DNA of 64,000 bases, taken from NCBI GenBank assembly GCA_021773645.1, contig JAJFJU010000015.1, positions 248,001-312,000 on the forward strand, given 5' to 3'. Every line of letters starts with the position of its first letter. Position 1 is the stretch's first letter. A model generated the notes under the pieces. It was not told the DNA's origin and did not search any database. It saw only the letters and a list, made by a program, of their open reading frames with translations. The translations under genes and the position numbers were made by a program. This DNA comes from Gammaproteobacteria bacterium. Lineage in GTDB: Bacteria; Pseudomonadota; Gammaproteobacteria; HK1. Positions 1 to 64,000 of this stretch are shown here, piece after piece.

Positions 1-929
1 CCTAAGGTGCGCAAAATGGCGATATCCGACTCCTTATCCACTACCACCATCATCAACGTAGCCACGATGTTAAAGGCGGCCACCGCCACGATGAGTGCGA
101 GAATAATGAACATCACGGTTTTTTCGGTTTTGAGTGCACGAAAGAAATTGGCGTGCACCTGAGTCCAGTCACTGACCCATACAGCTCGACCGACGCTGCG
201 TCCGAGATCCTGGCTTACCCGTGGCGCCTCCATGACCTTGTCCACGCGAATACGCAGACCACTGACGGTCTCACCAAAGCGAAACAGTTTGGCCGCATCC
301 CGTAGGTGAACCAGGGCCAGCGCAGAATCATATTGAGCATGGCCGACACGGAAAATTCCCGCCACGGTAAAGCGTTTAAGACGCGGCAACACGCCTATAG
401 GTGTGACATTGGGTTGCGGTGCCAGGGTCGTGAGCTTGTCCCCCACCCGCAGTCCCAGCACACGAGCGAGATCAGCCCCCACGATGATATTAAAGGCACC
501 GGGCTGCAGGGCATCAATGCTGCCTTCTTCCATATAGGCCTGGATTTCCGAGACCGCCCCTTCTTGCCCGGGCAAGATGCCGCGTAGCACGGCACCACGC
601 ACATAGCTGCCACGACTGAGCATGACTTCACCGCGCACGTAAGGCGCTACGCCGATGACCTGTGAATGTTCGCCGGCCAGACGGGCCAACTTGGGCCAGT
701 CTGCCAGCCGCCCATTGACCCCCGAAATGGTGGCATGGGAGGCCATGCCGAGGATGCGTCCCCGCAACTCCTTTTCAAATCCATTCATCACCGATAGCAC
801 GGTAATCAACGCAGTCACCCCAAGGGCGATGCCCGCCATAGAGCTAAAGCTGATGAAAGAAATGAAATGATTACGGCGCTTTGCGCGGGTGTAGCGCAGG
901 CCAATATAGGCTTCAAGAGGTCGAAACAT
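1..929 (-). CDS. lolC: Lipoprotein-releasing ABC transporter permease LolC/LolE (3' end cut by window edge)
   Basis: Inner-membrane permease of the LolCDE complex, which extracts outer-membrane lipoproteins and passes them to LolA. The gene starts at 929 (MFRPLEAYIG) and its reading frame stays open to base 1, so about 309 of the usual 410 or so residues are visible. Seen: a cytoplasmic N-terminus, a first membrane helix at about residues 23-50, a long periplasmic MacB-like region, and the start of a second helix at about 285-305 (MFIILALIVAVAAFNIVATL). It overlaps no neighbour and has its own promoter-like sequence upstream. LolC and LolE cannot be told apart on the fragment, and lolD would lie to the left, outside the window. 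Family assignment is firm; the letter is not. Confidence 0.88.
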   Translation of the reverse strand, partial: MFRPLEAYIGLRYTRAKRRNHFISFISFSSMAGIALGVTALITVLSVMNGFEKELRGRILGMASHATISGVNGRLADWPKLARLAGEHSQVIGVAPYVRGEVMLSRGSYVRGAVLRGILPGQEGAVSEIQAYMEEGSIDALQPGAFNIIVGADLARVLGLRVGDKLTTLAPQPNVTPIGVLPRLKRFTVAGIFRVGHAQYDSALALVHLRDAAKLFRFGETVSGLRIRVDKVMEAPRVSQDLGRSVGRAVWVSDWTQVHANFFRALKTEKTVMFIILALIVAVAAFNIVATLMMVVVDKESDIAILRTL

Positions 930-969
930 GCTGTATTCCTGGCCTCGTTTAGTTTAAATATGTCATATG

Positions 970-998
970 AATATAGGGGTTTATCAGTTTAATAACAA
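970..998 (-). promoter_or_regulatory. Sigma-70-type promoter for lolC/E
   Basis: On the minus strand TTGTTA (998-993) and TATATT (975-970) are separated by exactly 17 bases in an AT-rich intergenic stretch (930-1088). The lolC/E start codon follows about 40 bases downstream. This is a sequence match only. Confidence 0.55.
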
Positions 999-1088
999 TC
1001 TGTTACAGAACATATATAATGTTATTCATAGCTAAAGTGGTGGTGGTAATGAGGAGATTAGTAGGAAGGTCCATGGCCGCCACAGGCT

Positions 1089-1772
1089 CTATGCAGATCT
1101 CGGCACTTGGGCTACCTGATCACGCAGATAAACAGGTAAGGCCTCCTCCACCACTACCTCCAATCCTTGAGCGAAAAACTCCGTTCCCAGCAATACCACG
1201 TCCTGGGCATGGGGATATTCGTCAGGAAAACAGTCTCGCGGGCGACCACAAGCTCCGATCAACGCCGCTTCATAACTGCTCCAGCCACGCCCGGCCCCCA
1301 CCCATTCCTCTCCAGCTGGTAGGCTAACCGCCTCCGGAGAACTCAATTGATCCTGACCAAGGATCCGCATAATACCGTCTGTATCGGCCTCATAGACACC
1401 CCAGTAGACCTCGTCCATACGGGCATCCAGCGCAGCCAACACTCGCCTGTGTCCAGATGTTCGGAATATTCCCTGGGCCAAGGCTTGTAAAGAGGAGACT
1501 CGAGCAACCTTGAGCTCCAGTCCGAGAGCAAGCCCCTGAATGACCCCGGCCCCTATACGGATACCGGTAAAAGCCCCAGGCCCACAGCCAAAGGCCAGAC
1601 CATCCAGCGCGCTCGCCTTCAGTCCTGCTTCGGCCAGCACGGCTTCCACCATGGGCAAGATAAGCGCTGTATGTTGGCGTGGTGCCAATTGGTAATGCTC
1701 AGTAATCACTCCACCTATAGACAGCGCACAGGAACAGGCATCACTGGTGGTATCCAGGCCCAGTAGCTTCAT
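1089..1772 (-). CDS. tsaB: tRNA threonylcarbamoyladenosine biosynthesis protein TsaB
   Basis: Partner of TsaD and TsaE in making t6A37 on ANN-decoding tRNAs; TsaB is the inactive ASKHA-fold paralogue that scaffolds TsaD. The 227 residues match the family length (231 in E. coli). Seen: the N-terminal LGLDTTSDACSCAL strand, the PRQHTALILP segment, and the highly conserved GCGPGAFTGIRIGAGVIQGLA loop around residues 63-83. The start codon overlaps the stop of the upstream helicase gene by four bases (ATGA), so the two are co-transcribed and probably translationally coupled. A Sua5-type enzyme for the first t6A step lies at 12.5 kb in this same window. Confidence 0.93.
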   Translation of the reverse strand: MKLLGLDTTSDACSCALSIGGVITEHYQLAPRQHTALILPMVEAVLAEAGLKASALDGLAFGCGPGAFTGIRIGAGVIQGLALGLELKVARVSSLQALAQGIFRTSGHRRVLAALDARMDEVYWGVYEADTDGIMRILGQDQLSSPEAVSLPAGEEWVGAGRGWSSYEAALIGACGRPRDCFPDEYPHAQDVVLLGTEFFAQGLEVVVEEALPVYLRDQVAQVPRSA

Positions 1773-3709
1773 CCTGTAGGCTCCAGTTGCGCTCGCTCAT
1801 CCATGGCAGAAAAAAAATCAACGACTTCATCAACAACCCGTGTCCGTGGCATCGGCGGCAGGCTGTCCAGAAAGGCCCGCCCGTAGGCCTTGCCGGACAA
1901 ACGTGGGTCGCACAACATCAGCACGCCGTGATCTTCCCAGTCGCGAATCAATCTTCCAGCGCCTTGCTTAAGCGCGATCACCGCTTGGGGTAGCTGATAT
2001 TCCATAAAAGGTGAGCGGCCTTGTTGCTTGATCAGCGCCATACGGGCGCGCAACAGGGGATCATCCGGTACCGCGAAGGGTAATTTGTCGATAATCACAC
2101 AGGAGAGCGCCTCGCCCCGTACATCCACCCCCTGCCAAAAACTGGAGGTTCCCAGCAGAATGCAGTTGCCGTCGCTACGAAAGCGCTCCAGTAATTCGGT
2201 ACGCGGTGCGCTGCCCTGCACCAGCAGCGGATAGGGCAAAAGATCACGCAGGCATTCCGCTAAGGCATCAAGGACTCGATAGCTGGTGAACAAAAAGAAG
2301 GCGCGACCACGACTGGCCCTGAGCACCGGCAGGGCGGCATCTAACAGGGCTTGCGGATAATCTGGTGACGCCGGCGCTGGCATGCCTTCGGGCAGATAAC
2401 AGAGGGTCTGATTGGCAAAATCAAAGGGGCTCTCCCAACAAGCCTCGCGGAAGTCCTGTAATCCCAAGCGAGAGGCGAAATGCTCAAAATGTCCGCCTAC
2501 CGCCAGCGTTGCCGAGGTAAATATCCAAGCGCAGTGCTGAGTTGCCATATGGCTGGAAAAGCTCTCGGCCACATCCAGCGGCGCCTGATGCAGGGAAAAA
2601 CCCCGTGGACGAAGCTCCACCCAGCGCACCCGTCCGGCGCCCTCCTCCTGCTGCAACAAGCGCCAGTTTTCCAACAGGCTCGCGGCACGTCGATGACATT
2701 GGGCCAGCTCCCGCCCACGCTCGGCCAAAATCTTCAACGGCAGGATGAGCATCTCCAGCGCCTTTCCCAAGGCATCTAACGCGGCAGACACCGCCGGCTT
2801 CGAGGCATATTCCTCCCATTCCAGTCGGCTTCGACTGATATGCCCCGAGGGACGCAGTCCGTTAATCGCCCTTTTCATACGGCCAACGGCGCGTGGAAGA
2901 TCAGGCATATCCCCCGCTTCACGCCCATAGGCCTCAGCCAAATCGTGCAGCAACTCGGTCAGTTGGCCACTGCCGAGGGAAAAACCAAAAAACTGGGTGG
3001 CGATATCAGGGAGTACGTGGGCTTCATCGAAAATCACCGCCTCGGCACTTGGCAGCAACTCGCCGAAGCCCTCTTCTCGCAGCGCCAGATCGGCAAAAAA
3101 CAGATGATGGTTGATTACCACCACATCGGCCTCAATGGCCTGCTTGCGCGCCTGAAGCACATGACATTGATCAATCAGCGGACAGTCACCCCCAAGGCAA
3201 TTTTCCACCGTGGACGTCACCTGACGCCAAATCGGATCTTCTTCCGAGATCCCCAAAAGCTCCGCTATGTCGCCATGCCGAGTGCGGCCAGCCCAACTCT
3301 CGATACGGGCTAATTTATCGCCTTCTTCCGCATTCCCCAGCGCCAATTCCTGGGTGGCAGTGCCGAGGCGAAAACTACAGAGATAATTGGCGCGTCCCTT
3401 GAGCAGGGCAATACGACAGCCACCGCCCAGCGCGTCGCGCATCAGCGGCAAGTCACGGCTATAAAGTTGTTCTTGAAGGTTTTTAGTACCCGTGGAGACC
3501 AGCACTTTTTTGCCTGAGGCAATGGCCGGAGCCAAATAGGCAAAGGTTTTGCCGATGCCGGTACCCGCCTCACAGACCAGCACATTGGCCTCGGCAAGAG
3601 TGGTTTCTACCGCAGTCGCCATTTCCTGTTGCGGCGGGCGGGGGCGAAATCCCGGGATTAATGGCCTGAGAGGGCCCTCCTCTCCGAGGACTTCCGCTGC
3701 ATTTAACAT
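1769..3709 (-). CDS. yoaA: ATP-dependent helicase of the YoaA/DinG family (XPD-like, Fe-S)
   Basis: Superfamily 2 DNA helicase of the XPD/DinG type, which unwinds damaged or forked DNA; YoaA works with DNA polymerase III chi in E. coli. Seen, numbering from the chosen start MLNAAEVLG: Walker A CEAGTGIGKT at 46-55, DEAH box at 228-231, and four cysteines at about 111, 171, 176 and 182 placed as in the XPD iron-sulfur cluster. The frame is open upstream to 3760, but the extra 17 residues overlap the preceding gene and look non-conserved, so I use 3709. The 646 residues fit YoaA (about 636) better than DinG (about 716). Gene pairing with tsaB is tight. Confidence 0.88.
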   Translation of the reverse strand: MLNAAEVLGEEGPLRPLIPGFRPRPPQQEMATAVETTLAEANVLVCEAGTGIGKTFAYLAPAIASGKKVLVSTGTKNLQEQLYSRDLPLMRDALGGGCRIALLKGRANYLCSFRLGTATQELALGNAEEGDKLARIESWAGRTRHGDIAELLGISEEDPIWRQVTSTVENCLGGDCPLIDQCHVLQARKQAIEADVVVINHHLFFADLALREEGFGELLPSAEAVIFDEAHVLPDIATQFFGFSLGSGQLTELLHDLAEAYGREAGDMPDLPRAVGRMKRAINGLRPSGHISRSRLEWEEYASKPAVSAALDALGKALEMLILPLKILAERGRELAQCHRRAASLLENWRLLQQEEGAGRVRWVELRPRGFSLHQAPLDVAESFSSHMATQHCAWIFTSATLAVGGHFEHFASRLGLQDFREACWESPFDFANQTLCYLPEGMPAPASPDYPQALLDAALPVLRASRGRAFFLFTSYRVLDALAECLRDLLPYPLLVQGSAPRTELLERFRSDGNCILLGTSSFWQGVDVRGEALSCVIIDKLPFAVPDDPLLRARMALIKQQGRSPFMEYQLPQAVIALKQGAGRLIRDWEDHGVLMLCDPRLSGKAYGRAFLDSLPPMPRTRVVDEVVDFFSAMDERAQLEPTG

Positions 3710-3732
3710 AGGGAAACTAACCGTACGAAAAT

Positions 3733-4239
3733 TCAGGACGAGGCCTGATTGTCCCAACAATCGTCGTCTTCCAGTCCGCCTTTACGGGTCCAGACGAGAC
3801 GGCTGATAATCTTGAATTTAGCCACCGACATGGCGCCACGACTGGCCCGACTGCCAACACCATCACCTTCTATGGCGTCAAGAATCTCCTCCCGATCCGC
3901 CTCGTAGATCTCAAAAGGTTCAAACTCTTCATCCATCAGCACCAGCACCACGTCATCCCACTGCTGCTCCAATTTGAGTTGACCGATACGATAACCACCG
4001 CTCTTCTCGTTGAAAATGGCCCGGCCCTTGATCTGCACTCGACGTCCTTCACGATCTCCGCGACCGATGGCATCGCAACCATTCTCCGGCTGTTTCATCA
4101 GTTCGAGATCCAATAGACGCGCGGCATCGTAACGGGCGATCTCACCACTGATTGCCAGTGGTTTACCGGTCGCCTTGCGATATTCCGAGGCCAAACGCCG
4201 CGCCTCGGACATGAGTTTATCTATAGAATAAAGGGCCAC
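3733..4239 (-). CDS. Hypothetical protein, 168 aa
   Basis: I do not recognise a characterised function. The protein is soluble, charged and without a signal peptide. Seen: an N-terminal helix (DKLMSEARRLASEYRKATG), a middle part with the order D, then RVQIKGR at about residues 68-74, and a C-terminal basic VAKFKIISRLVW segment. The D...(Q)xK arrangement is reminiscent of the PD-(D/E)xK nuclease fold, but the match is weak and I claim no activity. Its stop lies 23 bases before the yoaA start, so it probably heads the yoaA-tsaB transcript, which is the only contextual hint (DNA transactions). Confidence 0.7.
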   Translation of the reverse strand: MALYSIDKLMSEARRLASEYRKATGKPLAISGEIARYDAARLLDLELMKQPENGCDAIGRGDREGRRVQIKGRAIFNEKSGGYRIGQLKLEQQWDDVVLVLMDEEFEPFEIYEADREEILDAIEGDGVGSRASRGAMSVAKFKIISRLVWTRKGGLEDDDCWDNQASS

Positions 4240-4281
4240 GGGAAAGCATCATATGGGCTGCCTGCAGCCTTGTACACCTGT

Positions 4282-4716
4282 TTACAGAGCCCCCATGCGC
4301 ACCGCCACACGCAAGCGCCGCATCTCATCCATTCCCAACATATCTGGCAATAACAGAAGGCGCTTTTTTCCACCAGCCGAAAGACGGAAATTCAGTACCG
4401 CCAGCAAGGGATGGAGCATGCTACCCGGGAGTAGTTCTACTTGTTGCCGTTGCTGTATTCCATCGCTAAGCCACCACTGCCCATCAAGGCTATAACCCAG
4501 CATGGTCGCTGCGCCAGAGACAGCATTTCTAAAACATTTCAAAACGTTGATAGTCAGACTAATAATAAGCAGACCCCCGCCGACCCCAATTAACCAGGCA
4601 GATAAACCGCTTAGCAATAGACAAAGCAGGGCGCCAATATGGGCAAACGCCAGGAATCCCACCAGCAAACGGGACGGCCGGAGGGTAATTCGTAACTCGT
4701 TCGGGTGGTTTCGCAT
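4282..4716 (-). CDS. YgfX (CptA)-like inner-membrane protein
   Basis: About 144 residues, starting at MRNHPNELRITLRPS (an in-frame start 15 bases further upstream is possible). Seen: a short basic N-terminus, two adjacent membrane helices at about residues 18-57, then a soluble part containing DGQWWLSDG and a LNFRLSAGGKKRLLLLPD segment, which is the layout of the YgfX family. In E. coli ygfX is paired with sdhE (ygfY) and has been described as the toxin-like partner acting on MreB/FtsZ. Here it is divergent from the succinate dehydrogenase operon, whose fifth enzyme-related gene is sdhE. Family placement rests on topology and context, so it is moderate. Confidence 0.62.
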   Translation of the reverse strand: MRNHPNELRITLRPSRLLVGFLAFAHIGALLCLLLSGLSAWLIGVGGGLLIISLTINVLKCFRNAVSGAATMLGYSLDGQWWLSDGIQQRQQVELLPGSMLHPLLAVLNFRLSAGGKKRLLLLPDMLGMDEMRRLRVAVRMGAL

Positions 4717-4830
4717 CGCTATCCATAGCAACAGCTTGGAAACGACATATAGTATCCCTACCGGCCCCTAGCGACACTTCACATCTGCAGCCCACTGGCC
4801 TAAGATTTCCATCAACTTCCGTGAATACTC

Positions 4831-5001
4831 ATGATGAAAGAAAAACAACAAACACAGCATCGCGGTCCTAAAATTTGCCCACCCAATAAAGCAAAGCAAA
4901 GCAAACCGACTCCGGTAAAACCAGAGGTGGGTGGTCCGGATGGCCCGGAGCCCACCCGTTACGGAGATTGGGAACGGCGTGGTCGGTGTATCGACTTTTG
5001 A
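4831..5001 (+). CDS. SDHAF4/DUF1674-type succinate dehydrogenase assembly factor (56 aa)
   Basis: A small ORF directly upstream of sdhC. It begins MMKEKQQTQHRGPK (ATG at 4831 or 4834) and ends with the DUF1674 signature GGPDGPEPTRYGDWERRGRC followed by IDF and TGA. That C-terminal block is the hallmark of mitochondrial SDHAF4 and its bacterial relatives, which protect or flavinate SdhA before it joins the complex. The N-terminal half is lysine/glutamine-rich and low-complexity (KAKQSK). The gene stops 28 bases before the sdhC ATG and is on the same strand, so it is inferred to be the first gene of the sdh operon. The opposite-strand frame over it (4768-5019) is not coding. Function is inferred from family and position. 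Confidence 0.87.
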   Translation: MMKEKQQTQHRGPKICPPNKAKQSKPTPVKPEVGGPDGPEPTRYGDWERRGRCIDF

Positions 5002-5029
5002 ACAAGCAGAAGTTCGCAAGGAACTAGCT

Positions 5030-5437
5030 ATGACAATTCGGGAACGACCCCTTTCTCCTCATCTGGAACTCTACGTCATCCAAAAGCCCCAGTTCACCAT
5101 GGCGCTATCCATGACGCACCGTATAACCGGGGTGCTGCTGTTTTTTGGCCTCATTATCATTGCTTGGTGGTTGCTGGCGGTTGTAGCGGGCCCCGAGGCC
5201 TACACAACGGCGCAGGAAGTACTCGGTTCGTGGTTTGGTCGCCTGGTCTTGCTCGGTTGGTCCTTTTGTCTCTACTATCACCTTTGTAACGGCGTCCGGC
5301 ATCTAATTTGGGATACGAGCCGTGGCATGGAAACCGCGCAAATTGAACGCTCGGGAATTGTAATGCTGGTGGTCTCGCTGAGTCTCACCCTGCTGACCTG
5401 GATCCTTGCCTATGCCAGCCGAGGAGGCCCGGCATGA
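5030..5437 (+). CDS. sdhC: Succinate dehydrogenase cytochrome b556 subunit
   Basis: Membrane anchor of complex II that helps bind heme b and ubiquinone. The start at 5030 (MTIRERPLSPHLELY) is chosen because an AAGGA element precedes it and the RPLSPHL motif is the usual N-terminus; the frame is open further upstream but overlaps the assembly-factor gene. Length is 135 residues, with three membrane helices. The SxxHRxTG motif (SMTHRITG) at about residues 26-33 is the quinone-site signature, and the histidine in LYYHLCNGVRH is the likely heme ligand. The stop overlaps the sdhD start by four bases (ATGA). Confidence 0.95.
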   Translation: MTIRERPLSPHLELYVIQKPQFTMALSMTHRITGVLLFFGLIIIAWWLLAVVAGPEAYTTAQEVLGSWFGRLVLLGWSFCLYYHLCNGVRHLIWDTSRGMETAQIERSGIVMLVVSLSLTLLTWILAYASRGGPA

Positions 5438-5814
5438 ATCTACGCACACCACTTTCAACTGTTCGTGGTCTTGGCACGGCACACAATGGCGTCCACCACT
5501 GGTGGTTGCTACGCCTGAGCGCCATTGCCCTGATTCCGCTAAGTGTTTGGCTGATGGTCTCCCTCATCTGCGTTTCCACGGCGGATCACGCTACTGCGGT
5601 AGCGTGGCTGGCATCTCCAACAGGTGCCCTGTTTGCCGTGCTATTTATCATCGCCGCAACCTTCCATGGGCAAATGGGGTTGCAAGAGGTGGTGGTGGAT
5701 TATGTCCACAACAAAAGCTGCAAACTGGGCGCTCTTATCCTCATCAAACTTTCTGCCTTTGCCCTCGCCACCCTCTGCATTCTGGCGATAGTTCGTATGT
5801 CCCTTGGAGCCTAG
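5434..5814 (+). CDS. sdhD: Succinate dehydrogenase membrane anchor subunit
   Basis: Second hydrophobic anchor of complex II, 126 residues with three predicted membrane helices. Seen: the helix beginning HHWWLLRLSAIALIPLSVWL, and the FHGQMGLQEVVVDYVH segment, in which the histidine is the probable heme ligand and the D-Y pair corresponds to the quinone-site residues of E. coli SdhD. Start and stop are tightly packed: a four-base overlap with sdhC, and sdhA begins at the base after the stop codon. Confidence 0.93.
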   Translation: MNLRTPLSTVRGLGTAHNGVHHWWLLRLSAIALIPLSVWLMVSLICVSTADHATAVAWLASPTGALFAVLFIIAATFHGQMGLQEVVVDYVHNKSCKLGALILIKLSAFALATLCILAIVRMSLGA

Positions 5815-7611
5815 ATGACGAATAACACCGAACAAACAGTTACCGAACATACTTATGACGTCATCGTGGTGGGTGCCGGAGGTGCCGGTCTGCGCGCCAC
5901 TTTGGGGATGGCATCCCGCGGCCTTTCCACCGCGTGTATCACCAAGGTCTTCCCCACCCGTAGCCATACCGTAGCCGCCCAGGGCGGCATGAGCGCGGCA
6001 CTGGGCAATATGGGTGAGGATGACTGGCGCTGGCATATGTACGACACCGTCAAGGGCTCGGACTGGCTGGGAGATCAGGATGCCATTGAATATATGTGCC
6101 GCGAGGCCGCCGATGCGGTGATTGAGCTGGAGCACTACGGCGTGCCCTTTTCGCGTAACGAAGAAGGCAAGATCTATCAGCGCCCCTTCGGTGGTATGAC
6201 CACCCATTTTGGTGAAGGCACGGCTCAGCGTACCTGTGCCGCGGCGGATCGCACCGGTCACGCCATCCTCCATACCCTCTATCAACAAAGTCTCAAGCAT
6301 CAGGCCGAATTCTTCATCGAATATTTCGCCATCGATCTGATTATGGATGACGATGGCAATTGCTGCGGGGTATTGGCCTGGAACCTGGATGATGGCTCAT
6401 TGCACCGCTTTCGTGCCCACTCCGTGGTACTCGCCACCGGCGGCTACGGACGTACCTTTTTCTCCTGCACCTCGGCCCATACCTGCACTGGTGACGGCAA
6501 TGGCATGGTGTTGCGGGCTGGTTTGCCGTTACAGGACATGGAGTTCATCCAGTTTCATCCCACGGGAATCTACGGCTCTGGCTGCCTGATTACCGAAGGG
6601 GTGCGTGGCGAGGGTGGCTACCTCACGAATTCCAAGGGCGAACGCTTTATGGAGCGCTATGCGCCTCATGCCAAGGATCTCGCCTCACGGGACGTGGTCA
6701 GCCGCGCCATGACTATCGAGATTCGTGACGGAAACGGCGTTGGTGCTGAGGAAGATCATATCTTCTTACACTTGGAGCACTTAGGTGCCGAGGTGATTCA
6801 GGAGCGCCTGCCGGGAATTTCGGAAACTGCCAAGATTTTCGCCGGCGTAGATACCACCAAGGAACCCATTCCGGTGCTGCCTACGGTGCATTACAACATG
6901 GGCGGCATCCCCACCAATTATCACGGTGAGGTGGTGACCCTCAAGGATGGCGAGCCCGATCATGTGGTACAGGGTCTTATGGCCATTGGTGAATGTGCCT
7001 GTGTGTCGGTGCATGGGGCCAACCGTCTGGGCTCCAATTCGCTGCTGGACATCATCGTCTTTGGCCGCGCAGCGGCAGAACAGGCTGCCAAAACCATCAA
7101 ACCCGGTAGCGCACTGCGCGCCTATCCTATGGCCGCCGAAGAACGCGTTATTGCCCGTCTGGAACGCCTACGCAACGCCAGCGGCAACACCCCCACCGCC
7201 GACATTCGCCTCAAGATGCAGAAAACTATGCAGGCACATGCCGCGGTATTCCGTACCGGTGAAACCCTGGATGAGGGGGTTGAGCTCATCAATGAGGTGC
7301 GACGTTCCTTTGCCGATGTTGGTATCCAGGATCGTTCCATGATCTGGAACACCGATCTGGTGGAAACCCTGGAACTGGATAATCTGCTGGTACAAGCAGT
7401 GGTGTGTATGAAGGCCGCGGCAAATCGCACGGAGAGTCGTGGTGGACATGCGCGTGAAGATTATCCGGATCGCGATGATGACAACTGGATGAAGCATACT
7501 CTGACCTGGATAGACGAGCAGGACAAGGTAAGCATTGATTATCGACCGGTGCACCTCTACACCCTGAGTGATGATGTCGAGGTCTTTCCGCCAAAACCAC
7601 GGGTCTATTGA
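5815..7611 (+). CDS. sdhA: Succinate dehydrogenase flavoprotein subunit
   Basis: Catalytic subunit of complex II that oxidises succinate to fumarate and carries covalent FAD. Length 598 residues, family-typical. Seen: the dinucleotide-binding [19 protein letters not shown] at about 17-35; SHTVAAQGG with the histidine that links FAD at about 50; the capping-domain substrate region with QFHPTG; and [21 protein letters not shown] near 398-418. The C-terminus ([18 protein letters not shown]) holds the usual SdhA signature. It is preceded immediately by sdhD and followed after 32 bases by sdhB. Confidence 0.98.
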
Positions 7612-7643
7612 GCCGACTGGCCCCGGGACAAGGAACCTAATCC

Positions 7644-8426
7644 ATGGCTGAATTTCGCCTTCCCCCCAACTCCGTCGTCCGCACCGGAAAACATTATCCG
7701 GCAAAGGGCGGTGCCACGCGCAGCAAGCGTTTCCAGATCTATCGCTGGGACCCGGACAGCGATGAGAATCCACGCACCGATACCTTCGATCTGGATCTGG
7801 ACCGCTGCGGCCCCATGGTTCTCGATGCCCTAATCAAGGTGAAGGATGAGGTGGATTCCAGCCTGACCTTCCGCCGCTCATGCCGTGAAGGGGTCTGTGG
7901 CTCCTGCGCCATGAATATTGACGGCACCAATACCCTCGCCTGCACCCAATCCATCGAGGATATAGAAGGCGATGTGCGCATTTATCCCTTGCCCCATAGC
8001 GCGGTGGTGAAGGATTTGGTGCCCGATCTCAACCAATTCTACGCCCAATACGCGGCGATTAAGCCGTGGATGAAAACTCAAACCCCGGCACCGCCGGATC
8101 GCGAACGCCTGCAGTCTAAAGAAGACCGAGAGAAACTGGATGGGCTCTATGAGTGCATCCTGTGCGCTTGCTGCTCGACCAGCTGCCCCAGCTACTGGTG
8201 GAACCCGGACCGTTATCTGGGACCAGCTGCCCTCCTTCAGGCCTATCGCTGGATCGTTGACAGCCGCGATGAAGACACCGGTGCCCGGCTCGATTTTCTC
8301 GACGACTCCTTTCGTCTGTATCGCTGTCACACCATCCTCAACTGCACCCGTACCTGCCCAAAAAGCCTGAATCCCGGCAAGGCGATCTCGGAGATCCGCA
8401 AGCTGCTACTAAACCGAAGTATCTAA
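7644..8426 (+). CDS. sdhB: Succinate dehydrogenase iron-sulfur subunit
   Basis: Electron-transfer subunit of complex II. Three cluster motifs are visible in order: [2Fe-2S] [15 protein letters not shown] at about residues 79-93, then [16 protein letters not shown] and [17 protein letters not shown] for the [4Fe-4S] and [3Fe-4S] clusters. At 260 residues it is longer than the 238-residue E. coli protein because of an N-terminal extension of roughly 20 residues ([20 protein letters not shown]), a form common in other proteobacteria. It lies 32 bases after sdhA, and sdhE follows after 5 bases. Confidence 0.97.
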
Positions 8427-8431
8427 GAGCA

Positions 8432-8701
8432 ATGAGTTTGACCACCCTCTCCGCCGAGGCACGGCGAGCGAAACTACGTTGGCGTTGTCGGCGCGGCATG
8501 CGTGAGTTGGATATCGTGCTGGAGCACTTCCTGAGCGAGGACTTTGATGCCCTCTCAGAAACCGAACAGGCAAATTTTGAGCGCCTGCTCGATCAAACCG
8601 ATCCAGACCTCGTCCATTGGTTGACCGGACAGAGCAATGCACCAGATGCCGATCTCGCCCAACTGGTTAAGCGTCTGTCACAGATCCTTTCCAATGAATG
8701 A
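8432..8701 (+). CDS. sdhE: FAD assembly factor SdhE (YgfY)
   Basis: Small soluble factor that promotes covalent flavinylation of SdhA. Length 89 residues, family-typical. Seen: the diagnostic RGxxE motif in CRRGMRELDIVLEHFL at about residues 16-30, followed by the acidic LSETEQANFERLLDQTDPDLVHWL segment. The gene starts 5 bases after sdhB, which supports a role in complex II maturation, and it overlaps the ygfZ start by 8 bases. Together with the SDHAF4-like ORF at the operon head, two different SdhA maturation factors flank the structural genes. Confidence 0.95.
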   Translation: MSLTTLSAEARRAKLRWRCRRGMRELDIVLEHFLSEDFDALSETEQANFERLLDQTDPDLVHWLTGQSNAPDADLAQLVKRLSQILSNE

Positions 8702-9707
8702 GACGTGGCAGGCCTTTGTTGAAAAACAGAGCCCGAATGGAAATAACGAAAAGCTAAGCATTTCCGATCTTCAGGAGCATGATTGGCTCACTGCGCTTAG
8801 CCATCAGGGGCTGCTACGGCTTTCAGGTAAAGACGTCGCGGGATTTTTACAGGGACAAACGACCAACGATATTAATACTGTCTCTGAGGGCCAGAGCCAG
8901 CTAACGGCATTGTGTTCGGTGCAGGGCAAGACACTGGTAATCTTGCGCGTGCTGCGCTGGCGTGGCGACCTTTACCTCTGTCACTTCCCTCTGGAATTGG
9001 CAGAAAGCATTCAAAATCGTCTACAGCCCTATATCCTCCGTGCCGACGTTCATATCGAAAACTGTAGCAATGAGTTTGCCCAATTAGGCATCTCTGGTCC
9101 CCGGGCTGAACGCATCCTCGGCTTATCTTTTCCAGGCCCGCTACCAACGGCCGCCAACGAGGTGATCTCCCATGACACCTTCACCATCATCCGTATGCCT
9201 GGTCCCATCCCACGCTTTGCCCTTTGGGGGGAGGTTTCCGCACTGATCCCGCTATGGGAGATACTTTCCGAACATATTGAAAGCATGGACAGCTGCCATT
9301 GGCGATTACTGGATATCCTCGCAGGCCTGCCCTCAGTTGACCTGAGCACCACGAATAGCTTCGTGCCGCAGATGTTGAATCTGGATGCGCTGGGAGCCAT
9401 CAGTTTTAGCAAGGGGTGTTATACCGGGCAGGAGATCGTCGCTCGTGCCCAGCATCTCGGCACGGTCAAGCGGCGCATTTTTCTGGCACAAGTCTGTAGT
9501 GGGAGACGGCCCGCTTGCGGAGAATCGCTGTACAACGGTGATGGGCATGGTGTGGGGCGGGTATTAAATGCGGAAACAATTGGCGACGAATTAAACCTAA
9601 TGCTTGTCGTTCTCCAGCTTGCTGCTGTCGAGGAGGAAATTCATCTGGAAGGACCCAAGGGCACGATACTCAGGATCCAGTCCTTACCCTATCCGCTACT
9701 GACATAA
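8694..9707 (+). CDS. ygfZ: Folate-binding Fe-S cluster repair/assembly protein YgfZ
   Basis: Tetrahydrofolate-dependent relative of GcvT that supports assembly or repair of certain Fe-S enzymes. I place the start at the ATG at 8694 (MNETWQAFVEK), inside the end of sdhE, rather than at 8637, giving 337 residues (E. coli 326). Seen: LLRLSGKDVAGFLQGQTTND near residues 40-60 and the invariant KGCYTGQEIVARAQHLG motif near 238-254, whose cysteine is essential in the family. It is last in the sdh operon and is followed by a strong hairpin terminator. Confidence 0.95.
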   Translation: MNETWQAFVEKQSPNGNNEKLSISDLQEHDWLTALSHQGLLRLSGKDVAGFLQGQTTNDINTVSEGQSQLTALCSVQGKTLVILRVLRWRGDLYLCHFPLELAESIQNRLQPYILRADVHIENCSNEFAQLGISGPRAERILGLSFPGPLPTAANEVISHDTFTIIRMPGPIPRFALWGEVSALIPLWEILSEHIESMDSCHWRLLDILAGLPSVDLSTTNSFVPQMLNLDALGAISFSKGCYTGQEIVARAQHLGTVKRRIFLAQVCSGRRPACGESLYNGDGHGVGRVLNAETIGDELNLMLVVLQLAAVEEEIHLEGPKGTILRIQSLPYPLLT

Positions 9708-9728
9708 ACCCACTCAGCTCACCCCAAT

Positions 9729-9767
9729 AAAAAAGGCACGTTGCGCATATACGCAACGTGCCTTTTT
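9729..9767. terminator. Bidirectional rho-independent terminator between ygfZ and the OmpA-like gene
   Basis: A perfect 11-bp inverted repeat (GGCACGTTGCG at 9735-9745 and CGCAACGTGCC at 9752-9762) with a 6-base loop. It is flanked by an A-run on the left and a T-run on the right, so it can stop transcripts from both convergent sides. A similar hairpin lies downstream of the second OmpA-like gene at 10768-10806. Confidence 0.9.
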
Positions 9768-9800
9768 AGTTTAAGGGCTATGCACCCTCGCGGTATTTAC

Positions 9801-10673
9801 CTACTTGGAAACGACAATGAACTCCACACGTCGATTCCTCTCTCGACCCGCTGAAGTTTTATTGGTAGCAATTGGCCGGGTTTCTCCCATGCCCGCCACG
9901 CTCAAGCGAGAGCGAGAAATGCCATTAGCAACCATATACTCGCGCACGCCTTCAGCCCGTTTCAGAGACAAAACACGATTGTACTCCGCACTACCACGCC
10001 CATCGGTATGCCCAACCACACGTACATTGATATTCGGCTTCTTCTTGAGCAGAGTAATTGCACCAGCATCCAACATAGCCTGAGAGAATGGCGCCACTTT
10101 GGCACTGTCATAATCAAATTCAATGCCTTCAACCAGTAAAGTCTGATTTACCTTTGAGCAACCATTGGCATCCACCTTGGCACCAAAGGGTGTCTTGGCA
10201 CATTTGTCCATATTGTCCGCAACACCATCAAGATCTTTGTCGAACATACAGCCGTACGGATCAACTTTTGAGCCGAATGGTGTGTAGGCACACACATCCT
10301 TACTATCGGCAACGCCATCATCATCCTTATCCGGCAAGCAACCCCAGCTCGTCACCTTGCTACCCTTGGGAGTGTAGGCACATTCGTCTTTAGTATCCGG
10401 GACACCATCACCATCCTTATCAGATGGCGCCTTTGCGGGTTTCGCTGCTATCTGTTGGTCGCAAAGAAAGGTTCCACCCAAGGCACCCACGCCAGCACCA
10501 AGAACGGCACCAACCGCTTCGCCACCCACGACCAGACCCGTAATGGCACCAATCACAGCCCCGCCTATAGAACAACCGTTCAAGGCGCTAGGACTGCCTC
10601 CCCCGGAGGTTGCACAAGCCGACACAAGGAATGGCAGCATCACCGCCGCGAAAATATTTCTCATAGAACGCAT
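9801..10673 (-). CDS. OmpA-family lipoprotein with glycine-zipper and three thrombospondin type-3 repeats
   Basis: Predicted outer-membrane or periplasmic, peptidoglycan-associated lipoprotein, 290 residues from the ATG at 10673, which has AAGGAG seven bases upstream. Seen in order: signal peptide with lipobox LVSAC; a glycine-rich zipper (GGAVIGAITGLVVGGEAVGA) at about 30-60; three DxDxDGVxDxxD calcium-binding type-3 repeats separated by C...(P)xG(S/A)KV...GC units; and a C-terminal OmpA domain with the NxxLSxxRAxxVxxYM and GxGETRPIATN motifs. It is the downstream member of a tandem pair with the gene at 10842; the zipper is absent from the partner, which has four type-3 repeats. Natural ligand unknown. 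Confidence 0.88.
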   Translation of the reverse strand: MRSMRNIFAAVMLPFLVSACATSGGGSPSALNGCSIGGAVIGAITGLVVGGEAVGAVLGAGVGALGGTFLCDQQIAAKPAKAPSDKDGDGVPDTKDECAYTPKGSKVTSWGCLPDKDDDGVADSKDVCAYTPFGSKVDPYGCMFDKDLDGVADNMDKCAKTPFGAKVDANGCSKVNQTLLVEGIEFDYDSAKVAPFSQAMLDAGAITLLKKKPNINVRVVGHTDGRGSAEYNRVLSLKRAEGVREYMVANGISRSRLSVAGMGETRPIATNKTSAGRERNRRVEFIVVSK

Positions 10674-10711
10674 GATTTTTCTCCTTATATGTACGCCATG
10701 AAGTCTGCCTG

Positions 10712-10717
10712 AGTATA
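10712..10717 (-). promoter_or_regulatory. Probable -10 element for the first OmpA-like gene
   Basis: TATACT on the minus strand, about 40 bases before the start codon and in the gap after the upstream gene's terminator, so each OmpA-like gene seems to be its own transcript. No good -35 hexamer is visible. Confidence 0.35.
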
Positions 10718-10767
10718 GTTTAATAACCTGAGGAAACACTACGTCTTTCCTCCACGAGAAGGCTCCA

Positions 10768-10806
10768 TAAAAAAACGGCACGCTGCATATAACTGCAACG
10801 TGCCGT
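10768..10806 (-). terminator. Rho-independent terminator of the second OmpA-like gene
   Basis: Stem ACGGCACG.TGCA (10775-10787) pairs with TGCA.CGTGCCGT (10794-10806) with one internal mismatch, and on the minus strand it is followed by seven T. It closely resembles the hairpin at 9729-9767, as if the terminator had been duplicated together with the gene. Confidence 0.85.
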
Positions 10807-10841
10807 CTGGATTCAGAGGCAGTCCGCCTCCATGCTATTAC

Positions 10842-11645
10842 TTAGTTGGATACGACGATGAACTCTACCCGACGATTTTTCTCACGACCAGCTCTAGAGT
10901 GGTTGCTAGCAATCGGTTGGGTTTCACCCATGCCCGCCACGCTTAACCGCGCACGGCTAGTGCCATTGGCAGCCATGTACTCACGCACAGCTTCAGCTCG
11001 TTTTAGCGACAAGCTACGGTTGTAGTCATCATCACCCGTGGCATCCGTGTGGCCAACCACGCGGACACTGATGTTCGAGTTTTTCTTCAGCAGGGTAATG
11101 GCACTGGCATCCAAAAGAGCCTGAGAAAACCCTTCAACCCGGGCGCTATCAAACTCGAACTCAACCCCCTGTATGAGCAAGGCTTGACTCACTTTGGAGC
11201 AGCCTTTGGCATCTACCTTGGCGCCAAATGGAGTTTTTGCACACTTGTCCATATTATCCGCTACACCGTCCAGATCCTTGTCGAACGCACAACCGTAGGG
11301 ATCCACCTTGGAACCAAATGTGGTGAGCGCACATTCGTCCTTGTTATCAGCAACGCCATCTACATCTTTGTCTAACATACAGCCAAATTTATCTATCTTT
11401 GAACCCGCCGGGGTGTAGGCACACACGTCTTTGCTGTCTGCCACGCCGTCGCCATCTTTATCCGGCACACAGCCCCAGGCCGAAACTTTGGCACCCTTCG
11501 GGCTATAGGCACACTCATCCTTTGTATTCGGTACACCGTCACCGTCATTGTCCGGCACTGCGGAGGCGCCTCCTCCCGAGGTGGCACAAGCCGCTATAAA
11601 GAATGGCAGCATCATCGCCGCAAAAATATTTTTCATGGAACGCAT
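10842..11645 (-). CDS. OmpA-family lipoprotein with four thrombospondin type-3 repeats
   Basis: Paralogue of the gene at 9801. The 267 residues start at 11645 after an AAGGAG element. Seen: lipoprotein signal MRSMKNIFAAMMLPFFIAAC with the lipobox cysteine at 20; four consecutive type-3 repeats of the form DxDGDGVPNTKDEC / DKDGDGVADSKDVC spanning about residues 33-150; and an OmpA-like peptidoglycan-binding domain (FDSARVEGFSQ, VVGHTDATGDDDYNRSLSLK) to the end. The N-terminal signal and the C-terminal domain are close to identical to those of the partner, which points to recent tandem duplication or gene conversion. Probably anchors or stiffens the envelope; the specific role is unknown. Confidence 0.88.
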   Translation of the reverse strand: MRSMKNIFAAMMLPFFIAACATSGGGASAVPDNDGDGVPNTKDECAYSPKGAKVSAWGCVPDKDGDGVADSKDVCAYTPAGSKIDKFGCMLDKDVDGVADNKDECALTTFGSKVDPYGCAFDKDLDGVADNMDKCAKTPFGAKVDAKGCSKVSQALLIQGVEFEFDSARVEGFSQALLDASAITLLKKNSNISVRVVGHTDATGDDDYNRSLSLKRAEAVREYMAANGTSRARLSVAGMGETQPIASNHSRAGREKNRRVEFIVVSN

Positions 11646-11813
11646 GGTTTTTCTCCTTATGTTTTAGTCTGGAAAAACTCGAAACCAAGGGAATGATTTC
11701 TAAATCCAAGCTATCAAATCACACCAGCTTGCCACCCCTTCCTTCGAGATTATCGAAGTTCTCTGGATTTCGCAATCTGCTAATATAGCTGCAGTTTATA
11801 GAGGAATTAGAGT

Positions 11814-12470
11814 ATGGAGATTGCACAAACCATTGCGCTCACCATGGGGGTTGCCTGGGCCAGCGGCATCAACCTCTATGCGGCCATTTTCATGCTCGGC
11901 GCTATGGGTGCCACGGGCCACGCCACCCTGCCCGCCGATCTCCAGGTCCTGAGCGATCCAATGGTGCTGATGGCCGCGGGATTTATGTATTGCGTGGAAT
12001 TTTTTGCCGACAAGATTCCCGGGGTAGATACGGCCTGGGATGGCATCCACACCTTTATTCGTATCCCTGCTGGTGCTGCTTTGGCCGCTGGAGCCATTGG
12101 AGATGTGAGTCTGGCATCGGAAATAGCCGCTGGACTGGTGGGTGGTGGCTTGGCAACGACCAGTCATTTCACCAAGGCGGGTGGACGTGCATTGATCAAT
12201 ACCTCCCCGGAGCCCTTCAGCAACTGGACTGCATCCATTAGCGAGGACGTGGCGGTGTTTGGAGGCCTGTGGGCAGCACTCAATTATCCCTGGGTGTTTT
12301 TGGGTCTGTTGGCTGCCTTTATCCTGCTCGCCATCTGGCTGCTGCCAAAAATTCTCCGTGGCATAGCCCGCGTGTTACGTGCCATTGGTCGCTTTTTTTC
12401 AGGACGATCCAGCGCAGTAGTCCCGCTCGATAGGCCAGCAGAATCTTCCAAAACATCGCCAGAAGCTTGA
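11814..12470 (+). CDS. DUF4126 integral membrane protein
   Basis: 218 residues, mostly hydrophobic. Seen: an N-terminal helix (IALTMGVAWASGINLYAAIF), a second near 50-66, the DUF4126-typical EFFADKIPGVDTAWD motif at about 64-78 followed by a glycine/alanine-rich helix (AGAALAAGAIGD), and a last helix near 160-180 before a basic, serine-rich cytoplasmic tail. No function has been assigned to the family. It stands alone on the plus strand, with AGAGGA near the start and a TAATAT-like -10 about 30 bases further upstream. It may be read through into the Sua5 gene 44 bases later. Confidence 0.82.
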   Translation: MEIAQTIALTMGVAWASGINLYAAIFMLGAMGATGHATLPADLQVLSDPMVLMAAGFMYCVEFFADKIPGVDTAWDGIHTFIRIPAGAALAAGAIGDVSLASEIAAGLVGGGLATTSHFTKAGGRALINTSPEPFSNWTASISEDVAVFGGLWAALNYPWVFLGLLAAFILLAIWLLPKILRGIARVLRAIGRFFSGRSSAVVPLDRPAESSKTSPEA

Positions 12471-12514
12471 AATTCAGACAAAGCCTTGGGCATTTCTAGC
12501 CCCGGTATAACCGA

Positions 12515-13504
12515 ATGCCAGAACCACACCTTCCCGATCGCATGGAAAAAGATATCGTGCATGCCGTCGATGTATTACAGCACGGGGGCCTCGTTGCCTT
12601 TCCAACTGAAACAGTCTACGGCCTGGGTGCCAATGCCCTTGATAGCCTGGCTGTGGCACGCATCTTCGAGATCAAGCAACGCCCCCCCGGACATCCGCTG
12701 ATTGTCCACTTGGGCGATGTGGCTGAACTATCCCAATGGGCGAGAGATATCCCGGATACAGCCAAAGCCTTGGCGGACAAATTCTGGCCCGGACCGCTGA
12801 CTTTAATTCTCCCGCGCTCTGAACAAGTTCCCGACGCGGTGACGGGTGGCCAGGATACGGTAGGCTTGCGTGTGCCCAGGCATCCGTTGGCCCACGCCCT
12901 GTTGCAGCGCTTTGGTAGTGGCATCGCCGCCCCCTCGGCCAATCGTTTTGGGCGCATCAGCCCAAGCCGTGCCGAGCATGTGCGCGCGGGTTTTGGTGAT
13001 GAGCTGGATTTCATTCTTGATGGCGGGGCCTGTGAACTGGGTCTGGAATCCACCATTGTTGACTGCAGCGGGCCACAGCCCCGTGTATTGCGCCCGGGAA
13101 ACATCGGGGCCGAGGCACTGGAGGCCTTGCTGGGCAACAACTTGGGTCGAGGGGCTATCGCTGAGGCACCCCGAGTTCCCGGTTCCCATGACAGCCACTA
13201 TGCGCCCTCCGCACCACTGTATCTGGTGTCTAGTTCCGAGCTTGTGATGCGAGTACAGGCTCATTGCGCCCACGGCGAGCGCATAGCCGTACTCTCCCGC
13301 CAAGCAGCACCTACAGAATCTTCTGCCCATTGGGAAATAATGCCGGCAACTGCAGCAGCTTATGGCCACCATCTTTATGCTAGCCTGCATGCCCTAGATG
13401 GAGCTGGCTACGATGTAATCTTGGTTGAAGCGCCGCCACCATTAGATGCATGGGAGGCCGTGGCCGATCGCTTACGCCGTGCGGCATGCCAAGCCGGGGG
13501 TTAA
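12515..13504 (+). CDS. L-threonylcarbamoyladenylate synthase (Sua5/TsaC, two-domain form)
   Basis: Catalyses the first step of tRNA t6A synthesis from threonine, bicarbonate and ATP. At 329 residues it is the long Sua5 form: an N-terminal YrdC domain (about 1-200) plus a C-terminal Sua5 domain. Seen: LVAFPTETVYGLGANA near residue 28, FEIKQRPPGHPLIVH near 52-66 with the conserved KxR, SANRFGRISP, the ESTIVDC strand, and the linker motif PGSHDSHYAP that closes the active site. An alternative start is the ATG at 12542. It completes with tsaB (1.1 kb) two of the four t6A genes within this window. Confidence 0.92.
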   Translation: MPEPHLPDRMEKDIVHAVDVLQHGGLVAFPTETVYGLGANALDSLAVARIFEIKQRPPGHPLIVHLGDVAELSQWARDIPDTAKALADKFWPGPLTLILPRSEQVPDAVTGGQDTVGLRVPRHPLAHALLQRFGSGIAAPSANRFGRISPSRAEHVRAGFGDELDFILDGGACELGLESTIVDCSGPQPRVLRPGNIGAEALEALLGNNLGRGAIAEAPRVPGSHDSHYAPSAPLYLVSSSELVMRVQAHCAHGERIAVLSRQAAPTESSAHWEIMPATAAAYGHHLYASLHALDGAGYDVILVEAPPPLDAWEAVADRLRRAACQAGG

Positions 13505-13532
13505 TATCCCTTTCCCGCACAGGGCTTTTGGT

Positions 13533-13538
13533 TATAAT
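13533..13538 (+). promoter_or_regulatory. -10 element of the purEK promoter
   Basis: A perfect TATAAT lies 32 bases before the purE start. A recognisable -35 is poor (TTTCCC at a spacing of 16). PurR-type control cannot be judged from the sequence. Confidence 0.5.
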
Positions 13539-13570
13539 CACGCGCCTAATCGGCTCAATGGACGTCACTC

Positions 13571-14065
13571 ATGCCTGAACTCGTAGGCCTTATCATGGGA
13601 TCCCGCTCTGACTGGGAAACCATGCGCCACGCAGCAGAAACCCTGGAACAACTGGAGATCCCCTACGAATGTCGGGTGGTCTCGGCGCATCGTACTCCGG
13701 ACTTGCTGTTTGAATATGCCAGTTCAGCGGCTGAGCGTGGGCTTGAGGTGATTATTGCCGGTGCTGGTGGTGCTGCTCATCTGCCCGGGATGGTGGCTGC
13801 CAAAAGTAGCCTGCCGATATTAGGCGTACCGGTACAATCGCGGGCACTCAAGGGTATGGATTCCCTGCTTTCTATCGTGCAAATGCCAGCCGGCATCCCC
13901 GTTGCCACACTTGCCATTGGGCGTGCCGGCGCAGTCAATGCCGCCCTGCTCGCAGCCGCTATCCTGGGAAATAAATATCCGCAATATCGCGAAGCCCTCG
14001 ACAGCTTCCGTCTACAACAGACGGAGACCGTCCTTGCCCACCCAGATCCCGCGACCGAAGCATGA
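13571..14065 (+). CDS. purE: N5-carboxyaminoimidazole ribonucleotide mutase
   Basis: Purine biosynthesis: rearranges N5-CAIR to CAIR. 164 residues, typical of class I PurE. Seen: [20 protein letters not shown] near the N-terminus, SAHRTPD at about 38-44 with the catalytic histidine, and the glycine-rich [16 protein letters not shown] loop at about 64-80. Its ATG lies 66 bases after the Sua5 gene, and its stop overlaps the purK start (ATGA), the standard purEK pairing. Confidence 0.97.
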
Positions 14066-15144
14066 TTATCGGTATCCTGGGGGGCGGACAATTGGCCCGC
14101 ATGATGGCATTGGCGGGCTATCCGCTCGGGCTGCGTTTTCGGGTGCTCGATCCAGCACCTGATGCCTGCACTGGCCACCTGGCCGATCATATCAAGGCGG
14201 AATTCGATGACCCCGAGGCACTACGCGAGCTTGCTCGTGGCTGCGATGTAGTCACCTACGAATTTGAAAATGTCCCCGCAGGTGCACTTGAACAACTCGA
14301 GGGAACGGTACCGCTTTATCCACCCCCCGTGGCTCTGCGCTATTCCCAGGATCGGCTGCGTGAAAAAAAGCTATTTAAAGATCTAGATATCCCCACCCCA
14401 CGACATCGTCGAGTAGACAGTCGCCAGGATCTGGATGCAGCGGCGGCCGAGATCGGCCTGCCTGGGGTAGTTAAAACCCGATGCCTCGGTTATGACGGCA
14501 AGGGGCAGCGCGTGCTGCGCAACACTGCTGATCTGGATTCGGCTTGGGAACAACTGGGCAAACAGGCATTGATCTACGAGGCACTCATCCCCTTTGAGCG
14601 CGAGTTGTCGATCATTGCCGTGCGCGGACGTAACGGCAAGTCTGCCTACTACCCGGTACCGGAAAATACTCATTCCGATGGCATCCTGAGGGAATCACTG
14701 GTATGCCCTAACGATCCCATGCAAGAACAGGCTGAAGCCTACGCCGGACGCTTGCTGGATAAGCTCGATTATGTGGGCGTGCTGACCCTGGAGCTTTTCC
14801 AGATCGATGGCCAATTGCTGGCCAATGAATTTGCCCCACGAGTTCATAATTCGGGGCACTGGAGTATTGAAGGGGCAGAAACCAGCCAGTTTGAAAATCA
14901 TCTGCGCGCCCTCATGGGACTGCCACTGGGAAAAACCAGACTTCTGGGCCATATCGCCATGGTGAATTTCATTGGCCACCTACCAGATACCACCGAAGTA
15001 CTGGCCTGTGCTGGCACTCATTTCCATGGTTATGGCAAGCCTGAGCGCCCCGGACGCAAGGTTGGTCATGGAACGATTCGTGCCTCATCTGTAGAAAAAT
15101 TGCAGAGGGAATTGGAACGCTTGAAGAAACTCGCCCAGCCCTAA
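14062..15144 (+). CDS. purK: N5-carboxyaminoimidazole ribonucleotide synthetase
   Basis: ATP-grasp enzyme that makes N5-CAIR from AIR, ATP and bicarbonate, feeding PurE. 360 residues. Seen: N-terminal [19 protein letters not shown] nucleotide fold; the ATP-grasp core with [16 protein letters not shown] near 135-150; [26 protein letters not shown] near 257-282 with the metal and substrate ligands; and the closing [17 protein letters not shown] segment. Last gene of the plus-strand block, facing pnp across a shared terminator. Confidence 0.97.
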
Positions 15145-15191
15145 AAACTAGGATTTTAGCTTTGGGCCATTTCTGCCCACGGTTCAGACAT

Positions 15192-15227
15192 AAAAAAACC
15201 GCCGAACTCTCGTCCGACGGTTTTTTT
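15192..15227. terminator. Shared terminator between convergent purK and pnp
   Basis: An imperfect hairpin (ACCGCCGAA at 15198-15206 against TCCGACGGT at 15213-15221) sits between a seven-A run and a seven-T run, so it can serve both strands. Two mismatches weaken the stem. Confidence 0.65.
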
Positions 15228-15252
15228 ATACTGCAACGGTTAGTCCAAAGAT

Positions 15253-17334
15253 TTAACCGTCGGCGTTGATCGCCTTCATACTCAGGCGGATGCGACCCTG
15301 ACGGTCTACTTCCAACACCTTCACGTCAATAACATCACCTTCACTCAGCTTGTCGCTGACATTTTCCACGCGCTCATTGGATATCTGGGAGATATGAACG
15401 AGTCCATCCTTGCCCGGAAGAATGTTCACGAAGGCACCAAAATCCATGAGTTTAACGACTTTTCCTTGATAGATCGTACCGACTTCCACGTCAGCGGTGA
15501 TCTGCTCAATACGCCGTACTGCCTCTTGAGCTGCCGCATTATCTGCTGATGCGATCTTGATCACACCATCATCGGTAATATCGATGGCGGCTCCAGTTTC
15601 CTCGGTAATACCGCGGATGGTTGCACCGCCCTTACCGATAACGTCGCGAATCTTTTCCGGATTAATCTGGATGGTAATGATGCGCGGTGCGTACTCAGAC
15701 ATTTCCGTCCGATGTTCGGTCAGCGCCTCGGCCATGCGACCCAGGATGTGTACCCGACCCTCACGAGCCTGAGTCAACGCATCTTGCATAATGTCCTTGG
15801 TGATGCCGTCGATCTTGATATCCATCTGCAAGGCAGTAACACCCGCTTCGGTACCGGCGACCTTGAAATCCATATCACCGAGGTGATCCTCATCACCCAT
15901 GATGTCGGAAAGCACCACGTGGCTATCACCTTCCTTGATCAGGCCCATGGCGATACCTGCCACTGGAGCCTTCAAGGGCACGCCCGCATCCATCATTGAC
16001 AGGCTGGCACCACAGACCGAAGCCATGGAGCTGGAGCCATTGGATTCGGTGATCTCGGAAACTACACGGATGACATAGGGGAAATCATCTACATCTGGCA
16101 TCACTGCGACCAACGCGCGCTTGGCTAAACGGCCATGACCAATTTCCCGACGCTTAGGCCCGACAAAGCGGCCAGTCTCGCCCACACAGTAGGGAGGGAA
16201 GTTATAGTGCAGCAGGAAATGCTCCCGGCGCTCGCCTTCAATGGCATCAATAATCTGTGCGTCCCGACCACTACCTAAGGTGGTGACCACCAGTGCCTGG
16301 GTTTCACCACGGGTGAACAGCGAAGAACCATGGGTCCTTGGTAATATCCCTACCCGTGGGGTAATGGGACGAACAGTACGGCTATCACGTCCATCAATGC
16401 GCGCTGCACCAGACAGGATGCGTCCGCGAACGAGATTCTTTTCCAGCTTGCCGAAGGCGCCTTTAACGGCGTCCTCAGAGTTCTCTTCATCGCTAAGCTC
16501 CGCCGCAACCTCTTTACGCAGCGCGCTGACCAGCTCTTGGCGTGCCAGCTTCTCCACCACGTTATAGGCCTCAGACAGACGCTCACTCGCGACTGCTTCT
16601 ACCCGGCCAGCGAGGTCCAGATTTTCTTCTGGCGCAGTCCAGTCCCAAGTAGGTTTACCGACCTCAGCAGCCAGCTCTTCAATTGCCTGAATCACAACCT
16701 GCATCTGCTCGTGGCCGTGCAGTACCGCACCCAACATGACCTCTTCAGAGAGCTCTTTGGCCTCGGATTCCACCATCAACACCGCATTCTTGGTACCAGC
16801 TACCACCAGATTAAGATCTGAATCTGGCAGTTCGCTAAGACCGGGGTTCAATAGATATTCACCATCGCGATAACCGACGCGGGCGGCGCCGATGGGACCA
16901 TTGAAGGGGATACCAGAAATCGAGACTGCCGCCGAGGCACCGATAAGGGCCACGATATCAGCATCAATCTCAGGGTCCAGAGAAACTACCGAGGCAATCA
17001 GCTGCACCTCATTCTTGAAGCCCTTGGGAAACAAGGGGCGCAAGGGCCGGTCAATCAGTCGGCAGGTGAGGGTTTCTTTTTCGGTGGGTCGTCCTTCGCG
17101 CTTGAAAAAGCCACCTGGGATTTTGCCCGCTGCATAGGTCTTTTCCTGATAATCCACGGTCAGAGGAAAGAAATCCCGGCCTGGGTCTGCGGTCTTGCGA
17201 CCGGTTATCGCTACCAGCACAGCGGTCTCGCCGAGGCTAACGAGGACTGAACCAGCGGCCTGGCGAGCAATTTCACCCGTCTCTATGGTCAGAGTGTGAT
17301 TCCCGTAAGGAATGACTTTCTTGATTGCGTTCAT
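15253..17334 (-). CDS. pnp: Polyribonucleotide nucleotidyltransferase (PNPase)
   Basis: 3'-to-5' phosphorolytic exoribonuclease of the RNA degradosome. 693 residues. Seen: first RNase PH domain with [11 protein letters not shown] and [12 protein letters not shown]; second RNase PH domain with [17 protein letters not shown] near 335-352 and [20 protein letters not shown] near 480-500 with the catalytic aspartates; then the KH domain ([15 protein letters not shown] near 560) and a C-terminal S1 domain ([20 protein letters not shown] from about 615). It lies downstream of rpsO in the classical rpsO-pnp order, 36 bases apart. Confidence 0.98.
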
Positions 17335-17370
17335 GAGTGTTCCTGTAGTCTGCGACGAAGGAAGGGCGCT

Positions 17371-17640
17371 TTACTTGCGCAGGCCCAAACGGGAAATGAC
17401 TGTGCGATAACGCTCAGCGTCTTTTTTCTTCAGGTAATCAAGCAGCTTGCGACGCTTACTTACCATTTTCAACAAGCCCTGACGGGAATGATGATCATGA
17501 ATATGGGTACGGAAATGCTCCGTGAGATAACTAATTCGTTCGGAAAGCAGGGCCACCTGCACTTCGGGTGAGCCGGTATCGCCAGGAGCTTGCTGATATT
17601 CCTTAACGATGGTGCCTTTATCTTCGGTATTAAGAGCCAT
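17371..17640 (-). CDS. rpsO: 30S ribosomal protein S15
   Basis: Primary-binding 30S protein. The start at 17640 gives exactly 89 residues ([15 protein letters not shown]...), the family length; a longer frame to 17709 is open but runs through the promoter. Seen: [17 protein letters not shown] and the [21 protein letters not shown] block. rpsO is known to repress its own translation through its leader. Here its own promoter lies in the 127-base gap after truB, so it is probably transcribed both alone and with truB. Confidence 0.97.
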
Positions 17641-17674
17641 TTTCTCGATTCCCGTCTTTTCGCCTGAATGCTGA

Positions 17675-17703
17675 ATTCTAATGGGCAGAGCACTTACTAA
17701 CAA
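17675..17703 (-). promoter_or_regulatory. Sigma-70-type promoter for rpsO-pnp
   Basis: On the minus strand TTGTTA (17703-17698) and TAGAAT (17680-17675) with a 17-base spacer, about 35 bases before the rpsO start. Sits in the gap between truB and rpsO, where E. coli also has the rpsO promoter. Confidence 0.65.
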
Positions 17704-17767
17704 GCGCATCCAACCAAACCTATTTTCTTAACTTAACGCGGTAATAAACTGCTTTTTATAACTTTAA

Positions 17768-18682
17768 TTAATTGGTCGCCAGTAATTTCCTGGGGGCAAT
17801 CTTGCCATCCGGCTGAACTTCACCCACCCCAAGAAAATGCGCCTTGCCGGCGTATATCTTTACCCATCCCCGAGTCGGGGCGTGGGGTACCAATATGGCC
17901 TGTCCCTGACGCAGGTAGTAAGCCATATCATCGGATAAATTCACCCCCGGCCAACCCGGCAAGGCGGTATCCAAGGGCAGTAATAACTCGTCCAGGGCGT
18001 CCAACCCCGCCTCGGCCGAAGCTTCCAGCGCCTCCACTGTCACCATCTGCTTTGCATAAAAAGGCCCTGAAGCGGTGCGCCTTAGTGACGCAAGATGAGC
18101 GCCGCAACCCAAGGCCTCACCGATATCCTCACCGAGGGTGCGGATGTAGGTCCCCTTAGTACAAAAGACCTCTAACCCCACACGGTTTTCTGACATCTCG
18201 GTCAGCTTCAGTTCCTTAATGGTGACCGGTCGCGCTTTGCGCTCCACCACCAGCCCTTGGTAAGCCAGCTTGTACAAGCGCTGCCCCTTAATCTTGAGCG
18301 CCGAGTGCATGGGGGGAATCTGTTCGATGTCGCCCCGAAAGGTGGCCAATACCTGCTCCACATCATCACGGGACAGCGTAGGAACTGCACGCTCCTGTAT
18401 GACCTCGCCCTCGGTATCACCAGTATTCGTCTTTATACCAAGGTGGAGTACTGCCTGATAGCGCTTATCCGCATCGAGCAGGAAACCTGAAAGCTTGGTC
18501 GCCTCACCAAAGCAAAGAGGCAATAAACCGCTTGCCTGGCGATCCAGACTACCCGTATGCCCCGCCTTGCGAGCCTTATACAGACGCTTTACACGCTGTA
18601 ACACCGCATTGGAGCCCACCCCTAAGGGTTTATCTAACAGCAATATCCCATTGATGGGACGGCCTTTTGGTCGACGTGCCAT
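17768..18682 (-). CDS. truB: tRNA pseudouridine(55) synthase
   Basis: Makes pseudouridine 55 in the T-loop of tRNAs. 304 residues. Seen: N-terminal GILLLDKPLGVGSNAVLQRVK; the catalytic motif GHTGSLDRQASGLLPLCFGEAT with Asp47; RYQAVLHLG; and the C-terminal PUA-like domain with PHAPTRGWVKIYAGKAHFLGVG. The catalytic loop usually reads SLDPLATG; here P-L-A-T is R-Q-A-S, while the aspartate and flanking residues are intact. It follows rbfA by three bases in the infB operon. Confidence 0.95.
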   Translation of the reverse strand: MARRPKGRPINGILLLDKPLGVGSNAVLQRVKRLYKARKAGHTGSLDRQASGLLPLCFGEATKLSGFLLDADKRYQAVLHLGIKTNTGDTEGEVIQERAVPTLSRDDVEQVLATFRGDIEQIPPMHSALKIKGQRLYKLAYQGLVVERKARPVTIKELKLTEMSENRVGLEVFCTKGTYIRTLGEDIGEALGCGAHLASLRRTASGPFYAKQMVTVEALEASAEAGLDALDELLLPLDTALPGWPGVNLSDDMAYYLRQGQAILVPHAPTRGWVKIYAGKAHFLGVGEVQPDGKIAPRKLLATN

Positions 18683-18685
18683 GAC

Positions 18686-19081
18686 TTAGTCATCCACCGC
18701 CGGAGCAGCCAAATCGTCCGGCTCTACGGGGCTTCCTGTGTCGGCTTGATCAACCAGCGCCCACAGGCGCTCGGCCTCTTCTTCTTTATGGTCATAGCGG
18801 AAGATAAGCTCTGGCACCTTACGCAAGCGCATGCGCTTGGCAATGCTGCCGCGCAAAAAACCCGCTGCTTTCTTCAGAGCCGTTGCCACGTCGCCAGCAT
18901 CCACCTTTTCCGGCAAGACATAAAAAACCGTAGCCCGTTGCAGATCACGAGTAACCTGCACATCGGTCACTACCAATTGCCGCAAACGCTCGTCGTGGAC
19001 TTCTTGGCGCAATAACTCAGCGGTTTCCCGACGCAACTGCAAGGCCACTCGATCAGAACGACCAAACTCTCTAAAACCCAT
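18686..19081 (-). CDS. rbfA: 30S ribosome-binding factor A
   Basis: Ribosome maturation factor that binds 30S precursors and helps 16S 5'-end processing and cold adaptation. 131 residues. Seen: the KH-like core with RETAELLRQEVHDERL, VTDVQVTRDLQRATVFY, and the VPELIFRYDHKEEEAERL signature near 90-107; the C-terminus carries an acidic tail. It sits between infB (56 bases upstream) and truB (3 bases downstream). Confidence 0.95.
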   Translation of the reverse strand: MGFREFGRSDRVALQLRRETAELLRQEVHDERLRQLVVTDVQVTRDLQRATVFYVLPEKVDAGDVATALKKAAGFLRGSIAKRMRLRKVPELIFRYDHKEEEAERLWALVDQADTGSPVEPDDLAAPAVDD

Positions 19082-19137
19082 ATAAATAAACAGCCTGCAT
19101 AAACAATAAAGAATTCAACACGATCAATGAATCGCGC

Positions 19138-21702
19138 CTACAGACTCCTTTCCACCTCAACCCGTTCGTAGACCTCAATCTGGTCGCCGGCTTTGATATC
19201 GTTGTAATTCTTCACCCCGATACCGCACTCAACTCCCGACTTCACGTCGTTAACATCGTCCTGGAAGCGTCGCAGTGATTCCAGCTCACCTTCGTAGATA
19301 ACTACATTGTCCCGCAACACTCGAATGGGATTGCTGCGCTTCACGGTGCCCTCAGTGACCATACAACCGGCAATCGCGCCAAACTTGCGGGCGCGGAACA
19401 CATCCCGAACCTCGGCAACACCGGTGATTTCCTCTTTGAGCACAGGCGAAAGCATGCCCGAGGCCACCTGTTTAACCAGGTCGATGACGTCATAAATAAC
19501 ACTGAAGTAATTCAGACTGATGGCCTCGGCCTCAATCAGCCGGCGAGCAGCCGCATCAGCACGGACATTGAAGCCGAAAATCATTCCCTTCGAGGCGATA
19601 GCGAGATTAACGTCACTCTCGTTAATACCACCAGTGCCACTGGCCACCACCGAGATACGAACCTCGTCAGTAGAAAGCTGGGTTACCGCATCTCTCAACG
19701 CCTCCACCGAACCCTGGACATCGGCCTTGATGATCAGCGGCAGGATAACGACCTCGCCAGCACCCATCTGGGCAAACATGTTTTCCAGCTTGGATGCCTG
19801 CTGACGGGCAAATTTGCTTTCCCGATATTTGGTTTGACGCTGGGTGGCCAATTCACGCGCCTGACGTTCATTGGCAACGACCACCATGGAATCCCCAGAC
19901 CCGGGGGGGCCTGACAAACCTAGCACCTCCACCGGAGTCGATGGACCCGCCTCACGCAGATCCTTACCGTTTTCATTCAGCAGCGCGCGCACCCGGCCAA
20001 ACTCTCGTCCGACCAGCACCACATCACCCTTGCGTAATCGGCCCTGCTGTACCAGTAAGGTTGCCACGGCACCGCGCCCACGGTCTAAACGAGCTTCCAC
20101 TACAATGCCACTGGCGGGACCTTGATCTCGTGCCGTTAATTCCAGCAATTCCGCTTGTAATAAAACGGCATCCAGCAGGGCATCGACACCCTCACCAGTG
20201 ATCGCCGAGACATTGACAAACATAGTGTCGCCACCCCAGTCCTCGGGGATAACCTCTCGGCCTGAAAGCTCCTGTTTCACCTTGTCAGGATTAGCATCTG
20301 GGCGATCGATCTTGTTGATAGCCACCACCAATGGGACCCCCGCTGCACGGGCGTGCTGGATGGCTTCCTCGGTTTGAGGCATCACCCCATCATCTGCGGC
20401 AACCACCAAAATAATAATATCGGTAGCCTTTGCACCGCGTGCCCGCATAGCTGTGAAGGCGGCATGTCCCGGGGTATCAAGAAAAGCAACATCGCCCTTC
20501 GGAGTCTTGACCCGATAGGCGCCAATATGCTGTGTGATACCACCTGCTTCACCGGAGGTCACCTTGGTTTTACGCAGGTAATCGAGCAAAGAAGTTTTAC
20601 CGTGATCAACATGTCCCATCACGGTTACCACTGGCGCACGAGGTGCTTCCTCTCCACCCTCGTCCACATTAGCCTGAAGCACCTCCTCCTCAAGCGCGTC
20701 ACTACGAATAAGCTTGGCCGTGTGCCCCATCTCCTCAACCACCACAACCGCGGTTTCCTGGTTGATTGACTGATTGATGGTCACCATGCTGCCGAGGTTC
20801 ATCAGCGTGCGAATAACCTCTGGTGCCTTGACGGACATTTTTTGCGCCAACTCACCAACGGTCAGTGTTTCTGGAATGCTTACCTCACGCACCACCGGCT
20901 CGGTGGGTGCCTGGAAGGTATGGGTGCTGACAGCCGCACGAACGGACACTCGCCGGGAACCTTTCTTACGTCGCCGACCACTCTTTTGGGCCGCAACATG
21001 CAGTTCCTTCGGCCGATCAGGCCTTTTGGCTCCACCGCGAGCACGGCGTGAGTCTGGCTTTGCCGAGGCGGGCTTATTTGCCGCTGGCTGAACAACCTTT
21101 GGTGCTGCTTTTTTAATTTCAGGTTTTACTTCGGGCGCAGCCTTTTCTGGTGTTTCTGTTACTACCTTGCTCTCCACTACCTCCGGTACAGGCTTGGGTT
21201 TACGGCGGGGTTTTGGCGGCGGCTCTTTCTCACGTGCTTCCTGTTCGGTACGAAGCTTTTCATCCAGCTCCTGTTGCCGACGCTTAGCCTGGTCATGCAA
21301 TTCTCGTTTTGCTGCCTCCATGCGCTCGAGAGAACCTTTATCCTCTTGCAGCACCTCTGGCTTACCTGCCGCTGGCGTTGCGCCGCGAACAAAAGTCCTT
21401 TTCTTACGGACTTCTACCGTAACCGTCTTGCTCCGGCCCACAGTGCGCGTAGTCGGAGGAACCTTAATCTCGCTAACGGATTTCCGCTTCAGGACAATTT
21501 TTTTACGTACTAGGGTCTTGCCATCTGGGCTATCTTTGCCATGCAATTGGCGCAGATAGGAAAGCAATTTCCCCTTGTCCTTTTCATTGATGGACTCGTC
21601 CGCCTTACACTGCGACAGACCTGCCTCTTTAAGCTGTTCCAGCAACCGATCCAGCGGAGTTCCCACGCTTTCAGCCAACTGTTTTACCGTTACTTCAGCC
21701 AT
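19138..21702 (-). CDS. infB: Translation initiation factor IF-2
   Basis: GTPase that brings fMet-tRNA to the 30S subunit. 854 residues. Seen: N-terminal IF2_N region ([20 protein letters not shown]); a long charged K/E/A-rich linker (about 60-270); a second IF2_N motif ([20 protein letters not shown] near 280-300); G-domain motifs [34 protein letters not shown] and NKIDR; and the C-terminal fMet-tRNA domain. It follows nusA by six bases. The initiator tRNA that this factor binds is encoded at the head of the same cluster. Confidence 0.98.
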
Positions 21703-21708
21703 CTGCTA

Positions 21709-23238
21709 TCACCCTTCCCCCGCGCTGTCTTGATCGTCATCCTCAAACCAGGATGCACGGGCCGCCATGATCAATTCACCCGCGAGCGCCGCTGCTATAT
21801 CAGAGATTTCAACTAACTCATCCACAGACTGCTCAGCCAAGTCTTCCTTGGTAGCCACGCCCTTGCCAGCAAGCAGATGTGCCAATTCCGAGTTCATACC
21901 CTCAAGATCCAGTAAATCTTGCGCTGGCTCTGCACGCTCTTCGGTGGCAATTTCCCGCGTTAGCAGGATGTCTTGTGCTCGAGTACGCAATTCACTGACG
22001 ACATCATCATCAAATTCCTCAATCGCTTGCATATCCTCAAGCGGCACATAAGCGACTTCCTCCAGGGTGGTAAAACCCTCCTGAGTAAGAATAATCGCCA
22101 CCTCCTCGTCCACGTTGAGCTGATCTTTGAACTTGGCAACGATCTCATCCGCCTCGGCCTCGCTCTTTTCTGCTGCCTGAGTCTCATCCATCACGTTGAG
22201 ATTCCAACCGGTCAATTGGCTCGCCAGGCGTACATTCTGACCACCACGACCGATGGCCTGGGCCAGTTTTTCTTCCTCAACCGCAACGTCAATAGAATGG
22301 GCATCCTCATCCACGACGATGGAAACAACTTCGGCTGGAGACATCGCATTAATGACGTATTGGGCAGTGTTTTCATCCCAAAGAATGATGTCTACACGCT
22401 CACCACCCAATTCGTTGGATACTGATTGCACTCGGGAACCACGCATACCCACGCATGCACCCACCGGGTCAATCCGCGCTTCCCGGCTACGTACGCCAAT
22501 CTTTGCACGTGAGCCTGGGTCTCGGGCCGCACCAATGATTTCAATCAGCCCCTCACCAATCTCGGGGACTTCGATGCGAAATAACTCAATCAGCAATTCC
22601 GGTGCAGTGCGACTGACAAAAAGCTGTGGACCGCGTTGCTCCGCTCGTACTTCGCGCAGAAAACCACGCACCCGGTCACCGGGTCGTAGCGCCTCACGGG
22701 GAATCATTTCATCGCGGGAAATTAGTGCCTCGGCATTGCCACCGAGATCCAGAATGGCGTTGCCTCGATCCAGGCGCTTAACCACACCATTAATGATCTC
22801 GCCGACCCGATCCTTATAAGCCTCAACCACCTGGGCACGTTCTGCCTCACGTACCTTCTGCACAATGACCTGTTTCGCCGTTTGTGCCGCAATGCGACCA
22901 AAGGTCACCGACTTCATGGGCTCTTCTACAAACTCGCCGACGGATATTTCGGGATGCTCAACCAGAGCCTGACTGAGGAGAATTTGGCGTTCCTCCTGGA
23001 ACTCTGGAATTTCACCAGCCTCGTCGGCTTCCGGTTCATCTAACACCACTTCCCAACGGCGGAAAGTATCGTAATCACCACTCTCACGATCGATCGTTAC
23101 GCGCACATCAACATTTCCGCGTTCACGCTTCTTGCTAGCGCTCGCGAGTGCGGCTTCCATGGCCTCAAATATGATGTCTTCGGCAATGCCCTTTTCGTTC
23201 GAAACAGCTTCGACGACCAGGAGTATTTCTTTTGCCAT
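21709..23238 (-). CDS. nusA: Transcription termination/antitermination protein NusA
   Basis: RNA-polymerase-bound factor for pausing, termination and antitermination. I use the ATG at 23238 ([17 protein letters not shown]), preceded by GGTGA; a TTG two codons upstream is also in frame. 509 residues. Seen: N-terminal RNAP-binding domain, S1 domain, KH1/KH2 with [23 protein letters not shown], and two C-terminal acidic repeats of the gammaproteobacterial kind ([16 protein letters not shown] and [16 protein letters not shown]). Middle gene of rimP-nusA-infB. NusA is known to autoregulate this operon in E. coli. Confidence 0.97.
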
Positions 23239-23302
23239 AATCAATTCACCGTATGCCGCATATACTTACGCGGGTTATTGCGGAACCATTGTTAGCCGCA
23301 GT

Positions 23303-23782
23303 TTAGTGCTTATTCTTCTTACCCAGTTCAACCAGCAGATGCGCACGCGCTATCTGCTCTACAGGAAAGACCTCTTCCTCACCATTGTCTAGCAATAAGC
23401 GAACCACGCCTGCCTCACAGGCCATGATTACGCCCTTGTACTTACGCCGCCCGCTCAAAACATCCGCAAAGCGCGACTGCAGGAAGATCCTTTCCCCAAT
23501 AAACCGTTCGTAGTGCTCCGCGCAAAATAGCGGGCGCTCGATTCCCGGAGATGAAACTTCCAGGGAATAATCCCCTGGAATGGGGTCTTCCACATCCAGA
23601 ATTCCGCTAACTTGGTGGCTAACCCGCGCGCAATCATCAACTGAAATGCCTTCGGCTTGCTCGATATAAATACGCAGCACCGGTGTCCCACTTTGGATAT
23701 GTTCAATACCCACCAACTCATAACCCATAGCGACGATGGCGGGTTCCAGCAATGCGTACAAACCATCTTGTCTATCTGCCAC
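23303..23782 (-). CDS. rimP: Ribosome maturation factor RimP
   Basis: Needed for 30S assembly. 159 residues. Seen: N-terminal LLEPAIVAMGYELVGIEHI, DDCARVSHQVSGILDVEDPIPGDYSLEVSSPGIERPLF near 55-92 (the strongest family block), and a C-terminal SH3-like part ending in a basic KKNKH. First protein gene of the operon; its start lies only about 30 bases after a hairpin terminator, which suggests attenuation in its leader. Confidence 0.95.
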   Translation of the reverse strand: MADRQDGLYALLEPAIVAMGYELVGIEHIQSGTPVLRIYIEQAEGISVDDCARVSHQVSGILDVEDPIPGDYSLEVSSPGIERPLFCAEHYERFIGERIFLQSRFADVLSGRRKYKGVIMACEAGVVRLLLDNGEEEVFPVEQIARAHLLVELGKKNKH

Positions 23783-23813
23783 TATTTCGGTCCTCGCCGT
23801 CGCCCCTTAAAAC

Positions 23814-23837
23814 AAAAAAATGGGCGCAAGGCCCATT
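23814..23837 (-). terminator. Hairpin terminator/attenuator in the rimP leader
   Basis: On the minus strand AATGGGC (23837-23831) pairs perfectly with GCCCATT (23825-23819), followed by TTTTTTGTTTT. It ends 32 bases before the rimP start and lies downstream of a candidate rimP promoter, so it may control entry into rimP-nusA-infB. Confidence 0.72.
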
Positions 23838-23864
23838 CCCAACCAGCCTCGTAAGCGGCTGATA

Positions 23865-23892
23865 AATATAAATTTTACGAGACAGACGCCAA
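23865..23892 (-). promoter_or_regulatory. Candidate promoter for rimP-nusA-infB
   Basis: On the minus strand TTGGCG (23892-23887) and TATATT (23870-23865), spacer 16 bases, between the tRNA terminator and the leader hairpin. It overlaps a 7-bp inverted repeat CTCGTAA/TTACGAG (23848-23854 and 23875-23881). Match is moderate. Confidence 0.42.
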
Positions 23893-23903
23893 TCCAATCC
23901 AAC

Positions 23904-23921
23904 AAAAAACCCCAGACGGGG
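23904..23921 (-). terminator. Terminator after the initiator tRNA gene
   Basis: On the minus strand CCCC-GTCT-GGGG followed by TTTTTT, nine bases past the tRNA 3' end. The stem is short but GC-only and the U-run is clean. Confidence 0.7.
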
Positions 23922-23929
23922 CAATAAGT

Positions 23930-24006
23930 TGGTAGCGGGGGCAGGATTTGAACCTGCGACCTTCGGGTTATGAGCCCGACGAGCTGCCAAACTGCTCCAC
24001 CCCGCA
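23930..24006 (-). tRNA. Initiator tRNA-fMet (CAU)
   Basis: 77 nt with an encoded CCA. Seen: acceptor GCGGGG/CCCCGC, D-arm GAGCAG...CAGCTC, anticodon loop CTCATAA with anticodon CAT on a stem carrying the three consecutive G:C pairs (GGG/CCC) that mark initiators, and T-loop GGTTCAAATCC. Position 1 (T) does not pair with position 72 (T), the other initiator hallmark, though E. coli has C1-A72. Its place in front of rimP-nusA-infB is the same as metY of E. coli. Confidence 0.95.
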
Positions 24007-24018
24007 TCAAGGAGGCGC

Positions 24019-24047
24019 ATTCTAACTCCGGTAGTGATCTACAGCAA
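24019..24047 (-). promoter_or_regulatory. Promoter of the initiator tRNA gene
   Basis: On the minus strand TTGCTG (24047-24042), 17-base spacer, TAGAAT (24024-24019), followed by a GC-rich discriminator (GCGCC) as in stringently controlled stable-RNA promoters. It sits within 10 bases of the amrS stop codon. Confidence 0.6.
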
Positions 24048-24055
24048 GGCTAATT

Positions 24056-25153
24056 TCAACTCTCGTGACGGTCCGCGAAAGTCTGTAGATAAACCGGCTG
24101 GCGACGAGCTCCCCAGCGCCCAGGTTTGGCCTCGAATACACCGGTACAGGGTGTGCCGCAATGGCCACATACGCCGCCCGCATCCAGATTCCATTCTTCC
24201 AGCACATACCAATCACGAACGATTAAGGCATGGCCACAATGATGACAATGCGTTGTCCCACCCGCCAAGTCATGAACATTCCCCGTATAGACATAACGCA
24301 AGCCGTTTTTCAGCGCGATATCACGGGCCCGTTGCAGGCTTTGTGGAGGTGTCGGCGGGAGATCCCGCATCTTCCAGTCGGGATGAAAGGCGGTGAAGTG
24401 TAATGGCACATCAGCACCCAGCGCCTCCCTAATCCAGGCACTCATCGCCTCAATCTCCTCGGATGAGTCATTCTTTCCCGGGATCAGCAGGGTCGTTATC
24501 TCCAACCAAACCTCCGTTTCATTGGCAAGATATTCCAACGTATCGAGCACGGGTTGCAGGTGGCCGCCGGTCAGCTTGTGGTAAAAATCCTGGCTGAACG
24601 CCTTAAGGTCCACATTGGCCGCATCCATATGGGCGAAAAAGTCAGCTCGCGGCTCAGCGCAGATATATCCCGCAGTGACGGCTATGGACTTGATGCTGGC
24701 CGCGCGCGCAGCCTGCGCAACATCAATTGCATACTCGAGAAAGATCACAGGATCGTTGTAGGTAAAGGCGATACTGCGGCAACCCAACTCACCCGCAGCG
24801 CGCACCAGAGTTTCAGGACTGGCCCGATCTGCGAGGATATCCATCTCCCGGGATTTGCTCATATCCCAGTTCTGGCAGAATTTACAGGCCAGATTGCAGC
24901 CCGCGGTGCCAAAAGACAATACCGGCGTGCCGGGAAGAAAGTGATTGAGTGGCTTCTTTTCCACCGGGTCGATACAAAAGCCACTAGAGCGCCCATAGCT
25001 CAGTAACACCACCTCTCCATGCTCGCAGCCGCGCACAAAACACAGCCCCCGCTGCCCCTCCCGAAGCTTGCAAGCCCGCGGGCAAAGATCACACTGAACA
25101 CGCCCATCTGGACGACGAGACCAGTAGCGGGTAGCAACCACCTCGTTAATCAT
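24056..25153 (-). CDS. amrS: AmmeMemoRadiSam system radical SAM enzyme
   Basis: Radical S-adenosylmethionine protein of the AmrS family (relatives of pyruvate-formate-lyase activases); the physiological substrate is not established to my knowledge. 365 residues. Seen: an N-terminal zinc/iron-like CDLCPRACKLREGQRGLC cluster at about 22-39; the radical SAM motif CNLACKFCQNW at about 86-96; the SIAFTYNDPVIFLEYA strand; FTAFHPDWKMRDLPPTP near 258-274; and two CxxC pairs near the C-terminus (CHHCG and CGHCGTPC). It is divergent from amrA across 73 bases that hold a symmetric repeat. Confidence 0.93.
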   Translation of the reverse strand: MINEVVATRYWSRRPDGRVQCDLCPRACKLREGQRGLCFVRGCEHGEVVLLSYGRSSGFCIDPVEKKPLNHFLPGTPVLSFGTAGCNLACKFCQNWDMSKSREMDILADRASPETLVRAAGELGCRSIAFTYNDPVIFLEYAIDVAQAARAASIKSIAVTAGYICAEPRADFFAHMDAANVDLKAFSQDFYHKLTGGHLQPVLDTLEYLANETEVWLEITTLLIPGKNDSSEEIEAMSAWIREALGADVPLHFTAFHPDWKMRDLPPTPPQSLQRARDIALKNGLRYVYTGNVHDLAGGTTHCHHCGHALIVRDWYVLEEWNLDAGGVCGHCGTPCTGVFEAKPGRWGARRQPVYLQTFADRHES

Positions 25154-25183
25154 CCGCTCCGATCCTCAGGCATCTGGAAAGCT

Positions 25184-25215
25184 CCTATACTTCAGACTGC
25201 TTACCCAAGTATAGG
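25184..25215. promoter_or_regulatory. Symmetric divergent promoter/operator between amrS and amrA
   Basis: CCTATACTT (25184-25192) and AAGTATAGG (25207-25215) form a perfect 9-bp inverted repeat with a 14-base spacer. Each arm contains TATACT pointing toward one of the two divergent genes, so the arms could act as a pair of -10 elements or as an operator. No convincing -35 hexamers are visible. Confidence 0.5.
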
Positions 25216-25226
25216 TCTAGTTCCAA

Positions 25227-25778
25227 ATGACACTATCCACCCCGCAGCAGCAGTTTTTACTAGATTTGGCATTGCGCTCCATTGGCCGCGGTCTAGCTGA
25301 CGGATCGCCGCTGCAGATTAATGCAGACGATTGCGAGGCTTCTTTGTGGGAGGTGGGTGCAGCCTTTGTCACCCTGGAGAAAAACGGCCGATTACGTGGA
25401 TGTATAGGTAGTCTGGAGGCCACCAGACCACTGGCAGAGGATGTGGTCGAGCATGCCTTTGATGCCGCCTTTCGAGATCCTCGCTTTACATCGCTGAAGG
25501 AATCCGAGCTCAGTGAACTAGAACTTCATATTTCGGTGCTATCAGCCAGTATGGCGATAGATTTTTCCTCGGACGCCGAGCTTATTGGATTATTGCGCCC
25601 CAGGACCGATGGCCTAATCATCGCGAATCAGGGACTACGGGCCACTTTCTTGCCCAGCGTGTGGTCCATGCTGCCAGAGCCTGAAGATTTTCTCTTGCAG
25701 CTAAAAAAGAAGGCCGGAATTCCACCGGATGTCCCTGTATCCAAGGCCTGGCGTTATACCACCCAGATATTTCCTTAG
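25227..25778 (+). CDS. amrA: AmmeMemoRadiSam system protein A (AMMECR1 domain)
   Basis: 183 residues. Seen: the AMMECR1 core with EVGAAFVTLEKNGRLRGCIGSL at about 47-68, where the LRGCIGS segment is the family signature, ARDPRF-type AAFRDPRFTSLKESEL near 84-100, and the C-terminal TFLPSVWSMLPEPEDFL plus AWRYTTQIF ending. In many genomes it is fused or linked to a Memo-like amrB and radical SAM amrS. Here amrS is divergently adjacent and amrB is not in the window. Function is unknown beyond that association. Confidence 0.92.
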   Translation: MTLSTPQQQFLLDLALRSIGRGLADGSPLQINADDCEASLWEVGAAFVTLEKNGRLRGCIGSLEATRPLAEDVVEHAFDAAFRDPRFTSLKESELSELELHISVLSASMAIDFSSDAELIGLLRPRTDGLIIANQGLRATFLPSVWSMLPEPEDFLLQLKKKAGIPPDVPVSKAWRYTTQIFP

Positions 25779-25780
25779 GA

Positions 25781-26656
25781 CTAACGCCGGCAGCCACCCA
25801 CCGAATCGATGCCACAGGGCAAGCCATCTATCCAAATGGCCTGATTGAGCGTTGCCTCCGCCAAATCCGCACCGATCATATTGGCTCCACTGAGATCAGC
25901 ATAGCTCAAATCAGCCCCCCGAAAATTAGTGCCAGTGAGTGTGGCATGCTGCAAATTTGCGCCTTTAAGCTGTGCCTTCTGCAAGTTCGCCTTACTGAGA
26001 TTGGCATAGGCCAGTTCCGCATAGGCCAAATCTGCAGCATTCAACTGGACCTCGGTTAATTCAGCATTACGCATGCGCACATTACGCAACACTGAGCCAG
26101 CAAGATCCGCTTGCGGCAATTGCAGTGCTTCAAAACGACAATTACTCCAGTTAACCCCAGCCCGTGGTTTGGCGGCACAATCGGGAGGGCTCTCGGATGA
26201 TTCCGGCGTCAAAATAATGCCACTAACGAGGATCACGGCCATCATGCCGGCCAATAAGGTGTACTGCAGTTTGCGATTACGTGGCGGTGGCTTGAACTCA
26301 GTGGCCATGCGGGCTCGGCGTTGCCGATGCAGCACGATGGGTTCCGGTTCGAAACCACGACGCTCACCGGAGCTACGGCGCTCAGCGCCGTCTGCTGCAG
26401 AGCCTTCTTTTTGGCGGCGCTCACCAGCCCCACGTTCATCCTGGCGCAAGCTCTCAGAAAGCTCATTTCCTTGGACTTTTTCAGTCATCGCAAAGACTGT
26501 TTCGCACAACTTGGATGCCGTCTCCCAGTCATCACCGTTGATGCTTAACTCATCGTCATCACGGATCCGACCGATGCCAAGAAAACGCCGCACCAATGGC
26601 TCAGGGAAAGGCCCCTTGACTGTACGCCCCCGGCGCACGTACCAGAGTTTTGCCAT
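25781..26656 (-). CDS. Pentapeptide-repeat membrane protein with an N-terminal GYF_2-like domain
   Basis: 291 residues. Seen in order: an N-terminal domain of about 60 residues beginning KLWYVRRGRTVKGPFPEPLVRR, which resembles GYF_2-type modules (W-Y-V-x-R...KGPF); a charged linker (65-125, QDERGAGERRQ, AERRSSGERRG); one membrane helix at about 130-150; a CxxxxRxxxxWxxC segment; and roughly 18 pentapeptide repeats of the A(D/N)Lxx type from about 180 to 275. The topology is cytoplasmic N-terminus and external or periplasmic repeat solenoid. Function unknown. It converges on amrA with a two-base gap. Confidence 0.8.
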   Translation of the reverse strand: MAKLWYVRRGRTVKGPFPEPLVRRFLGIGRIRDDDELSINGDDWETASKLCETVFAMTEKVQGNELSESLRQDERGAGERRQKEGSAADGAERRSSGERRGFEPEPIVLHRQRRARMATEFKPPPRNRKLQYTLLAGMMAVILVSGIILTPESSESPPDCAAKPRAGVNWSNCRFEALQLPQADLAGSVLRNVRMRNAELTEVQLNAADLAYAELAYANLSKANLQKAQLKGANLQHATLTGTNFRGADLSYADLSGANMIGADLAEATLNQAIWIDGLPCGIDSVGGCRR

Positions 26657-26692
26657 CTCTACTCCTAAAAGACTCGTGAATCGAAGGATACC

Positions 26693-26698
26693 CTATAC
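26693..26698 (+). promoter_or_regulatory. Probable -10 element of the fliK-like/flhB-like pair
   Basis: TATACT about 34 bases before the start at 26732. No clear -35; no sigma-54 or sigma-28 match is seen here, unlike the main flagellar block. Confidence 0.35.
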
Positions 26699-26731
26699 TG
26701 TGGCTTTTCCGGACCATATCTTTGTGGAGCC

Positions 26732-27940
26732 ATGCTACCAACTGGCATTTCAATTCCCGCGGTCATCACACCGCTAGCGCAATCCGCACCACTGATTCAA
26801 TCATTGCAGGTCGGTGCCATTTTGGAAGCGGTGGTCATTAATCAAACAGGGACATCCGAGGCGTTGTTGCTACTGAGTAATACGCCTATACGCGCACAAA
26901 CCTCTACACCACTGCAGCCAGGCGAAACACTGCGTTTGAAAGTCGAGGAAACTATCCCGCGTCCTACCCTTAGTATCGTTACGCGGGAGCGTGGTGAAGC
27001 CGAGACCGTAACCATTGCGCGCTCACTACGAGCCGTGCTGCCACGCCAAGCTCCGTTACCACCACTGCTCTCACTGTTGGGAACGCTGGTTGGTCCTAAA
27101 GTTGCGGGCAAGCCACCACTTCCAGCCCCTTTACTCAAACAAGCCCAAGAGTTTTTCCAGGCTCTCCCTGCCATTCAGACTTTATTTAAGGGCGAAGGCC
27201 TGGCACGGGCAGTACAAGACTCCGGCTTGTTTTTAGAAGCCCGGCTGGCGGGTCAGACACCTGCAACCCCGGCACCTGCCCCAAGACAAGACCTCAAGGG
27301 TGCCCTGCTCCGGCTGCTGCAGACTACCAGCCAGCCATCACCAGCATCTGCTGCCACCACAAAACCGACTCCAACATACCAACCATCGGCCCCAATGGTC
27401 CCCTCCGCTCCTGATCCGAAGCTCGAACTTCGCGCACCAGTGGTGGCTGCTACTGCGGTGTTTTCAGAGCCGAATTTAGAAGGCGATTTGCAACGCCTAT
27501 TGGAAGGTGCGGTGGCGCGCGTTCAGGCCAATCAACTTGCCTCATTGCCTACCGATGAGGGTGCACCACGGACCTGGGTTGTGGAAATTCCCGTACGTCA
27601 GCCACCGGAAGGGAGCGTAGTTAAACTCCGCATCCAGCAGGAGACGGCTCAACATGAGGAAAATGATCGCCCCTATTGGTCGGTAAACCTTAGCGTCGAA
27701 CCGCCACTACTGGGCCCCATTCACGCACGCATTGCCCTGGGTGGAGAAAAAATATCCACCACGCTGTGGGTCGAGAAAGCCAGCACCCTCAGATTGGTGC
27801 AACGACATCTAGGAGATCTGGACAAAGGCTTGCACCGGGCAGGGCTTAAGACCGAGCCAGTCTGTTGTCATGCCGGCGAGCCACCGGAAATGACTAATCC
27901 GCCAATAACGAATGCAAGTTTGGTGGATATACACGTATGA
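26732..27940 (+). CDS. FliK-like flagellar hook-length control domain protein
   Basis: 402 residues. Seen: an N-terminal part starting with a conserved LQVGAILEAVV-type strand pair (residues 30-75, also KVEETIPRPTLSIVT), a long proline/alanine-rich linker (about 175-235), and a C-terminal Flg_hook-like domain (about 245-385) with TWVVEIPVRQPPEGSVVKLRIQQ, LGPIHARIALGGEKISTTLWVE and a final RLVQRHLGDLDKGLHRAGL helix. This is the FliK C-terminal arrangement. It is not the canonical fliK, which lies at 50.0-51.1 kb; the downstream FlhB-like gene overlaps it by four bases (ATGA). Confidence 0.8.
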   Translation: MLPTGISIPAVITPLAQSAPLIQSLQVGAILEAVVINQTGTSEALLLLSNTPIRAQTSTPLQPGETLRLKVEETIPRPTLSIVTRERGEAETVTIARSLRAVLPRQAPLPPLLSLLGTLVGPKVAGKPPLPAPLLKQAQEFFQALPAIQTLFKGEGLARAVQDSGLFLEARLAGQTPATPAPAPRQDLKGALLRLLQTTSQPSPASAATTKPTPTYQPSAPMVPSAPDPKLELRAPVVAATAVFSEPNLEGDLQRLLEGAVARVQANQLASLPTDEGAPRTWVVEIPVRQPPEGSVVKLRIQQETAQHEENDRPYWSVNLSVEPPLLGPIHARIALGGEKISTTLWVEKASTLRLVQRHLGDLDKGLHRAGLKTEPVCCHAGEPPEMTNPPITNASLVDIHV

Positions 27941-28236
27941 AAGAACAATCAGAAAAACGCTTGGGAACGGCCGTTGCCCTACGCTATACGGGCCAGGGAG
28001 CGCCACGTTTAAGCGCCAAAGGGCGAGGCGAGGTGGCAAAGAAAATTCTCCGTCTAGCAGAAGAAAATGATGTGCCTATCCACGAGGATGAAGATCTAGC
28101 CTATCTGCTTTCTACCATCGATTTAGGCCAGGAAATCCCGCGCCAACTCTATCTTGCCGTAGCCGAGGTACTAGCCTTTGCCTATGCCTTGTCGGGCAAA
28201 GTTCCACCTGAAAAGGATGTGACGAAGGCAATTTAG
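27937..28236 (+). CDS. FlhB-like protein (FlhB C-terminal domain homologue)
   Basis: 99 residues corresponding to the cytoplasmic FlhB/EscU C-terminal domain without the membrane part. Seen: AVALRYTGQGAPRLSAKGRGEVAKKI, then DVPIHEDEDLAYLLSTIDLGQEIPRQLYLAVAEVLAFAY, which aligns with the post-NPTH half of FlhB (compare ALRYD and ALYFSTELDQEIPAGLYLAVANVLAYVF in the full-length FlhB of this window). The NPTH cleavage site itself is absent, as in the bacterial FhlB paralogues. Paired with the FliK-like gene, it may tune export-substrate switching. Confidence 0.88.
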   Translation: MKEQSEKRLGTAVALRYTGQGAPRLSAKGRGEVAKKILRLAEENDVPIHEDEDLAYLLSTIDLGQEIPRQLYLAVAEVLAFAYALSGKVPPEKDVTKAI

Positions 28237-28769
28237 GGACGCTTTGCCGCTGTTTTGGCCGTAACCCGCTTCAGCAGTTTTCGGTTGGCCGCTAATAAAC
28301 GTGGATTACTGCCGGCAAGCGCTGTGGATTTTCGAGCCAGCATGCGTGCCTGCTTCAAGGCCCCTTCGGCTAAACGAACCCGGGCCAAACGATGCCAAAT
28401 CCAGGCATCCCCTGGGGCAATTTCCAAGGCTCTTTCCAGACTCGCCGCGCTTAATCCATAGTTACCGGAACGGGCCTGCCGTTCCGCCTGGTAAACCAGA
28501 TGTTTGACTGCCGGATTATCACTGTCCGCTCCCGTAGTCCCCGGAGTCGGCAATGGGCGCACCAGCACCCCAGGGCTGTGGGTACCCACGGGTGGCCAAG
28601 TCGTCTGTCGTGATGGCTGCGCGCCGCGCTCCTCAACCGGGGCTTCTGATTGGGGACCGGTAGCACAAGCACTTAGCAGCAATAAAGGCAGTAATCCTAC
28701 CCATTTCCAAGAGTTGGAAGTCCGGTAGGACACGCGGCTATCTGCGCTGCGATAAATTACTCGGCGCAT
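28233..28769 (-). CDS. TPR-containing lipoprotein
   Basis: 178 residues from the ATG at 28769; a GTG 36 bases downstream would give a more usual signal length. Seen: signal peptide WKWVGLLPLLLLSAC with a lipobox cysteine; a low-complexity proline/glycine part; then one and a half tetratricopeptide repeats (VYQAERQARSGNYGLSAASLERALEIAPGDAWIWHRLARVRLAEG) and a basic C-terminus. The start lies inside the end of the PBP1b gene (13-base overlap), so it is probably a cell-envelope partner of PBP1b. Conserved lipoprotein neighbours of this type are known for PBP1b regulators (LpoB is unrelated in fold). Role unproven. Confidence 0.72.
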   Translation of the reverse strand: MRRVIYRSADSRVSYRTSNSWKWVGLLPLLLLSACATGPQSEAPVEERGAQPSRQTTWPPVGTHSPGVLVRPLPTPGTTGADSDNPAVKHLVYQAERQARSGNYGLSAASLERALEIAPGDAWIWHRLARVRLAEGALKQARMLARKSTALAGSNPRLLAANRKLLKRVTAKTAAKRP

Positions 28770-31042
28770 GACTGATACTCCGGCATGGCAGCGGTCGAAA
28801 ACGGCATGCGCATAGACCCTGGGCAATCGGGATCAGTGCGATATCCTTTGCTCTTATCCACCCAGTGCCAACGGATACCTTCCGGGGCAGGCGCACCGCC
28901 ACCTTTAGGACGCAAGGCTGGCATCAAATCAGCCCATACCGCTAGGGCACCCCGGGCACCGCTGAGTCCCGCTGGCCGATTATCATCCCGCCCAACCCAC
29001 ACCACCATTAAGCGATTGCCACTAAAGCCGGCAAACCAGCTATCCCGCAGATTATCGGTGGTACCGGTCTTGCCTGCCACGGACAGGGGTGACAGGCGGG
29101 GATAAGTGGCACGCGCTGTGCCTTCGCGCATCACCCCCTCCAGAGCAAAGCGCAACAAAAAGGTACTCTCTGCCGAGGCTCCCTGCCCCATCGATAAGGC
29201 ATAGCGTTGCAGCGGCTGCCCCTGGGCATCGGTCACGGCTCTAATGGTGCGCATAGGTACGCGGAATCCGCTATTGGCAAGAGGTTGATAGATCTTAGAA
29301 ACCTCATAAGGAGAAAGTGCTGCCGCGCCCAGAAATAACGACGGAAAGGGCTGGAGTTGGCGTTCTAGCCCCAGCCGTTTCAAACGCTCTAACATTGGCG
29401 CAAGGCCCACCGCCATGCCTAAACGCACAGTAGCTAGATTATAAGAGTGAACTAGGGCCTCGAACAGGCTAACAGCACCATGGCTTAAACGGTCTGCATT
29501 ACGCGGCTTCCATAGTTTGCCCTGCTCTCCCGCAATGGAAATGGGGGCGTCTTTTATACGGCTAGCGAGATGATAATCACCCCGCTGCTCCAAGGCGGTC
29601 AGGTAAAGCACCGGTTTTAACAAAGAACCCACCGGACGGCGCGCATCCAGCGCCCGATTAAAGCCAGGCCAACCGGGTTTGCGTCCACCGGCTATGGCAA
29701 TCACCTCACCACTGTGAGGGTTTGAAACGATGACTGCCCCCTCAAGATTTTTTGTAATGCCGCGCTCACGGCTCTCCAATTGCTTGAGTCGCCGCGCTAA
29801 TCCTTGCTCTACGTAATACTGGCTCAAGGGTTCCAGCGTACTGAAGATACGCAGTCCAGCGCTGCGCAGGCGCTCCTCCGGATAATCCCGACGTAGCTGG
29901 CGGCGGAGCAATTGTACAAAAGCTGGATAGGGGCTCCTGGCCTGTCGCATTTTGGCCACTACCGCTAGAGGTGCCCGCTGGGCGCGCCGAGCGGCCTTGG
30001 TAGAAATGATGTTTTGCTCGGCCAGTGTGGCCAGCACCTGATTACGCCGCGCCTTAGCCCGTGCAGGGTGTCGCCGCGGATTGTAATAAGAAGCCCCCTT
30101 AACCAAGGCTATGAGCAAAGCAGTCTCGGGAAGGTCCAGTTCGCCCAGTGCACGCCCAAAATAAAACTCTGCGGCTAGGCCAAAGCCATGAATGGCACGC
30201 CCACCATCCTGCCCCAGGTAAATCTCATTGAGATAGGCCTCCAGAATGGCCGCCTTGCTATAACGGGCCTCCATAATAAGAGCCAGCACGGCTTCATGAA
30301 ATTTACGCAGCCACGATCGGCGCTGTTCAAGAAACAAATTTTTAGCCAACTGCTGGGTCAGGGTGCTCCCCCCCTGGACCACTCCCCCAGCCCTTAAATT
30401 CACAAACGCTGCACGCGCAATCCCCCGTGGGTCTAAACCGATGTGGCTGTCGAAACGCCGGTCCTCCACCGCAATCACACCAGCTTTGAGAAAACCAGGA
30501 AACTGCTCTAGTGAAAGAGGCACCCGATCCTCGTGATGTGCCGGGAATATCTTGCCAACCAGAGGTGGATCGAGACGTAATAAGGCGATGGGGCCGGCTA
30601 TGCCCGATAGACTTTGCAAGCGCCCATCAGAAAAGTGTAGGAAAATTCGTTGCGCCGCTTGGGGGCCATCCCAATAGCTAAAGGCACGGGTATAGACATC
30701 GAAGTAATTGCCACGACGCCGGTAATCCCCGGCACGCCGGAGCTGCGGGACCGCCTGGTAAGACGCTGCCTTGAGTAAATATTCCAGTTCATCCGCACTT
30801 ATGGTGAGCCCCGAATACAGGGCCATGGGTGTTGCATAAATGCGCGCTGGCACGGCCCAGCTTTTTCCCTCGAAACGACTACGCAGGGTGAGATCGCTCC
30901 AGGCCAGATAAGCACTTGCCATCACTAGCGAAAAAAGCAGAAAACGGACACACCAATAGGAAAATCCATGCCCCAGTTCGCCCAGGATTCGCTTTAGAAA
31001 TGCGGAGGAAACGCCACGGTTGCGCGTTTTATTTCGGGCCAT
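28757..31042 (-). CDS. mrcB: Penicillin-binding protein 1B (bifunctional peptidoglycan synthase)
   Basis: Class A PBP with glycosyltransferase and transpeptidase activity. 761 residues. Seen: short basic cytoplasmic tail, membrane helix at about 30-52, UB2H-type domain (VPARIYATPMALYSGLTISADELEYLL near 65-90), GT51 domain with EDRRFDSHIGLDPRGIARA and GGSTLTQQLAKNLFL, and a transpeptidase domain with SxxK as GSLLKP, SxN as HSYNLATVRLG, and KTGTT near 650. All catalytic motifs are intact. Its promoter lies immediately upstream. Confidence 0.95.
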   Translation of the reverse strand: MARNKTRNRGVSSAFLKRILGELGHGFSYWCVRFLLFSLVMASAYLAWSDLTLRSRFEGKSWAVPARIYATPMALYSGLTISADELEYLLKAASYQAVPQLRRAGDYRRRGNYFDVYTRAFSYWDGPQAAQRIFLHFSDGRLQSLSGIAGPIALLRLDPPLVGKIFPAHHEDRVPLSLEQFPGFLKAGVIAVEDRRFDSHIGLDPRGIARAAFVNLRAGGVVQGGSTLTQQLAKNLFLEQRRSWLRKFHEAVLALIMEARYSKAAILEAYLNEIYLGQDGGRAIHGFGLAAEFYFGRALGELDLPETALLIALVKGASYYNPRRHPARAKARRNQVLATLAEQNIISTKAARRAQRAPLAVVAKMRQARSPYPAFVQLLRRQLRRDYPEERLRSAGLRIFSTLEPLSQYYVEQGLARRLKQLESRERGITKNLEGAVIVSNPHSGEVIAIAGGRKPGWPGFNRALDARRPVGSLLKPVLYLTALEQRGDYHLASRIKDAPISIAGEQGKLWKPRNADRLSHGAVSLFEALVHSYNLATVRLGMAVGLAPMLERLKRLGLERQLQPFPSLFLGAAALSPYEVSKIYQPLANSGFRVPMRTIRAVTDAQGQPLQRYALSMGQGASAESTFLLRFALEGVMREGTARATYPRLSPLSVAGKTGTTDNLRDSWFAGFSGNRLMVVWVGRDDNRPAGLSGARGALAVWADLMPALRPKGGGAPAPEGIRWHWVDKSKGYRTDPDCPGSMRMPFSTAAMPEYQSCAE

Positions 31043-31080
31043 GGGAACGACAGCTTTAGGCGTGGGAACGTGGAAGGCAA

Positions 31081-31109
31081 AGCATAATCCCCACCCGGAA
31101 CAGAATCAA
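31081..31109 (-). promoter_or_regulatory. Sigma-70-type promoter for mrcB
   Basis: On the minus strand TTGATT (31109-31104), 17-base spacer, TATGCT (31086-31081); start codon 39 bases downstream. Lies in the gap after the last chemotaxis gene. Confidence 0.5.
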
Positions 31110-31145
31110 TAATATGGATTATGTTTTTATTGCAACCAACTGTTT

Positions 31146-31529
31146 TTAATGCAGAGGTTCTTGCTTTAAATCTTCTTTCCCATAAAGATTACCCACCAAT
31201 TCAGCCTCTCCGCGAGCCAAACCACAGGTGGCCATTAATTCATCTACTGAGGCCCCTTTCTTAATCAGCGCGATGGCGTGACGATAAGGTTGCTCCTGCT
31301 GACGACCCATGCTGCCTTCGAATTGGTCTTGGCGGCTAACAGCCCCTTTCAAGGCGGCTTTCAGACTATATAACTGGTCGCCCATCTCGCTGGCAGCGCC
31401 ACAAAGAGCACCTATATCCGTCTCCAGAGAGAGGATTTTTTGCTCCAGCACCACACTCTTTTGCTGCAGCCGCCGTAGCAAATAAGCAAGGCCAGCAAAG
31501 AACGGTATGGAAAATAGAAAATAGGACAT
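31146..31529 (-). CDS. DUF2802 protein of the chemotaxis cluster
   Basis: About 127 residues from the ATG at 31529, which has TGGAG before it (an upstream in-frame ATG at 31541 is possible). Seen: one N-terminal membrane helix (YFLFSIPFFAGLAYLL), a coiled-coil (VVLEQKILSLETDIGAL), and the C-terminal DUF2802 helix-turn-helix-like block PYRHAIALIKKGASVDELMATCGLARGEAELV. DUF2802 genes close the che/mot cluster in Pseudomonas in the same way. Likely membrane-anchored accessory of polar motility; function not established. Confidence 0.85.
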   Translation of the reverse strand: MSYFLFSIPFFAGLAYLLRRLQQKSVVLEQKILSLETDIGALCGAASEMGDQLYSLKAALKGAVSRQDQFEGSMGRQQEQPYRHAIALIKKGASVDELMATCGLARGEAELVGNLYGKEDLKQEPLH

Positions 31530-31586
31530 GCTCGACTCCATCTAAGCTATACCTGGCAATCGCCTAGGTCAGTGTTAAATTGTATG

Positions 31587-31757
31587 TTAAGCATATTCAT
31601 CTACATGTCCCTCTTCATCATCCTTCGGTTTCTCATCCTTCGCTGGCAGCCTAGTTTCCGCATCCTTATCACGCGGACGCCGCCGGGATGCCGGTCGCTT
31701 ATTCGGCGACAATGGCCAGGGAGCGTGTACCGGGAGGATGTCGCCAGGCTCGATCAT
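31587..31757 (-). CDS. Small basic/acidic protein between cheW and the DUF2802 gene (56 aa)
   Basis: Starts at ATG 31757, 17 bases after the cheW stop, and ends at TAA 31589-31587. Composition is two-part: a hydrophobic-basic head (MIEPGDILPVHAPWPLSPNK, then RPASRRRPRDK) and a tail of alternating K/D/E finishing GHVDEYA. I recall acidic tails ending in HxDEY(A/V) in small flagellar-cluster proteins of related genomes, but cannot verify it. No Shine-Dalgarno is seen; translation may be coupled to cheW. The plus-strand frame at 31572-31778 is its shadow or the reverse; strand, spacing and operon context favour the minus strand. Confidence 0.5.
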   Translation of the reverse strand: MIEPGDILPVHAPWPLSPNKRPASRRRPRDKDAETRLPAKDEKPKDDEEGHVDEYA

Positions 31758-31774
31758 GTGATATCAGATGTTAG

Positions 31775-32284
31775 TTAGAAGAGATCTCCGCCTCCCAATT
31801 CCGTATCGCTCAGTAATTTATTTAAATCGATTAGAGTGAAGAGCTCATCGTCCTCACTATATATGCCTTGGATATAGCGATTGTGCTCATCATTTCCCAC
31901 CTTGGGTACGCTCTCGATGCGCGATTGAGGGACTTCGATTACTTGCGCAACACTATCCACCAAGATGCCAACCACCTGTCCTGACACCTCAACAATAATG
32001 ACGCGGCTATGATCATCGGATTCTGCTGCCATCAAACTAAACAAGCAGCGAGTGTCGACTACGGTTACCACATTGCCACGCAGGTTAATAATGCCGATAA
32101 CGTAGTGAGGCGAACCGGGAACGGGGGTAATTTCGCTCAGGCGCAAAACCTCCTGCACCTGCATGACATCAACGCCGTAGCGCTCGCTCGCCAGCACAAA
32201 GGTCACCCATTGAGAAAGCGCATCCTGGGCAGTCTGATCCGAATCCCCGGTTTCATATTTTGCTTCGCTTATTTGATTTGGCAT
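31775..32284 (-). CDS. cheW: Chemotaxis coupling protein CheW
   Basis: Couples chemoreceptors to CheA. 169 residues. Seen: a 26-residue N-terminal tail, then a complete CheW domain with QWVTFVLASERYGVDVMQVQEVL, the ITPVPGSPHYVIGIINLRGNVVTVVD block near 70-95 and LVDSVAQVIEVPQSRIESVP near 125-145. A 90-base gap separates it from the ParA-like gene. Only one CheW-domain gene is present here, whereas Pseudomonas and Vibrio have two at this place. Confidence 0.95.
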   Translation of the reverse strand: MPNQISEAKYETGDSDQTAQDALSQWVTFVLASERYGVDVMQVQEVLRLSEITPVPGSPHYVIGIINLRGNVVTVVDTRCLFSLMAAESDDHSRVIIVEVSGQVVGILVDSVAQVIEVPQSRIESVPKVGNDEHNRYIQGIYSEDDELFTLIDLNKLLSDTELGGGDLF

Positions 32285-32374
32285 ACGTCAATATCCCGTC
32301 ACTAGCTGGGTTTAAAGAGTAGGCATGCAGTGTTCATGCCAGTTTTTTCGTCTGCGCGGGATGCAGATAGCATC

Positions 32375-33169
32375 TCATCCCGCCTTTCGATAGTTACAAC
32401 CATAACGCTGAGACAGCTCTTCTAATAGCGCCTCGTAAGCCAGCACACCACGACTATTCGGCAACATTTCTGGTAATGGCTTGCCCGCTTGGCTGGCATC
32501 CCGAAATTTCGTGTCCACGGGTATAACTCCGCTCCAGAGCCTCTCCGCATAGCTCCGGCGCAACACCTCCAGACTCTGACAACCCGCTCGAGTGCGCTTA
32601 TCGTGCAGGGTAGGAACGATAATATGCTCCAGAGCTGACTGGCGCGAGCGCCCGACCATTTCCAACGTGCGCAGCATTCGCTCCAAGCCCTTGAGTGCCA
32701 GATGCTCTGTCTGTACCGGAATAATCAATGATGAACAAGCGGCCAAGGCATTTAGCATCAGGATGCCAAAAACCGGCGGGCAATCGACAAACACATGCTG
32801 AAACTGCTTGCGCCCATGCTCTAGCGCCCGTCGCAGAACCAGGCCCATTCCCTCCTGCTCAGAAAGCTGCCTATCAAGGGTCACGAGGGCCGTTGAGGCC
32901 GGCAACAATGAAATCCCCTTGGCCTTGGTGGGATGAATAACATCCGCGAGTGAGCTCTCTTTACCGGCGACACGGCGCTGAAAAAGAGTATAAACACTGC
33001 CCTCAACCTCTTCTGGCACGCATCCAAAATAGGAGCTAAGGGAGCCATGAGGGTCCAGATCTACCACTAATACTGACTCGCCCTGAAGGCCCAGGAGACT
33101 AGCCAGAGTGACTGCGGTGGTGGTTTTTCCAACCCCACCTTTCTGATTGGCGACTGCCCACACGTGCAT
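32375..33169 (-). CDS. ParA/Soj-type ATPase (ParC-like, chemotaxis array positioning)
   Basis: 264 residues from ATG 33169 (MHVWAVANQKGGVGKTT); the open frame continues upstream into motD but the start used leaves a two-base gap. Seen: deviant Walker A KGGVGKTTTAVTLASLLG at about 10-27 with the signature lysine, Walker A' DLDPHGSLSSYFG near 40-52, and FVDCPPVFGILMLNAL near 115-130. In Vibrio and Pseudomonas the same gene position encodes ParC, which places chemotaxis arrays at the flagellated pole. No ParB partner is adjacent. Role inferred from position. Confidence 0.87.
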   Translation of the reverse strand: MHVWAVANQKGGVGKTTTAVTLASLLGLQGESVLVVDLDPHGSLSSYFGCVPEEVEGSVYTLFQRRVAGKESSLADVIHPTKAKGISLLPASTALVTLDRQLSEQEGMGLVLRRALEHGRKQFQHVFVDCPPVFGILMLNALAACSSLIIPVQTEHLALKGLERMLRTLEMVGRSRQSALEHIIVPTLHDKRTRAGCQSLEVLRRSYAERLWSGVIPVDTKFRDASQAGKPLPEMLPNSRGVLAYEALLEELSQRYGCNYRKAG

Positions 33170-33171
33170 GT

Positions 33172-34095
33172 TCAGGGTTTCCTGGAAGGTCCGGAGGCCC
33201 ACGAGGACTCGGACTCTGTATTGGATTCAGTAATAGGGCTTTCAGGCACCACTTCTTCAGCCTCAGCCGGCAGCGCCATCAAATCTTGCCGTGCTTCCGT
33301 TCCCTCCACCTCTGTTGGAGGTTCGGGCGGGTACTCATCATCCGGCAATACCACCACCACACGTCGATTCTTTGCACGTTGTGCCGGCGTGTTGTTAAGG
33401 CCAAGCGGACGATATTCGCCATAACCCACAGCAGCCATTCGTCGTGGCGCCACCCCTGTCTGCATGAATAAATGCACCACACTGGCGGCACGTGCCGCAG
33501 AGAGCTCCCAGTTGGAAGGGAAGTGGGCAGTGTGGATGGGAATGTTGTCAGTGAATCCTTCCACACGAATCAGGTTATCCACAGCCTTGATGATCTCAGC
33601 AAACTCCTTAAGCATAGGAATCGCTGCCGCATCCAGACGGGCACTGCCACTGGCATAAAGAATGCTGCTCTTGAACTCCACCTCCAACTGATTTTCACCA
33701 CGACGCACACTCACCAGTTTGCGTTCAATCAGTGTATTCAAGGCCTGTTTAACCCGGGACGCCACATTGTCAACATTGGCCCTGGCACGCGCCCCCCCCT
33801 CGCCGACGCCATCCTTAGGAATTCTCAACATGGGAACGCTTATGGGGCTATGGCCGCTTACTTTAGGGGAACGTAGCAACTCGCCGATCTGTATGGGAGA
33901 CAGGCTTTTACTGGGACTGGCAAAGGCCGCCATCATGGTATCGGAAAGCACTCGCATCTTGCCTTCGTTAACTGATGAGGTGGAATACATGACCACAAAA
34001 AAAGCGAATAGCAGGGTGATGAAATCAGCATAGGAAACTAACCAACGATCGTGGTTCACGTGCTCTTGCTGGCGCTTTCTTCTTCTCATGCTCAA
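33172..34095 (-). CDS. motD: Flagellar motor protein MotD (MotB family)
   Basis: Stator subunit that anchors to peptidoglycan. 307 residues. Seen: basic N-terminus (MSMRRRKRQQEHVNHDRWLVSYADFITLLFAF), a single membrane helix at about 20-42 with the proton-binding aspartate in YADFITLLFAFFVVMY, and an OmpA-like domain (about 130-265) with SSILYASGSARLD, VEGFTDNIPI and NRRVVVVL. A glutamate/proline-rich tail follows. It pairs with motC directly upstream (six-base gap). Confidence 0.93.
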   Translation of the reverse strand: MSMRRRKRQQEHVNHDRWLVSYADFITLLFAFFVVMYSTSSVNEGKMRVLSDTMMAAFASPSKSLSPIQIGELLRSPKVSGHSPISVPMLRIPKDGVGEGGARARANVDNVASRVKQALNTLIERKLVSVRRGENQLEVEFKSSILYASGSARLDAAAIPMLKEFAEIIKAVDNLIRVEGFTDNIPIHTAHFPSNWELSAARAASVVHLFMQTGVAPRRMAAVGYGEYRPLGLNNTPAQRAKNRRVVVVLPDDEYPPEPPTEVEGTEARQDLMALPAEAEEVVPESPITESNTESESSWASGPSRKP

Positions 34096-34101
34096 TGCCC
34101 A

Positions 34102-34842
34102 CTAAGTCAAATAACCATTGAGCCGGATCTCCATATTGCGAGGATTTTCACCCTCAGCAATAGCAACCAAACCCTCGATGGTCATTTCTCTAAACTGTGA
34201 GCCTGCATTCACGAGACTCTTGAGCTTCGAGGCAGTAGGGAGAAACAACAAGTTAGCCAGCCCTACCCCGTAAATGGTAGCGACAAAGGCCACCGCAATG
34301 CCGCCGCCGAGGGCACCGGGATCAGCCAGATTTCCCATCACATGAATGAGTCCCATAACCGCGCCAATAATACCAATGGTTGGGCTATAGCCTCCCAGAC
34401 CCTCGTACACATTGGCCGCGGCTAAATCCATATCTTCAGTGGTATACATCTCCACCTCCAGAATGCTGCGAATGCTCTCTGGCTCGCCGCCATCCACCAA
34501 TAATTGCAGGCCCTTGCGGGTAAATTCATCGGTTTCTACTTCAAGCAGGGATTCCAAACCCAGCAGTCCCTCGCGCCGTGACGCATCACTCCAGGACACC
34601 AGTTTTTGAATCGTATCAGCCACCGGCACAACCGGAGGCTTGAACATCCACCCGGCCATCCGCAACGCGCGCATAAAAACCTTAAGCGAGGTCTGAACCA
34701 TCACCGCGCCGAGGGTGCCGCCGAAAACGATGAGAATCGCCGGCCCATTGAGCAACGAGGAGACATGCCCGCCCTCCAGATGTTGTCCCAAAAGGATTGC
34801 CACCAGCCCGGCGCCAATCCCGAGTATGGTCATTAAATCCAT
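34102..34842 (-). CDS. motC: Flagellar motor protein MotC (MotA family)
   Basis: Proton-channel stator subunit partnering MotD. 246 residues. Seen: four membrane helices (first LMTILGIGAGLVAILLGQ), the cytoplasmic loop with the RREGLLGLESLLEVETDEFTRKGLQLLVDG segment carrying conserved charged residues that contact FliG, and the GYSPTIGIIGAVMGLIHVM helix near 150-168 with the conserved proline. Its stop precedes motD by six bases; its start is two bases after cheB. A second stator pair (MotAB) is not in this window. Confidence 0.93.
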   Translation of the reverse strand: MDLMTILGIGAGLVAILLGQHLEGGHVSSLLNGPAILIVFGGTLGAVMVQTSLKVFMRALRMAGWMFKPPVVPVADTIQKLVSWSDASRREGLLGLESLLEVETDEFTRKGLQLLVDGGEPESIRSILEVEMYTTEDMDLAAANVYEGLGGYSPTIGIIGAVMGLIHVMGNLADPGALGGGIAVAFVATIYGVGLANLLFLPTASKLKSLVNAGSQFREMTIEGLVAIAEGENPRNMEIRLNGYLT

Positions 34843-34844
34843 GC

Positions 34845-35906
34845 TTATGCCGCGTTAGTCAGGCTGGAACCTATCTCATCCAGTGCCATCACCCGATCCG
34901 CCAGTCCAGCCTTAACCACCGCCATGGGCATGCCATAGACCACACAACTTTCCTCATTCTGCGCCCACACCGAGGAGCCCCCGGTTTTGAGCAATTTAGC
35001 GCCCTCTCGGCCATCGGTTCCCATTCCAGTCAACACCACAGCCAAGGCCTTCCCAGGAAACAGATCCGCAACTGAACGAAAAGCGAGATCGACTGATGGT
35101 TTCAAATATTCGCCTGGCAAGGCATCACGCACCCGAACCACACATTGAGCACCCTGACTCTCAAGGACCATCTGTCGCCCTCCCGGGGCAAGTAAGGCCA
35201 CACCCGGCCGTAAAAGGTCGCCGTCTTGCGCCTCGCGCACCGTAATCGCACAGGTTGAATTAAGCCGTTCCGCCAGAGCCGTGGTGAAATTTTCTGGCAT
35301 ATGCTGGATTAAAAGTATTGGCAGAGGATAATTGGCTGGCAGCGGGGCGAGCACATGTTGCAGGGCCACAGGACCGCCAGTGGAACAACCGATAGCCACC
35401 AAGCGGTGACCTTTTTTTATGGGTTCTTTCGCATGCTGCGGGTCTGATGATGAGGCCGTTTTGGCCGCCGGGCTAGCAACTTTCGGCGCCACTTGGGCCT
35501 TGGCCAATTTTCGACGCCCAAGAATCCGCACGTGAGTACGTAAGCGCACCAATATGCCACTCTTGTCCTCCTTACCAGGGCCAAAGGCCTTTGGCAGAAA
35601 TTCCATAGCCCCCGCCTCAAGCGCATCCAAGGTGGCCTTTGCGCCAGCCGTCGTAATAGAGGAGAACATCAACACGGGAGTTGGATTTTTGTGCATGATT
35701 TCACGTACCGCGGCCACCCCATCCATAATCGGCATTTCTACATCCATGGTGACCACATCCGGTGCCAACTTAGCAACCTGCTGTACCGCCTCCTTGCCAT
35801 TGCTAGCCGTACCAATGACCTCGATTTTTGCGTCCGCATTAAGTGCCTCGCACACGCGGCGTCGAAAAAACGCTGAATCATCCACCACGAGTACACGTAT
35901 CGCCAT
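34845..35906 (-). CDS. cheB: Chemotaxis response regulator protein-glutamate methylesterase CheB
   Basis: Removes methyl groups from (and deamidates) chemoreceptors. 353 residues. Seen: receiver domain with VVDDSAFFRRRV and the phospho-acceptor in DVVTMDVEMPIMDG at about 53-66; linker; methylesterase domain with IGCSTGGPVAL (Ser), IQHMPENFT (His) and GMGTDGREG (Asp). Catalytic triad complete. CheR is not in the window. It follows cheA by 62 bases. Confidence 0.96.
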   Translation of the reverse strand: MAIRVLVVDDSAFFRRRVCEALNADAKIEVIGTASNGKEAVQQVAKLAPDVVTMDVEMPIMDGVAAVREIMHKNPTPVLMFSSITTAGAKATLDALEAGAMEFLPKAFGPGKEDKSGILVRLRTHVRILGRRKLAKAQVAPKVASPAAKTASSSDPQHAKEPIKKGHRLVAIGCSTGGPVALQHVLAPLPANYPLPILLIQHMPENFTTALAERLNSTCAITVREAQDGDLLRPGVALLAPGGRQMVLESQGAQCVVRVRDALPGEYLKPSVDLAFRSVADLFPGKALAVVLTGMGTDGREGAKLLKTGGSSVWAQNEESCVVYGMPMAVVKAGLADRVMALDEIGSSLTNAA

Positions 35907-35968
35907 ATCTATCCTATCCAGGGAGAAGCAAACATAGTCGAGGCTAGCAAGAAATGCGGTTTCCGCAT

Positions 35969-38047
35969 TTAATGGCCACCTACATAACTATCCAAAAGGC
36001 CCGGCACATCCAAAATGAGCGCGATACGCCCGTCCCCGGTAATAGTTGCACCCGCCATGCCCTTGGTGCCCTGTAGCAAAGCCCCCAGCGGCTTGATCAC
36101 CACCTCTTGCTGGCCCAACAAATTATCGACTACCAGGCAGATCATCTTATTGCCTACATGCACTACCAACACATGACCGAGCTTGGATTCTTCATCCGCT
36201 GGGGGGTTGAGCCATTCTTTTAGGTAGAAAAGCGGTAGCGGCGCACCGCGGACCATCACCATGGCATGCCCATCCACAAGATTTATTTTCGCCTGCTCCA
36301 AGTCGAATATCTCTTTTACATTAACTAGTGGCAGTGCATAGATCTGCTTGCCCAGCACCACCATCAAGGTAGGCACAATCGCCAAGGTCAGTGGCACCTT
36401 GATGACTATCGTGGAGCCTTTTCCCAGAGAAGATTGAACATCAACGCTCCCGTTGAGTTGGGTAATGCCGGTTTTAACCACATCCATGCCCACACCACGG
36501 CCAGACACATCGGATATTTCTGTTTTCGTGGAGAATCCAGCTGCGAAGATTAAGTTGTAACACTCATGGTCAGAGAGCCGTGCCGCGGCCTCCTCGTCCA
36601 TTAATCCCTTCTCTACTGCCTTCCCTCGAAGCACCTCCGCATCCATACCCTTGCCATCATCGCTCACGGTCAAAAGGATATGGTCACCCTCCTGCTCCGC
36701 GGCCAAGGTCACAGTCCCCTTGCGTGGCTTTCCGGCTGCCTCTCGGTCATCGGGAGATTCAATGCCGTGGTCCACCGAGTTACGCACCAGATGGACCATG
36801 GGGTCGGCCAGGGCTTCCACTAAATTCTTGTCGAGATCTGTCTCTTCCCCGACCATTACCAACTCAATTTCCTTGCCCAGAGTTCTCGCCAGATCTCTCA
36901 CCACCCGCGGAAAACGTCCAAACACCTTCTTGATTGGCTGCATCCGAGTCTTCATTACCGCCGATTGAAGATCGCCAGTTACTAGGTCCAGACTGCCGAT
37001 GGCCTCAGCAGCACGTTCATCGGACAAGGTGGTTTCCAGAGTGGTCAAGCGGTTGCGCACCAGCACCAGCTCTCCCACCATATTCATAATCTTGTCCAAT
37101 ACGCCGGTATCCACCCGTACTGTGGTCTCACCTTTCGGCTGACGCGGTGGTTTTGCAGGCGCTTTGGCCCGCTTTGCAACGGGGGCAGGAGGCTTGGGTG
37201 CGGCGGCTGGTTTTGGTGCTGGTGGCGGTGGCGTTACTGCGACAGCCGGTTCTGCAGGTGCAACTGTGGCTGGCTGGGCTTTTGGATCGGCTTTCGTGCC
37301 ATGCAATTCATCGAGCAGGGCTTCGAATTCATCGTCGGAGATTTCATCTGCTGAGGCACTATCATTGGCCTTTATCGGCGGCTTTGCCCCATTTCCGTGT
37401 AATTCGTCTAGCAGAGCCTCAAATTCATCGTCAGTAATGTCATCTGTAGAACCCGCTGCGGATTCTGTCGATGCTGCTGGCGTGGTTTCTTCCGTGACCT
37501 CACTACCATCGTGCATTTGAGACAATAGGGAATCAAAAGCAGCCTCGCGGACGGTCTTCTCATCCTCTTCCACCACCACTGCGGTATCAGGCAAATCCAC
37601 TGTGGCCTCTGAGACCGGTGTTTCTGCTACGGCAGGAGCCGCCTCCTCAACCTGAGCTTCGCCCTGCTCCACCGCTACCAATTGGGCGATCAATTCTGGC
37701 TCCGCCGGGGGCGGTTCCTCGCCACTACGCAGCTGCTCAAACATGGCATTAACCACATCCAAAACGCGCAGCATGAGATCCATTAACTCGGGTTCGACCG
37801 GTAATTCACCCTGCCGCAACAGATTAAAAATGTCCTCAGCGCGATGACAGACGGTCACCATGCCATCAAGGGCTAGAAATCCAGCGCCTCCCTTGATGGT
37901 ATGAAAACCGCGAAATATCGCATTCAGAAGTTCCGTATCTTCGGGTTGGGTCTCAAGATCTACCAGTTGTTCACCGAGCAAATCAAGGATCTCACCCCCT
38001 TCCACCAGGAAATCCTGGACAATTTCGTCGTTTAGGTCGATTGCCAT
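35969..38047 (-). CDS. cheA: Chemotaxis histidine kinase CheA
   Basis: 692 residues. Seen: Hpt domain with FHTIKGGAGFL and phospho-accepting His49; a long low-complexity linker (about 110-305) in place of a recognisable P2 domain, containing a near-exact 15-residue motif twice (ITDDEFEALLDELHG at 204-218 and ISDDEFEALLDELHG at 236-250) plus a degenerate third (AFDSLLSQMHDG near 169-180); the dimerisation helix (GVLDKIMNMVGELVLVRNRL); kinase domain with N-box HLVRNSVDHGIE and G-boxes SDDGKGMD and GRGVGMDVV; and the C-terminal CheW-like domain. The linker motifs probably dock CheY or CheB. Confidence 0.96.
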   Translation of the reverse strand: MAIDLNDEIVQDFLVEGGEILDLLGEQLVDLETQPEDTELLNAIFRGFHTIKGGAGFLALDGMVTVCHRAEDIFNLLRQGELPVEPELMDLMLRVLDVVNAMFEQLRSGEEPPPAEPELIAQLVAVEQGEAQVEEAAPAVAETPVSEATVDLPDTAVVVEEDEKTVREAAFDSLLSQMHDGSEVTEETTPAASTESAAGSTDDITDDEFEALLDELHGNGAKPPIKANDSASADEISDDEFEALLDELHGTKADPKAQPATVAPAEPAVAVTPPPPAPKPAAAPKPPAPVAKRAKAPAKPPRQPKGETTVRVDTGVLDKIMNMVGELVLVRNRLTTLETTLSDERAAEAIGSLDLVTGDLQSAVMKTRMQPIKKVFGRFPRVVRDLARTLGKEIELVMVGEETDLDKNLVEALADPMVHLVRNSVDHGIESPDDREAAGKPRKGTVTLAAEQEGDHILLTVSDDGKGMDAEVLRGKAVEKGLMDEEAAARLSDHECYNLIFAAGFSTKTEISDVSGRGVGMDVVKTGITQLNGSVDVQSSLGKGSTIVIKVPLTLAIVPTLMVVLGKQIYALPLVNVKEIFDLEQAKINLVDGHAMVMVRGAPLPLFYLKEWLNPPADEESKLGHVLVVHVGNKMICLVVDNLLGQQEVVIKPLGALLQGTKGMAGATITGDGRIALILDVPGLLDSYVGGH

Positions 38048-38076
38048 AAAACGCCCTTAAAAATCTCTAGTTCAGG

Positions 38077-38826
38077 CTAAAAGCCAAGACTTGAAAGCAA
38101 ATCATCCACATCATCCTGGTCAGAAACCACATCGGCTCCACCGTCGGAATTGATCTGCGGCCCCTCCGCCTCCAGGCTTTTATCAGAAGCAGCGGTAGCC
38201 GCGGCCGCTTGGGCACCACCACGCACCCGAATCATGCCGACCAGGTTCTCTTCAACCTCTTGAACCAGCTGAATAACCCGACGCACTACCTGCCCGGTAA
38301 GGTCTTGGAAATCCTGAGCCATCACCACTTCAGTCAAATATTCGTTAACCTGTCCGCAGTCCCCTTCCACCTGATCCAGATAGACCAGCAAACCATCCAA
38401 TAAAAAACGAAATTCGCCCGCATCCATTTCCTTGCGTTTGAGTCGCAGCCAGCGGGCTTTCATATCTACCGCAGTGGAACCCAGACTTTTGACCAAGGGT
38501 GCCGCCTCATCCATCGCGTTGAGCGTTCGATGGGCCGCTTCCTCAGTTTTGGTAATTACATAATTCAATCGCTCTTTGGCATCGGGTATCTGTGTCTCAG
38601 CCACATCAGCGAGATTCGCATCCACTTCAAAACTGCGTAGCGCATCGTGTAACTGGCGAGTCATCGCCCCCATTTCGCTAAACAATTGCGATTCACGAAT
38701 GCGGGTTAGTTCATCGAATCCTTCCTGTGCCTTATCACCCTCCCCCGACTCTATGTCCGCGATCAGTTTCTTTAGGGATGGCAATAAGTCCTGCACCTCT
38801 CCTTCAGTCGAAATCTGTGCCTCCAT
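38077..38826 (-). CDS. cheZ: Protein phosphatase CheZ
   Basis: Dephosphorylates CheY-P. 249 residues from the ATG at 38826, which overlaps the cheY stop (TGATG). Seen: long helical core, the catalytic VVMAQDFQDLTGQVVRRV motif near 168-185 with the active-site glutamine, and the C-terminal CheY-binding tail DQDDVDDLLSSLGF. Tightly placed between cheY and cheA. Confidence 0.95.
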   Translation of the reverse strand: MEAQISTEGEVQDLLPSLKKLIADIESGEGDKAQEGFDELTRIRESQLFSEMGAMTRQLHDALRSFEVDANLADVAETQIPDAKERLNYVITKTEEAAHRTLNAMDEAAPLVKSLGSTAVDMKARWLRLKRKEMDAGEFRFLLDGLLVYLDQVEGDCGQVNEYLTEVVMAQDFQDLTGQVVRRVIQLVQEVEENLVGMIRVRGGAQAAAATAASDKSLEAEGPQINSDGGADVVSDQDDVDDLLSSLGF

Positions 38827-39218
38827 CAAGCAGCTCCTTCTAGCCGTTCGAATATCTTTTCCAGCTTTTCCTTGAGAGTTTGAGCGGTGAAAGGCTTGAC
38901 GATATAGCCGTTTACCCCGGCCTGCGCCGCTTCTACAATCTGTGTTTTTTTCGCTTCTGCGGTCACCAGTAGCACCGGCATAGACGCGAGACGTTCATCC
39001 GCACGAACTGCTTTGAGCAAATCAATTCCCTGCATGATCGGCATATTCCAGTCGGTCACCAGGAAATCAAAATCACCGTTTTGCAGCATCGGCAAAGCGG
39101 TGCTGCCATCATCCGCCTCGCTGGTATTGTTAAAACCCAGATCCCGCAATAAGTTCTTGATAATTCTCCGCATAGTGGAAAAATCATCCACTACTAGGAT
39201 TTTCATATTTTTATCCAC
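38826..39218 (-). CDS. cheY: Chemotaxis response regulator CheY
   Basis: Single receiver domain that, when phosphorylated, binds the flagellar switch. I use the GTG at 39218 ([14 protein letters not shown]), which has GGAG six bases upstream; a TTG four codons further up is the longest possible start. 130 residues. Seen: acidic pair in VVDDFS, phospho-acceptor in LVTDWNMP, the conserved Thr in LLVTAEA and the Lys in IVKPFT. First che gene after fliA. Confidence 0.95.
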
Positions 39219-39260
39219 GCCATTCTCCAACCCGATATATTGAGATAGTCACGCCATCAA

Positions 39261-39998
39261 TCACGTATCTTTCCTCCATTCGCTCATACGGGCCTTCACC
39301 CGCAGCAAGGCCTGGCTGTGAATCTGGCAAACTCGCGACTCACTCACATTCAGCACCTCTCCTGTTTCTCTCAGATTTAGCTCTTCATCGTAATAAAGCG
39401 ACATCACCAAGCGTTCCCGCTCTGGGAGACTGGCAATTGCACGTGCTAGGGCTTCACGGAATTGAGCAAACTCCAACTCATCAAGTGGTCCTGCAGGCCC
39501 TTCAGAACGGGATTCTTTAACCGACTCACTAGTGGTCGCCAACTCGTCAAAACTGAATATCTTGTGGCCAGCGGCATCGCGTAAAATGCGGTGATAATCT
39601 CCCAGGGAGATGTCCAACACATCGGAAACTTCCGAGTCTCGGGCATCCCGACCCTCCCGCATCTCCACATCATGAATAGCGGCACTGACCTCACGCATTT
39701 TTCGATGTAGCGAGCGTGGAGCCCAATCACTCTTGCGAATCTCATCCAGCATCGCGCCACGAATGCGTATCCCGCCGTAGGTCTCGAAGCTAGCCCCCCG
39801 GCTGGGGTCATAATTTTGCGCGGCCTCCAGCAGACCGATCATTCCAGACTGAATCAGGTCATCCGCCTGAACACTAGATGGCAGCCTGCTCACCAAGTGA
39901 TAGGCGATACGCTTGACCAGGGGGGCATAACGCTCCACCACCTGATCCTGGGTTTGGGCCTGAGCCTGCATATCTTTGTAAGCGCCAAGCCCGGTCAT
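39261..39998 (-). CDS. fliA: Flagellar sigma factor 28
   Basis: Sigma factor for late flagellar, chemotaxis and filament genes. 245 residues. Seen: region 2 with YAPLVKRIAYHLVSRLPSSVQADDLIQSGMIGLLEAAQNYD near 25-66, region 3 with SFETYGGIRIRGAMLDEIRKSDW, and region 4 with SLPERERLVMSLYYDEELNLRETGEVLNVSESRVCQIHSQAL. Start overlaps the fleN stop (ATGA). Its anti-sigma FlgM is not in the window. Confidence 0.97.
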   Translation of the reverse strand: MTGLGAYKDMQAQAQTQDQVVERYAPLVKRIAYHLVSRLPSSVQADDLIQSGMIGLLEAAQNYDPSRGASFETYGGIRIRGAMLDEIRKSDWAPRSLHRKMREVSAAIHDVEMREGRDARDSEVSDVLDISLGDYHRILRDAAGHKIFSFDELATTSESVKESRSEGPAGPLDELEFAQFREALARAIASLPERERLVMSLYYDEELNLRETGEVLNVSESRVCQIHSQALLRVKARMSEWRKDT

Positions 39999-40882
39999 GG
40001 CCTCGCTCCTCCCCCTCTCTGACTCACCTGTATCAAGCGCTCGACAAAAAACTCCAATTGTCCGCTCGCCTCAGTCGCTACAGGCCAGTTATCGGCCACA
40101 GTGGCCAATTTCTTGAATGCAATTGCTGCCGGACTCCGTGGGTAGGCCTCAATGACCGCGCGCTGACGCTGAATCGCCTTACGCAAACTCTCGTCAAAAG
40201 GAATCGCCCCCATATAATCCAGGGATACATCAAGGAATCGGTCGGTTACGCGTAATAACTTTATAAACAATCCCTTACCCTCGCTTGCGCTGCGCGTCAT
40301 ATTGGCTACCACGCGGAATCGGTGGCGCCCATGCTCTCGATGCAGGGTCTTGATCATGGCATAAGCATCGGTAATAGAGGCGGGTTCATCACATACCACC
40401 ACCAGGATCTCCTGACTGGCCTTGCTGAAATTAAGCACGTTTTCGGCAATGCCCGCCGCGGTATCAACAATAAGCACCTCGGCACCATAACCAAACTCGC
40501 TGAAGGCATGAATCAGGCCCGCCGTTTCTGCTGCACCCAATTCCGCCATCTGACGCACACCGGAGGCCGCTGGAATCAGCTTGATCCCGCCAGGTCCATC
40601 GATGGCTACCTCGTCTAACGTCGCCTCACCACTAATTACATGGGAAAGATTGTGTTCCGGGCGCAAGCCCAGCAGTACATCCACATTACCCAGCCCGAGG
40701 TCGGCATCCATAAGCAACACTTCCCGCCCCATAGCAGACAATGCCATGGCCAGGTTGACCGACACATTGGTCTTTCCCACACCGCCTTTGCCGCCAGTGA
40801 CCGCAATCACCCGCACACTCTCCGGTTTAGCCATATGCCGTAGGCCCGCAGCCTGATCCGCGGGAACTGGGTTAGCGGGCAT
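39995..40882 (-). CDS. fleN: Flagellar number regulator FleN/FlhG (MinD-like ATPase)
   Basis: Limits polar flagellar number and restrains FleQ. 295 residues from the ATG at 40882 (MPANPVPADQAAGLRHM), with GGAG and AGG before it; the longer open frame reaches into flhF. Seen: TGGKGGVGKTNVSVNLAMAL (deviant Walker A), MDADLGLGNVDVLLGL, DTAAGIAENVLNF and DEPASITDAYAMIKTL, all as in FleN/FlhG. It overlaps the 3' end of flhF by 11 bases, the usual FlhF-FlhG pairing. Confidence 0.94.
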   Translation of the reverse strand: MPANPVPADQAAGLRHMAKPESVRVIAVTGGKGGVGKTNVSVNLAMALSAMGREVLLMDADLGLGNVDVLLGLRPEHNLSHVISGEATLDEVAIDGPGGIKLIPAASGVRQMAELGAAETAGLIHAFSEFGYGAEVLIVDTAAGIAENVLNFSKASQEILVVVCDEPASITDAYAMIKTLHREHGRHRFRVVANMTRSASEGKGLFIKLLRVTDRFLDVSLDYMGAIPFDESLRKAIQRQRAVIEAYPRSPAAIAFKKLATVADNWPVATEASGQLEFFVERLIQVSQRGGGARP

Positions 40883-42014
40883 TTGCCTGCACTCCAGCAT
40901 AGGCTGGCACGATGCCAAGTGGGTCCAGTTGCTGTTGCTTGGCCAATGCAACGGCACGGCTTAGCAATGATTGCGCTCGAGCCGGAGCAATATCCTCGGG
41001 AACTCGCTGTCCCTCAGTAACGAAGGCAACGGGTAGACGGTTAAGAATGATGCTGGAGATCACCCCGCCCAGACTTGCCGACTCGTCTAGCTTGGTCACC
41101 ACCGTTCCATCGATGGCCACCTTTTGGAAAGCATGCACTGTTTCCTCCAGCACTTGGGACTGGGAGGTGGCGGAAAGCACAAGATAGCATTTCACTCGCG
41201 GAGAACTGGCACTAATCATTGCCACCTGCTGCGATAAACGGATATCGCGCTGACTCATGCCAGCGGTATCGATAAGCACCAAACGCCGTTCACTAAATTG
41301 TTCCAGGGCATCGGCAAGTGCTTCACCTCCCTCTACCACCTGCATGGGAATTCCCATAATGCGGGCAAAGGTGCTGAGTTGCTGATGCGCGCCTACCCGA
41401 AAGTTATCGGTGGTTAGTAGCGCCACATTTTCCGCACCATGGCGCAGCGCAAAGCGTGCAGCCAACTTGGCAATGGTGGTGGTTTTCCCAACCCCGGTGG
41501 GTCCAAGCAACGCATAGACCCCGCCCTCACCCAGCAAATCATGGCTCGCTGGGCAAAGATCCTCGGCCAAGCTATCAAGTGCATACTGCCAAGCAGTCCG
41601 GGCATCCAGTGTTTCAGGGGTTTGATCTGCCACCCGTTGGGCCAGTCTTTGGCCGATGCCAAGCTCGTTCAATTGCCGAAATACACCGGCGCGTAACGGA
41701 TGCTGCCGTTCTTGCTCGCCCCAGACCAGCCCGGAAAGCTGATGCTCCAGCAATCCACGCAAATACTTCAATTCTTCCCCTACAGAGTCCATAGAGGCCA
41801 CTTGTCCAGATTGCGGGATGGGCTGCTCATCCGCCGCATATTCGGCTATTTCGGGATTTTCCAGCCAACGTTCGTCATAGTCAGTGGCCGCCGAAATCTC
41901 TATGCCACCATCTACTTTTCGATTGGATAGAATCACTGCGTCGGAACCCAGATCTTCGCGTACGCATTGAATCGCTTCGCGCATATCAGCTGCAAAATAG
42001 CGTTTGATTTTCAT
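40872..42014 (-). CDS. flhF: Flagellar biosynthesis GTPase FlhF
   Basis: SRP-type GTPase that sets the place of the polar flagellum. 380 residues. Seen: N-terminal FAADMREAIQCVREDLGSDAVILSNRKV; then an Ffh-like NG domain with GPTGVGKTTTIAKLAARFALRHG (G1) near 170, DNFRVGAHQQLSTFARIMG, LIDTAGMSQRD (G3) and VTKLDESASLGGVIS (G4). The basic middle domain is short. Followed by fleN. Confidence 0.95.
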   Translation of the reverse strand: MKIKRYFAADMREAIQCVREDLGSDAVILSNRKVDGGIEISAATDYDERWLENPEIAEYAADEQPIPQSGQVASMDSVGEELKYLRGLLEHQLSGLVWGEQERQHPLRAGVFRQLNELGIGQRLAQRVADQTPETLDARTAWQYALDSLAEDLCPASHDLLGEGGVYALLGPTGVGKTTTIAKLAARFALRHGAENVALLTTDNFRVGAHQQLSTFARIMGIPMQVVEGGEALADALEQFSERRLVLIDTAGMSQRDIRLSQQVAMISASSPRVKCYLVLSATSQSQVLEETVHAFQKVAIDGTVVTKLDESASLGGVISSIILNRLPVAFVTEGQRVPEDIAPARAQSLLSRAVALAKQQQLDPLGIVPAYAGVQANAR

Positions 42015-42061
42015 CGTCTAGTCCTAGTTTCAGTTCGCCACAATCACGTCAAAGCAGAAGG

Positions 42062-44167
42062 TTAATGAAGCGCCGCCGCAGCTTGTGAATCACCACCCAC
42101 CGCGGCAATCACCCGCACCTTGATCTCATCGGGTACTTCACCGTAGGAAAGTACCCGAAGGCCACCACTTCCGGCCCGAGCAAAACGTGCCAACATTAAG
42201 CGCAAGGGATCCGGGACCAAAAGCACCGCCGGATCGCCACTAGTCTCTTGTTTCTGGGTCGCCTCCTGTAATGCCCACTGCAGGCGCTCCGACAGACCTG
42301 GTTCCAGCATGGCCCCCTCTCCTCCACCCGCTTGTAGGGAATCCTGCAATAAACGGTCCAACCCCGGGTCTATAGTAATCACTGAAAGTTCACTTCTCAA
42401 GTCATTGATATTCTGTACGATGAGCCGACCTAAACTCCGACGCACGGCGGCGGTCAACACGTCCGGATCTTGACTACGTGCAGCATGCTCCGCCAATGTT
42501 TCGGCGATGGTACGGGTATCTCGTATTGGCACCCCTTCGCTCAGCAAATTCTGCAACACTCGAACCAAGCTGGCCGGCGGTAATTTTTCCGGCTCCAACT
42601 GCTCCACCAGTTTGGGCGTCCGCTCTTGCAGGCGATCGAGTAGTTGCTGAACCTCCTCGTGACCAAGCAGTTCATGCGCATGCTCTTGAATCGCGTGGCT
42701 TAGGTGAGTGGCGATAACCGTACTCGCATCCACCACCGTATAACCATAGGTCTGGGCCTGATCCCGTTGTCCCGAGTCAATCCAGACGGCCTCCAGACCA
42801 AACACCGGATCCACACCGGCTTCGCCATAGAGTTCACCAAAAACCTGTCCGGGATTAATCGCCAATTCCCGTTCCGGATGAATCCGTCCTTCACCTACGG
42901 TGACGCCTTTGAGACTAAGGCGATAGCTATCTGGCGCCAGCTCGAGATTGTCACGGATATGTACCGGCGGCACCAGAAACCCCAGCTCCTTGGAAAGCTT
43001 CTTCCTCACGCCCTTGATACGTCCCATTAGCTGCCCATTTTGGGCTGTATCCACTAGTGGAATCAGCCGATAGCCCACTTCAAGCCCCAGCGGATCAATG
43101 CTAGGGACATCATCCCAACTGAGTTCTTTGGGTGCCGCGGTGGGGAGCTCTGGGGTGTGTTCTACCGCTGCGGCCTGGGCCTCACCTTGCTGGCGCAGCA
43201 TATAGAACCCACTGCCTCCCGCCAGCGCGGCAAGGGTCAAAAAGGCGAGATTGGGCATGCCGGGAACCAAGCCCATGGCACCGACGATACCGGCCGCAAT
43301 CAGTAGGGTTTTGGGATTATCAAAGAGTTGCTGGATAACCTGCCCGCCCACATCCTGGGCCGAGGAAACCCGGGTCACCATCAATGCGGCAGCGGAAGAC
43401 AGCATCAATGATGGAATCTGTGCGACTAAACCATCACCAATGGTCAGCAAGGCATAGTTTTGCAAGGCAGTTTCAAAGGACAAATTATGTTGCAGCATGC
43501 CGATAAACAGGCCGCCGATAATATTGATAAACAGGATGAGAATGCCGGCAACTGCATCACCACGAACGAATTTGCTGGCACCATCCATGGCGCCATAAAA
43601 ATCCGCCTCATCTGCCACATCCTTGCGCCGGATGCGTGCCTCATCCTGGCTTAGCAGGCCGGAATTGAGATCGGCATCAATGGCCATTTGTTTGCCTGGC
43701 ATGGCATCTAGGGTAAAGCGCGCACTAACCTCGGCGATGCGGCCCGCGCCCTTGGTCACCACCACGAAATTGATAATCACGAGAATCGCAAACACCACCA
43801 GGCCGACCGCATAATTGCCGCCTATGACGAAGGCACCAAAGGCCTCAATCACCTGCCCCGCCGCATCGGTGCCGGTATGCCCTTCCAACAACACCACTCG
43901 CGTAGAGGCAATATTTAGCGCCAAGCGCAGCAATGTGGTCACCAGCAACACAATGGGGAAAACCGCGAAGTCCAGCGGACGACGAGAATAAATCGCCGCT
44001 AGGATAACCACCATGGAGAGGGCAATATTGAAGGTAAACAACACGTCGAGCACGATGGGCGCCAACGGCACCACCATCATGGCTAACAGAGCCAATAGCA
44101 GTGCGGGCACACCCAGCCCACTCAGCCGTATACCACGAAAATTTGCCAGCACGGCTTGCGGGCTCAT
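42062..44167 (-). CDS. flhA: Flagellar type III export protein FlhA
   Basis: Largest gate component of the flagellar export apparatus, which docks chaperone-cargo complexes and uses the proton gradient. 701 residues. Seen: about eight membrane helices in residues 15-330, the FHIPEP-type central loop with KGAGRIAEVSARFTLDAMPGKQMAIDADL near 140-168, and a cytoplasmic domain (about 345-701) with KELGFLVPPVHIRDNLEL and PEVARAH-like LLQDSLQAG sections. Lies 31 bases after flhB. Confidence 0.97.
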   Translation of the reverse strand: MSPQAVLANFRGIRLSGLGVPALLLALLAMMVVPLAPIVLDVLFTFNIALSMVVILAAIYSRRPLDFAVFPIVLLVTTLLRLALNIASTRVVLLEGHTGTDAAGQVIEAFGAFVIGGNYAVGLVVFAILVIINFVVVTKGAGRIAEVSARFTLDAMPGKQMAIDADLNSGLLSQDEARIRRKDVADEADFYGAMDGASKFVRGDAVAGILILFINIIGGLFIGMLQHNLSFETALQNYALLTIGDGLVAQIPSLMLSSAAALMVTRVSSAQDVGGQVIQQLFDNPKTLLIAAGIVGAMGLVPGMPNLAFLTLAALAGGSGFYMLRQQGEAQAAAVEHTPELPTAAPKELSWDDVPSIDPLGLEVGYRLIPLVDTAQNGQLMGRIKGVRKKLSKELGFLVPPVHIRDNLELAPDSYRLSLKGVTVGEGRIHPERELAINPGQVFGELYGEAGVDPVFGLEAVWIDSGQRDQAQTYGYTVVDASTVIATHLSHAIQEHAHELLGHEEVQQLLDRLQERTPKLVEQLEPEKLPPASLVRVLQNLLSEGVPIRDTRTIAETLAEHAARSQDPDVLTAAVRRSLGRLIVQNINDLRSELSVITIDPGLDRLLQDSLQAGGGEGAMLEPGLSERLQWALQEATQKQETSGDPAVLLVPDPLRLMLARFARAGSGGLRVLSYGEVPDEIKVRVIAAVGGDSQAAAALH

Positions 44168-44198
44168 TGCTGTTTCCTTATGGATTTATTCGTCATTT

Positions 44199-45332
44199 TC
44201 AATCTTTGCGTAACTCATCAGGGATAGGCAGATCTTTAAACGAGGGGGCTTTTACCGAGCTCGCCTTCATTTCTCGCAACCTGAACACATAGGCCAGCAC
44301 ATTGGCCACGGCCAAATACAATCCCGCAGGAATCTCTTGATCTAATTCAGTGCTGAAATAAAGTGCTCGTGCCAAAGGAGGTGCTTCTACCAACACCACT
44401 TTGTTTTCACGGGCGGTCTCACGGATACGCAGGGCCAGCAAATCAGCGCCCTTGGCCACCACCCGCGGCGCCTGGGTCTTGTCCGTGTCATAACGCAAGG
44501 CCACCGCATAGTGCTCGGGATTGGTAATCACCACATCGGCCTTCGGTACTTGCTCCATCATCCGCCGCTGAGCGAGTTCCTGCTGCAGGCTGCGGATCTT
44601 TGTTTTCACCTCGGGCTTACCCTCGGTTTCCTTAAACTCTTCTTTTATCTCCTGCAGGCTCATACGCTGCTTTTTGGCGTGGTCCCATAGCTGAAACGGC
44701 ACATCCAGCAGCGCGATGGCGATCATCGCGGTACACAGCAGCGCAAAACTCCAAGACAGATAACTACCCACGTGCATCAACGCGATACTGAGAGGTTCGG
44801 TGGCAAGCCCCAAGGCCTCTTCGGCACGATTCCATAACAGCAGTATCGCCACCCCAAGCAGGAGCAGGAATTTGGCCAAGGCCTTGAGTAATTCCATCAG
44901 GCCATTGAGAGAAAACACTCTTTTCATCCCTTTAATTGGGTCGAGCTTGTCCCATTTAAAGGCGAGTGATTTAGTGCTGAAAACCCAGCCGCTCAAGGCC
45001 GTAGGAGCGAGCAAAGCGACCATCAAGGCCAGCAACATAAAAGGAGTTAGCGCAAATACCGCGTCCATCATGGCGTTCACCAGAAAGGCTACGATTTCAC
45101 GCCCACCCTGATAATCACGCGCTTGGGCAAGAAAACCACGGCGCATGATGGCCAACAGGTCATCTACCAGTGCCGGCCCCATGGCAATCAGGCCAAAAGA
45201 GGAGGCCAATAGTAAGAGCGTGGTATTGAGCTCCTTGGAGCGAGCAACCTGCCCCTCCTCACGTGATTGTTGCAGGCGGCGAGGCGTTGCCTGTTCTGTT
45301 TTTTCCTGACTACTGTCTGTTCCTTCTGCCAT
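44199..45332 (-). CDS. flhB: Flagellar type III export protein FlhB
   Basis: Export-gate switch protein that changes substrate specificity after self-cleavage. 377 residues. Seen: cytoplasmic N-terminus (EKTEQATPRRLQQSREEGQVARSKELNT), four membrane helices, and the C-terminal domain with the autocleavage motif written NPEH here (VVITNPEHYAVALRYD), where most FlhB proteins have NPTH. Begins inside the fliR stop (TGATG). Confidence 0.96.
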   Translation of the reverse strand: MAEGTDSSQEKTEQATPRRLQQSREEGQVARSKELNTTLLLLASSFGLIAMGPALVDDLLAIMRRGFLAQARDYQGGREIVAFLVNAMMDAVFALTPFMLLALMVALLAPTALSGWVFSTKSLAFKWDKLDPIKGMKRVFSLNGLMELLKALAKFLLLLGVAILLLWNRAEEALGLATEPLSIALMHVGSYLSWSFALLCTAMIAIALLDVPFQLWDHAKKQRMSLQEIKEEFKETEGKPEVKTKIRSLQQELAQRRMMEQVPKADVVITNPEHYAVALRYDTDKTQAPRVVAKGADLLALRIRETARENKVVLVEAPPLARALYFSTELDQEIPAGLYLAVANVLAYVFRLREMKASSVKAPSFKDLPIPDELRKD

Positions 45333-46111
45333 CAGGAGCCTCCTGACAGCAAGCCACGCAGACCCACAAAAGCAAAGTCAATGAGGTGGGATATCTGCGC
45401 CGCGATGGTGGGCAAGGTGTACAGCATTACTGCAAAGCCAAAGATGATGGCCACGGGAAAACCGATGACGAAAATATTGAGCTGTGGTGCCGCCCGGGTC
45501 ATGACGCCAAAGGCCATATTAACCGTCAGCAAGGTGGCCATGGCCGGTAACGCCAGCAGGGTTGCCGAAGCGAATACCCAGCCGGTCTGCCCGGTAATGC
45601 CCCACAGCCCTGCCTGGCTCAAGCCCTCAAATCCCACCGGCAGGATGCGGAAACTATCGGCAAGCACTGTAATGGCCAGCAGATGGCCATCCACCGCCAC
45701 AAAGACCAGGGTAAGTACGATGATGTAAAACTGACTCACTACGGGAATATTGATGCCGTTTGCCGGGTCCACCATGGAGGCAAAACCCAGCCCCATCAGG
45801 TGCGCAACAATCTGCCCCATCAATTCCATCACCATAAACATCAGCCGCAGGGCAAAGCCCATGCCGAGGCCAATAACCACCTGTTGCAGGGTAATGAGCA
45901 GTCCCGCAACGGAAACCGGTTCCACCACGGGCATCGGGGCTAGTATCGGGGCAATGGCCAGCGTGAGCATGAGCGCGAGCCCCATAGTGACCCGCGGCGG
46001 TGTACCGCGACGACCCAGAACCGGAGCGGCACTAAGAAAGGCCGAGATCCGCACAAAGGGCCAGATCCAGGACGTCAGCATCGCCATAACTTCCAGGCTG
46101 GTGATGCTCAT
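45332..46111 (-). CDS. fliR: Flagellar biosynthesis protein FliR
   Basis: Membrane component of the export gate (with FliP and FliQ). 259 residues with six helices. Seen: RISAFLSAAPVLGRRGTPPRV near 20-40 and the GLGFALRLMFMVMELMGQIVAHLMGLGFASMVDP block near 80-113. Overlaps flhB by one base and follows fliQ by 23 bases. Confidence 0.95.
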   Translation of the reverse strand: MSITSLEVMAMLTSWIWPFVRISAFLSAAPVLGRRGTPPRVTMGLALMLTLAIAPILAPMPVVEPVSVAGLLITLQQVVIGLGMGFALRLMFMVMELMGQIVAHLMGLGFASMVDPANGINIPVVSQFYIIVLTLVFVAVDGHLLAITVLADSFRILPVGFEGLSQAGLWGITGQTGWVFASATLLALPAMATLLTVNMAFGVMTRAAPQLNIFVIGFPVAIIFGFAVMLYTLPTIAAQISHLIDFAFVGLRGLLSGGS

Positions 46112-46134
46112 ATGTACGCCCTGATCCTCACCGC

Positions 46135-46404
46135 CTAGCCAATCAGATAGGGGATGCTTTCGATGAGCCCCTGGGTGAAATCAACCATCAGTGACAACAT
46201 CCAGGGCCCGGCCACCACCACCACCAGCAGGGTCACGATCAACTTGGGTATAAAGCTTAAAGTCATCTCATTGATCTGGGTTGCAGCCTGAAACATGCTG
46301 ACCATTACCCCCACCGTGAGAGCGGGAATCAGCAACACCAGGATCAACACCAGGGTAATTTCCAGACCCTGATGAATGGCCGTCATTGCGGTCTCGGTAT
46401 CCAT
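46135..46404 (-). CDS. fliQ: Flagellar biosynthesis protein FliQ
   Basis: 89 residues, two membrane helices with a short loop (VSMFQAATQINEMTLSFIPKL). Length and the TQINE motif are diagnostic. Ten bases separate it from fliP. Confidence 0.96.
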   Translation of the reverse strand: MDTETAMTAIHQGLEITLVLILVLLIPALTVGVMVSMFQAATQINEMTLSFIPKLIVTLLVVVVAGPWMLSLMVDFTQGLIESIPYLIG

Positions 46405-46414
46405 CAGGAGCCGT

Positions 46415-47155
46415 TCATACGTAGAAGCTCGACGCCAGGGTGCCGAGAATCAGGGTCCAGCCATCCACCAGCACAAACAGCAAGATCTTGAAGGGAAAGG
46501 AAATAATCAGTGGCGACAACATCATCATGCCCATAGACATCAGTACGCTGGCCACCACCAAATCAATGATTAAAAAGGGAATAAAAATGAGGAAACCAAA
46601 TTGGAAGGCCGTTTTAAGCTCGCTGGTCACAAAGGCGGGCATTAAATAAACAAAACCCACGTCCTTGGCATCGTCCGGAGCCTGCTTGCCAGCAATCTCC
46701 ATAAACAGTGTCAGATCGGTTTCCCGAGTGTGGTGCAACATGAAGGCATGCAACGGCACCTGGGCCTTTGCTACAGCGTCCTGGAAGCCAAGCTCCTCGT
46801 TCACATAGGGCTGCACCGCCTCTGTATTAATCCGCTCTAGCACTGGATTCATGATGAACAAAGTCAGAAATAGCGTGAGCCCCAACAACACCTGATTAGA
46901 AGGGGTCTGGGCCGTCCCCAAAGCCTGCCGTAGAATCGCCAGCACCACGATGATGCGGGTAAAAGAGGTCATCATCACTAAGAAGGCAGGTAACAGGGTT
47001 ATCCCTGTCATTAGCGCCAGCAATTGCAGTGACAGGGTGTAGCTCTGGCTACCGTCTCCTGCCGTGCTGACCGAAAAGGCGGGCACTCCGATAGGCTCGG
47101 CCAAAGCCGCTAAGGGTGTGGCAACGAGTAGAAAAAGGCTGAGGATCAGGCGCAT
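46415..47155 (-). CDS. fliP: Flagellar biosynthesis protein FliP
   Basis: Pentameric core of the export gate. 246 residues from ATG 47155, one base past the fliO stop; the frame is open a little further upstream within fliO. Seen: cleavable-type N-terminus ([18 protein letters not shown]), then [40 protein letters not shown]-type helices (residues about 55-95), and the C-terminal [23 protein letters not shown] signature. Confidence 0.95.
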
Positions 47156-47156
47156 A

Positions 47157-47603
47157 TCAGTGCTTGGCTTGACCACGCATTTTGCTTAAGGCGTCACCCA
47201 GCTGTCGGGAAAACCCGGGGTTGACCGTGGATTCCGGCACTTCAATGGCTTGATCCAGTACATGCAGGGTCTGGATGCGCCCGGGGGCAATACCCAGCAA
47301 CAATTGGGTCTTACCAACCTCAAGCAATACCACGCGTTCCCGGGCACCCATGGATAACGCCCCTACTATGCGCATTTGCCCATTAATGGCACCAGGCTGT
47401 ATGCGCAGCAGGCGACGCATTAGCCAGGCACAAAAAACCACGGCCACCAGCACCAAAACCAGGCCTATCAGCACCTGCAAGATAGTCTCACCACCCAGGG
47501 GTGATGGTGGCACGGCCGGGGTTATACTTGGCACTGCCCATAACAATGGCTGCCATAGCAACAAACTTAAGCCTAGGAAACGCCATATCGCCATGATCTT
47601 CAT
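47157..47603 (-). CDS. fliO: Flagellar biosynthesis protein FliO
   Basis: Assists assembly of FliP. 148 residues. Seen: an N-terminal signal-like segment ([17 protein letters not shown]), a membrane helix ([22 protein letters not shown]) at about 44-66, then the FliO core [39 protein letters not shown]. FliO is normally shorter and less conserved; the [12 protein letters not shown] motif makes this clear. An ATG at 47594 is an alternative start. Confidence 0.93.
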
Positions 47604-47608
47604 GGAAC

Positions 47609-48223
47609 TCAGCTAAGCTTCTTAACGCGGTCTTGAGGGCTAATGACATCGGTCATACGAATACCGAATTTTTCGTTAACCACCACCACTTCGCCATGAG
47701 CCACCAAGGTGCCATTGGCGTAGACATCCAATGGCTCGCCCGCCAACCGTTCCAGTTCCACCACCGAGCCCTGATTCAGCTGCAATAAGTTGCGGATACT
47801 GATGGAGGTGCGGCCCAATTCCATCGACAGGGTTACCGGTATATCCAGAATGGTTTCCAGATCCGGAGATGTTCCCCCTCCTGATTGCTCCGTTAAATTC
47901 GGCGTCGGAGCTGGTGTATAGGATTGCTCTGCCACCGGTTCAGGTTCAGGTTCAGGTGCGGCGTCGGCTTTGGCATCCGCCTGCTCAGCTAAAGCCTCGC
48001 CCCAACCCTCGTCGGCAGCTCCGTCGGCATCATCACCCTCGGCTTTGGCCTCAGCCTGTTCAGCCAGGGCCTCCCCCCAATCATCTCCTGCTGCATCATC
48101 ACCCTCGGCAGTAGTACCAGCTTCAGCCTCAGCCTGCTCAGCCAGTGCCTCCCCCCAGTCATCACCTGCCGCCGCATCACCCGTCTCACCATTTACCTCA
48201 TCGGGCTTTGTTTCTTCAGCCAT
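47609..48223 (-). CDS. fliN: Flagellar motor switch protein FliN with amplified N-terminal motif
   Basis: Switch-complex C-ring protein. 204 residues, about 65 longer than the 137-residue E. coli protein. The excess is an acidic N-terminal tract with three imperfect copies of D(D/E)xWGEALAEQA(E/D)AKA at about residues 21-34, 47-61 and 71-86, followed by a proline-rich link. The conserved FliN core occupies about 121-204 (LETILDIPVTLSMELGRTSISIRNLLQLNQGSVVEL, GEVVVVNEKFGIRMTDVI). It shares a TAATG overlap with fliM. A single D-W-x-x-A-x-A-E-Q motif is usual in related FliN proteins as I recall them. Confidence 0.95.
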   Translation of the reverse strand: MAEETKPDEVNGETGDAAAGDDWGEALAEQAEAEAGTTAEGDDAAGDDWGEALAEQAEAKAEGDDADGAADEGWGEALAEQADAKADAAPEPEPEPVAEQSYTPAPTPNLTEQSGGGTSPDLETILDIPVTLSMELGRTSISIRNLLQLNQGSVVELERLAGEPLDVYANGTLVAHGEVVVVNEKFGIRMTDVISPQDRVKKLS

Positions 48224-49233
48224 TAGCCTTCTCCCCCGGGGAACGCAGATCGCCCCCCCTTGCTACTGATATGTTCAACCACCTGGAGGGCCACACTGCC
48301 CCCGGAAACCCCTGCCTGGGCACGAAACATAGGTACGCCCTCCGCCTTAGCAACCACCGTATCGGGAATTTCCACAGGAATAATGTCTCCAGCCTTAAGC
48401 TTGGATAACTGCCGCAGAGAGATTGTCGTCTCGGTCAAGGTGCTCTCCAGATTTACTTGGGCCGCCTCAATCTCCTCACGCAAAGCCACGCTCCAGCGAT
48501 CATCATGTTCTGAACGATCGCTTTGCATGCCGGTATCCAGAAGATCGCGAATGGGCTCGATCATGGCGTAGGGCATAGCCACGTGAAAATCTCCACCACC
48601 ACCCTCAAGATCTACATGAAATACGGTAATCACCACCACTTCGGTTGGGGTAACGATATTGGCAAAATGCGGATTGACCTCCGAGCCCACATGCTCGAAG
48701 TCCAGATCCATCACCGGCTTCCACGCCTCTTTCAGATCACTAAAAATAAAACCCAGCACCATTTCGATGATGCGAGTTTCCGTCGGGGTGAAGTCCCGCC
48801 CCTCAATTTTTGCGTGGAAGCGACCATCGCCACCAAAATAATTATCAACTATGGAGAACACCAGCTTCGGGTCAAAGGTAAAAAGGGCCGTTCCCCGAAG
48901 CGGTGCGATTTTCACCAAATTCATACTGGCCGGCATAAACAGACCGTGGACATACTCGGCAAATTTCAGCATCTGCACCGTGCCTACCGATATCTCCGGC
49001 GACCGTCGCAATAAATTAAACAGGCTGAGGCGCAAATGGCGGGCGAAACGCTCATTAATCATCTCAAGGGTGGGTAGACGCCCTCGTACAATGCGGTCCT
49101 GGGTATTGAAGTCGTATTCGGCAGCGACGCCAGAATCAACATCCCCCTCGCCCTCTGTTTCCACATCGCCACTGTCCACGCCGTGAAGCAGCGCATCGAT
49201 TTCATCTTGAGAGAGTATGTCTTGGGCTGGCAT
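48223..49233 (-). CDS. fliM: Flagellar motor switch protein FliM
   Basis: 336 residues. Seen: N-terminal CheY-binding stretch (LSQDEIDALLHGVDSG near 6-21), the middle domain (RLPTLEMINERFARHLRLSLFNLLRR, then EYVHGLFMPASMNLVKIAPLRGTALF), and the C-terminal FliN-like domain with GDIIPVEIPDTVVAKAEGVPMFRA. Begins five bases before the fliL stop side and overlaps fliN by one base. Confidence 0.96.
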   Translation of the reverse strand: MPAQDILSQDEIDALLHGVDSGDVETEGEGDVDSGVAAEYDFNTQDRIVRGRLPTLEMINERFARHLRLSLFNLLRRSPEISVGTVQMLKFAEYVHGLFMPASMNLVKIAPLRGTALFTFDPKLVFSIVDNYFGGDGRFHAKIEGRDFTPTETRIIEMVLGFIFSDLKEAWKPVMDLDFEHVGSEVNPHFANIVTPTEVVVITVFHVDLEGGGGDFHVAMPYAMIEPIRDLLDTGMQSDRSEHDDRWSVALREEIEAAQVNLESTLTETTISLRQLSKLKAGDIIPVEIPDTVVAKAEGVPMFRAQAGVSGGSVALQVVEHISSKGGRSAFPGGEG

Positions 49234-49238
49234 GGGCC

Positions 49239-49751
49239 TTACTGCATCACAAAACTGGTGAAATAAATCTGCTCGATACCGGTGCTACCTGTTTCGCTTT
49301 CGAGAATCTCCTGTATAGCAGCCAGCGTCTCAGCCTGTAATTTTTTCTTGCCCTCCCGATGGGAAAGCTCCTGAGCTGTTTTACTACTAAACAACATCAC
49401 CAGGGCATCACGAACCACGGGCATATGTCGGTGTAATTGTTCCGTTACCTCTGAATCTCGGGTCATCGCCTGCACGTCCACCTGTAAAAAACGGGCGCCC
49501 TTGCCCGACTGGAAATTGACGGTAAAACTCGGCTTAAGGGCAATATAAATGGCCTCTTTACGCTCCTCCTCGACCTCGGCCACTACCTCTTCAACTGCCT
49601 CATCCGAATCGGCCTTCTCCCCGCCGAGGAAAAAGATGGTGCCACCAATCCCTCCCCCCAAAAGCAACAAGCCGATAATCCCGAACAAAATCATATTCTT
49701 CTTACTTGATTTTGGTGCTTCTCCAGAAAGTTCGATCTCTTCCTCTGCCAT
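49239..49751 (-). CDS. fliL: Flagellar basal-body-associated protein FliL
   Basis: Inner-membrane stator-associated protein. 170 residues. Seen: a short cytoplasmic tail ending KSSKKN, a membrane helix (MILFGIIGLLLLGGGIGGTIFFL) at about 20-42, an acidic stretch, and a periplasmic domain with LKPSFTVNFQ and QEILESETGSTGIEQIYFTSFVMQ. First gene after the sigma-54 promoter at 49785, so a transcription unit starts here. Confidence 0.94.
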   Translation of the reverse strand: MAEEEIELSGEAPKSSKKNMILFGIIGLLLLGGGIGGTIFFLGGEKADSDEAVEEVVAEVEEERKEAIYIALKPSFTVNFQSGKGARFLQVDVQAMTRDSEVTEQLHRHMPVVRDALVMLFSSKTAQELSHREGKKKLQAETLAAIQEILESETGSTGIEQIYFTSFVMQ

Positions 49752-49784
49752 TACGTATCCCCTTAACGTTCAATGTATCCATTA

Positions 49785-49799
49785 GCAAAGCACGTGCCA
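49785..49799 (-). promoter_or_regulatory. Sigma-54 (-24/-12) promoter for fliL
   Basis: On the minus strand TGGCACG-TGCT-TTGC (49799-49785), a full match to the consensus with the GG and GC dinucleotides 12 bases apart. The fliL start is 34 bases downstream of the -12 element. In this order FleQ and FleR are the expected activators. Confidence 0.88.
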
Positions 49800-49872
49800 G
49801 CATCATTAAGCCTTTTATTTCATAGACTTAAAAATTCACATACCTGGCTGATGACGGAATTTTGACGAAATA

Positions 49873-49890
49873 TGCTGGCTACGGCCAGCA
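49873..49890 (-). terminator. Weak hairpin terminator after fliK
   Basis: TGCTGGC (49873-49879) and GCCAGCA (49884-49890) with a 4-base loop, followed on the minus strand by TATTTCG. The T-run is poor. It would separate the fliK and fliL transcription units. The rest of the 268-base gap (49752-50019) holds the fliL promoter and nothing else I can identify. Confidence 0.45.
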
Positions 49891-50019
49891 GTAAAATCAT
49901 ATTGTGGGAAGGGAGGATGCGGCAAGGGCCACGGACAAAAGAGATTAGGGGAATCCGGGGTGCCGCGATTGTCACCACCGGAGGTTCAGGGCTCGTTGAA
50001 ATACGCCCCGGGTTTTAGC

Positions 50020-51093
50020 TCATACGTATTTATCTACCAAGCCCTGTTGGGTCACAACAGCGTGGGTTTCATCAGAGGTCTCGTCTTCAAGGCCGATAAA
50101 ATCCCTTTCGGTCCCTGCTCTCCCCTCACGCCCATCATCGGAAGCAGTGGTCTGACCGTCACCCACGTCCACATTGACGCTGGAAAATCCGCTTTCCATC
50201 AATGATTCTCGAAGACGGAAACTCGCTTGCTCTAATAGTTCTCGGCTTTGGGCATGCTGAGCAGCAAATTGAATCTGAGTCTCGCCACCTTCCACTAAAA
50301 TTTTGACAGCGATGGGCCCTAGTTCGGGTGGATTAAGGCGAATTTCGGCGACTGAAACATTCTGTTTCACCAACCAATTCACTCGCGTACCTAACTCTTG
50401 ATCCCACCCTGGCGCACCCACAGGGGTTTGAATGGTCTGCACAACATCGCCCCTAGGGCTAGCGTCATTAGCCACCATTGGAGCAGCCTGCCCCACCGTT
50501 ACTGTCGGCGCGGGGGCTGCGGACTGTGCTCGTGGGGCCTCTGCCCCCTTAAGCGGCTCTAAAGGCTGATCCGTGGCCACACGAGTCAATGCCTCCGACT
50601 GTTCAGATAGTACCTGTGCTCCCCCTGACAATGCCGCCTGAGTTGCTCGGGCTGAGGTATCTGCGGTGAAACTGGTCGGCGGGTGGACATTAGCGGCATC
50701 CAACTTGATTTCAGGGACCGGTTGCTGATTTGTAGTAAGCAGCACCTTGGGTGGGGCAAGTTCATCGCTGCTCCCAGCTACCGTGGTTTCAAGTTGATTC
50801 ACAGGTGGTTTGAATGTGGCCGCTACTGGTATTTCGAGCTGTGCAATCTCTTCGAGGGGGAGCGGCAAATTATTGCCATGAGGCAAGGGCGGGGTGGCAA
50901 CACCAAGTAGATCCGGATTCAACTCAGAGCCTTTAGCCAAGGCACTGATCCGATCTTTTAACAGGCCGGAAAAAGGCTCTCCCTGACCCGTGTACAGGCC
51001 TTCAAGTCCTTGAGAAACCGGGCTTTCCTGAGGTTTGATCAACCCCGAACTCAACGCTCCCAACACCCCGGCACTTTGCTCCGACATCATCAC
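50020..51093 (-). CDS. fliK: Flagellar hook-length control protein FliK
   Basis: Secreted molecular ruler that triggers the export-specificity switch at FlhB. 357 residues. Seen: a low-complexity, alanine/proline/glutamine-rich N-terminal half (no strong motifs), and a C-terminal Flg_hook domain (about 240-320) with LGTRVNWLVKQNVSVAEIRLNPPELGPIAVKILVEGGETQIQF and RELLEQASFRLRESLMESGFSSVNVDV. Distinct from the FliK-like protein at 26.7 kb. It has its own sigma-54 promoter in the 105-base gap after fliJ. Confidence 0.92.
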   Translation of the reverse strand: MMMSEQSAGVLGALSSGLIKPQESPVSQGLEGLYTGQGEPFSGLLKDRISALAKGSELNPDLLGVATPPLPHGNNLPLPLEEIAQLEIPVAATFKPPVNQLETTVAGSSDELAPPKVLLTTNQQPVPEIKLDAANVHPPTSFTADTSARATQAALSGGAQVLSEQSEALTRVATDQPLEPLKGAEAPRAQSAAPAPTVTVGQAAPMVANDASPRGDVVQTIQTPVGAPGWDQELGTRVNWLVKQNVSVAEIRLNPPELGPIAVKILVEGGETQIQFAAQHAQSRELLEQASFRLRESLMESGFSSVNVDVGDGQTTASDDGREGRAGTERDFIGLEDETSDETHAVVTQQGLVDKYV

Positions 51094-51131
51094 TCTCCTG
51101 CTGCTAGCGAACCCACCTTAACAATGTGTAC

Positions 51132-51146
51132 GCAAACAACGTACCA
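51132..51146 (-). promoter_or_regulatory. Sigma-54 (-24/-12) promoter for fliK
   Basis: On the minus strand TGGTACG-TTGT-TTGC (51146-51132), with GG and GC at the required spacing. The fliK ATG is 39 bases downstream. Confidence 0.8.
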
Positions 51147-51198
51147 AAAACTCAGCAATCGAAGTGTGACTTGAGTTCAGAATGAATAAAAATCTGCG

Positions 51199-51642
51199 TT
51201 AGGTGTCCTTGGAAGCCGCAAGCCCCTGATGTCGATCTTCCAGATCGACCTGTTCTCGGCCATCGATGCGGCGTGTCTCATCATCCCGGCAACGGCTAAT
51301 AACCTTATCGACCACTCGGCTCCGAGTGCGCTGTGCAACCCAATTATTAATATCCAATTGACACTGCTGCTGAGCATTTTCAATCTGTCTTTTCAGCACC
51401 GCAATAACATCATCTATCTTATTAATAAACGCATGTACCTCACGTATTTTATTGATAGTTACCCCTGAGGAGGAGAGAGCAGACAGTCGTTTCTGATAGT
51501 CTGCTCTATAGCCGGAAAGCTCAACCAGTTGCTGCTCCAGATGGGCTGCTGCCTCGCGACTGGAACGCAGTTCACGGGCGGCACCCTGCTGCTGTCGGTC
51601 GGCTAATTTGGCAATGGGCTGCAAACGTTTTGAACGTCTCAT
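51199..51642 (-). CDS. fliJ: Flagellar export protein FliJ
   Basis: Coiled-coil stalk that connects the FliI ATPase to FlhA and escorts chaperones. 147 residues, nearly all helical and charged, as expected. Seen: [41 protein letters not shown] at the N-terminus and a second coiled-coil through [20 protein letters not shown]. Start overlaps the fliI stop (ATGA). Confidence 0.9.
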
Positions 51643-53012
51643 ACCCCAACTCCAGCAGCACCCGTGGCATTGGCAAGCAACTGCTCAAGACCTGTCAGGC
51701 TTTCATTAAATGAAACCGGCTGATTCATTTCCTGGCGCACAAAACCCAATAGACTGGGATACATACGTATGGCTTCATCAAGCTGCTCATTGCTCCCTGC
51801 GGTATAAGCGCCCACGTTGATCAAATCGTAATTATCCTGATAGGTGGAATAAAGTTGGCGAAAATGCCGAGCCTGCTGTTGGTGCTGGCTCTCAGCGATA
51901 TTGGGCATCACCCGGCTGATAGAGGATTCCACATCGATGGCAGGATAACAGCCCTGCTCGGCCAGCCGGCGTGATAGCACGATATGTCCATCAAGTATCG
52001 CCCTGGCCGCCTCGGCCAATGGATCCCCCTGGTCATCTGATTCAGTCAATATGGTATAGAAGGCCGTAATGCTGCCCCCTTCCTCCCCACCGTTCCCCGC
52101 CCGCTCCACCAATTGGGGCAGACGCGCAAACACTGAAGGCGGATAACCTCGGGTTGCTGGCGGCTCGCCAATTGCCAAGGCAATCTCCCGCTGCGCTTGA
52201 GCAAAGCGTGTCAAGGAGTCCATCAGCAGCAGCACCCGAAAACCTCTGTCCCTAAAGTACTCTGCAATACTGGTGGCCAACATTGCCCCATGCAGACGTA
52301 CCAGCGGCGGCTCATCCGCCGGAGCCGCTACCACCACCGCTCGGGCCATACCCTCATCACCCAGGATATCGGTAATAAATTCCTTCACCTCGCGGCCACG
52401 CTCACCAATTAGGCCCACCACCACAATATCGGCGCTGGTAAAGCGGGTCATCATTCCCAGCAAGATACTTTTGCCTACACCACTACCGGCAAACAAACCC
52501 ATCCGCTGCCCCTCACCCACGCTAAACAGCGCGTTGATGGCACGGACTCCTACATCCAGCGGCTGATGCACTGGGCGCCGAGCCATGGGATTAATATTGT
52601 GCCCCGACATCGGAAAATGCTCACTGGTGTCTAACGGACCCTTACCATCCAACGGCACGCCAGTACCATCCAGCACCCGCCCAAGGAGGCCATCACCCAC
52701 CTTAATTTGGCCACCCCGACCCACTGGAATCACCCGCGCATTAGGGGCCAGGCCACGCACATCACCAATGGGCATCAATAATAATTTATCTCCGGAGAAT
52801 CCCACTACCTCCGCCTCTACCGGCACGCCACCGGGCCGTATCACCCGGCATTGATCGCCGATAGCCGCCTGGCAGCCCACTGATTCTAGGGTCAGGCCCA
52901 CCATGCGTTTCAATTTGCCTTCCACTACTAGGGGACGGGGATTGCGCGCGCGCTGTAGATACGCCTCGAGCCGCTGACGGGGCATGCGCCGTGGTGAGGC
53001 CTTAGCGTTCAT
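51639..53012 (-). CDS. fliI: Flagellum-specific ATPase FliI
   Basis: Export ATPase of the F1-beta type. I place the start at ATG 53012, which has a GGAGG element six bases upstream; the open frame begins two codons earlier. 457 residues. Seen: Walker [18 protein letters not shown] near 170-185, the [13 protein letters not shown] block, [37 protein letters not shown] (Walker B and the conserved FliI signature) near 255-290, and [20 protein letters not shown]. Starts inside the end of fliH. Confidence 0.96.
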
Positions 53013-53676
53013 CTTCACCCTCCGGTTGGCCGCCGAGCACGTCGCTGATAATGACCGCCATACGGCTCTTCAGGCTGGCATCGATATGCGAGCTATCGGT
53101 TTCTATGCGACAAGCACCTCGCTCCAAAGTGGCGTCCTCAGAAATTTCCCAGCGCTGTTCATCCTCATTGACAGACATGGCCTCAGCCATCAGCAGGGCA
53201 TCTTGAGGATGTAAATGGACACGAACACCGCGTGCCGACACCGGCAATACGGCAATCGCACCGCGCACCGCATGCAATACGATCTCCGGGTCGATCGTTA
53301 TCTCGCGATAGACCAATTGCTTAGCCACCTCCATCGCCAGTTCCACAAGGATCGTCTCTGTTTCCTGTTCGAGTGCTTGCAAGGGGCCACTCATTTCCTC
53401 GAGTAATTGCTCTGCCCTGGCGGCCAAAGGTTGTAGCTCCTGCGCCGCGGCCTGTCGCCCCTCTTCCAGTCCCTGCACAAAGCCTGCCGCGCGTCCTTCT
53501 TTGTGTGCCTCCGCCCGCGCCTGTTGCTGCAAGCGCTCCATTTGTGCTGCCGTCAGTGCCGACAGGCGATGGCTTCCCGCAGCCCCAGAAGCGCCCCCGC
53601 CAACGACCGGAAGTTCCCATCGTTCATAAGCACTTAGGGCTTCTTTATCATCCTTCATGGAAGAACTCATTGGCAT
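53002..53676 (-). CDS. fliH: Flagellar assembly protein FliH
   Basis: Negative regulator and peripheral stalk of FliI. About 224 residues. Several in-frame starts (53691 GTG, 53676, 53670, 53658) are possible; none has a strong Shine-Dalgarno. Seen: a glycine-rich turn, helical [37 protein letters not shown] with the GxxxG-type repeats of FliH, and the C-terminal ATPase-binding domain with [29 protein letters not shown]. Upstream lies the 161-bp inverted-repeat element. Confidence 0.9.
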
Positions 53677-53723
53677 TTCTAGGCAACGCACTCACGATAA
53701 TAAAAAGACCCGCGGCTTAACTT

Positions 53724-53884
53724 GGAGCCTGTCGGATTTAGGCGCTCGTAGCGAGGGAAAGTCATTTTGAGACAGATTTTCGGGTCGTTTGAGGATAATA
53801 ACCGAGCTATTAGACGAAAAGGACCGGAAAATATGGCCAAAATGGCTTTTCCGCAGCAGAGCAGTCCTAAGTCCGACAGGCTCC
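53724..53884. mobile_element. 161-bp inverted-repeat element (MITE-like) between fliG and fliH
   Basis: Left arm GGAGCCTGTCGGATTTAGG (53724-53742) and right arm CCTAAGTCCGACAGGCTCC (53866-53884) are inverted repeats matching at 18 of 19 positions; with the outer CTT/CTA they reach about 21 of 22. The interior (about 120 bp) has no gene, but has small inverted repeats of its own (CGCT/AGCG at the left, GGAAAA/TTTTCC at the right). The right end coincides with the fliG stop codon. No transposase is encoded. Best explained as a non-autonomous transposable element or structured repeat inside an operon; a clear target-site duplication is not seen, so the family is open. Confidence 0.72.
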
Positions 53885-54894
53885 TAGACAAACTCCTCAC
53901 CACCCTGTCCTCCAAGCATGATTTCACCATCATCGGCCAAGCGGCGTGCAATGGTGACGATTTCTTTCTGCGCCCCCTCAACCTCACTCAAACGTACCGG
54001 GCCCTTGGCCTCAAGATCATCCCGCATCATCTCCGCCGCACGCTTGGACATGTTATTAAAGAATTTGTCCTTCATGCCCTCATCAGCACCCTTCATGGCC
54101 AGCAACAAACTCTCCGAGGAAACTTCACGTAACAGAGTCTGGAAGCCCGCATCATCCACCTCTATCAAATTATCAAATACGAACATCTGGTCCTGAATTG
54201 ATTGACTAAGATCGGCATCTGCCTCCGTCATCTTCTCCATCAAGGCACTGCTGACAGAGGCATCGACAAAATTGAGCAAATTGGCAGCTCGTTTAACCCC
54301 ACCCACTGCCGCAGACTGAATATTGCTAGCACCGGAAAGTTGCTTCTCCAGCATAATGTTGAGTTCCTGCAAGGCACCCGGCTGCACCGAATCCAGCGTG
54401 GCAATGCGCATCATGATGTCGACACGCATATTCTCGGGTAATAGCGCTAGGACCTCTCCGGACTGATCGCCATCCAAGTAGGAAAGCACAATGGCAATGA
54501 TCTGCGGATGCTCGGCACGAATCACCTCGACCACTGCCCGTGGCTCCATCCATTTCAGGGATTCCAGCCCTTGGGCATTGCCGCCCAATAAAATCCGGTC
54601 AATCACATTGCCGGCCTTGTCCTCTCCCAAGGCATCGACAAGCACCGTTCGAACATAGCTCTCCGAATCCATCCCCAAGGCCGTGTGGCGACCCACGGAT
54701 TCGAGGAAATTCATCAGCACACCGTCCATCTGCTCCTGGGACACATCACTTAGGGCCGCCATGGCACCACCCAATTTCTGCACCTCTTTTGGACCCATGT
54801 GCTTCAGAATCTCAACCGCATGGGACTCCCCCAGAGAGAGCAGCAAAATGGCTGCACGATCCAGCCCGGAAACTTGTGCGTTTGCCTCAGCCAC
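53884..54894 (-). CDS. fliG: Flagellar motor switch protein FliG
   Basis: C-ring rotor protein that contacts the stator and MS ring. 336 residues. Seen: N-terminal GLDRAAILLLSLGESHAVEILKHMGPKEVQKLG, the EHPQIIAIVLSYLDGDQSGEVLALLPE block near 125-155, and the C-terminal torque helix FVFDNLIEVDDAGFQTLLREVSSESLLLAMKGADEGMKDKFFNNMSKRAAEMMRDDLEAKGPVRLSEVE with conserved charged residues. Ends GGEEFV, as usual. Its stop codon (TAG, 53886-53884) touches the inverted-repeat element. It begins 8 bases inside the fliF end. Confidence 0.97.
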   Translation of the reverse strand: MAEANAQVSGLDRAAILLLSLGESHAVEILKHMGPKEVQKLGGAMAALSDVSQEQMDGVLMNFLESVGRHTALGMDSESYVRTVLVDALGEDKAGNVIDRILLGGNAQGLESLKWMEPRAVVEVIRAEHPQIIAIVLSYLDGDQSGEVLALLPENMRVDIMMRIATLDSVQPGALQELNIMLEKQLSGASNIQSAAVGGVKRAANLLNFVDASVSSALMEKMTEADADLSQSIQDQMFVFDNLIEVDDAGFQTLLREVSSESLLLAMKGADEGMKDKFFNNMSKRAAEMMRDDLEAKGPVRLSEVEGAQKEIVTIARRLADDGEIMLGGQGGEEFV

Positions 54895-56542
54895 CTTCAG
54901 ATACCCACGTTTTTACCACGCTAGCGACCCGTTTAGGGTCCTCAGTAACCACTGCCTTTGCTGCGTCCAAAGTTTGCTGTCCCATGCCACTAGGGCCAGG
55001 CAAAGCCTGAATACCTGGAGATACGCCCTCCTGCCCGGCCACGCCGCCCTCCGCACCCGGCTCTCCAGCGGCACCCGCGCCGGCATCTGCAACCACAGCA
55101 ACTGAAGTCGCCGCGGCACGGCTACTGAGGTTACGCATCATTGGGCGTAACACACCAAACACCAGGAACAATACAAATATCACCCCGCTCGCCTGTTTAC
55201 CCAAATCCCATACCCAGGGTTGTTTCCAAATAGGAATTTCCGGCAGAGGCTCTTGCGCAGGAGGCTGGATAAAACGATTGTTGATAACCTTAATGCTATC
55301 GCCGCGGGACAGATCAAACCCAATGGCATCCTTCACCAGCTCCGTCACACTCTCTAACCCTTCCGCACTCCAGGCCTCGCGCTGAATTTTCCCACCCTTG
55401 GAGGTAATACTCTGATCATCGAGTACCACAGCCACCGACACACGCCGCACGATGCCGGCTGCGGCCCGAGTATGACTAATGGTCCGGTCGAGGCGGTGAT
55501 TTACAATTTCCTCACGCCGGAAGTTTTTTGTGCCCGCGGAGCTCTCGCTGGCATCTGCCCCCCCTGCCTGTTCCGGAGCGGTGCCCGCACTTGGGGGTTG
55601 ATTGCTAAGGGCCCCGGGAATACCTCCACTAGCGCCACTTCCATCACGTTGCTCAACGATTTGGCGGCTCTCCACCGCGGGCAAATCCGGATTGAAACTT
55701 TCACGGGTACGCTCACTGCGAGTGAAATCCATATCCAACGCCACTTGGGCACGAAACCCATCCAGGCCTACGAAGGGGTTCAATATTTCACTGATTTTCT
55801 TCAGATAACTCTTTTCCACCCGTTGCCGGTAGCCGAGCTCCTGATTATTTGGCGCCAAGGCATCATCGCTACCCGGAGCGTTTAGCAGATGCCCCTTGTC
55901 GTTGATGACACGTATATCCCCCACCTCCATCCCGGGCATGGCCGCGGCAATGAGATGGGCAATGGTCCAGGCTTGTCCCTCCTCCATACGTCGTCCGGGA
56001 TGCAGCTTGACCACCACCGAGGCACTCCCCCGGTTTCCGCCACGCACAAAGGCGCTACGAGGTGGCGATGCCAAATGCACCCGTGCGCTGGCGATATTAT
56101 TCATAGTGGCAATAGAACGCCCCAACTCCACCTCACGGGCACGCTGAAAACGCGCTTGCTCTAAAAAGCGACTGGTGCCGAAACTGGGGGCTTCATTGAG
56201 AATCTCATAGCCTCCCGCGCTGCTTTTTGGCAAACCGGCCGCCGCCAACTTGATACGCGCCTCATTCACCTTGGACGAGGGCACCAACACCGCACCGGAT
56301 TGATCATCCACGCGAAAGGATATGCCCGATTGCTGTAAGGCATTCATGACCTCGGTGGCGTCTTTTCCACCAAGACTGCCGTACAACAGGCTGTAATTAG
56401 GAGTCCAGGACCACATCGCCCCAACCACTCCCAAGGCTACGCTGGCGGCAAGGGCCAGCATGAGTATGAGTTGTCGCCCTGCAGCCATAAGTTGCAGGCT
56501 GGCTGTCGCGTTGGTTTCAGCGGGTAAATTTGCAGTTGCCAT
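54887..56542 (-). CDS. fliF: Flagellar MS-ring protein FliF
   Basis: 551 residues. Seen: first membrane helix (GRQLILMLALAASVALGVVGAMW) near 27-50, YscJ/FliF ring domains with VNEARIKLAAAGLPKSSAGGYEILNEAPSFGTSRFLEQARFQRAREVELGRSIATMNNIASARVHLASP at about 92-160, the long disordered loop around 310-345, a second helix near 447-467 and a C-terminal cytoplasmic tail that binds FliG. Overlaps fliG; fliE lies 67 bases upstream. Confidence 0.97.
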   Translation of the reverse strand: MATANLPAETNATASLQLMAAGRQLILMLALAASVALGVVGAMWSWTPNYSLLYGSLGGKDATEVMNALQQSGISFRVDDQSGAVLVPSSKVNEARIKLAAAGLPKSSAGGYEILNEAPSFGTSRFLEQARFQRAREVELGRSIATMNNIASARVHLASPPRSAFVRGGNRGSASVVVKLHPGRRMEEGQAWTIAHLIAAAMPGMEVGDIRVINDKGHLLNAPGSDDALAPNNQELGYRQRVEKSYLKKISEILNPFVGLDGFRAQVALDMDFTRSERTRESFNPDLPAVESRQIVEQRDGSGASGGIPGALSNQPPSAGTAPEQAGGADASESSAGTKNFRREEIVNHRLDRTISHTRAAAGIVRRVSVAVVLDDQSITSKGGKIQREAWSAEGLESVTELVKDAIGFDLSRGDSIKVINNRFIQPPAQEPLPEIPIWKQPWVWDLGKQASGVIFVLFLVFGVLRPMMRNLSSRAAATSVAVVADAGAGAAGEPGAEGGVAGQEGVSPGIQALPGPSGMGQQTLDAAKAVVTEDPKRVASVVKTWVSEGG

Positions 56543-56608
56543 AATGGGGCCTCAAGAGCCTCGGATGAACCGAAATAAAATTGCTACAACATTTAAAAAG
56601 ATAGCCGA

Positions 56609-56932
56609 CTAAATCGGCATATTCATCACATCCTGATAAGCGCTAATCAGGCGGTTACGCACCTGGGTGACGGCCTGAAAGGACAAATTCGCCTTCTGCA
56701 TAGCCAACATGACTTCACCAATAGCCACGTTTGGATCTCCACGCTCAAAGGACTCGGCCTTTTGCCCTGCATCCTTTTGCAAGCCATTCACCTGGTTTAA
56801 CGAGGTCGTTAAGAGACTGGAAAAACTGCCCTTTTCCTCGGTTTTCGCCGGTGCCGCGGGTATCCCCTGGGCCTGTGCCGTAAGCGCACGCATTTGCGCC
56901 AGCAAATTGTTTACATCGTTGTTAATTTCCAT
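56609..56932 (-). CDS. fliE: Flagellar hook-basal body complex protein FliE
   Basis: Adapter between MS ring and rod. 107 residues from ATG 56932 (MEINNDVNNLLAQMRAL). Seen: FSSLLTTSLNQVNGLQKDAGQKAESFERGDPNVAIGEVMLAMQKANLSFQAVTQVRNRLISAYQDVMNMPI, the entire conserved FliE domain and length. It starts 19 bases after the fleR stop, so the operon fleS-fleR-fliE-fliF appears continuous. Confidence 0.96.
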   Translation of the reverse strand: MEINNDVNNLLAQMRALTAQAQGIPAAPAKTEEKGSFSSLLTTSLNQVNGLQKDAGQKAESFERGDPNVAIGEVMLAMQKANLSFQAVTQVRNRLISAYQDVMNMPI

Positions 56933-56950
56933 GCTCTCCCCCAAGGCCAG

Positions 56951-58285
56951 TTATGCTGGCACCTCAATACCCGCTGCGCGCATCCGCGCTAACTTATAGC
57001 GCAGCGTCCGTGGGCTAATCCCCAAGTTTTTTGCCACCGCACTACGATTGCCCTCAGCCTCACTCAATGCCGTGAGAATCACCCCGAACTCGCGTTCCTT
57101 GAGCTTGTCTCCTAACGCCTCTCCAACAGGCATCGTGGGCATTGAGGCACTTTCCATGGCATCTTTTAGATCATCAGTTTCCAAACAAAGATCGGCCACT
57201 TCAATGTGCGAGCCTGCCTGCAATACCATCGCCCGTTGGATGACATTGTCCAGCTCACGGATATTTCCCGGCCACGACTGAGCGCATAGACTGGCCATCG
57301 CCGCATCGCTGAATTTTGGCGCCACCGCAGTAGCGTCAAAACGAGCGGCAAGGAAATTGGCCAATACTGGAATATCCCCACGGCGCTCGCGCAATGGCGG
57401 GGAGCTGAGAGGAAATACGTTTAAGCGATAGTAGAGGTCTTCACGGAAGCGTCCCGCCGCAACCTCATTTTTTAAATTCCGGTTGGTGGTGGCCAGCACT
57501 CGTACATCCAAGGCAATGAGCTTGCTCGAACCCAGGCGCTCCACCTCGCGCTCTTGTAATACCCGTAGCAGCTTGGCCTGCAAACCAAGATCCATTTCCG
57601 ATATTTCATCCAGCAGTAGCGTGCCACCGTCGGCTTGTTCAAATTTACCTGGGCAGGCCTTATAGGCCCCGGTAAAGGCCCCTTTCTCATAGCCAAATAG
57701 CACGGCCTCCAACATGTTGTCTGGAATCGCCGCGCAATTAATGGCAACAAAAGACCCCTCGGCACGTGTCGATTGGTCATGGATAAAACGTGCTAACACT
57801 TCTTTTCCGGTGCCGCTTTCACCACTGATCATTACCGTGACATCACTGCCCGCGACCCGCCGTGCCAATTCCACTACCGCTTTGGAGCGTGGGTCTTCGG
57901 CCACCATGGCCGTATCCACCGCTGTAGCCGGTAGGAAGTGGCTGACCTTGCTCACCAATACCTCAGCCTCAAACGGCTTAACCAGATAGTCGACGGCACC
58001 CTCACGCATCGCATCTACGGCCTGGCGGATGGTGCCGTAAGCGGTCATGAACAGCACCGGGATAGACGGATAATCGGGTCGCATATTTTTTAACAGCGCC
58101 AATCCATCCATCGGCGCCATCTTGATATCACTCAACACCAAACCCGGTGTCTCGTTAGCAAGCAACTTCATCGCCGCCTGACCATCACCTGCAGCGAAGG
58201 TATTAAAGCCGGCCATTCCCAAAATATCGCACAACGCGGTGCGTAACTCCGTGTCATCCTCCACTACCAAGACCGATGCACTCAC
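56951..58285 (-). CDS. fleR: Sigma-54-dependent response regulator FleR/FlrC
   Basis: Activates class III flagellar genes with FleS. 444 residues. Seen: receiver with VVEDDTEL and acceptor in LVLSDIKMAPMDG at about 51-63; AAA+ domain with Walker A GESGTGKEVLARFIHD, the sigma-54 contact GAFTGA (residues about 214-219), and Walker B GGTLLLDEISEM; and a C-terminal Fis helix-turn-helix (EGNRSAVAKNLGISPRTLRYKL). All activator features are intact. 42 bases separate it from fleS. Confidence 0.95.
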   Translation of the reverse strand: MSASVLVVEDDTELRTALCDILGMAGFNTFAAGDGQAAMKLLANETPGLVLSDIKMAPMDGLALLKNMRPDYPSIPVLFMTAYGTIRQAVDAMREGAVDYLVKPFEAEVLVSKVSHFLPATAVDTAMVAEDPRSKAVVELARRVAGSDVTVMISGESGTGKEVLARFIHDQSTRAEGSFVAINCAAIPDNMLEAVLFGYEKGAFTGAYKACPGKFEQADGGTLLLDEISEMDLGLQAKLLRVLQEREVERLGSSKLIALDVRVLATTNRNLKNEVAAGRFREDLYYRLNVFPLSSPPLRERRGDIPVLANFLAARFDATAVAPKFSDAAMASLCAQSWPGNIRELDNVIQRAMVLQAGSHIEVADLCLETDDLKDAMESASMPTMPVGEALGDKLKEREFGVILTALSEAEGNRSAVAKNLGISPRTLRYKLARMRAAGIEVPA

Positions 58286-58327
58286 CTTAATCCCCCTTGC
58301 ATAAACCGTTTCAGCTGCTTATTCATT

Positions 58328-59491
58328 TCATCGTTGCCCCGGTGCCATTTCGAGTATTGGAAGCTCAATGACCAAGGTAGTCCCACGAGTATCCGAGGAA
58401 TGCAGATTCAGCTCACCGCCATGAGATTCGATAATGGCTTTTGCCACGGCAAGCCCCAGACCCGTGCCGTTGCTTCGAGTGGTATAAAAAGCCTCAAATA
58501 TCCGCGCCTGATTTTCAGCTGATACGCCCGGACCGTTATCTTGCAGCGTGATCCGAAGCTGAGTTTTAGCCAGTAACTCAACACGAAAATCCAACCGTGC
58601 CCCATCCCCACAGGCTTCGAGCGCATTATTGACGAGGTTTTGTAATGCACTTTGCAGCGACTCCCAACTACCGGAAATCGTCACCTTGGTGTCCAATGCA
58701 TGAAAATCCAGCTGCGCCTTGGACTGTGCCAGTTGATTTTGTAGTCCGTTAACGAATTCATTCAGATGGGGCCCTAGCGCTATAGATGCCACCGGAAAAT
58801 CTCCGGCGCCAGCAAATGCCAGCATGTCCCCTACCAATTTTTCCAGTTTTCCCAGCCGCCCGATAATGACCTCACGTGCCCGCCCCTGCTCCAGGGATGA
58901 GGCATACAGCAATGCCGAAGACAGTGGCGTGCGAATCTGGTGGGCTAATACAGCGGCAGTGCGCCCTAAGGCGGATAAACGCTGCATACGAGACACCTTG
59001 GACTGTAGCGCGCGGGTCTCGGTAACATCGTTAATCAAGATTAGCTGGCCAGGCTCATCACCTAAGGAACGGGTGGCAATATTGACTCGCCGGCCATCAT
59101 GTAAGGAGATTTCGTGGCCGTCATCGGCCCGCGGAGCAAACACCTCACTCACCACATCGCGCCATGCCGCTCCCAACAAGGATTGGCCCAGCAGTTCGAT
59201 AGCAGCGGGATTGCAGTGGCTGATTAGGCCCGCGGCATCCAGCACAATGACCCCGGCGGGCAAGGCATCCAGCAAATGCTCAAGGCGATGTGCCAGACGT
59301 TCTTTCTCCTGCAAGCGCACGGCACTTTGATCATGGGCAACACTCAGAGCGGCATTGAGCCCCTCAATCCGTTGCTCCAGATCCCGGTAGGCCAACTCCA
59401 GATCCCGCGAAATATGGTTGAAGGCCTCAAAGGCCCCCTCCAATTCAACAATAGGAGTCACGCTGGAGGGTGTTGCACTGGAGATACTCAT
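58328..59491 (-). CDS. fleS: Flagellar sensor histidine kinase FleS/FlrB
   Basis: Cytoplasmic histidine kinase that phosphorylates FleR. 387 residues. Seen: N-terminal coiled-coil (NHISRDLELAYRDLEQRIEGLNAAL), PAS domain (LDALPAGVIVLDAAGLISHCNPAAIELLG near 73-101), HisKA with phospho-acceptor in LAHQIRTPLSSALLY near 182-196, and HATPase_c with N-box LVNNALEACGD, DNGPGVS and GTGLGLAVAK. No membrane helices. Its own sigma-54 promoter is upstream. Confidence 0.94.
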   Translation of the reverse strand: MSISSATPSSVTPIVELEGAFEAFNHISRDLELAYRDLEQRIEGLNAALSVAHDQSAVRLQEKERLAHRLEHLLDALPAGVIVLDAAGLISHCNPAAIELLGQSLLGAAWRDVVSEVFAPRADDGHEISLHDGRRVNIATRSLGDEPGQLILINDVTETRALQSKVSRMQRLSALGRTAAVLAHQIRTPLSSALLYASSLEQGRAREVIIGRLGKLEKLVGDMLAFAGAGDFPVASIALGPHLNEFVNGLQNQLAQSKAQLDFHALDTKVTISGSWESLQSALQNLVNNALEACGDGARLDFRVELLAKTQLRITLQDNGPGVSAENQARIFEAFYTTRSNGTGLGLAVAKAIIESHGGELNLHSSDTRGTTLVIELPILEMAPGQR

Positions 59492-59554
59492 CTATTGAGA
59501 CATCCTCTGGTGGACAGGTGCTCTCACCGATGAGCACCGTTTGCGAGGATAGAA

Positions 59555-59569
59555 GCAAAGACCGTGCCT
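59555..59569 (-). promoter_or_regulatory. Sigma-54 (-24/-12) promoter for fleSR
   Basis: On the minus strand AGGCACG-GTCT-TTGC (59569-59555), GG and GC 12 bases apart as in the fliL and fliK promoters. Lies just after the fleQ terminator; the fleS start is about 64 bases downstream of the -12 element. In Pseudomonas and Vibrio this promoter is driven by FleQ/FlrA. Confidence 0.82.
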
Positions 59570-59575
59570 AAAACA

Positions 59576-59599
59576 AAAACCCCCTGATAAACAGGGGGA
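59576..59599 (-). terminator. Rho-independent terminator of fleQ
   Basis: On the minus strand CCCCCTG-TTTAT-CAGGGGG followed by TTTTTGTTTT. The hairpin ends about 35 bases past the fleQ stop and overlaps the upstream edge of the fleSR promoter zone. Confidence 0.9.
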
Positions 59600-59633
59600 T
59601 ATGAAGGCTAATTTTATTGTGGGTTAAATGCCG

Positions 59634-61046
59634 TCAAAAACCAGACGCACTTTCTTCACGCTGAAGGCCAAATTTACGCATCTTTTCCACCAGCGTGGTG
59701 CGGCCCATTTTCAGGCGCTTGGCGGCGTGGGCAACGACCCAGTCAGCCTCCTGCAAGGCCTGACGAATGAGCATGCATTCTAGCGAACTCAAATGTTCCT
59801 TAAGGTCCATACCTTCATTGGGCAGCGTTCTGGTGGACACTACGAAGTTGGAGAGATCTGATTTTTGTTCTGAATCCGGGAGAACTTGGCCAACGCGATA
59901 CTTGTCTGGCAGGTCGGCACTTTCCACCACGCCATAGGGAAAAAGAATGATTAAGCGCTCGATAAGATTGGCTAACTCACGCACATTGCCTGGCCACGCA
60001 TAGCCGCAGAGGGTGCGAACTGCCTCGGGACTCAGGCGAATGGAGCCCCGTTTTTCGTGTTCCATTCTGCTGATCAAATCATTAATCAGCAGCGGAAGAT
60101 CTTCCACCCGCTTGCGTAGCGGTGGCATTTCCATGGGGAAGACATTGAGTCGGTAATAAAGGTCCTCGCGAAAGCTCCCCGCCGATATGCCGGCTTCAAG
60201 ATCATTATGCGTGGCCGCGAGAATACGCACGTCAGTAGCAATGCTGCGCGTACCCCCTACTCGCTCAAAGGTGCGCTCTTGCAGGACTCGCAGCAGTTTG
60301 ACCTGCATCATCAGCGGCATATCCCCTATTTCATCGAGAAATAGCGTGCCGCCATCAGCCAATTCAAAACGCCCCCGACGGGCACTGATGGCCCCGGTAA
60401 AGGCCCCTTTCTCGTGGCCAAATAGCTCGCTTTCTAGCAGATCCGGCGGGATTGCCCCACAATTTATCGGCACAAACGGCCCCTGCCGGCGATTGGAATG
60501 GAAGTGGATGTTTCGCGCTACCACCTCCTTGCCAGTACCTGACTCGCCAAGGATCAGCACATTGGAATCGCTGTCCGCCACCTGGTCGATCATCTTACGA
60601 ATGTTACGAACACCCGTGCTGCTTCCCACCAGGTTACGGAACAACTCTAAGGAACGTTTGCTATCTCCGTCCTTATGGCGCTGTTGGTGTAGATAGATCT
60701 TGCGTAAAGCTTCCTGAGCTTCTGTGCGCCTTAACGGCAGCTTCAAATGAGCAATACAATGATCATTGAGTTTGGCTGATACGCCATCTACAACAGAACT
60801 CATGAGAATAATAGGCAGGCGGGGGGCCACTTTCTTGATAGCCGCGAGTTGCTTGTCCAGTCCGTGAAGCTGGGCCTCAACAGCGAAAACAAGTGCATCA
60901 ATATCACTCGCATCAGCCAACAAATGTAATGCCTGCTGGCTGTCGCTTACCACACTTGGATGGTGTTCCATGAACTCAAAAAGCCCGCACAACAATTCGT
61001 GGCGATGCTTTTCTTTATCGACAATCAGGATGTGCAGCGGATTCAT
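59634..61046 (-). CDS. fleQ: Flagellar master regulator FleQ/FlrA (sigma-54 activator)
   Basis: 470 residues. Seen: N-terminal REC-like FleQ domain (ILIVDKEKHRHELLCGLFEF), AAA+ domain with Walker A GESGTGKEVVARNIHFHS near 177-194, GAFTGA at about 218-223, Walker B GGTLFLDEIGDMPLMMQVK, and a C-terminal Fis-type helix-turn-helix (WVVAHAAKRLKMGRTTLVEKM). The phospho-acceptor aspartate is not in the usual place in the N-terminal domain (DALVFAVEAQ), as in FleQ of Pseudomonas, which is controlled by c-di-GMP and FleN rather than by phosphorylation. Own promoter and terminator. Confidence 0.94.
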   Translation of the reverse strand: MNPLHILIVDKEKHRHELLCGLFEFMEHHPSVVSDSQQALHLLADASDIDALVFAVEAQLHGLDKQLAAIKKVAPRLPIILMSSVVDGVSAKLNDHCIAHLKLPLRRTEAQEALRKIYLHQQRHKDGDSKRSLELFRNLVGSSTGVRNIRKMIDQVADSDSNVLILGESGTGKEVVARNIHFHSNRRQGPFVPINCGAIPPDLLESELFGHEKGAFTGAISARRGRFELADGGTLFLDEIGDMPLMMQVKLLRVLQERTFERVGGTRSIATDVRILAATHNDLEAGISAGSFREDLYYRLNVFPMEMPPLRKRVEDLPLLINDLISRMEHEKRGSIRLSPEAVRTLCGYAWPGNVRELANLIERLIILFPYGVVESADLPDKYRVGQVLPDSEQKSDLSNFVVSTRTLPNEGMDLKEHLSSLECMLIRQALQEADWVVAHAAKRLKMGRTTLVEKMRKFGLQREESASGF

Positions 61047-61140
61047 GAGTAGAGAACCTAGCCTTTATTCAGACCCCGCTCGATATTCGATTAACAGGGC
61101 CGACAATTGAGCGCGATCGCATTGGGGCGAAACGGTAGCT

Positions 61141-61170
61141 AGGTTAAACGGGAAAACGACTATATGTCAA
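61141..61170 (-). promoter_or_regulatory. Sigma-70-type promoter for fleQ
   Basis: On the minus strand a perfect TTGACA (61170-61165) with TAACCT at 18 bases spacing (61146-61141), in the 210-base gap before fleQ. The remaining leader of about 95 bases is long. Consistent with fleQ being sigma-70 driven at the top of the cascade. Confidence 0.48.
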
Positions 61171-61256
61171 AATTTTGGCGCAAAAGGAAGGGGAGCTAGA
61201 ATCAACCTCGCGTATAAGTAGTAACAAGTTGTTATTTATAGATAACTCATGGTTGA

Positions 61257-61589
61257 TCACTCCAGCATAGTGCTGTGATACGCTATTTTCGCACGCCGTC
61301 CTTGATGTATTTTCTGCAAGGACTCATTGCAGCTATCACGTACCGACGCAGCCTCAAGGCTAATGGACTGATTCAGTTCCAGTAGCGTCGCAAACAAGGG
61401 CCCATCGTCCGCATTAGAAATCATTTCTGGCATTGCTAGCATCCGCAAAGCAGGCTCGCGGCGCTGTAATAATCTGGCAAAAACATCCCATCGATTCTGG
61501 CGAGCATTGGCAAGCATTTCCTCGCTCAGAAAAATGGCTTGTCTGAGGGCACCTCGCCGCGAGGAAAGTGCCTGAATTGGCTCAGGCAC
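61257..61589 (-). CDS. FliT-like flagellar chaperone
   Basis: About 110 residues from the GTG at 61589 (first codons GTG CCT GAG), inside the fliS stop region. A longer open frame (to 61673) overlaps fliS and is unlikely. Predicted all-helical (RGALRQAIFLSEEMLANARQNRWDVFARLLQRREPALRML). Its position after fliS and its helical nature fit FliT, the FliD chaperone, but sequence signals of this family are weak. The C-terminus ends SLQKIHQGRRAKIAY. Confidence 0.68.
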   Translation of the reverse strand: MPEPIQALSSRRGALRQAIFLSEEMLANARQNRWDVFARLLQRREPALRMLAMPEMISNADDGPLFATLLELNQSISLEAASVRDSCNESLQKIHQGRRAKIAYHSTMLE

Positions 61590-62013
61590 TAGCCTTTTGT
61601 GCCTCGGCAGTTTCACCCCTAACCTCAACCGGGAGGGCATCCCAACCGGATTTAATCTCCTGTAGCAAACCATGGACCTCGGTTAGAATCGCCACTTCGT
61701 TGTTCAGATTAGCCTCCACCAGACGGCGCCCCATATATTCGTACAGATTATCCAGATTAGTGGCAAGCGCCCCCCCCTGCTGCCGATCCAGGCTGACACG
61801 CAGCCCTTCAATAATGGAAATCGCGCGCCCCAGATGCTCGCCTTTTTTGGCAGCCTCACCGCGCGCCATGAAGCCGCGGGCAGAGGCAATACGTGCCAAC
61901 GCACCATCAAGCAACATCTGGATGAGGCGATGGGGGCTAGCCTCCTCGATCCCGGACTGTACCCCTACCGAACTATATTCAGACAAGCCTTGTTTAGATT
62001 GACCGAAACTCAT
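61582..62013 (-). CDS. fliS: Flagellin chaperone FliS
   Basis: 143 residues. Seen: N-terminal YSSVGVQSGIEEASPHRLIQMLLDGALARIASARGFMARGEAAKKGEHLGRAISIIEGLRVSLD, which covers the FliS four-helix core (SPHRLI motif), then LDNLYEYMGRRLVEANLNNEVAILTEVHGLLQEIKSGWDAL. The C-terminal tail is alanine/glutamate-rich and partly overlaps the next gene by eight bases. Follows fliD by 23 bases. Confidence 0.95.
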   Translation of the reverse strand: MSFGQSKQGLSEYSSVGVQSGIEEASPHRLIQMLLDGALARIASARGFMARGEAAKKGEHLGRAISIIEGLRVSLDRQQGGALATNLDNLYEYMGRRLVEANLNNEVAILTEVHGLLQEIKSGWDALPVEVRGETAEAQKASA

Positions 62014-62036
62014 TATCTTTCTCCAATATTTGTCTG

Positions 62037-63479
62037 TTATCGATTGTTCTGATTTATGGTCAGACCCTGCAACGCAGTGAGTTGCTGATTTAGAAAGGTC
62101 GTGGTGCTCTGCAATTGATTGACCAGAGCATCCATAGCATTAAATTGTGCGAGCAGCCGGGTCTCCCGGCGTAGCAGGCGCTGATCCAGCACTTCCCGCT
62201 GGCGGGTAATCTCATCGATTCGGCTGCTGAGCCCGGTATTGCGGCTTTCGAGCGCACCGTCAAACTTCAAAAAACCGTCCAGAATGGAGTCCAACCTGGT
62301 GGCAATACCATTGGTGCTGGCAAAAAGATCGCCCACCGCATCAAAGTCCGTGTCCAGCGCGGTATTGAGTACGCTGCTATCAAGCGATAGAGAACCATCC
62401 GCCTGCGTAGTGATGCCAATTTCTACTAGGCTGTTGAAGGCCGAATTAACGCCGCTCACTTCAGAGCCCAGCTCCCTTTGTATCTGGCTGCTGATTCCAC
62501 GCAAGGTGGCATCACCCAGGAGAATGCCGCGGGCACCGGTATCTGCATCGAATACGGATAAATCATTAATGGTTGAGCGCAAGCTGTTGTAACTGGAGAC
62601 AAACCCCTGAACCGCACTGCTAACTGCCGCCTTATCGAGGCTGACACTTAACTCCGTTGTCTCTCCGGGAGCCAAGGAGGCCTTGACCAAATTAATAGTC
62701 ACTCCCTCAATGGCATCACCGATACTGTTGGTAGAACGGGTAACGGTCTGGGAATCCACCTTAATCTGGGCATCTACCGCGGCACTGAGTTGGGTTAAAT
62801 TTGTGGTGCCGCTACCGAGTGGCAGGGGATCGTAGACCAGTTGAGACAAGCCGCTGCTATTCGTGTGGTTGCCGTCATCATCCACTACCGTGAGCCGCAA
62901 GCTGTTATCCATGCCTAAACCATTGGCACTGAGCACCAAGCGACTCTCATTACCACCCGATCCATCATCTACGGTGACAATGGTCGCGGAGACGCTGGTA
63001 TTGCCTGAGGCATCGTTAATCGCGCTGCGGATATCCGCCAGAGTGTTGGTGGAAGACGGAATGCTAATACTAAAACTCTCACTTCCCGAGGTGATATTCA
63101 GGGTGCCTGACCCCACCACATCGCTGGAACTGGTAAAACCGGTAGCCGCCAGCTTATGAGCACTGGCCAAATTCACTACCTCTACATCGTATTTCGCCGG
63201 CACTGAGCTACTGGTAGCGCTAACGGTAAAGACATCCGTATCCGCAGATTGGGCGGAGCGGAGCTGAAAATCGCTAACATCCTTAAGACTTGCCAAGGCT
63301 GTATTAAAGCTGGAGAGGGAACTCTTGAGAGAACCATTGGCGGAGATCTGGGCCTGAAAACGCGCCTCTTGGCCGTTCAAACGCAGCAGGGTTGGCTCAG
63401 CCTCAGCATTCAGCAGCTGGCTAACCAGCGCGCTGACATCTATGCCTGATCCGGTCCCCGGTGAACTGATTGTGGCCAT
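62037..63479 (-). CDS. fliD: Flagellar capping protein FliD (HAP2)
   Basis: Filament cap that folds flagellin at the tip. 480 residues from ATG 63479 (MATISSPGTGSGIDVSALVSQLL). Seen: the N-terminal FliD_N helix (LVSQLLNAEAEPTLLRLNGQEARFQAQISANGSLKSSLSSFNTALASL), variable serine/threonine-rich domains (about 90-270), and a C-terminal coiled-coil (GLSSRIDEITRQREVLDQRLLRRETRLLAQFNAMDALVNQLQSTTTFLNQQL). An upstream in-frame extension to 63572 is not supported. Confidence 0.95.
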   Translation of the reverse strand: MATISSPGTGSGIDVSALVSQLLNAEAEPTLLRLNGQEARFQAQISANGSLKSSLSSFNTALASLKDVSDFQLRSAQSADTDVFTVSATSSSVPAKYDVEVVNLASAHKLAATGFTSSSDVVGSGTLNITSGSESFSISIPSSTNTLADIRSAINDASGNTSVSATIVTVDDGSGGNESRLVLSANGLGMDNSLRLTVVDDDGNHTNSSGLSQLVYDPLPLGSGTTNLTQLSAAVDAQIKVDSQTVTRSTNSIGDAIEGVTINLVKASLAPGETTELSVSLDKAAVSSAVQGFVSSYNSLRSTINDLSVFDADTGARGILLGDATLRGISSQIQRELGSEVSGVNSAFNSLVEIGITTQADGSLSLDSSVLNTALDTDFDAVGDLFASTNGIATRLDSILDGFLKFDGALESRNTGLSSRIDEITRQREVLDQRLLRRETRLLAQFNAMDALVNQLQSTTTFLNQQLTALQGLTINQNNR

Positions 63480-63544
63480 ACCCGCCTGTCTCCTCACGAC
63501 GCCAGCAACTTCCGTCGCAGCGCCACCCAATAACTTGCCTAAGT

Positions 63545-63564
63545 ATTCCCCCCTTGCGGGGGGA
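63545..63564. repeat. GC-rich hairpin between flaG and fliD
   Basis: A perfect palindrome-like stem TTCCCCCC-TTGC-GGGGGGAA in the 152-base gap between the flaG stop and fliD start. It lacks a proper U-run in either direction, so it may be a processing or translational signal rather than a terminator. No sigma-54 or sigma-28 promoter is convincing in this gap. Confidence 0.55.
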
Positions 63565-63631
63565 AACAACAAACTTCAGAACAACGACATCCAGGCACTA
63601 ATAACCTCACCGCCTGTTTGTCATGCCGGGC

Positions 63632-64000
63632 CTAAGCCCTGACACCTGCCAATAAACCACCATCCAGATCTTGCAAATGCTCAAGTATTTGCAGCACTTC
63701 ATCCGGCGGAATTTGCCGGACTATCTCTTCAGTTTCCTTATTTATCACCGTAATAATGGTACGTCCCGAATTCTCCGAGACACTGAACTGCAACTCACGA
63801 CGCAGGCTTTGAACCAGGTCATTTAACTGCTCTACAGCTGCCGACAAACTCTGTGTATTCAAAGTTTTCTTTTGCTCGGTAGAGGGCTGTTCAGTGGTGA
63901 CTTGAGATTGCTCACTCGCTGGTCTCGTTTCCAGTACCGCAATCACACTGCCTCCGGCAGCGGAACTATCTATGGTATTGGGTGCTACCAGCCCGGAGCT
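63632..64000 (-). CDS. flaG: FlaG family flagellar protein (5' end cut by window edge)
   Basis: Small cytoplasmic protein that influences filament length. At least 122 codons are visible and the reading frame is open beyond the first in-frame GTG (63946) to base 64000: SSGLVAPNTIDSSAAGGS precedes the GTG-encoded residue, so the true start is outside. Seen: the FlaG domain with SAAVEQLNDLVQSLRRELQFSVSENSGRTIITVINKETEEIVRQIPPDEVLQILEHLQDLDG. First gene of the flaG-fliD-fliS-fliT series; flagellin is expected upstream, outside the window. Confidence 0.93.
   Translation of the reverse strand, partial: SSGLVAPNTIDSSAAGGSVIAVLETRPASEQSQVTTEQPSTEQKKTLNTQSLSAAVEQLNDLVQSLRRELQFSVSENSGRTIITVINKETEEIVRQIPPDEVLQILEHLQDLDGGLLAGVRA

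Follow-up and report, generated by a model that had tools for sequence, protein, structure and literature searches.

A 161-bp MITE between fliG and fliH belongs to a family with a covarying folded core and ends like those of IS1182-family insertion sequences

The window analysed in this study is a whole stretch of 64,000 nucleotides from a gammaproteobacterial genome, designated G000. It carries a flagellar operon, and the gene assignments of the initial annotation agreed with the Pfam matches, which gave FliE, FliF, FliG, FliH, a FliI-type ATPase, FliJ and FliK. As shown in Table 1, a full-length MITE lies between fliG and fliH. The interval between these two genes (192 bp, 53692-53883) is the largest from fliF to fliK. 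It had been described as the only large gap in this region, which was slightly overstated because a gap of 105 bp is also present between fliJ and fliK.

The 19-bp inverted arms of the element match at 18 of 19 positions, as first described; such a pair is expected 0.007 times by chance, by an estimate for 64 kb and 500 spacings. When extended to 22 nt, the arms are 91% complementary and enclose a spacer of 123 nt. The secondary inverted repeats reported inside the element were also found, as a pair at 53755-53769 and 53838-53852. The + strand of the MITE is defined here by the orientation of the family covariance model, with a GCGAG loop at the left. The window copy scored 155.4 bits against this model on the + strand and 74.3 bits on the - strand, and its + strand is antisense to the flagellar operon. 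The strand read with the operon folds at -69.9 kcal/mol. The RNA fold of the 161 bp was better than 200 of 200 shuffles on both strands, with z-scores of -7.8 for the operon strand and -11.9 for the opposite one. At its right edge the element ends at the fliG stop codon, as had been noted: the final base of the element supplies the G of this TAG (minus strand, 53886-53884), whose TA belongs to the target sequence.

Table 1. Positions of the element, its parts and neighbouring genes in the window, and of copies elsewhere in G000 that carry a nested palindrome
Feature	Position	Strand	Basis
MITE, full length, 161 bp	53724..53884	+	own-genome blastn and covariance model
Left terminal inverted repeat, type 1, GGAGYCTGTCGGAYTTAGG	53724..53742	+	
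Right terminal inverted repeat, type 1	53866..53884	-	
Target copy at the left edge, CTTG, differing from CTAG by one base	53721..53724	.	sequence and comparison with other copies
Right-edge CTAG copy, holds the fliG TAG stop (53884-53886, minus)	53884..53887	.	
fliG, upstream gene in the operon, stop codon inside the target site	53884..54894	-	Pfam FliG_N, FliG_M, FliG_C
fliH, downstream gene	53002..53691	-	Pfam FliH
Loop 1 left, GTAGCGA	53748..53754	+	conserved loop; position hand-counted from alignment A1
Loop 1 right, GCAGCA (family GCAGTA)	53853..53858	+	conserved loop; position hand-counted from alignment A1
Loop 2 left, GAGAC (family GAGNC)	53771..53775	+	conserved loop; position hand-counted from alignment A1
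Loop 2 right, GGCC	53835..53838	+	conserved loop; position hand-counted from alignment A1
Loop 3 left, GAGGA (family GAGGC)	53791..53795	+	conserved loop; position hand-counted from alignment A1
Loop 3 right, GACGA (family AACGA)	53813..53817	+	conserved loop; position hand-counted from alignment A1
G000 copies with REP-like palindrome	L019 C19:75326-75533; L020/L058 C13:79252-79458; L021 C11:51308-51517		

A search of G000 with the element revealed 18 further full-length copies, so the element is multicopy. The blastn search gave 45 matches, comprising 19 full-length elements when the window copy is counted, and broken or longer ones. Arms with up to two mismatches occurred 54 times in G000, compared to 3 times for a reversed control. 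Two congeners, G001 and G002, gave 25 element matches each, and in both of them the fliG-fliH junction aligned without the element. We joined the flanks of the 18 full copies and used them as queries: 16 of the 18 sites gave one uninterrupted alignment in at least one congener, with small gaps near the join in some, and L007 and L016 were the two sites that did not. Certain sites of G000 were filled in the other congener, for example that of L017 in G001 and that of L009 in G002, where one end of an element is present. The differences between empty and filled sites among G000, G001 and G002 indicate that the insertions vary among species of the genus. The L017 site is filled in G000 and G001 (C9:80634-80794) and empty in G002 (C8:44394-44580), and lineage sorting, precise loss and a second insertion are candidates for this pattern.

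The element is thus short with terminal inverted repeats, has dispersed copies and empty sites, and has ends in common with an autonomous element. At 161 bp it is too short to encode a transposase of its own. The initial reading of the 161 bp as an insertion was supported by the copies, the empty junction in the congeners and the insertion sequence with the same ends described below. A regulatory structure that had always belonged to the fliG-fliH junction could also account for the strong fold, the position between co-directional neighbours and the end at a stop codon, but it would be expected neither to be absent from this junction in both congeners nor to occupy 18 unrelated places in its own genome. 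We regard this explanation as highly improbable. A native element is refuted as an ancestral feature, and a role adopted later is conceivable.

The full G000 copies are 76-95% identical to the window copy, which indicates that movement in this genome was not recent. Pseudomaricurvus alcaniphilus (G382) holds about 32 copies, nearly all near-identical and 163 bp long, with 32 forward and 33 reverse arms. The near-identity of these copies suggests a recent burst of movement, and this is a good genome in which to seek an active helper. Three G000 copies (Table 1) carry a REP-like palindrome of the CTACATGGATGTAG type, nested at the same place beside the GTAG of the right loop, and a diverged REP-like palindrome lies at that place in L106 and L120, which are elements of two other taxa. 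Another nested palindrome (TACCTACAGGGATGTAGGGT...) lies near loop 3, at a shared place in L023 (G000 C8:33643-33806) and L024 (G000 C22).

The edges of the copies were then compared. In P. alcaniphilus, 14 of 16 distinct copies had perfect CTA and TAG edges, and the other two were one base off. Across a wider set of 99 places, both CTA and TAG were found at 41, TA at the left edge at 65 and TA at the right edge at 68. Empty sites hold CTAG where they are legible, for example GCTAGC at the L003 site in G002. These results show that the insertion target is CTAG. Since CTAG is palindromic, duplications of 2 bp and of 4 bp look the same. CTAG is rare in the window: it occurs 90 times, where base composition predicts 243 occurrences and a Markov estimate 114.

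The CTAG target contains TAG and is regenerated on insertion, which places the end of the element at the fliG stop. Exactly this placement at a TAG stop was seen for 6 of the 19 G000 copies and 30 of the 99 places. The survey of insertions started from 108 items, of which 99 were counted after dropping those less than 300 bp from a locus end and those with repeated flanks, and genes in these counts are longest-ORF calls rather than annotation. Special targeting of stop codons was rejected: the 30 of 99 places compare with 24 of 100 non-coding CTAGs in the same loci (24 at stops, 76 intergenic; p 0.34). Coding CTAGs were strongly avoided, with 1 of 99 insertions in coding sequence as against 215 of the 315 CTAGs of the same loci (p about 1e-37). 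The other 98 insertions lay outside coding sequence, about half of them between co-directional genes. The frequent exact placement of such elements at stop codons is therefore explained by the TAG within CTAG.

The initial annotation had envisaged a full-length insertion sequence with the same ends. Such elements were found in the IS1182 family, but none in G000 itself. In L142, a contig of a Synergistaceae MAG, an arm GGAGCCTGTCGGACTTAGG flanked by CTA lies just upstream of an IS1182-type transposase frame. The frame is ended by the contig edge; its match to the IS1182 transposase model covers the first third of the model and scores below the full-length cut-off, and it also matches the DUF772 domain. 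Plasmid-borne relatives of the L142 protein are annotated as IS1182 family. Among 11 near IS1182 loci, 7 had G(C/G)AGYCTGTCGGACTT-like sequences at both ends, flanked by CTA and 1,547-1,641 bp apart, and 4 had one end only, including L142 and L263 at a contig or record edge; these end calls allow up to two mismatches. Among the 36 IS1182-like loci scanned, those less than about 50% identical to the query were mostly without such ends. G107 holds both the MITE and an IS1182 element with both ends (L266) in one genome. A search with a partial 164-aa query found no IS1182-type transposase in G000, G001 or G002, which suggests that the helper is missing from the genus as assembled. From the matching ends and the CTAG target, we infer that the MITE is mobilised by an IS1182 transposase.

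We also considered an IS630/Tc1-type MITE with a TA duplication as the source. TA is present on both flanks in most copies, as such an element would leave it. However, PF13358 was not found in G000, the flanks are CTAG rather than TA alone, and the ends are those of IS1182, so that an IS630 origin was rejected as having very little probability. Carriage by plasmids or phages was rejected after nucleotide searches with one family member, in which 72,556 plasmid records yielded a single partial match and 50,697 phage records yielded no match.

To describe the family, we used both the arm and a covariance model built from 42 elements. Of the 369 class genomes, 42 contained the arm with one position free. 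The arm was also present in at least 114 contig stretches, which include isolates of Gammaproteobacteria, Massilia glaciei and Geotalea toluenoxydans as well as MAGs of further phyla, certain of whose assignments may reflect contamination. Among the matches listed, and independently of any model, 72 arm pairs spanned less than 400 bp, and the arm-to-arm length of 50 of these was 161, 162 or 163 bp. Since the length varies from 161 to 163 nt, no reading frame is kept across the family. The covariance model matched 88 of the 369 sampled class genomes, in a scan that scored up to seven candidates per genome and thus gives lower bounds for the counts per genome. It also matched 52 of 398 phylum genomes, the majority of which belong to a single family in another class. 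This family, f207, accounted for nearly every out-of-class match among the matches listed, with many genomes at the maximum of scored matches. Rfam gave no match at the window stretch, where weak ones fell far below the gathering scores, nor at 16 other loci.

Alignment A1 was prepared from 47 aligned full-length elements, of which seven were dropped by eye: L117 and L135, whose interior was not clearly alignable, and L124, L166, L172, L174 and L176, which nearly duplicated other rows. The alignment excludes elements with lengths of 62-138 and 164-327 bp, except L143 (164 bp). L117 and L135 have the same arms, and their core is not clearly shared, which counts against a universal core.

RNAalifold predicted 57 pairs, 37 of them with compensatory change, in counts that ignore kinship. 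In the fixed structure, 92.9% of cells paired, compared to 76.1% in shuffles, and pairing dropped to about 50% when partners were slid by one base. Cells with double changes numbered 384 against 134.9 in shuffles, and the covariation score was 0.482 against 0.185 in shuffles and at most 0.136 when slid; kinship is ignored in both comparisons. The two interior helices showed double changes in 29 of 29 pairs. Double changes were present in 41 of the 57 pairs in a larger set of 91 rows, which are partly the same sequences and were fitted to the model. The stems are interrupted by three asymmetric internal loops, which are 85% identical as against 68% for the interior stems (p 6e-6), where the columns of loop 1 include a two-pair helix. 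Among the 42 rows, perfect complementarity was seen in 0 for loop 1, in 1 for loop 2 and in 0 for loop 3. Conserved loops that are not complementary, together with covarying stems, argue for a constrained fold rather than arms copying each other. On this comparative evidence, the interior of the element is best described as a conserved, covarying hairpin across the family.

These data bear on a simpler explanation, that the element is an ordinary IS1182-derived MITE whose interior similarity comes from recent descent and from arm correction of the palindrome by quasi-palindrome template switching. Copies within one genome are related, and template switching can correct the arms of any palindrome. 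On the other hand, subfamilies show GC, CG, AU and UA at the same pair, and the mismatched loops, which arm correction would erase, have persisted and are better conserved than the stems. The length of 161-163 nt is also steady across phyla. We consider this explanation improbable.

The strand on which the fold acts was examined by counting G.T and A.C cells. The ratio was 188:75 over all rows. By columns it was 29 to 5 in the first set and 21 to 15 (p 0.41) in rows outside the model, from which duplicate rows and one reverse-strand match had been dropped. The greater tolerance of G.T hints that one strand folds, but the columns from rows outside the model give this no support, and the strand preference is weak.

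A fold that serves host expression would give a different meaning to the same structure: insertions at gene ends would be harmless or useful in mRNA, for example through RNase III cleavage, and would be kept by host selection. The almost exclusively non-coding positions, about half between co-directional genes, fit this explanation, and the hairpins of Correia and ERIC are described in PMC10969869 as affecting mRNA. Orientation selection by transcription was rejected, however, with 26 sense and 24 antisense insertions relative to co-directional neighbours, even though the two strands differ in fold stability, and the share of stop codons is what non-coding CTAGs predict. Since there is no orientation preference relative to genes, a role of the fold in host transcripts is unlikely, and we judge host selection to be a rather unlikely explanation of the core. 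The absence of orientation preference and the insertions in many unrelated places suggest instead that the fold is kept for the spread of the element. Most probably the fold, in RNA or in single-stranded DNA, helps the element to move or to gain a transposase, although this is less certain than mobilisation by IS1182.

The same core was found with other ends. Type-2 ends, GGAGGCTGTCCGAGAATAG, were present on it in L356, L362, L364, L366 and L374, and L378 carried GGAGGCTGTCCGATAATGA at both ends. An IS1182-like element in L271 is bounded by GGAGGCTGTCCGAGAA, which lies at 89 and about 1907 with CTA flanks, and its transposase shares 33% identity with the L142 protein. By sequence, the second end type matches a different IS1182 element, and L378 probably represents a third end type on the same core. 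In a core-only tree, type-2 elements fell within an 18-tip group alongside type-1 elements, with a support of 0.64. The L378 core was 82% identical to that of type-1 L188 and at most 68% identical to other type-2 cores. The core-only tree, with its low support, and the core identities of L378 suggest that the ends were changed at least twice while the core already existed.

Several known systems resemble this family in part. IS1182-family insertion sequences, such as ISAzo1 and its relatives, share the G(C/G)AGYCTGTCGGACTT-like terminal repeats and the CTA/TAG flanks, but they encode a transposase within a length of about 1.55-1.64 kb, and the ends inspected are without the MITE core. ERIC of enterobacteria is an intergenic imperfect palindrome of similar size, with GCGAG at the left and CGCAG at the right by eye; its ends and target differ from those of the present family, and homology was rejected because the family model gave two E. 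coli ERIC copies (L350 and L351) no more than 0.4 bits. RUP is another short hairpin-forming MITE found near genes. As described in PMC10969869, multi-copy hairpin MITEs near genes, including within operons, are already known, and Correia repeats of Neisseria and QMITE are likewise short hairpin-forming MITEs near genes. Chunjie, a MITE of Geobacter uraniireducens, also lies within an operon, which is undisturbed according to the title of the Chunjie paper; its description sets it apart from the present family by a variable size of 178-235 bp (PMC10969869). The Thiomargarita MITEs differ in having 10-bp or TATAG repeats, as far as PMC4853749 describes them. In the open-access text searched, four 14-mers of the arms did not occur and no description of the present MITE family was recognised. 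The searches of open-access papers turned up no MITE core that is kept across phyla by a covarying fold and whose end types match those of more than one IS1182 element. As a MITE the window copy is unremarkable, and it is the family that is unusual.

We consider it very likely that the 161 bp is a non-autonomous MITE that an IS1182-family transposase moved in trans into a CTAG overlapping the fliG stop codon. In such an insertion, CTAG would be remade at both edges, and the stop would survive as TA from the target and G from the element. The fliH gene is uninterrupted, with the fliG-fliH junction longer by the element alone, and the transcript of these two genes would carry the element as a long interrupted hairpin. 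An influence on mRNA stability or on the ratio of FliG to FliH, as first proposed, is conceivable; our guess is that any effect on fliG and fliH expression is mild and occurs via RNA processing at the hairpin. The fold would be retained since it is useful to the spread of the element, as RNA or single-stranded DNA. A further proposal is possible and decidedly tentative: the core may be a selected folded single strand, RNA or single-stranded DNA, by which a host partner or IS1182 transposases are recruited. It may form an ancient non-autonomous lineage that outlives its helpers, with the 161-163 nt length and the three asymmetric loops retained in different phyla and the ends exchanged to fit the local IS1182 subgroup.

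MITEs are usually viewed as short-lived debris of one insertion sequence. The present family contrasts with this view, as one folded core of near-fixed length is found in many genomes with end types that correspond to more than one IS1182 element. Should movement require the fold, the family would be a case of a DNA transposon in bacteria that relies on a structured single strand. The family supplies natural variants of stems and loops with which the capture of a transposase by a non-autonomous element could be tested. If the folded core does recruit helpers and swap its ends, the family would be a DNA transposon counterpart, in bacteria, of SINE-like parasitism.
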